A stretch of 20,364 nt of DNA. Source: a virus. The stretch spans positions 1 through 20,364 of IMG/VR virus record IMGVR_UViG_3300046002_000614; one strand, 5' to 3'. The translations under genes were made by a program, and so were the position numbers. The notes beneath the pieces are model-generated. The model did no database searches and was not told the DNA's origin. It saw nothing but the letters and a program-made list of their open reading frames with translations. Positions 1-20,364 of this stretch are shown here, in pieces. Within the stretch, counting starts at the first letter, position 1. Every line of letters starts with the position of its first letter.

Positions 1-53
1 AAAGGCGGCGTCGGTCCAAAACGCACGCGTCCGCGATTGAGAACATGGGTTAA
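1..53 (+). other. Possible 3' end of an upstream gene
   Basis: Two plus-strand frames are open from the window edge. One ends with TGA at 38-40, the other with TAA at 51-53. The second stops two bases before the small terminase start, which fits the tight packing of this phage. Too little is left to name a product. In related phages an HNH endonuclease often sits here, but no HNH motif can be seen in these bases. Confidence 0.25.
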
Positions 54-55
54 CA

Positions 56-439
56 ATGGCCAAGCCACGGCTACCGAAACTGAAGGCCGAAGTGAGCGGC
101 GCAGCCCTGCACGACCCGCAACGCCACAAAGACCGCAAGGCCCCGAAGCAAAGAGCCATCGGCGAGCCTTACGCTCGGATGACCGAAGCGCAGAAGATCG
201 CGTGGGAAGAGTTCAAGGCCGAGCTGCCCTGGCTGACCAGCGGCCACCGCGCGCTTCTACAGATTGCCTGCATCATGCGGGCTCGAATGGATACAGAGGA
301 CATCGGGGTCAACCAGATCCAGACCTACAGCTCGATCCTGTCGAAGCTGGGGGCGACGCCGGTTGACGAAACGAAGGTGACCGTTGCCGGCGAAGAAGAC
401 GAAGACCCCTCAGACGCCTTCTTCAGCCGACCGCACTAG
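56..439 (+). CDS. terS: Phage terminase small subunit
   Basis: A 127-residue protein expected to recognise the phage genome and deliver it to the large terminase during packaging. The N-terminus is basic (residues 1-35, many K/R and P). A helical core with the segment AWEEFKAELPWLTSGHRAL lies around residues 50-68, followed by a conserved-looking SSILSKLGATP segment near residues 92-102 that resembles the P27-like small terminases of alphaproteobacterial phages. The C-terminus is acidic. Length and position, directly before a clear large terminase, support the call more than any single motif. The ATG at 56 has only a weak upstream purine stretch (ATGGG). The last 56 bases overlap the large terminase gene in another frame. 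Confidence 0.8.
   Translation: MAKPRLPKLKAEVSGAALHDPQRHKDRKAPKQRAIGEPYARMTEAQKIAWEEFKAELPWLTSGHRALLQIACIMRARMDTEDIGVNQIQTYSSILSKLGATPVDETKVTVAGEEDEDPSDAFFSRPH
373..380 (+). promoter_or_regulatory. Ribosome binding site fixing the TTG start of the large terminase
   Basis: The bases GAAGGTGA end three bases before TTG at 384. They match the 3' half of the extended Shine-Dalgarno consensus AAGGAGGTGA. The next in-frame alternative is a CTG at 450, inside sequence that looks like conserved terminase N-terminus. This supports initiation at TTG 384 from within the small terminase gene. Confidence 0.5.
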
Positions 440-2192
440 CGCTTACGCGCTGGCGGTTGTCGCCGGGGAGATCGTCGCAGGGCCTCACGTTCGGAACGCT
501 TGTCGCCGGCACCTGGACGATCTGAAGCGAGGCGGCATCTGGTTTGACCACGCGGCGGCTGAGTTCGCCTTCGGGTTCTTCGAGACGGTGCTTCGACTGA
601 GTGAAGGGCAATTCGAGGGCAAGCCCTTCGAGCTGCACACCTCGCAAGCCTTCATCATCGGCTCGCTGTTCGGCTGGAAGCGGGCAGACGGGCGGCGCCG
701 GTTTCGGCGGGCCTACATTGAGCAGGGCAAGGGCAACGGCAAGTCTCCGCTGGCTGGCGGGATTGGCCTCTACGGCATGACGGCGGCGGGGGAAGCCGGC
801 GCACAGATTTACGCGGCTGCGGCAAAGCGTGAGCAGGCGGGTATCCTGTTCGCGGACGCCGTCAAGATGGTGAAGCAGTCACCAGCCCTTGAGAAGCGGC
901 TGGAGTTCAGCGGCGGGCCGGGCCGAGAGTTCAACATCGCCCACCACTCAACGGGCAGCTTCTTCCGCCCGGTGTCGCGGGACACTGGCAAGACGGGGTC
1001 TGGTCCTCGACCGTACTTCGTCCTCGCGGATGAGGTTCACGAGCTACCGGATCGCAAGATCCTTGAGATGCTGGAGCGCGGCTTCAAGTTCCGCCGCGAA
1101 CCGCTCCTGTTTATGATCACCAACTCCGGGTCAGACCGCAATTCGGTGGCTTGGGAGGAACACGAACACGCGGTCAAGGTGGCCGCCGGCAACATCGACG
1201 CGGTGACGGACCCCACCTACTTGGGCGAGGTCATCGACGACACGACCTTCTCTTTCGTTTGTAGCCTCGACGACGGGGATGACCCCCTCAACGATCCTTC
1301 TTGCTGGATCAAGGCCAACCCCCTGCTGGGGGTGACGATCACCGAGGAATACCTTCAGGAGACGGTCAACCAGGCCAAGGCGATCCCTGGCCAGTTGAAC
1401 GGGATTTTGCGGCTTCACTTCTGCGTCTGGACCGACGCTGAGACAGCTTGGATGACCCGCTCCACACTGGAGCCCTGCATCGCGGACTTCGAGCCGACGC
1501 CGGGCGAGGATGTGTGGCTTGGGCTGGACCTGTCGCAGAACCGGGACATCACGGCGCTAGGCGCGGTGCAGCGAACCGGGACCACGGCGGAAGGCAAGCC
1601 GACCTATGACGCATGGGTCGAGGCCTGGACGCCGGGCGACACCCTCGCCGGGCGGGAGTTGCGGGATAAGCTGCCCTATGCCGTCTGGGCTCGGGAAGGC
1701 CACATTCACGCGCCGCAGGGCGAGAGCATCAGCTTTCGGCACGTGGCGCAAACGCTGGCGGAATACGCCCGTGACTACAACGTCCAGCTCGTCGCGTATG
1801 ATAGGTTCGCCTTCAAGCGCTTCGAGGAAGACGTTGACGAGCTAGGGCTGGACCTACCCTTCGCCGAACACCCGCAGGGCGGCCTCAAGAAAGGCAAGCC
1901 TCTGGTGGCGGGGGGCGAGGGGCTGTGGATGCCCGGTTCCATCCGACTGTTTGAGGATGCGCTGCTGGAAGGCCGCATCCGACTGAAACGAAACCCGGTC
2001 CTGATCTCCGCGATGATGTCGGCGGTGATCGAAGAGGACAAGTGGGGCAACCACTGGCTCGCAAAGACGCGGTCAGTCAACAAGATCGACGCCGCGATAG
2101 CGCTGGCAATGGCAATAGGAGCGGCGAGCATGATGGAAGGTGGCGCCGCAGTCTCCCCGTGGGACGATCCCAACTTCAGCCTGGTCGCTTGA
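384..2192 (+). CDS. terL: Phage terminase large subunit (HK97-like ATPase-nuclease)
   Basis: A 602-residue DNA packaging motor and headful or site nuclease. The ATPase half shows a Walker A-like EQGKGNGKS at residues 113-121, a Walker B FVLADE at 212-217 and a coupling motif ITNSGS near 245-250. The nuclease half has the three acidic positions of the RNase H-like fold: D382 in LGLDLSQNRD, D473 in AYDRFAF, and D569 in NKIDAA. Length and motif order match full terminases of the HK97/Terminase_1 group, so the protein looks intact and active. The start is TTG at 384, with a good ribosome site. This places the start 56 bases inside the small terminase gene and implies translational coupling. The stop overlaps the portal ATG (ATGA). 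Confidence 0.95.
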   Translation: MPAKKTKTPQTPSSADRTSAYALAVVAGEIVAGPHVRNACRRHLDDLKRGGIWFDHAAAEFAFGFFETVLRLSEGQFEGKPFELHTSQAFIIGSLFGWKRADGRRRFRRAYIEQGKGNGKSPLAGGIGLYGMTAAGEAGAQIYAAAAKREQAGILFADAVKMVKQSPALEKRLEFSGGPGREFNIAHHSTGSFFRPVSRDTGKTGSGPRPYFVLADEVHELPDRKILEMLERGFKFRREPLLFMITNSGSDRNSVAWEEHEHAVKVAAGNIDAVTDPTYLGEVIDDTTFSFVCSLDDGDDPLNDPSCWIKANPLLGVTITEEYLQETVNQAKAIPGQLNGILRLHFCVWTDAETAWMTRSTLEPCIADFEPTPGEDVWLGLDLSQNRDITALGAVQRTGTTAEGKPTYDAWVEAWTPGDTLAGRELRDKLPYAVWAREGHIHAPQGESISFRHVAQTLAEYARDYNVQLVAYDRFAFKRFEEDVDELGLDLPFAEHPQGGLKKGKPLVAGGEGLWMPGSIRLFEDALLEGRIRLKRNPVLISAMMSAVIEEDKWGNHWLAKTRSVNKIDAAIALAMAIGAASMMEGGAAVSPWDDPNFSLVA

Positions 2193-3415
2193 TGAGAGCG
2201 CCTTTCGACTTCCCCGAGCCTGAGAAGCGCTCGATAGAAGATCCGACCGTCAAGGTGTCGGCGTCCAACTTCCTCGCCTTCTTCGGTGTGCAGTCGGCCT
2301 ATGGCCCGGCGGTGACGCTGGATAACGCGCTGACGGTTCCGGCTGTGGCTGCGGCGGTGTCGTTCCTATCGGCTTCGATGGCGAACCTTCCGCTGCACGC
2401 CTACCGCGACACGGGCGATGGCTCGGAACGGATCAGGGGACCGCTTCAGCGGATCGTCAACGAGGCTCCCAACGACGAGTGGACTTCGTTTGGGGCGCGG
2501 AAGTACTTCTGGCAACAGGTGTTCACCGCCGGGCGCGGCCTGTTCTGGATCGAGCGCTCTGGCACCGGGATTGCGGGCCTGTGGCCTATGGAGGTCGCGA
2601 AGACCACCGTGGTCCGTCAGGACGGGCGCAAGGTTTACCAGTTCGGCGGTCGCACCTATCCGGCGGCTGACGTGATCGACGTTCCGTTCCTGCTGAAGCC
2701 CGACCAGTTGTCGGTTGCCAGCCCGATTATGCTGGCGGCCAAGACGATCAGCCTGGCGCTGGCGATGAACGACTACGCGGCGGGCTTCTTCGCGGGTGGC
2801 GGTGTTCCGCCCTTGGCCCTGACGGGTCCGCTACCGCAGGGCGCGGCGGCGATGGGCCGGGCGATGGATGATGTCAGCCGGGCCATCACAGCGGCGAAGG
2901 CCAGCAATAAGCCGGTCTTTCCGATGCCCCCGGGGCATGACCTGAAACAAGTCGGTTTCGACCCTGCCAAGGGTCAGATGACGGAGGCGATGCGGTTCAT
3001 CGTGGAGGAGATCGCGCGGGCGTACAGCCTGCCGCCGGTCTTCCTTCAGGATCTCACGCACGGCACGTTCTCGAACACGGAACAACAGGATTTGCACCTC
3101 ACCAAGCACCTCATCGCCCAATGGGCGAAGGCGCTGGAGGAGGAGATGAACCTGAAGCTGTTCGGCGCAAAGCGGAACGTCCGCTACGTCGAGCATTCAC
3201 TGGACGGCATGATGCGCGGCGACTTCAAGTCCCGCCTTGAAGGCCTATCCACAGCCGTAAACACGGCGCTTCTGACCCCTAACGAGGCACGGGCGCTGGA
3301 TAACCGCGAGGGCAAGCCGAACGGTGACGATCTCTACATTCAAGGCGCTACGGTGAAGCTGGGAAGCCAGGTCGCCCCGCCGTCTACTGGAGCGACTGAT
3401 GACCCTGGAGCGTGA
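2192..3415 (+). CDS. HK97-family portal protein
   Basis: A 407-residue portal that forms the dodecameric ring at the packaging vertex. The N-terminal segment LDNALTVPAVAAAVSFLSAS (about 43-62) and the following ANLPLHAYR are typical of HK97/lambda-type portals. The later segment VEEIARAYSLPPVFL, with TFSNTEQQD after it, is the usual portal core leading into the tunnel helix region. The open frame runs further upstream, but ATG at 2192 overlaps the terminase stop as ATGA and gives a normal N-terminus. Its 3' end overlaps the protease gene by 17 bases. Confidence 0.93.
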   Translation: MRAPFDFPEPEKRSIEDPTVKVSASNFLAFFGVQSAYGPAVTLDNALTVPAVAAAVSFLSASMANLPLHAYRDTGDGSERIRGPLQRIVNEAPNDEWTSFGARKYFWQQVFTAGRGLFWIERSGTGIAGLWPMEVAKTTVVRQDGRKVYQFGGRTYPAADVIDVPFLLKPDQLSVASPIMLAAKTISLALAMNDYAAGFFAGGGVPPLALTGPLPQGAAAMGRAMDDVSRAITAAKASNKPVFPMPPGHDLKQVGFDPAKGQMTEAMRFIVEEIARAYSLPPVFLQDLTHGTFSNTEQQDLHLTKHLIAQWAKALEEEMNLKLFGAKRNVRYVEHSLDGMMRGDFKSRLEGLSTAVNTALLTPNEARALDNREGKPNGDDLYIQGATVKLGSQVAPPSTGATDDPGA

Positions 3416-4001
3416 AGTGCGCGGGGGCGTTCCCGCTGAGATCAGAGCGGACGAAGGCGGCCTGCGGGTCTCTGGCTACGCCGCTGTGTTCAACGAGCCT
3501 GCCGACATCGGCGGAATGTTCAAGGAGGTCATCGCGCCGGGCGCGTTCCGTGACGCCTTGAGCCGTGATGACGTGGTCTTCCTGATCAATCACGACGGCC
3601 TGCCGCTGGCTCGCACCCGTTCGGGCACCATGACCCTGACGGAAGACAGCAAGGGCCTTCGGATGGATACCGTTCTCGACCCCGAAGACCCCGATGTGAA
3701 GTCCATTGCGGGGAAAATGAAACGCGGCGACCTCGACAAGATGAGCTTCGCTTTCCGCGCGACGAAACAGGAGTGGGACGACACGTCCGACCCGCCGACG
3801 CGGACGATCTACGAGATGAGGCTGTTCGACGTGTCCATCGTGACGCGCCCGGCCTACGACGGAACGAGCATTGCCATGCGGTCCCTTGAGGACACCCGCA
3901 AGGATCAACGCTCCAAGAACTTCAATGCGGCGGCTCATCGGCTCCGCTTGAAGGCTGACCTGGATCTTCGGACCAGAGGTAGGCTTCCCAAAGCCGGTTA
4001 A
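3399..4001 (+). CDS. HK97-family prohead protease
   Basis: A 200-residue capsid maturation protease (peptidase U35/S78 group) that removes the scaffolding-like delta domain of the capsid protein and then itself. Family signatures are SGYAAVFNEPADIGG near residues 25-39, followed by IAPGAF. The putative catalytic histidine is H65 in INHDGLPLARTRSGT, and the putative catalytic serine is S116 in DKMSFAFRA. FDVSIVTRPAYDGT (143-156) is also conserved. Length is normal for the family. It starts inside the portal gene and precedes the capsid gene, the standard order. The tail beyond residue 165 is basic and probably the self-cleaved region. Confidence 0.93.
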   Translation: MTLEREVRGGVPAEIRADEGGLRVSGYAAVFNEPADIGGMFKEVIAPGAFRDALSRDDVVFLINHDGLPLARTRSGTMTLTEDSKGLRMDTVLDPEDPDVKSIAGKMKRGDLDKMSFAFRATKQEWDDTSDPPTRTIYEMRLFDVSIVTRPAYDGTSIAMRSLEDTRKDQRSKNFNAAAHRLRLKADLDLRTRGRLPKAG

Positions 4002-4009
4002 CCCCCACG

Positions 4010-4029
4010 GCAGCGTCGGATGACGCCGC
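4010..4029 (+). repeat. Hairpin leader element, copy 1 (before major capsid gene)
   Basis: GCAGCGTCGGATGACGCCGC is the first of three nearly identical copies (others at 9065-9084 and 13133-13152). The core GCGTC-GGAT-GACGC folds into a 5 bp stem. Flanking GGC/GCC can extend it across one A-C mismatch. The core ends 24 bases before the capsid ATG. The following bases (CCTCCC, GAAGGA, ACTACCC) are also shared with copy 2, so the whole leader, including the ribosome site, is duplicated. Confidence 0.85.
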
Positions 4030-4053
4030 CCCTCCCATTGAAGGAACTACCCA

Positions 4054-5316
4054 ATGAGCATCAAGGAACTGCGCGACGCGCAGAGCAAAGTCGTGGCCGA
4101 AGCGCGCGAGCGCCTCGACCTGATCAAGTCGAACACCGACGAAAGCCGCACCGCCGAACTGGAAGCCTCGCACGACAAGGCGATGGCCGAGTTCGACCGT
4201 CTCGACGGCCTGATCCAGCGCAGCGAGAAGCTGGAAAGCATCGAGAAGCGCGCTGAGGAAATCCGCGCCAAGCAACGCCCGATCAGCGACGGCGAAGCGC
4301 GCGGCGGCGACGAAGGCGGCAAGCCCCCGGAATATCGCGAAGCCTTCTACTCGATGCTCCGCGCCGGCGGCGACCTGTCCGAGCTTTCCTCGGAACAGCG
4401 CTCCGTTCTTCGTGGTGGCGTCCAGCAAAGCGCTGAATTCCGCGCCCAGACCGCCGGCACCACCACGGCGGGCGGCTTCACCGTCCCGACCGAGCTGGCC
4501 GGCTTCATCGTCAAGTCGATGGCCGCCTTCGGTCCTATGTACGACGACAACATCTGCACCACGATCAACACGTCCTCGGGCAACCCGTTCAAAATCCCGA
4601 CCGTTGACGACACCACCACCGCCGTCGCCAAGCACACCGAAGCCGGCGCCCTGACCGACGACGGTGGTGTGGACGTGACCTTCGGGCAGAAGTCGCTGGA
4701 CGCCTTCGTCTTCGACACCGAGTTCGTCAAGTGGTCGATGGAGCTGATGCAGGACAGCATCTTCAACATCGAACAACTGCTCGGCGAACTGCTCGGCGAA
4801 CGTCTGGGGCGCCGCGCCAACGTCGAACTGACGACCGGCGACGGCACGGGCGATCCGAACGGCGTCGTTACCGCCTCGAGCCTCGGCAAGACCGCCGCCG
4901 CTGTGGCTGCGATCACCGCCGACGAACTGCTCGACCTGATCCACTCGGTGGACCCTGCCTATCGCACGGGTCCCAAGGTCCGCTTCATGTTCAACGACGG
5001 CACGCTGGCCAAAATCCGCAAGCTGAAGGACGGCAACAGCGCCTATATCTGGAACCCGGGCAACCTGTCGAACGGGGTTTCCGACACCTTGCTGGGCTAC
5101 CGCTACAGCGTCAACCAGGCCATGCCGGCCTCGACCACCGGCCTCAAGTCGGTGATCTTCGGCGACTTCAGCAAATACTACGTCCGCAAGGTCGGCGCCC
5201 CGGTCATCGGCGTCATGCGCGAGCGGTTCTGGCCTGACCTCGGTATCGCCGGCCTGATCCGTCTCGACGGTGAGCTGGGCGACACCTCGGCGGTCAAGCA
5301 CCTCATCCAGGCGTAG
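4054..5316 (+). CDS. HK97-fold major capsid protein
   Basis: A 420-residue capsid precursor. Residues 2-75 are charged, heptad-rich coiled coil (the delta or scaffolding domain), followed by a Gly-rich hinge at about 76-95. The mature shell domain probably begins somewhere before TAGTTTAGGFTVPTEL (133-148), the typical entry to the HK97 N-arm and E-loop region. The exact cleavage site cannot be read. Later parts (TTGDGTGDPNG; FGDFSKYYVRKVG near the C-terminus) fit the family. The ribosome site GAAGGA lies nine bases before the ATG. The gene is separated from the protease by 52 bases that hold the repeated hairpin leader, and is followed by a terminator-like hairpin. Both suggest expression tuned for a very abundant product. 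Confidence 0.95.
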   Translation: MSIKELRDAQSKVVAEARERLDLIKSNTDESRTAELEASHDKAMAEFDRLDGLIQRSEKLESIEKRAEEIRAKQRPISDGEARGGDEGGKPPEYREAFYSMLRAGGDLSELSSEQRSVLRGGVQQSAEFRAQTAGTTTAGGFTVPTELAGFIVKSMAAFGPMYDDNICTTINTSSGNPFKIPTVDDTTTAVAKHTEAGALTDDGGVDVTFGQKSLDAFVFDTEFVKWSMELMQDSIFNIEQLLGELLGERLGRRANVELTTGDGTGDPNGVVTASSLGKTAAAVAAITADELLDLIHSVDPAYRTGPKVRFMFNDGTLAKIRKLKDGNSAYIWNPGNLSNGVSDTLLGYRYSVNQAMPASTTGLKSVIFGDFSKYYVRKVGAPVIGVMRERFWPDLGIAGLIRLDGELGDTSAVKHLIQA

Positions 5317-5327
5317 GCCCTCAACTA

Positions 5328-5347
5328 GGGGAGGCTTCGGCCTCCCC
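5328..5347 (+). terminator. Terminator-like hairpin after the capsid gene
   Basis: GGGGAGGC, loop TTCG, GCCTCCCC: a perfect 8 bp stem closed by an extra-stable UUCG-type tetraloop, starting 11 bases after the capsid stop. The downstream tract GCTCTTTC has few T residues, so it may act as a partial terminator or as a 3' stabiliser against exonucleases. It sits 20 bases before the next start codon. Confidence 0.75.
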
Positions 5348-5367
5348 GCTCTTTCAGGAGTGGGCGC

Positions 5368-5739
5368 ATGACCTACAACGCTACCATCTACGACCGCGCT
5401 GAAGACGGCGCGCGGGTCACGGCGGGTCAAACCGCTGTCACCCAGATCACCTCGATCACCACGGGCGTCACCTGTTCGGCGCTTTCCGGCGTCATCACCA
5501 CGGTCAGCCAGACGGTTGCGGCGGGTGCTGAAGCCGAGTTCACGGTCACCAATACCAAGGTGGTCGCTACCGACGTTGTGGTCGCCTGCATCAAGACGCA
5601 CACCTCGGCGGGTAGCTTCATCGTGGCCGTGTCGGCTGTCGCGGACGGCTCCTTCAAGCTGCACCTGACCAACCTTCACGCCTCGACCGCCGGCAACAAC
5701 GTGCTGGTGATCAACTTCCTGGTTCTCAAGGCCGTCTAG
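5368..5739 (+). CDS. Putative virion decoration or head-fibre-like protein
   Basis: A 123-residue protein, Thr/Val/Ala-rich with alternating beta-strand patterns and no membrane segment or enzyme motif. The C-terminal half, with TVTNTKVVATDVVVACIK followed by AVADGSFKLHL and a closing VLVINFLVLKAV, matches a small beta-sandwich pattern I have seen in phage surface proteins (V-N-x-x-V-T-A-T ... V-A-D-G-S-F ... I-N-F-x-V). It lies immediately after the capsid gene, where decoration proteins often lie. The ATG at 5368 has a good AGGAG upstream. The role in head decoration is inference from position and fold pattern; a fibre subunit is the main alternative. Confidence 0.5.
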   Translation: MTYNATIYDRAEDGARVTAGQTAVTQITSITTGVTCSALSGVITTVSQTVAAGAEAEFTVTNTKVVATDVVVACIKTHTSAGSFIVAVSAVADGSFKLHLTNLHASTAGNNVLVINFLVLKAV

Positions 5740-5903
5740 TGCGGCTTCGAATGCTGGTCCCGTTTGGCGACCTGAACCCCGGCGACGAGCGCGAATTCGA
5801 GCGGCAAGAGGCCATCCGGCTGATTGACGACCGCATCGCCGTTCCCGCCGGGGAGAAGGCCGAACAGGCCGCGCTTCAACCCACTGAAACGAGGCTCGCC
5901 TGA
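5739..5903 (+). CDS. Small conserved-type phage protein, function unknown
   Basis: A 54-residue ORF starting at GTG 5739, which overlaps the preceding TAG; its own TGA overlaps the next ATG. The ribosome site AAGG lies about seven bases upstream. An in-frame ATG at 5751 is the alternative start. The pattern is a hydrophobic start (RMLVPFGDL), then NPGDEREFERQEAIRLIDDRIA. This recalls the very small proteins near phage connector genes in which a short beta strand is followed by a G-D-E and an A-x-x-L-I-x-x-x-x-A helix. The exact fit between two overlapping genes argues that it is real. No function can be assigned. Confidence 0.6.
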   Translation: MRLRMLVPFGDLNPGDEREFERQEAIRLIDDRIAVPAGEKAEQAALQPTETRLA

Positions 5904-6310
5904 TGGCCATTCAGCTTTCCGTCGCCGTGCGTAACGCGCGGCTTGACGCTATCGAGACTTCCATCGGCACCTCCGCAATCATGGAGATCCGTTCTGGCTC
6001 GGTTCCGGCGACCTGTGCGACCGCGAACAGCGGGACCGTGCTGGCGACTATCTCTCTCGGCTCTGACTGGCTGGCGGCTGCTTCGGCGGGCGCGAAGGCC
6101 AAGAGCGGCACCTGGACCGACGCCACCGCCGACGCGACCGGCACGGCGGCCCACTTCCGCATCTTTGCCTCTGACGGCACGACCTGCGGATTGCAGGGCA
6201 CGGTGACGGCCACGGGCGGCGGCGGCGACCTCACGCTCGACAACACGTCCATCGCCTCGGGGCAGGCCGTGACCATCTCCAGCTTCACCCTGACCGACGC
6301 GAACGCCTGA
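5903..6310 (+). CDS. Phage structural-type protein of unknown function
   Basis: A 135-residue protein. The N-terminus AIQLSVAVRNARLDAIETSIG is a short helix, followed by beta-rich, Ser/Thr/Gly-rich sequence (EIRSGSVPATCATANSGTVL, then GTAAHFRIFASDGTTCGLQG). This pattern recurs in uncharacterised phage proteins encoded near head or fibre genes, so a virion component is likely but the role is unknown. Start and stop both overlap neighbours by one base or so (TGATG arrangements), pointing to coupled translation in one cassette with the fibre-like gene downstream. Confidence 0.65.
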   Translation: MAIQLSVAVRNARLDAIETSIGTSAIMEIRSGSVPATCATANSGTVLATISLGSDWLAAASAGAKAKSGTWTDATADATGTAAHFRIFASDGTTCGLQGTVTATGGGGDLTLDNTSIASGQAVTISSFTLTDANA

Positions 6311-6648
6311 TGAGGACGCAAGCCTGGTGGCCTGACACTCACCCCGGCCATGAGCTTCACACGCTCTGGGATGGGGATGAGTTCAAGGGCTGTGTGAAGG
6401 CCATTGTGAACGGCCAAGAGGCTGCGGCGCCTCAGGCCATCTATGATGCTGTTCTGCTGGAGAACCAGCTTAAGAACACCACGCTCAACCTGATCCGCGA
6501 AAACCTCCCGGCCTGGATCGACCCGGAGAGCGTCGAGTGGGACTTCGGCGAGGCTGACGGCCTGTTGTCGTTCACTATCCCGGGCGCGACGGATGGCGTT
6601 CTGGCGGTGCTTCGCGGGCTTGTTCCCGAGGGCGTGACCGTTGGCTGA
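6310..6648 (+). CDS. Hypothetical phage protein
   Basis: A 112-residue soluble acidic protein with several Trp (W6, W7, W20, W70, W79 region) and no motif I recognise. It starts with ATG overlapping the previous TGA, and its stop lies inside the start of the fibre-like gene (8 bases of overlap). Its position between two virion-type genes suggests a fibre-associated or assembly role, but that is inference only. Confidence 0.6.
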   Translation: MRTQAWWPDTHPGHELHTLWDGDEFKGCVKAIVNGQEAAAPQAIYDAVLLENQLKNTTLNLIRENLPAWIDPESVEWDFGEADGLLSFTIPGATDGVLAVLRGLVPEGVTVG

Positions 6649-8257
6649 GAGCGCGTTCGTCGGGGCGACTGACAATGCCGGCATCTCCCCGGCCTCCAGC
6701 GTCACCTACTATGGCAACTATGGAAACTCTGTAGCGGCCACGCTGCCGGCGAACACGACCGAGGCGCAGGCGTCGATTGTTCATCGCGGGTCCAACTGCA
6801 CGCTGAAGAACCTTCGCGCCCGACTGACGACCAACAGCCGCGCGGCCAACTCGACCATCACGACCCAGAAGAACGGGTCAGCCACGGCGCAAGTGGTGAC
6901 GATCACCGCTTCGACGACGGGAACGTACACCGACCTTTCCAACACCGTCTCCCTGACGGCGGGCGATACTTACAGCTACGAACTGGTTATCGGCTCCACC
7001 TCTGGCACGCTCCTGCTAAACGCCCTGACGGCGGAACTGGAAAGCGACGGGCAGTCTGTCAGCCCGCTGTCGTGCTTCGGGACGGTCTCGCTGACCACGG
7101 CCAGCGCGACCCGTTACATCGCGCTCTCGGGGCGCCTCCAGACGCTTCTTGCGACGGAAAGCGAAGCGCAGCTTAAAGCCCCGGTTGCCGGAACGTGGTC
7201 GCATCTTCGGCTGTACGTCACGGCGGCGCGGGCTACCACGACCACCATTCGCAGCCGGAAGAACAGCGCCAACGGCAACCAGCTTCTAAGCATCACGGGC
7301 ACGGGCGCCTTTGAGGACACCAGCAACAGCGACACCGTAGCTGCGGGCGACAATCTCAGCGTTTCCCTGGTGACGGGAAGCGGCGCTGACACGCTGACAT
7401 TCGTAAACGCATCTTCGACCTATACGCCAAGTTCGGCCAAGGCCGCCGTAGTCGCCAGCCAGATTATGGCGTCCACCACAGCGGCGGCGGGAGCCAACAG
7501 GTTCAACCCTGTACTGGGTCGCTTCTCGGTCAACTCGACGGAGGCCACCCTCCAGGCCCCGGCTCCGTTTGCCGGTACTGCCAGTTATCTGACCTACAGC
7601 CTTTCCGCCAACGCCTCGACGGTCACGTCCAACATCACGCTTCGGAAGGCCGGGGCGGATACGGCTGTAACCATCGCCATAACGGCGGGCGCCACCGGAC
7701 TATTCGCGGATACCAGCAACAGCGTCTCCGTCGCGGCGGGCGATCTGCTGTCGGTCAAGATCAGCGACCACGACGGCACCCTGACCACCCGGGGGCTTTC
7801 GCTCAACTATACGCAGTCGGCAACCGGGGTCACCGGCACGCTGGCCGCCACCCTTGGGGAAGTTACCTCAACCGCCGCTGGTGCAGTCGCCATCGCCGGG
7901 GCTTCAGCGGTTACGCTTGGCGCGGTCACTTCGGCAGCGGCGGGCGTTGCTTCCATCGACGGGGTGTCTTCACAGACCCTTGGCGCGGCTACGGCGACCG
8001 GGGCCGGAACTGTCGCGGTCGCAGGGGCGGCTAACGTCACCCTTGGCGCGCTTGGCCTGGTGTCGGTCGGCGGCGTCCTGATCGACGGGGCGCTGGTCAA
8101 GACCTTCGGGGCGCTGACGCTGATCGCAACCAGCGAAGGCGCGGCGCAGGCGTTCGATACGGTCAGCATCCCCGCTGACCGGAACGCGACAATCAGAAGC
8201 GACGGTTCAAGCCGGGTTGGCTCACAACAGGCGATTAGAGTTCGGAGGGTCGGATGA
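6641..8257 (+). CDS. Repeat-rich fibre-like virion protein
   Basis: A 538-residue Thr/Ser/Ala/Gly-rich protein. It contains three copies of a beta-sandwich-like domain at about 1-135, 140-262 and 268-392. Each domain has a T-I-x-x-R/Q-K-N/A segment, a short loop ending T-G-x-x-x-D-T/L-S-N, then V-x-x-A-G-D-x-x-S/Y-x-x-L/K. Residues 399-503 are five consecutive 21-residue repeats of the type G-A-x-x-x-T-L-G-A-x-T. Such repeats are common in phage fibres. The tail VSIPADRNATIRSDGSSR precedes a small adaptor-like gene. The start is TTG 6641 inside the previous gene; no ATG or GTG lies near in frame. Probable role: surface fibre or appendage for host contact. Its location before the connector gene, rather than at the tail tip, is unusual. 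Confidence 0.65.
   Translation: MAESAFVGATDNAGISPASSVTYYGNYGNSVAATLPANTTEAQASIVHRGSNCTLKNLRARLTTNSRAANSTITTQKNGSATAQVVTITASTTGTYTDLSNTVSLTAGDTYSYELVIGSTSGTLLLNALTAELESDGQSVSPLSCFGTVSLTTASATRYIALSGRLQTLLATESEAQLKAPVAGTWSHLRLYVTAARATTTTIRSRKNSANGNQLLSITGTGAFEDTSNSDTVAAGDNLSVSLVTGSGADTLTFVNASSTYTPSSAKAAVVASQIMASTTAAAGANRFNPVLGRFSVNSTEATLQAPAPFAGTASYLTYSLSANASTVTSNITLRKAGADTAVTIAITAGATGLFADTSNSVSVAAGDLLSVKISDHDGTLTTRGLSLNYTQSATGVTGTLAATLGEVTSTAAGAVAIAGASAVTLGAVTSAAAGVASIDGVSSQTLGAATATGAGTVAVAGAANVTLGALGLVSVGGVLIDGALVKTFGALTLIATSEGAAQAFDTVSIPADRNATIRSDGSSRVGSQQAIRVRRVG
7835..8149 (+). repeat. Five tandem 63-bp (21-codon) repeats in the fibre-like gene
   Basis: The encoded units begin at residues 399, 420, 441, 462 and 483, each exactly 21 residues. 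The conserved core is T-L-G-A at unit positions 6-9 (TLGE, TLGA, TLGA, TLGA, TFGA), followed by small residues. No indel breaks the phase, while the DNA copies are diverged. This points to a selected structural period rather than a recent slippage product. Confidence 0.8.
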
Positions 8258-8514
8258 GACTGATTGACCCCGCCGAAACGCGGTCCTTCACGCAAGACTG
8301 GTCTGATTGGCTCGATACCGAGACGATCTCGACCAGCTCTTGGGCGGTTACCCCCACAGCGACGACGGCAGGCGCGACGAACACCACGACGACGGCGACG
8401 GTGAAGCTGTCGGCCTGTTCGCATGGGCAAATGTACCAACTGACCAACACCATCACGACTTCGGGCGGCCAGACGGCGCAACGGTCCATCACGGTTCGGG
8501 GCATCCAGCAATGA
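8254..8514 (+). CDS. Small Ig-like or fibre-adaptor-like phage protein
   Basis: An 86-residue protein beginning RLIDPAETRSFTQDWSDWLD, then a T-I-S-T-S-S-W-A-V strand, a Thr-rich loop, V-K-L-S-A-C-S-H-G-Q-M-Y-Q-L and N-T-I-T-T-S-G-G-Q-T-A-Q-R-S. The DW...W.D opening and the strand order resemble the small proteins that accompany phage fibre genes and are often annotated as fibre-tail adaptors. I recognise this by pattern only. It overlaps the fibre-like gene by ATGA and the connector gene by ATGA, so all three should be translated together. Confidence 0.55.
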   Translation: MRLIDPAETRSFTQDWSDWLDTETISTSSWAVTPTATTAGATNTTTTATVKLSACSHGQMYQLTNTITTSGGQTAQRSITVRGIQQ

Positions 8515-9065
8515 TCCTCGTCACCGCGCCGACCGACTACCCCGTTTCGCTGGACGAGCTGAAGACGCACCTGCGGCTTGACCATTCAGACGACGACGGG
8601 GCGCTGGCTGGCTATCTGGCTGCGTCTGTCGCCTTCATTGAGCAATGGGCCGGGGTGTCCATGCTTCAGCGGACGTACAAGAGCTATCTGGACGAATGGC
8701 CGTCCGCAGTCTCTTTGCCGATGGGTCCGCTTGTCTCGGTGACGCATATCAAGACCTATGACGACGCCGACGCCGCGACGACCTGGGACACGGCGGAATA
8801 CTACGTCGATACGGTCAAGGGCCGCATCTTCCCCCGGGCGGATTACGCATTCCCGCTTCCCGAGCGTGTGGCGAACGGCATCGAGATCCAGTGGGTCTCC
8901 GGTCATGCCTCGGCGGGGGAAACCCCTGAGAACCTTCGTCACGCGATCCTGCTGACCGCTGGCCACTACTACCGCAACCGCGAGGCGGCGGGCGACACCG
9001 TGCAAACGACCATCCCCCTCGGTGTTGAGGCTTTGGTCAATCAATCGCGTTCCTGGCTCCTCTAG
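8511..9065 (+). CDS. Head-tail connector protein (HK97 gp6-like)
   Basis: A 184-residue protein expected to form the first ring below the portal. Residues 1-50 show the family pattern: PVSLDELKTHLRLDHSDDD, then helical segments with VAFIEQWAG. L-P-M-G-P-L-V-S-V-T-H-I-K-T-Y-D follows, and a late segment reads NLRHAILLTAGHYYRNRE. These fit the phage gp6-like/Phage_connect group. The open frame extends upstream, but ATG 8511 overlaps the previous stop (ATGA) and gives the normal family N-terminus. It is followed by a real gap with the second repeated hairpin. Confidence 0.85.
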   Translation: MILVTAPTDYPVSLDELKTHLRLDHSDDDGALAGYLAASVAFIEQWAGVSMLQRTYKSYLDEWPSAVSLPMGPLVSVTHIKTYDDADAATTWDTAEYYVDTVKGRIFPRADYAFPLPERVANGIEIQWVSGHASAGETPENLRHAILLTAGHYYRNREAAGDTVQTTIPLGVEALVNQSRSWLL

Positions 9066-9084
9066 CAGCGTCGGACGACGCCGC
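9065..9084 (+). repeat. Hairpin leader element, copy 2 (before the 9109 gene)
   Basis: GCAGCGTCGGACGACGCCGC differs from copy 1 by one base (C for T). The change turns a G-T wobble into a G-C pair, giving GCGTCG/CGACGC with a two-base centre, so pairing is kept or improved. The core ends 24 bases before ATG 9109, the same distance as copy 1. The following CCTCCC, GAAGGA and ACTACCC are shared with copy 1. Confidence 0.85.
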
Positions 9085-9108
9085 GCCTCCCTTAGAAGGA
9101 TACTACCC

Positions 9109-9606
9109 ATGCCCCTCGACATTGGCGTCCGCTTCGACGGCACCCTGACCTCGACCAACGATCTCGGCGTGCCCTCGTTCACGCTGACCCCGCGCGCAAC
9201 CACGAACCTGCAACAAGGGACCGCCACCTCGCAGGCCGATCTCCTGTTTGCTGACACGCGGACCATCGCCGCGTCTGGCACGGACAACCTGGACCTCACC
9301 GGCACGGCCCTGAACAACGTGTTCGGTGTCGCTCTGGCTCTGGTCAAGGTGAAGGCCCTGTATGTGAAGGCCAGCGCCGCCAATACCAACAACGTGGTGA
9401 TCGGCGCCGGCACCAACCCCTTCAGCGGCCCGCTCGGCGGCACCCTGCCGACCATCACCGTTCCGCCCGGTGGCGAGGTTCTGTTGACCGCGCCGGTCAG
9501 CGGCTGGACGGTCACCGCCGCCACGGGCGACATCCTGAAGATCGTCAACTCCGCCGGCAGCACGTCGGTTGACTATGACATCATCATCGCTGGCACGAGC
9601 GCCTAG
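9109..9606 (+). CDS. Beta-rich virion-type protein, possibly decoration
   Basis: A 165-residue protein, Thr/Ala/Gly/Asn-rich, without cysteine, membrane segment or enzyme motif. Recognisable segments are ALYVKASAANTNNVVIGAG followed by NPFSGPLGG, then PPGGEVLLTAPVSGWTVTA and GDILKIVNSAGSTSVDYDI. These resemble an uncharacterised phage beta-sandwich family found among structural genes. The open frame extends upstream, but ATG 9109 has a good GAAGGA site and follows the repeated hairpin leader. Its leader is almost the same as that of the capsid gene, so I infer a high-copy virion protein. The exact place in the particle is unknown. Confidence 0.6.
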   Translation: MPLDIGVRFDGTLTSTNDLGVPSFTLTPRATTNLQQGTATSQADLLFADTRTIAASGTDNLDLTGTALNNVFGVALALVKVKALYVKASAANTNNVVIGAGTNPFSGPLGGTLPTITVPPGGEVLLTAPVSGWTVTAATGDILKIVNSAGSTSVDYDIIIAGTSA

Positions 9607-11948
9607 TGAGCCGTTCTGGCTACGGCGCCACCTTCGCTATCAGCGACGGCGCCGGGGACTACATCGCTGTGGGCGAGGTGCGGGAGATCACTCCCCCCTC
9701 GACTTCGCGCGACGGTCCTGAGGCGACCTCTCACGGCTCTACAGAGCGGTTCCAAGAATACCTTGCGGGCCTGCGTGATGGGGGCGAGGTCAGCCTCAAG
9801 CTGAACTACACGACTGCGGGCTATGCGGCCCTGATCACGGAATGGAACCGCGAAGTCTCGTGGGACTACCTGATCACGCTTCCTGACGGGGCGACGCACA
9901 GCTTTTCCGGCTTTGTTACCGGGCTTGTCGTCACCTCGCCGGTTGAGGACGTTTACGAGATCGCGGTGGCGTTCAAGGCGACGCGGGCGGTGGACTACGA
10001 CACCGCTCCGCCACCCCCGCCGCCGCCTCCGCCCGCCATGCCGGATACGCCTTTCGCGTGGTTCTATATGTGGGAAGGGGCTGAGAGCGGGGCGTATGTT
10101 CCCGACCACCTGGCCACGCCATACACCCCCCTGCGGAACGTCTACGGCGCCGTGGAGCTTCGGTCGGACAGTTCGGCGACGAACCCGACCGTTACGCGCA
10201 ATGCTGCCGATGGTCCGCTTGGCGTCAACACCGCCGCGACGATGGTGTTCTCGGCAACGACCAGCACCTTCCAGATTGTCGGCTCAACAACCTTCGACCT
10301 CGAAAGCCTCGTCTCCTACGAGATCGAAGTCTCGATGGTCACCGTCTCAGGGACGGGCGCGAAAAACTACCGCATCGGCCAGACCGGCACAAACGGCACT
10401 CACTACACGACCGTCTCGGTTCCCGACGAAAGCAGCACCAGCTTCACCACTCCCGGCACGGCGGCCTGCACGTTCAACTTCACCTTTACCAACGACACGG
10501 CCAAGGTTGTCCAGATCCTTCCCGATACCAACGGCGACGCGGCGACACTCAAGGTTGGGTACATCCGCATCCGCAAGGCGTCCGATGCGGCCTTCGTGGC
10601 TCTGGCTTCGCAACGGTGGGGCGACGTTCTCAGCCGGGGCACGCGGACCACGGGCGGCGTCGTCATGGATGGGCTGGGCTACAATATGCTCGGCGCGGGC
10701 GGGGCGTCTGACGGCCTGATTGGTCGATACAGCACCGCGCCGCTGCAAAAGACCTTCACCAGTGGAACGACCCGCATTGCGCTTGCCAAGGTCAACGGCG
10801 GGGCGGGGACCGGAACGCCGGCCATCATCCTGGCCAACGACAGCGACGGCGGCCTGTCCGCTGCCAACTCCATCGGAACAGGCGCGCTCGGCGTCGATTT
10901 GTCGGGCCAAGAGGGTTATCTCTACGTCCAGCCTGACCACAGCGTCACCGACCACGGCGTCAACCTGATCGGCAAGGGCTACGTCGCAATCTGGCAAGTG
11001 ATCGAGGACGGCGCCCACGAGTTCGGGGTCGATAAGTACCCCCTGTACCTTCGCACCGATGCCTTGAGCTTCCCGCAGGCCTACAGTGGCTTCCGGGTCG
11101 GGTCTTACCCCGCGACGCGCCTGATCACAGGCACCAGCTTCCGAAACGACATGGAAGTGGCGGCGGCGATTATCTACGACCGGGCGCTGACGCAGGCCGA
11201 AATCTTCGAGGCGGTCGAGGCGCTCTACTACGACTTCGAGGCCGAAGGCGGCACGCTCGGAAGCCGCGAGATTGTCGGGGTGGTTGGCGACAGCAACGAC
11301 GTTCGCGCCACGGGTGATTGGACCTACCTGATCAGCGCAAACGGCTACATGAGCCCGGGCGAGAACGTCTGGCTCAATCTGCAAGCGGTCGGCGGGCGCG
11401 GCGTCTACGACGGGACGGTCGGCGCGTTCAACGTCGATATGGACCCGGGCGGCTTTGTTCCGCAGATCAACTACATCATTCCGTCGCTGGAAAACGCCGT
11501 CGCGGACGGTCACCCCGCCGCTGTCGCTATTCGCGGTTACACGAACGACGCGCCGTTCGTCGCCCTGGATCGTCAGCGGGTCTGGGATGACTATGTCGAT
11601 CTGATCTATGACCCCGTTCTGGCCACGGGCGCTCATCTCCTGCTGATGGACGTGTTGCCGTGTGCCAACCGCTTCACCGAAGCGAACAACCTATGGCTCC
11701 GCGATCAGATGGCGGCCTATGCGGCGGCGCATCCGGGGCAAGTCTGGCACTTTGCCAGCGGCAATACCGGGATGTTCGACGTTGACGACACGGTCAATGT
11801 CACGGGCGCGGGGGGCGCTACGGCAACGGGCACGGTCGATACGACCTACTACCTCAAACCTGATTACGTCCACCTGACGGCGGCGGGCGATGCCTTGCTT
11901 GCCTCGCATTACAAGACGCTGATCGAGACGTGGCGGGACGAGCGATGA
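9606..11948 (+). CDS. Tail tube-SGNH esterase fusion protein
   Basis: A 780-residue multidomain protein. Residues 1-130 are a complete tail-tube domain, with GYGATF, GSTERF, GLRDGGEV and LNYT shared with the tail tube gene at 13174. By hand alignment about 60 of 130 positions are identical. Nine prolines (135-143) form a linker. Residues about 145-330 are a beta-rich jelly-roll-like segment and 335-545 are LamG-like (closing AAAIIYDRALTQAEI). From 555 onward an SGNH hydrolase is seen: block I GDSND with nucleophile S563, block III GYTND with N647, and block V DYVH with D753 and H756. The likely role is a tail appendage that removes acyl groups from host surface glycans. The GTG start overlaps the previous TAG and has a poor ribosome site, suggesting low expression. 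Confidence 0.85.
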   Translation: MSRSGYGATFAISDGAGDYIAVGEVREITPPSTSRDGPEATSHGSTERFQEYLAGLRDGGEVSLKLNYTTAGYAALITEWNREVSWDYLITLPDGATHSFSGFVTGLVVTSPVEDVYEIAVAFKATRAVDYDTAPPPPPPPPPAMPDTPFAWFYMWEGAESGAYVPDHLATPYTPLRNVYGAVELRSDSSATNPTVTRNAADGPLGVNTAATMVFSATTSTFQIVGSTTFDLESLVSYEIEVSMVTVSGTGAKNYRIGQTGTNGTHYTTVSVPDESSTSFTTPGTAACTFNFTFTNDTAKVVQILPDTNGDAATLKVGYIRIRKASDAAFVALASQRWGDVLSRGTRTTGGVVMDGLGYNMLGAGGASDGLIGRYSTAPLQKTFTSGTTRIALAKVNGGAGTGTPAIILANDSDGGLSAANSIGTGALGVDLSGQEGYLYVQPDHSVTDHGVNLIGKGYVAIWQVIEDGAHEFGVDKYPLYLRTDALSFPQAYSGFRVGSYPATRLITGTSFRNDMEVAAAIIYDRALTQAEIFEAVEALYYDFEAEGGTLGSREIVGVVGDSNDVRATGDWTYLISANGYMSPGENVWLNLQAVGGRGVYDGTVGAFNVDMDPGGFVPQINYIIPSLENAVADGHPAAVAIRGYTNDAPFVALDRQRVWDDYVDLIYDPVLATGAHLLLMDVLPCANRFTEANNLWLRDQMAAYAAAHPGQVWHFASGNTGMFDVDDTVNVTGAGGATATGTVDTTYYLKPDYVHLTAAGDALLASHYKTLIETWRDER

Positions 11949-12289
11949 ACGCTGGCAATCTCAACCGCCGCCTGATCCTTCGGCCCGCCACCTTCACCAC
12001 CGACGCCATGAACGAGCGCGTGGCGACCTATCCTGACGGCGTGACGGTCTGGGCTGAAAAGCTGGACGTTTCGGACGGGGAGCGGGTCACGGCGGCTCAA
12101 GTGGGGGCGACCTACACCGCCCGGTTCCGGCTCCGCTACTCTGCCCAAGTGGCGGCTTTGACCCCGCTGGATCGGGTCTATCTGAAGCCGCTCAAGTACG
12201 GTGAGACGGGACGAGAATACGAGGTCAACACCGTGAAGGACGTTGGCGACGACGGCCTCGAAATCACCGCAACGGCCCGCACGGAATGA
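11945..12289 (+). CDS. Head closure / head-tail joining protein
   Basis: A 114-residue protein of the SPP1 gp16/HK97 head-tail joining type, which closes the connector after packaging. The N-terminus NAGNLNRRLILRPATFTTD, then VTVWAEKLDVSDGER and the closing beta pattern around YEVNTVKDVG, follow the family. The mid-protein segment YTARFRLRYSAQV is the usual strand pair. ATG 11945 overlaps the preceding TGA (ATGA); a GTG five codons upstream is less likely. The neighbours (connector upstream, gp10-like downstream) fit, although the fusion gene and the 9109 gene are inserted between the connector and this gene. Confidence 0.85.
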   Translation: MNAGNLNRRLILRPATFTTDAMNERVATYPDGVTVWAEKLDVSDGERVTAAQVGATYTARFRLRYSAQVAALTPLDRVYLKPLKYGETGREYEVNTVKDVGDDGLEITATARTE

Positions 12290-12708
12290 AGGTCAAGGTC
12301 GAGGGGCTCCGTGAGGTTGAGCAAGCCCTGCTCGGCATGAAGACCGCCACGGCCAAGGGTGTGGTGCGGCGGGTGCTTCTCTCCCGCGCCAAGATGTTCG
12401 CCGACGATATGCGGCCCCGGGTTTCAGTGGATCAAGGCGCCCTGCGTGACAGCATCGGCGTCGGGACCAAGCTGACCCGCCGGCAGTCGAAGCTCAACCG
12501 TAAGGGCTCTCCGCTGGAGGTCTACGCCGGGGCAGGCGGGCTTACGCAGGCGATCACCGAAGAGTTCGGGACGGTCAACCAGGCGCCCGACCCTTCGGCC
12601 CGCCCGGCATGGGATGCAACACACAGGCGGATGCTGGACGGCCTGGTCGATGACTTTACGACCGAGATCGCCAAGACGGCGGCGCGGGTGCGGAAGAGGG
12701 CGAAGTGA
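12286..12708 (+). CDS. HK97 gp10-like neck/tail completion protein
   Basis: A 140-residue basic protein. It opens with KVEGLREVEQALLGM, then K-G-V-V-R-R-V-L-L and the segment VSVDQGALRDSIGVG. The later EEFGTVNQAPDPSARPAWDA contains the hallmark E-F-G-T ... P-x-P-x-x-R-P-A-x of HK97 gp10-like proteins, which act at the head-tail interface or in tail completion. Length is typical. Start and stop overlap both neighbours. Confidence 0.88.
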   Translation: MKVKVEGLREVEQALLGMKTATAKGVVRRVLLSRAKMFADDMRPRVSVDQGALRDSIGVGTKLTRRQSKLNRKGSPLEVYAGAGGLTQAITEEFGTVNQAPDPSARPAWDATHRRMLDGLVDDFTTEIAKTAARVRKRAK

Positions 12709-13094
12709 TGGAAGAAGCCCTGATGGCCAAGCTGCTGGCCACCACAGCCGTGACCAACATTTTCGGCACCCGCATCCGGTGGGGCGAGCGCGGGCAGGGT
12801 GACGCTCTGCCGACCCTGGTTCTGAATGTCGTCAGCGGCGAGGAGCACTACACCCACGGCGGCGCTGGCCAGATCGGCATGACGCGGGTTCAGTTCGACA
12901 GCTACGGCGCCACCTCGAAACAATCGAACGACGGCTCTGCGGCGGTGCTGACGGCTCTTTCCGGGGCAACCTTCACGCAAGGCTCCGTCACGTTCGGCGG
13001 CATCTTCTTTGACAGCAAGTTCGGGCCTCGCGCTGAAGGCGAGAACCCCAAGGTCTTCCGCACCATGCGCGATGCGCGGGTGTGGGTCCAATAG
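12708..13094 (+). CDS. Tail terminator (DUF3168-like)
   Basis: A 128-residue protein that probably caps the growing tail tube. The pattern EEALMAKLLATTAVTNIFG, then RIRWGERGQGDALPTLVLNVVSG, is the usual DUF3168 beginning, including A-L-P-x-L-V. The closing DARVWVQ is also typical. ATG 12708 overlaps the previous TGA; a GTG one codon upstream (12705) would add one residue. Its TAG stop (13092-13094) is also the first three bases of a 14 bp palindrome. It is followed by a 79-base gap ending in the third hairpin leader. Confidence 0.8.
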   Translation: MEEALMAKLLATTAVTNIFGTRIRWGERGQGDALPTLVLNVVSGEEHYTHGGAGQIGMTRVQFDSYGATSKQSNDGSAAVLTALSGATFTQGSVTFGGIFFDSKFGPRAEGENPKVFRTMRDARVWVQ

Positions 13095-13105
13095 CCCGCG
13101 GGCTA
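13092..13105. repeat. Perfect 14-bp palindrome
   Basis: TAGCCCGCGGGCTA is identical on both strands and includes the stop codon of the tail terminator gene. As RNA the central bases cannot all pair, so a dyad protein-binding site is as plausible as a hairpin. It lies 27 bases before the third hairpin leader element. Confidence 0.6.
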
Positions 13106-13132
13106 GCCTGACCGCCCTTAGGCAAGGCGAAC

Positions 13133-13152
13133 GCAGCGTCGGACGACGCCGC
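13133..13152 (+). repeat. Hairpin leader element, copy 3 (before the major tail tube gene)
   Basis: GCAGCGTCGGACGACGCCGC is identical to copy 2 over all 20 bases. The core ends 21 bases before ATG 13174. The bases between the core and the start (ATCCTTTGAACGGAGCCTCTC) differ from copies 1 and 2, which shows that the hairpin core itself is the conserved part. Confidence 0.85.
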
Positions 13153-13173
13153 ATCCTTTGAACGGAGCCTCTC

Positions 13174-13596
13174 ATGGCCACGACTGCACGCCTCGGCTAC
13201 GGGGCGACCTTCTCCATCGGTGACGGCGGCGGAACCGAAGTCTTCACCGCCCTGTCGGAAGTCATCGAGGTCGGCCCCCCGTCGCTCTCGCGCGCTTCCG
13301 TCGATGCGACCCACCACGGGTCTACCGAGCGCTATCAGGACTTCATCCCCGGCCTGCGTGATGGCGGCGAAGTTCCGCTGATGCTGAATTACACGAACGC
13401 GGCCTATGTCACGCTCCTGGCCAAGTACAACACCGACACGGTGACCAACTACCGCGTCACCGGCCCGAACGGCGCCATCTGGCAGTTCGCCGGCTTCCTG
13501 ACCGCTCTGGAAGGCCAGATCCCCATCGACGACAAGATGGCGATCAGCTGCACGTTCAAGGTCAGCGGCAAGCCCGCCTATACGGCTGGTAGCTAA
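13174..13596 (+). CDS. Major tail tube protein
   Basis: A 140-residue protein with the size and beta pattern of small siphophage/GTA tail tube proteins. The motifs LGYGATFSIGDG, HHGSTERYQDFIPGLRDGGE and MLNYTNAAY are followed by a Q-F-A-G-F-L-T segment and the strand ISCTFKVSGKPAY. It is followed directly by the tail assembly chaperone genes, the standard order. The ATG has AACGGAG upstream, and a real gap with the hairpin leader precedes it, as expected for an abundant product. Its whole length is similar to the N-terminal domain of the 9606 fusion protein. Confidence 0.9.
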   Translation: MATTARLGYGATFSIGDGGGTEVFTALSEVIEVGPPSLSRASVDATHHGSTERYQDFIPGLRDGGEVPLMLNYTNAAYVTLLAKYNTDTVTNYRVTGPNGAIWQFAGFLTALEGQIPIDDKMAISCTFKVSGKPAYTAGS

Positions 13597-13961
13597 TGAG
13601 CCGCTTCAAGGGGGCGGTCGCCCTCCCGGTAAAGTGGGAGGACGGTGAAGACGAGACCTTCACCCTCCTGCTGGACTTTAACGCTCTGTGCCTGCTGGAA
13701 GACCCGTTGCCGGGCATCACCAGCGGGCAGGTGGACCTGAAGTCGTTCAAGACGATCCGGCTGGTGTTCTGGGCTGCGCTTCAGGCTCATCATCCGGGTC
13801 TGACGGAAGAGGATGCGGGTCAAGTCCTGTGGGCTATCGGTGTCGAAAAGGGCGCCGACTATCTGCAACAGGGCTTTGAGGCCGCGTTCGGCACTGCGGA
13901 GGGTGGCGCGTCCACCGCAAACCCTCCAAAGCCGCGTCCTTCAGCTACGAAGAAGCGCTGA
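13596..13961 (+). CDS. Tail assembly chaperone, short form
   Basis: A 121-residue protein encoded right after the tail tube gene and before the tape measure, with ATG overlapping the tail tube TAA. The segments LDFNALCLLEDPL and FKTIRLVFWAAL, then HHPGLTEEDAGQVL and VEKGADYLQQGFEAAFG, are the pattern of the GTA/siphophage TAC family, which coats the tape measure before tube polymerisation. The last residues (NPPKPRPSATKKR) are a basic, low-complexity tail covering the frameshift region. This is the main product; a minor long form arises by frameshift. Confidence 0.85.
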   Translation: MSRFKGAVALPVKWEDGEDETFTLLLDFNALCLLEDPLPGITSGQVDLKSFKTIRLVFWAALQAHHPGLTEEDAGQVLWAIGVEKGADYLQQGFEAAFGTAEGGASTANPPKPRPSATKKR

Positions 13962-14239
13962 GGCTGTGGTGTGAGCTTGGGGGCGATCCAGACAAGTTCT
14001 GGACCCAAACCCCCAAGCTCTACGCCCTCTTTGTCGAAGGACGCCTTAGGGCCAAGCGTGAAGACCAGGACCGCGACATGGTTCTGGCCTGGCACATCGA
14101 AGCCCTGCACCGCCAGAAGCGGCTCCCCCACCTGAAAGACCTGATCGGAAAGCCGAAGCGCCGCAAGCGCCAGAGCGCGGACGATCAGATGGAAATCTTC
14201 GCGATGTGGAACGTCGTCATGGGCGGCGCGATCAACTAG
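13596..14239 (+). CDS. Tail assembly chaperone, -1 frameshift long form
   Basis: The predicted fusion reads 110 codons in the first frame, slips back one base near 13919-13925 and continues to TAG 14237-14239, giving about 214 residues. The second part has SYEEALRLWCELGG and PDKFWTQTPKLYALFVEGR, resembling TAC proteins of the FW-x-x-T-P type (Phage_TAC_6-like), then AWHIEALHRQKRLPHLKDL and a basic stretch. The second frame is open from 13880, but it has no ATG, GTG or TTG before ATG 14078, which lies past the conserved part. Expression by frameshift is therefore the simplest reading. Overlap G/G-T expression is well known in lambda-like and HK97-like phages. Confidence 0.75.
13919..13963 (+). 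other. Predicted -1 ribosomal frameshift signal
   Basis: The heptamer A AAC CCT (13919-13925) fits X-XXY-YYZ in the chaperone's reading frame. A second candidate, T CCA AAG (13925-13931), has the easily slipping AAG in the A site but an imperfect P site. Downstream, bases 13939-13945 (CTTCAGC) pair with 13957-13963 (GCTGAGG) in a 7 bp stem with one wobble. This stem lies 13 bases after the first heptamer or 7 after the second. It contains the short-form stop codon. Which slip site is used cannot be decided here. Confidence 0.55.
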
Positions 14240-14616
14240 CGGAACTTGAGGTCCGCGCTGTAATCCCGGGTGTCGATGTCGTTCTCAGCCGGGTCGCATA
14301 TCCAGGCGACCATGTCGGCGCTGAAGGTCAGGCGGTCAGCCAACACGGCGAATGGCACCCAACCGGAATAGGCCCCCATGCGGTTCTTCGAGTTCACGAA
14401 GCCGCAGAGCCGGGCGCCCTTCGCGTCGTGGGGATAGGCGGCGATCACCGTTCGGAAACGGGCGGTTGAATAGTCGAATAGCTCGGCGTCGAATTGATCC
14501 CGAACAGCGGCGGCGGCGGCAAGCGCCGACTTCCGTTCCGCTGGCGTGAAGTCCCGGGTGGCGGCGGTTGCCTGTGTGGCCAAGGCCGCAGCGACGGCGA
14601 AAACGATCAGTCTCAT
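14236..14616 (-). CDS. Secreted protein of unknown function, moron candidate
   Basis: A 126-residue protein on the opposite strand between the chaperone and tape measure genes. Residues 1-19 are a signal peptide (MRLIVFAVAAALATQATA, A-x-A cleavage site near 19), so the mature protein is periplasmic or exported. The core LFDYSTARFRTVIA, then CGFVNSKNRMGAYSGWVPF, matches a widespread uncharacterised pattern (D-x-x-S-A-x-F-R ... C-G-x-V-N-x-K-N-x-x-G-x-Y-x-G). C71 and C107 could form a disulfide. The frame continues upstream without a stop, but ATG 14616 gives the signal peptide and sits just after a good promoter. Its stop overlaps the chaperone stop by two to three bases. It is likely a lysogenic-conversion or superinfection gene, but its function is not known. 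Confidence 0.75.
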   Translation of the reverse strand: MRLIVFAVAAALATQATAATRDFTPAERKSALAAAAAVRDQFDAELFDYSTARFRTVIAAYPHDAKGARLCGFVNSKNRMGAYSGWVPFAVLADRLTFSADMVAWICDPAENDIDTRDYSADLKFR

Positions 14617-14623
14617 GGCCCGC

Positions 14624-14651
14624 AATCTAACGGCGAAAGCCGGATAGTCAA
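14624..14651 (-). promoter_or_regulatory. Sigma-70-like promoter for the antisense moron
   Basis: On the minus strand TTGACT (14651-14646) and TAGATT (14629-14624) are separated by 16 bases. The first matches the -35 consensus at 5 of 6 positions, the second the -10 at 4 of 6. The ATG begins only seven bases after the -10 box, so transcription should start at or next to the start codon and the mRNA would be leaderless. There is no Shine-Dalgarno sequence. The -35 region overlaps the ribosome site of the tape measure gene on the other strand. Confidence 0.6.
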
Positions 14652-14662
14652 AGGAGCGCCTA

Positions 14663-17050
14663 GTGCAATCAGTAATCGGCGCGCTCCGGGTGGTCCTGGG
14701 GGCGGACACCGTCGCCTTCGAAAAAGGGCTGGACGGGGCACAGCGGAAGCTCAACCGCTTCGGCAAGGATATGCAACGCATCTCCAGCCGCATGACCGGG
14801 CTGGGGGCTGCGCTGACGGTCGGCCTGACCGCTCCGCTGGCTGCTGTCGGCGTCAAGATGACCCAGATGGCCATCGACGCGGAAGAGATGAAGTCGGCCT
14901 TCAAGGTCTCCTTTGGAACGATGGCGAAGGACGTTGAGGGCTGGGCGGTCAAGACCGGGGACGCGCTAGGCCGTTCCACCGAGGAGATGCAACAGGGCGC
15001 GCTCACCATGCACGGTCTGTTCAAGGCGGGCGGTCCTGCCACGGCGCAGACAAAGGCGCTGGCGCAACAGTTTGCCGTTCTCGCGCAAGACCTCTCCAGC
15101 TTTCACAATGTGGACCCCACGGACGCGCTGGCCGCCCTGAAGTCGGGCCTGTCTGGCGAAGCCGAACCCCTGCGCCGCTTCAACGTCTACCTCAACGAAA
15201 ACGCCGTCCGCTTGCAGGCTGTCCAGATGGGCCTCGGCAAGATGAAGGGCGAACTTACTGAGACGGCAAAGATCCAGGCGCGGGCCGCCCTGATCATGGC
15301 CGGCACCAGTGAGGCGCAGGGCGACGTTGCCCGAACCGCCGACAGCGCGGCAAACCAGATCAGGCGCTCCAAGGCGCAATGGCAAGAGCTGGCTGTCGTC
15401 ATCGGCTCCAAGATCATTCCGCTGCTTACCCCCGTCGTGAAGGCGCTGGGCGATATGCTGGAGGGCTTCGGCAAGCTCAATCCGGTTGTGCAGGGCTCCA
15501 TCCTTGCGTTCGGCGCCATCGCCTTGACCATCGGCCCGGTGCTGATCGGTATCGGCTCCCTGATCGGGGCGGTCGGCACGATCACGACGGCCCTCGGCGC
15601 TGCTACGGGTGCAGCGGCGACCTTCGGCGCGGCGCTCGCTGCCTTCATGGGCGTCGCGGCGGCTGTTGTGGTCACCGTCGCAGCCCTGACGGCAGGTATC
15701 GGCCTGTTGATGTACGCTCAATCGGACGCGGCCATCAAAGCGGACGCCAACAAGCGCGCCCATGAGCGGCTTGATCCGATCCTCAACACCGTCCGCGACA
15801 GCATGGCCAAGGCCGCAGCCGCGACGGGTGAGCTTCGCAAGTCCCACCTCGAGGCGGCGGATGCTGCGTTCATCCGGGGCGAGGCCGAACTCGAGGCCGC
15901 CCGGAAGACCCTGGCCGCCGCCCGCGCCAGCCTTGCCGCCGCCAAGCGGACGGACGGGAACCTTGGCCTTCAGGCCATGACCGGCGGTATGCCCGGTTAC
16001 AACACCGGCATGGCCGAGCTTGGCCAGAAGCGGGCGGAAGCCGCTCTGAAGGCCGCTGAAGACGCCCTGATCAAAGAGGGCCTCGGCAAGCGCCGCAGCC
16101 ACAAGGGATATGGCACCACCTTCCATGTCGTGAAGCCGTCCGACGCCTTCCGTGAAGCTGACGCAATCCAATCGGTCGCCACGGCTGTAAGGGACACCGG
16201 AACCGCAGCCGGCGGCGCGAAGAAGCCGACGCGGGACTTCGCTGAGGAACTGGCGCGGCTGGACGAAAGCCTCCTGACCCCGGAGCAGCAAAGCAGCCAG
16301 TCGCGCGTCGATGAGCTGAAGCTGCTGGATGACGCGCTTGAGGCCGGCGCGATCAACCTGGAGGCCTATTTTACCAAGGCTTTCGCCCTGCGGGACAAGT
16401 GGAACCGCGAGGACTTCAAGGCGATCACTGCGACCGATCCGGGGCAACTCAATTCCTCGGTTCCCGACATCCGCGTCTTCGGCGGTCAGGTGATGAGCGA
16501 GGAGCAGGTGGCGAGCCTGCAAAACCAGATGACCCACGCTTTCAGGGGCGCGTTCGACGCTCTCCGGGCGGGCGGGGCCAAGGGGCTTTTCGAGTACCTG
16601 GCCGATAGCTTCGCCAACCGGCTGCTGGACCGCCTGTCGGAAGACCTCACCGCGATCTTCTCCAAGCTGCTTTCCCAGATGTCCACCGTGTCGAACGACA
16701 ACGGCAGCGGCTGGGGCGCGATTGTCGGGGCCATCGGCAACTGGCTGGGCGGCTCTGCGGGTTTCGCGACCGGCGGCTCTTTCACGGTCGGCGGATCGGG
16801 TAGGGCCGATAGCAAGTACGTCGGGATGCGCCTCTCCCCCGGGGAAATGGTCGATATCCGGAAGCCGGGTCAGACCAACGACAACGGCGGCGGGGTGTCG
16901 GTCCACGTCAGCAAGTCGCCCTATTTCGACGTTCACGTGGAACGCATTGCGGCCAGCACCGCCGCGCCGATGGCCTCAGCCGCCTACACCCGCGCTGTCG
17001 CTGACGCGCCCCGCAATATGCAACGGCAATCGCGGAGCCGCCTCGGATGA
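14663..17050 (+). CDS. Tail tape measure protein
   Basis: A 795-residue protein that sets tail length and is ejected at infection. The GTG start at 14663 has AAAGGAG seven bases upstream. Residues 15-45 and 65-130 are amphipathic helix. Residues 275-351 form a long hydrophobic, Ala/Gly-rich segment with several possible membrane spans. Residues 360-480 are Ala/Lys/Glu-rich coiled coil. The C-terminus has AFRGAFDALRAGGAKGLFEYL (from about 627) and GGSFTVGGSGRADSKYVG near 702, the usual end of lambda/GTA-type tape measures. By the rule of about 0.15 nm per residue the tail would be near 120 nm long. It overlaps the next gene by ATGA. Confidence 0.93.
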   Translation: MQSVIGALRVVLGADTVAFEKGLDGAQRKLNRFGKDMQRISSRMTGLGAALTVGLTAPLAAVGVKMTQMAIDAEEMKSAFKVSFGTMAKDVEGWAVKTGDALGRSTEEMQQGALTMHGLFKAGGPATAQTKALAQQFAVLAQDLSSFHNVDPTDALAALKSGLSGEAEPLRRFNVYLNENAVRLQAVQMGLGKMKGELTETAKIQARAALIMAGTSEAQGDVARTADSAANQIRRSKAQWQELAVVIGSKIIPLLTPVVKALGDMLEGFGKLNPVVQGSILAFGAIALTIGPVLIGIGSLIGAVGTITTALGAATGAAATFGAALAAFMGVAAAVVVTVAALTAGIGLLMYAQSDAAIKADANKRAHERLDPILNTVRDSMAKAAAATGELRKSHLEAADAAFIRGEAELEAARKTLAAARASLAAAKRTDGNLGLQAMTGGMPGYNTGMAELGQKRAEAALKAAEDALIKEGLGKRRSHKGYGTTFHVVKPSDAFREADAIQSVATAVRDTGTAAGGAKKPTRDFAEELARLDESLLTPEQQSSQSRVDELKLLDDALEAGAINLEAYFTKAFALRDKWNREDFKAITATDPGQLNSSVPDIRVFGGQVMSEEQVASLQNQMTHAFRGAFDALRAGGAKGLFEYLADSFANRLLDRLSEDLTAIFSKLLSQMSTVSNDNGSGWGAIVGAIGNWLGGSAGFATGGSFTVGGSGRADSKYVGMRLSPGEMVDIRKPGQTNDNGGGVSVHVSKSPYFDVHVERIAASTAAPMASAAYTRAVADAPRNMQRQSRSRLG

Positions 17051-17637
17051 CCATTGCCCTGCCTTCGACCCCAAAGCCGAACGGCGTCGGCCTGAAGATG
17101 CTCAACTTCGGGCGGGCTACTCAGCCCCTTGGGGGAGACATTCAGTATGTCGCCCGGGTCGGCTCCCGCTACGTCGTCCAGGTCTCCCTTCCCCCGATGA
17201 CCTACGACACCGCCCGCGCGTGGCTGGCGGCCCGGCTTCGCGCGGCGACGGAAGGCGACACGGTCTCCTTCTCATGGCCGCAGCCGACGCAGACCAGCCT
17301 TGGCACGCCTCTGGTCAACGGCGGTTCGCAGCTCGGCTCCAGCCTGATCGCGGACGGCTTCACCGCATCCGTCGCCATTCCGCAGTTGGCCTATTTCTCC
17401 TTCAGCGTCAGCAGCCACACCTACCTGCACGCGGTGACCTCCTCCGGGTCTGCCAACGGGTCTGGTCAGGCGACCATGAACATCGCGCCGATGCTTCGCG
17501 TGTCCCCGGCTGACAACGCCGCGCTCAACTTCACGACGCCCACCATTGAGGGCTTCATGGACGTTGGCGATGTCGAGTGGTCGCTGGACGTTCTGATGCA
17601 CGTCGGCGTCAGCTTCACGATCACGGAAAACAAATGA
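17047..17637 (+). CDS. Tail protein downstream of the tape measure
   Basis: A 196-residue protein, beta-rich, following the tape measure as distal-tail or DUF2460-like proteins do in GTA-type clusters. Recognisable segments are PLGGDIQYVARVGSRYVVQV, then PLVNGGSQLGSSLIADGF, and IAPMLRVSPADNAALNF followed by T-P-T-I-E-G-F. I know this pattern from uncharacterised tail proteins of alpha- and gammaproteobacterial phages but cannot assign it to a named family. A role at the tail tip or distal tube is inferred from position. Both ends overlap neighbours as ATGA. Confidence 0.65.
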   Translation: MTIALPSTPKPNGVGLKMLNFGRATQPLGGDIQYVARVGSRYVVQVSLPPMTYDTARAWLAARLRAATEGDTVSFSWPQPTQTSLGTPLVNGGSQLGSSLIADGFTASVAIPQLAYFSFSVSSHTYLHAVTSSGSANGSGQATMNIAPMLRVSPADNAALNFTTPTIEGFMDVGDVEWSLDVLMHVGVSFTITENK

Positions 17638-18353
17638 CGCTCGCAACCGCCCTCGCGGCTTCGACCGTTCGGCTGTTTGGCGCGGCGAAGATCGTGGCGC
17701 CCTTTGGCACGCTCTACCTGCTGGACGGCTCGGGCACGGTCACGATTGACGGCAACGCCTACACCTCTACCTCAACTCACGGGGTCTGGAGCTACACAGA
17801 GGCGATCTCTGACGGCGTTGCGGCGGAAGCCCCCCGCGCTGTGATGACGATGCAGCTAACGACCCAGGCGCAGCTAGAAGACTTCCTCGACCTCGACACT
17901 CAGGGCTCGCCCGTGACGATCTATGAGGGCGTTCTTGACATGGCGACCGGCCTTGTCATTGAGGACGCCGAGGAGGTCTTCAACGGCGAACTCGACACCG
18001 TGGCGGCTTCTGTCGCCTTCGGTGGCTACACCATGCAGCTAGAAGTCGCCTCCGTCTTCGAGCGGTTCTTTGACAACTGGGAAGGCGCCCGGCTGTCGCC
18101 CTCTTGGCACAAGTCATATTGGCCCGGCGAAAAGGGTTTCGATGAGGTCACCGGCATCAATCGAAAGCTTCCCTGGGGCGTCGGTGGTGGCGGCACGGGC
18201 TTCTATGGCCGCCGTCCTCCCGGACACACCGACTGGAGCAAGGGCCTTACTCCGCTCACCCGGGCAGCGACCCGAGGCATGGGCGACGCTGGCTTCTTCC
18301 TCAACCCGGCGATTGCGCTCGGTCGGGGCCTCGGCTCCATATCTGGCGGATGA
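17634..18353 (+). CDS. Tail tip protein, DUF2163-like position
   Basis: A 239-residue protein. After an early hydrophobic strand region (FGAAKIVAPFGTLYLLDGSG) comes VTIYEGVLDMATGLVIEDA, then VFNGELDTVAAS and MQLEVASVFERFFDNWEGAR. S-W-H-K-S-Y-W-P-G-E-K-G-F-D-E-V follows. That last stretch is like the phage tail proteins that precede the NlpC/P60 peptidase and contain R-x-S-x-x-x-H-x-x-x-x-P-G-D-x-G-F. The C-terminus is Gly-rich. Start ATG 17634 overlaps the previous TGA. It probably belongs to the baseplate-like tip complex with the peptidase and hub genes. The family name is inferred from gene order. Confidence 0.65.
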   Translation: MTLATALAASTVRLFGAAKIVAPFGTLYLLDGSGTVTIDGNAYTSTSTHGVWSYTEAISDGVAAEAPRAVMTMQLTTQAQLEDFLDLDTQGSPVTIYEGVLDMATGLVIEDAEEVFNGELDTVAASVAFGGYTMQLEVASVFERFFDNWEGARLSPSWHKSYWPGEKGFDEVTGINRKLPWGVGGGGTGFYGRRPPGHTDWSKGLTPLTRAATRGMGDAGFFLNPAIALGRGLGSISGG

Positions 18354-18357
18354 CCTG

Positions 18358-18777
18358 ATGCAAGATCGAGTTCAGGCAACGCAGCGCGTCCTAGACGCCT
18401 TCCTCGACAAGCCCCTCGAATGGGGCAAGTACGACTGCGGACGCATGGCCGGGATGATGCTCCGCGAGATGGGGCATTCCCCCAAGCTCACCCGGTTTGG
18501 TCAGTATCGCACGGCGGCGGGCGCCCTTCTCGCCATGAAGCGGCAGAAGTTCAACGATCTTCCCGACGTGCTGGTGGATCTTGGCCTGCAAGAGATCGCC
18601 CTCGCGCGGGCTCTGCCGGGCGACATCATGGCCGTTCCGGGCGAGGGGATGACCGCCCTCGGTGTCGTTGTCGGTAACGGTCGCGCCCTGTTCTTCGCCC
18701 CCGATTGTGTCTGCCGTGTCGGTCAGTTGAACAAGCTGGACGTGGCGCGAGTGTGGAGGGTTCCATGCCTCAAGTAG
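18358..18777 (+). CDS. NlpC/P60-like tail peptidase (DUF6950-like)
   Basis: A 139-residue protein with LEWGKYDCGRMAGMM (C27 as likely nucleophile), then FGQYRTAAGALLAM, LARALPGDIMAVP and ALGVVVGNGRALFF, ending VARVWRVP. Order and spacing match the DUF6950 branch of NlpC/P60-like proteins, which sit at the tail tip and are thought to help cross the peptidoglycan. The usual second catalytic residue, a histidine in the H-x-G-V segment, is absent: the corresponding sequence reads ALGVV. Only H40 is present, in the wrong place. It may therefore be a structural or altered enzyme. It overlaps the hub gene by 13 bases. Confidence 0.75.
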   Translation: MQDRVQATQRVLDAFLDKPLEWGKYDCGRMAGMMLREMGHSPKLTRFGQYRTAAGALLAMKRQKFNDLPDVLVDLGLQEIALARALPGDIMAVPGEGMTALGVVVGNGRALFFAPDCVCRVGQLNKLDVARVWRVPCLK

Positions 18778-20364
18778 TCGCAGCGGTTGGGGGCTTCTTT
18801 TCGTGGGTCGGTGGCCTTGGCGGTGTCGGCGGTGCTGGCGCGGGGGCTGGTGCAGCGGCGGGTGGCGCGGGCGCGGGGGCGGGCTTTGCGGCGGGCTTTG
18901 TAGGGGTCGCGCCGACGGCCCTTGCGGCAGGGGCAGGGGCGGCGGTCGCGGCTGCGGGCACGACCGGCCTGTGGGCGACGCTCGGCAAAGCCGCTTTCGA
19001 CCTGGCTGTGGCCACCGTTCTCAGCGTGGCGTTCAAGCCTGACCTCGCGTCGGCCTCTGGCGCTCCTCTGGACTTCAAGGCTGACCCCGAGGCTCCTGTC
19101 CCGTTCGTCATCGGGCGCACAGCGACGGGCGGCTCCACCGTCTACGCGGAAGTGTTCGGCGGGGATAAGGCGCGCTTCCTGCGGTTCATCGTGGCCCTGT
19201 CCGCAGCTGGTCCCATCGAGAGCGTCGAGGCGCCGTTCCGCTCCAATGAGCAGGACGTGACCTTCAGCAGCCGTAACGCGGTCGGCTACTACCACGACAA
19301 AATGTATATGGACTACAAGCTCGGGACGCAGCCAGAGACGGCCCACACCGTGTCCATCTCGCCTTGGGGCTCCACCCCCTCGGCAGTCTTCGACAGCGAC
19401 CACAAGCTGTCTGGCATCGCTACCGCGCAATGGATCATGCGCTCTGCCCAGAACGAATATTCGACGGGTGTCCCGACCCCGCGCTGGATCGTCAACGGGC
19501 CTGCTGTCTATGACCCGCGCGAAGACAGCACCTACCCGGGTGGATCTGGTTCACAGCGCTACAACAACCCCACAACGTGGTCCTTCACGGGCAACGACAA
19601 TCCCTACCTTCAGGCCTTGACCTGGTGTCTCGGTCACCAATCGAACGGCAAGGTCGTCATGGGCGCCGGTATCCCGTGGGCGGGCATCGACGTTGCAGCC
19701 TTCGTTGAGGGGGCCAATGTCGCGGAGGCCAACGGCTGGACCTGTGGCGGCATCGCCTACTCGTCTGAGAACAAGTGGACGATCCTCGAAAGTATGCTCC
19801 GGGCCGGCGGGGGCAAGCCGATGCGGCTGGGGGCGAAGGTCTCCTGCGTCGTCTCCACCCCCCGCGTCTCCATCGCCACCCTGACCTCGGCTGACATCGA
19901 CGGAACGCTGGAGATCACCGGCTCCCCCGGACGCCGGGACCGCTTCAACACCGCCCGCTATCGCTACAGAGACGAGAGCTTCGATTGGGAGTTTATTCAG
20001 GCCGACCCCGTTTCCATCTCCGCAGCCGTGACCGAGGACGGGGAGACCCGAACGAAGGAGATCGACTTCGGGCTGGTGCAGGACAAGGATCAGGGGGCGC
20101 AACTCGCGGCCTACGACATCCTCGACAGCCGGGAGATCGGGCCGATCAAGTTTCCGGCGATCCCCAAGTGGATGGCGCTGAAGCCCGGTGACTGCATCAC
20201 CCTGGATGACGACATCTTCGGCACCTACAAGCTGGTGATCTGGAACCGCGAGCGCGACATCGGCACGGGGCAGCGCACGCTCTCCTGCATGGCCGAGACG
20301 GACAGCAAGCACGCCACGGCCTTGGCAATAACCGGAACGGTCCCCTCGCTCCCGACTTATGATC
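18765..20364 (+). CDS. Central tail hub / host-specificity protein, partial
   Basis: This frame is open from ATG 18765 to the window end, at least 533 codons. Residues 8-90 are extremely Gly/Ala-rich and hydrophobic, as in the N-terminal region of lambda J/GTA g15-type hub proteins. Then follow ASGAPLDFKADPEAPVPFVI and GRTATGGSTVYAEVFGGDK, GPAVYDPREDSTYPGGSG, NPYLQALTWCLGH and LRAGGGKPMRLGAKVSCVVS, all in the usual order of tail hub proteins. LKPGDCITLDDDIFGTYKLV near the end is the barrel domain found before the fibronectin-like part. The C-terminal receptor-binding region lies outside the window. It should anchor the tip and determine host contact. Confidence 0.85.
   Translation, partial: MPQVVAAVGGFFSWVGGLGGVGGAGAGAGAAAGGAGAGAGFAAGFVGVAPTALAAGAGAAVAAAGTTGLWATLGKAAFDLAVATVLSVAFKPDLASASGAPLDFKADPEAPVPFVIGRTATGGSTVYAEVFGGDKARFLRFIVALSAAGPIESVEAPFRSNEQDVTFSSRNAVGYYHDKMYMDYKLGTQPETAHTVSISPWGSTPSAVFDSDHKLSGIATAQWIMRSAQNEYSTGVPTPRWIVNGPAVYDPREDSTYPGGSGSQRYNNPTTWSFTGNDNPYLQALTWCLGHQSNGKVVMGAGIPWAGIDVAAFVEGANVAEANGWTCGGIAYSSENKWTILESMLRAGGGKPMRLGAKVSCVVSTPRVSIATLTSADIDGTLEITGSPGRRDRFNTARYRYRDESFDWEFIQADPVSISAAVTEDGETRTKEIDFGLVQDKDQGAQLAAYDILDSREIGPIKFPAIPKWMALKPGDCITLDDDIFGTYKLVIWNRERDIGTGQRTLSCMAETDSKHATALAITGTVPSLPTYD

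Follow-up and report, generated by a model that had tools for sequence, protein, structure and literature searches.

Why would a siphophage that has an ordinary tail tube gene carry a second tube domain, joined to a long C-terminal cargo and placed amid its head-tail connector genes? The window, that is, the whole 20,364-base IMG/VR viral record analysed here, is a siphophage structural operon according to profile and PHROG searches, with genes for terminase, portal, protease, capsid, connectors, tail terminator, tube, a chaperone-like product, tape measure, distal tail protein and tail tip. In this operon the ordinary tube gene keeps its usual position behind the tail terminator, and the fusion gene lies upstream, between connector and head-closure genes. 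Among annotated terminases, the nearest come from one faecal phage, one Stenotrophomonas phage and phages of Rhizobium and Paracoccus, a mixture from which an alphaproteobacterial host can only be guessed. The head-connector region also encodes a repetitive 538-aa protein without a family (6641–8257) and, directly after it, a small protein (8254–8514) matching the Gp77 fibre-tail adaptor domain (PF23148, E=1e-18). The features of the locus and its surroundings are:

9052–9606, + strand: upstream gene matching phrog_22694, function unknown; its stop overlaps the GTG start of the fusion frame.
9606–11948, + strand: predicted tube-anchored cargo protein, 780 aa; open frame, identical in contigs L003, L004 and L005.
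9606–10001, + strand: tail-tube domain (the anchor), residues 1–132; PF16461 E=4.2e-08, model resembling lambda gpV; from 9628 on, 98–99% identical in DNA to the L006 anchor.
10008–10034, + strand: nine-proline linker, residues 135–143; the cargo swap starts directly after it.
10035–11258, + strand: middle region, residues 144–551 (~410 residues), no family recognised.
11259–11945, + strand: SGNH-like domain, residues 552–780 (229 residues), by motif order and spacing and by resemblance to the SGNH domains of L048 and L176.
11945–12289, + strand: head closure gene (Phage_HCP), the ATG of which overlaps the fusion stop; marks where the segment that is exchanged or lost ends on the right.
13174–13596, + strand: ordinary tail tube gene, 140 aa; PF16461 E=1.5e-15, paralogue of the anchor.
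17047: distal tail protein (Dit), phrog_1302.

The fusion is not an assembly error, because it occurs in three other contigs besides the window, base-for-base identical in L003 and L004 and, from residue 152 on, in L005; a sister fusion is present in two more (L006 and L007). The frame is also tightly embedded, with a GTG start overlapping the preceding stop and its own stop overlapped by the ATG of the following gene.

The N-terminal part is a lambda-type tail-tube domain. Residues 10–120 match PF16461 (Phage_TTP_12; 33.6 bits compared with a curated cut-off of 26.1, E=4.2e-08), residues 6–138 match the phrog_158 major tail protein (E=2.7e-14), and the anchor is 48% identical over 127 residues (E=4e-37) to the phage's own tube protein encoded at 13174. 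An AlphaFold2 model of residues 1–132, built from an alignment of 70 homologues (pLDDT 77), has the topology of tube proteins, with a strand, a long hinge loop, a helix and a beta-sandwich, and matches lambda gpV and other tubes with Foldseek E of about 9e-9 and Z of 12–14. The best matches among solved structures are the YDC107 (Z 14.0) and lambda gpV tubes (Z about 12.5, rmsd about 4.6 over 129 residues); tubes of other phage tails, of gene transfer agents (GTAs) and of Hcp come next. Both profile and model thus bear out the first-pass annotation, made from sequence without database searches, which had placed a complete tube domain at residues 1–130. The anchor retains the near-invariant tube residues T41 and S45 and the GLRDGGE stretch of the hinge loop; just before the linker, the near-invariant G of its C-terminal SGKP motif is gone. 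Given this loss and the smaller share of conserved tube positions kept (59% in the fused anchor versus 70% in the main tube), the fused anchor may polymerise abnormally.

Two conventional roles for the fusion product were ruled out: that of main tube protein, by the separate gene at 13174, and that of distal tail protein, by the phrog_1302 Dit at 17047. Since the phage has an ordinary tube gene of its own, the fusion product is best read as a paralogous minor subunit. A second case of a tube paralogue bearing an extra module, independent of this one, is apparent in the sequence of L078, an unrelated phage with two tube genes (L078:3104-4396 and L078:1881-2366), one of which has about 280 residues of propeller-like repeats N-terminal to the tube domain. 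Other tube genes (L082:1303-2160 and L119:6983-7675) have an Ig-like C-terminal extension of about 90 residues, and in L082 an HNH-like gene (2880-3737) lies between the tube and tape-measure genes.

Behind the anchor, the run of nine prolines is present as first described. The middle region, previously described as two beta-rich regions, belongs to no recognised family in Pfam and NCBIfam profile searches; it gave weak matches only (phrog_4390, E=0.006), and a LamG assignment was unsupported by a shuffling test. The region is possibly lectin-like.

The C-terminal domain had been annotated as an intact SGNH hydrolase, and the ordering of its motifs fits that description. Four SGNH blocks occur in order, VGDSND (S563), NLQAVGG (G596), GYTND (N647) and DYVHL (D753, H756), with S563, N647, D753 and H756 exactly where they had been reported; spacing is typical, with G596 at S+33, but for additional residues that separate block II from block III. 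Scored by blocks with a model trained on TesA-like enzymes, the domain reaches 8.5, moderately above the average of 2000 shuffles (mean -10, s.d. 6.9, maximum 14.1). In profile searches, which recognise the tube part of the protein, the SGNH part was not detected by Pfam or NCBIfam (including PF13472 and PF03629), and it was likewise missed by a PDB sequence search, a custom SGNH HMM and hhalign; a single-sequence model of the full 780-aa chain was unusable (pLDDT 32).

In L048, a phage with a related tube, a gene was chosen for comparison in which Pfam identifies an arabinofuranosidase-like region plus Lipase_GDSL_2 (PF13472), and the C-terminal part of the SGNH-like domain resembles the GDSL domain of its product (TTYYLKPDYVHLTAAGDALL versus LSYFL-PDGIHLTAAGYALV). 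The shuffling p is about 6e-4 for this comparison and about 2e-4 for that with an SGNH protein of L176, both values being optimistic because the partners were picked by motif. Long frames of related composition occur in L168 (L168:1714-4476), L169 (L169:1714-4476) and L170 (L170:1663-4476), where two SGNH-type domains flank an arabinofuranosidase-like lectin region; of these two domains, the L048 and L171 counterparts possess the second only, and no similarity was found between the first SGNH domain of L168/L170 and that of the fusion. From block order and these resemblances, we consider the C-terminal domain probably SGNH, and the motif suggests esterase activity, which would act on acylated surface polysaccharide.

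Sister phages present three states of this one locus: the window's cargo, another cargo, or none. In L006 and L007, the backbone is 96–100% identical to that of the window on both sides, and the anchor shares 98–99% DNA identity, but nothing is alike after the prolines. The last alignable base is 10037 and alignment resumes at 11945; the anchor is kept at 94% of residues between alleles while the cargo differs. The sister allele is an intact frame of 558 codons in which 415 different residues match the tail-fibre family phrog_4201 (E=5.5e-10). This second cargo begins with a GQSDSLGQ motif, which we take to be reminiscent of another SGNH branch, and is without a clear catalytic acid ahead of its HHHPS motif. 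It is followed by an extra gene of 344 residues (L007:2865-3899) that occurs solely with the second cargo and is perhaps its partner or chaperone; this gene matches phrog_28344 (unknown function, E=2.5e-11), and L011 covers the right end of the same state. The upstream phrog_22694 gene is about 70–80% identical between the window and L006, and the divergence (67–81% identity) covers 8928 to 9606, from the final part of the connector gene through all of phrog_22694, although nearly identical sequence lies on either side. The two may have been exchanged along with the cargo.

The third state is that of L012, which is 95–97% identical on both flanks and has no fusion gene. Its scar (L012:1096-1163) consists of the upstream stop, a short strong hairpin (GGGTGGGGCGGGCC...GGCCCGCCACCCCC), a remnant of the fusion-gene 3' end and the ATG of the next gene. 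The remnant aligns with the last bases of the fusion gene with a local score of 36, compared with a maximum of 29 in 2000 shuffles, and the simplest reading is that L012 lost a gene of the window's type. Absence of the gene, with a 3' scar left behind, indicates that it is dispensable. L007, L010, L011 and L012 all retain an intact ordinary tube gene. Because the cargo is replaced in some sister phages and the gene lost in another, these sequences identify the fusion gene as a decoration that is optional and exchangeable and that accompanies an intact tube gene.

Beyond these relatives, the arrangement is rare. A long C-terminal cargo on a tube gene was seen in this family alone among about 130 loci, a figure that makes the rarity approximate because the tube loci are a sample, including the best 80 of 337 candidates in one search. 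Cargo homologues were not found in annotated phages, plasmids, a GTDB contig scan or viral contigs beyond the same phage. In 385 alphaproteobacterial genomes, the cargo gave three marginal matches, the best of them not SGNH-like, and PF16461 gave two weak matches (frames of 147 and 214 aa) with no fusion. A tube-esterase arrangement had been flagged at the outset as unfamiliar, and we found no published account of a tube plus SGNH-like combination in a literature search conducted largely outside subscription journals.

We propose that the fusion product functions in the tail as an optional minor protein. The N-terminal domain, a duplicate of the tube subunit, would act as a plug built into some of the rings together with the ordinary tube protein (13174); the proline run would be a stiff spacer keeping the cargo away from the shaft; and this cargo, comprising the middle region and the SGNH-like domain, would contact host envelope polysaccharide and probably strip ester groups at adsorption. 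Cargo would be exchanged by recombination at the boundary between anchor and prolines, as in tail-fibre genes, with the anchor held constant. Presence in virions, position in the tail, catalysis and substrate are what we infer from the genes. The account is supported by the assignment of the tube domain by profile, paralogue and model, by the distinct main tube and Dit genes in the operon, and by the lectin-like plus SGNH protein that the related phage L048 encodes beside its tube gene. Counting against it are an SGNH domain with no profile match, a diverged anchor that has lost SGKP, and a connector-region location that would also suit the neck. On balance, we hold the account of an optional tube-plug subunit displaying an exchangeable, enzyme-like cargo with moderate confidence. 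Tail length follows a rule of 1.5 angstrom per tape-measure residue. The 795-residue tape measure is thus expected to give a tail near 120 nm with some 170 tube subunits, and the copy number of the fusion could accordingly range from one ring to many.

The first-pass interpretation of an esterase carried on the tail shaft therefore stands in part: the join of tube and SGNH-like domains holds; it had overlooked the separate tube gene, the cargo swap and the loss in a relative.

That some of the tube subunits can display extra domains along a tail is already known from SPP1 gp17.1* and MTP-TpeX. In SPP1, plain gp17.1 and extended gp17.1* are mixed 3:1 and the extension is dispensable (PMC8718954); in the lactococcal phage PhiC0139, a mixed MTP/MTP-TpeX tail was shown by immunogold (PMC4759559), and the TpeX cargo of 936 phages is carbohydrate-binding (PMC6669499). 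As in the 936 group, where some tube subunits bear a C-terminal host-interaction module (PMC4759559, PMC6669499), the extension is optional, varies among close relatives and is encoded near the tube gene. The 936-group form, however, has a carbohydrate-binding module and arises from the one tube gene by +1 frameshift (PMC4759559, PMC6669499), whereas here an uninterrupted, separate paralogous gene, with an SGNH-like domain behind its proline run, lies upstream of the main tube gene. SPP1 gp17.1* and lambda gpV likewise combine a tube domain with an outward C-terminal addition, but these additions are single small Ig-like domains with no catalytic motif, encoded in the same gene as the tube (PMC8718954). 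Type VI secretion Hcp-ET proteins join a tube-fold protein to a C-terminal enzyme, including a phospholipase (Tle1), but are injected antibacterial toxins with immunity partners and have no phage tail (PMC6099711); no such partner is seen here. The lectin-like plus SGNH proteins of L048 and L176 share a region preceding a C-terminal SGNH domain, and that of L048 adjoins the tube gene, but they are separate genes without a tube domain. By analogy, the fusion may work like TpeX without being of the frameshift-extended kind; most likely it functions as MTP-TpeX or SPP1 gp17.1* does, but with a cargo that is enzyme-like and with a paralogous gene taking the place of the frameshift. What is new here is the enzyme-like cargo, the separate gene and the exchangeability.

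Three other readings deserve consideration. The tube domain could place the protein at one tail end only, in a neck collar or tip ring of six or twelve copies, as its gene lies between connector and head-closure genes and its anchor, besides diverging from the main tube, no longer has the SGKP motif at its C-terminus. A comparable case is that of lactococcal phages, whose neck passage structures can bear carbohydrate-esterase-like modules (PMC6669499). However, by sequence the anchor lies nearer to the tube protein (48%) than to any family of terminators, connectors or distal tail proteins, each of which has a separate gene, and gene order says little about location because the plain tube of L078 occupies this same gene position; we regard placement at an end as unlikely. 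Slightly less doubtful, though still rather improbable, is that the C-terminal domain, whether SGNH-derived or of another fold, is a non-catalytic binding module and the protein merely adheres to the host. Profiles do not recognise an enzyme, the sister cargo has no clear catalytic acid before HHHPS, and known tube-borne cargo binds carbohydrate (PMC6669499), but the four blocks keep Ser, Gly, Asn, Asp and His intact and ordered, and the end of the domain resembles a GDSL domain that Pfam does recognise (L048).

The gene could also be a functionless product of recombination, in which a duplicated tube fragment was joined by chance to a fibre fragment. Its absence from L012 would fit, as would its rarity, since the tubes of about 130 loci include no second case of a long C-terminal cargo. 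Against this, the frame runs uninterrupted through 780 codons in several contigs and through 558 in the sister allele, the anchor is preserved at 94% of residues despite cargo exchange, and start and stop overlap adjoining structural genes. A functionless product seems very improbable.

Most of the enzymes and receptor-binding modules known in siphophages belong to tip fibres, baseplates and necks. If the optional tube-plug subunit is real, the tail shaft too could attack the host surface, and variation could accumulate behind a constant tube anchor. More tentatively, the duplicated tube gene could be a dedicated dock, through which catalytic adhesins are plugged into the shaft and swapped between phages at the anchor, in hosts that are probably alphaproteobacterial. 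With sister phages carrying this cargo, another or none, the locus is a natural experiment.
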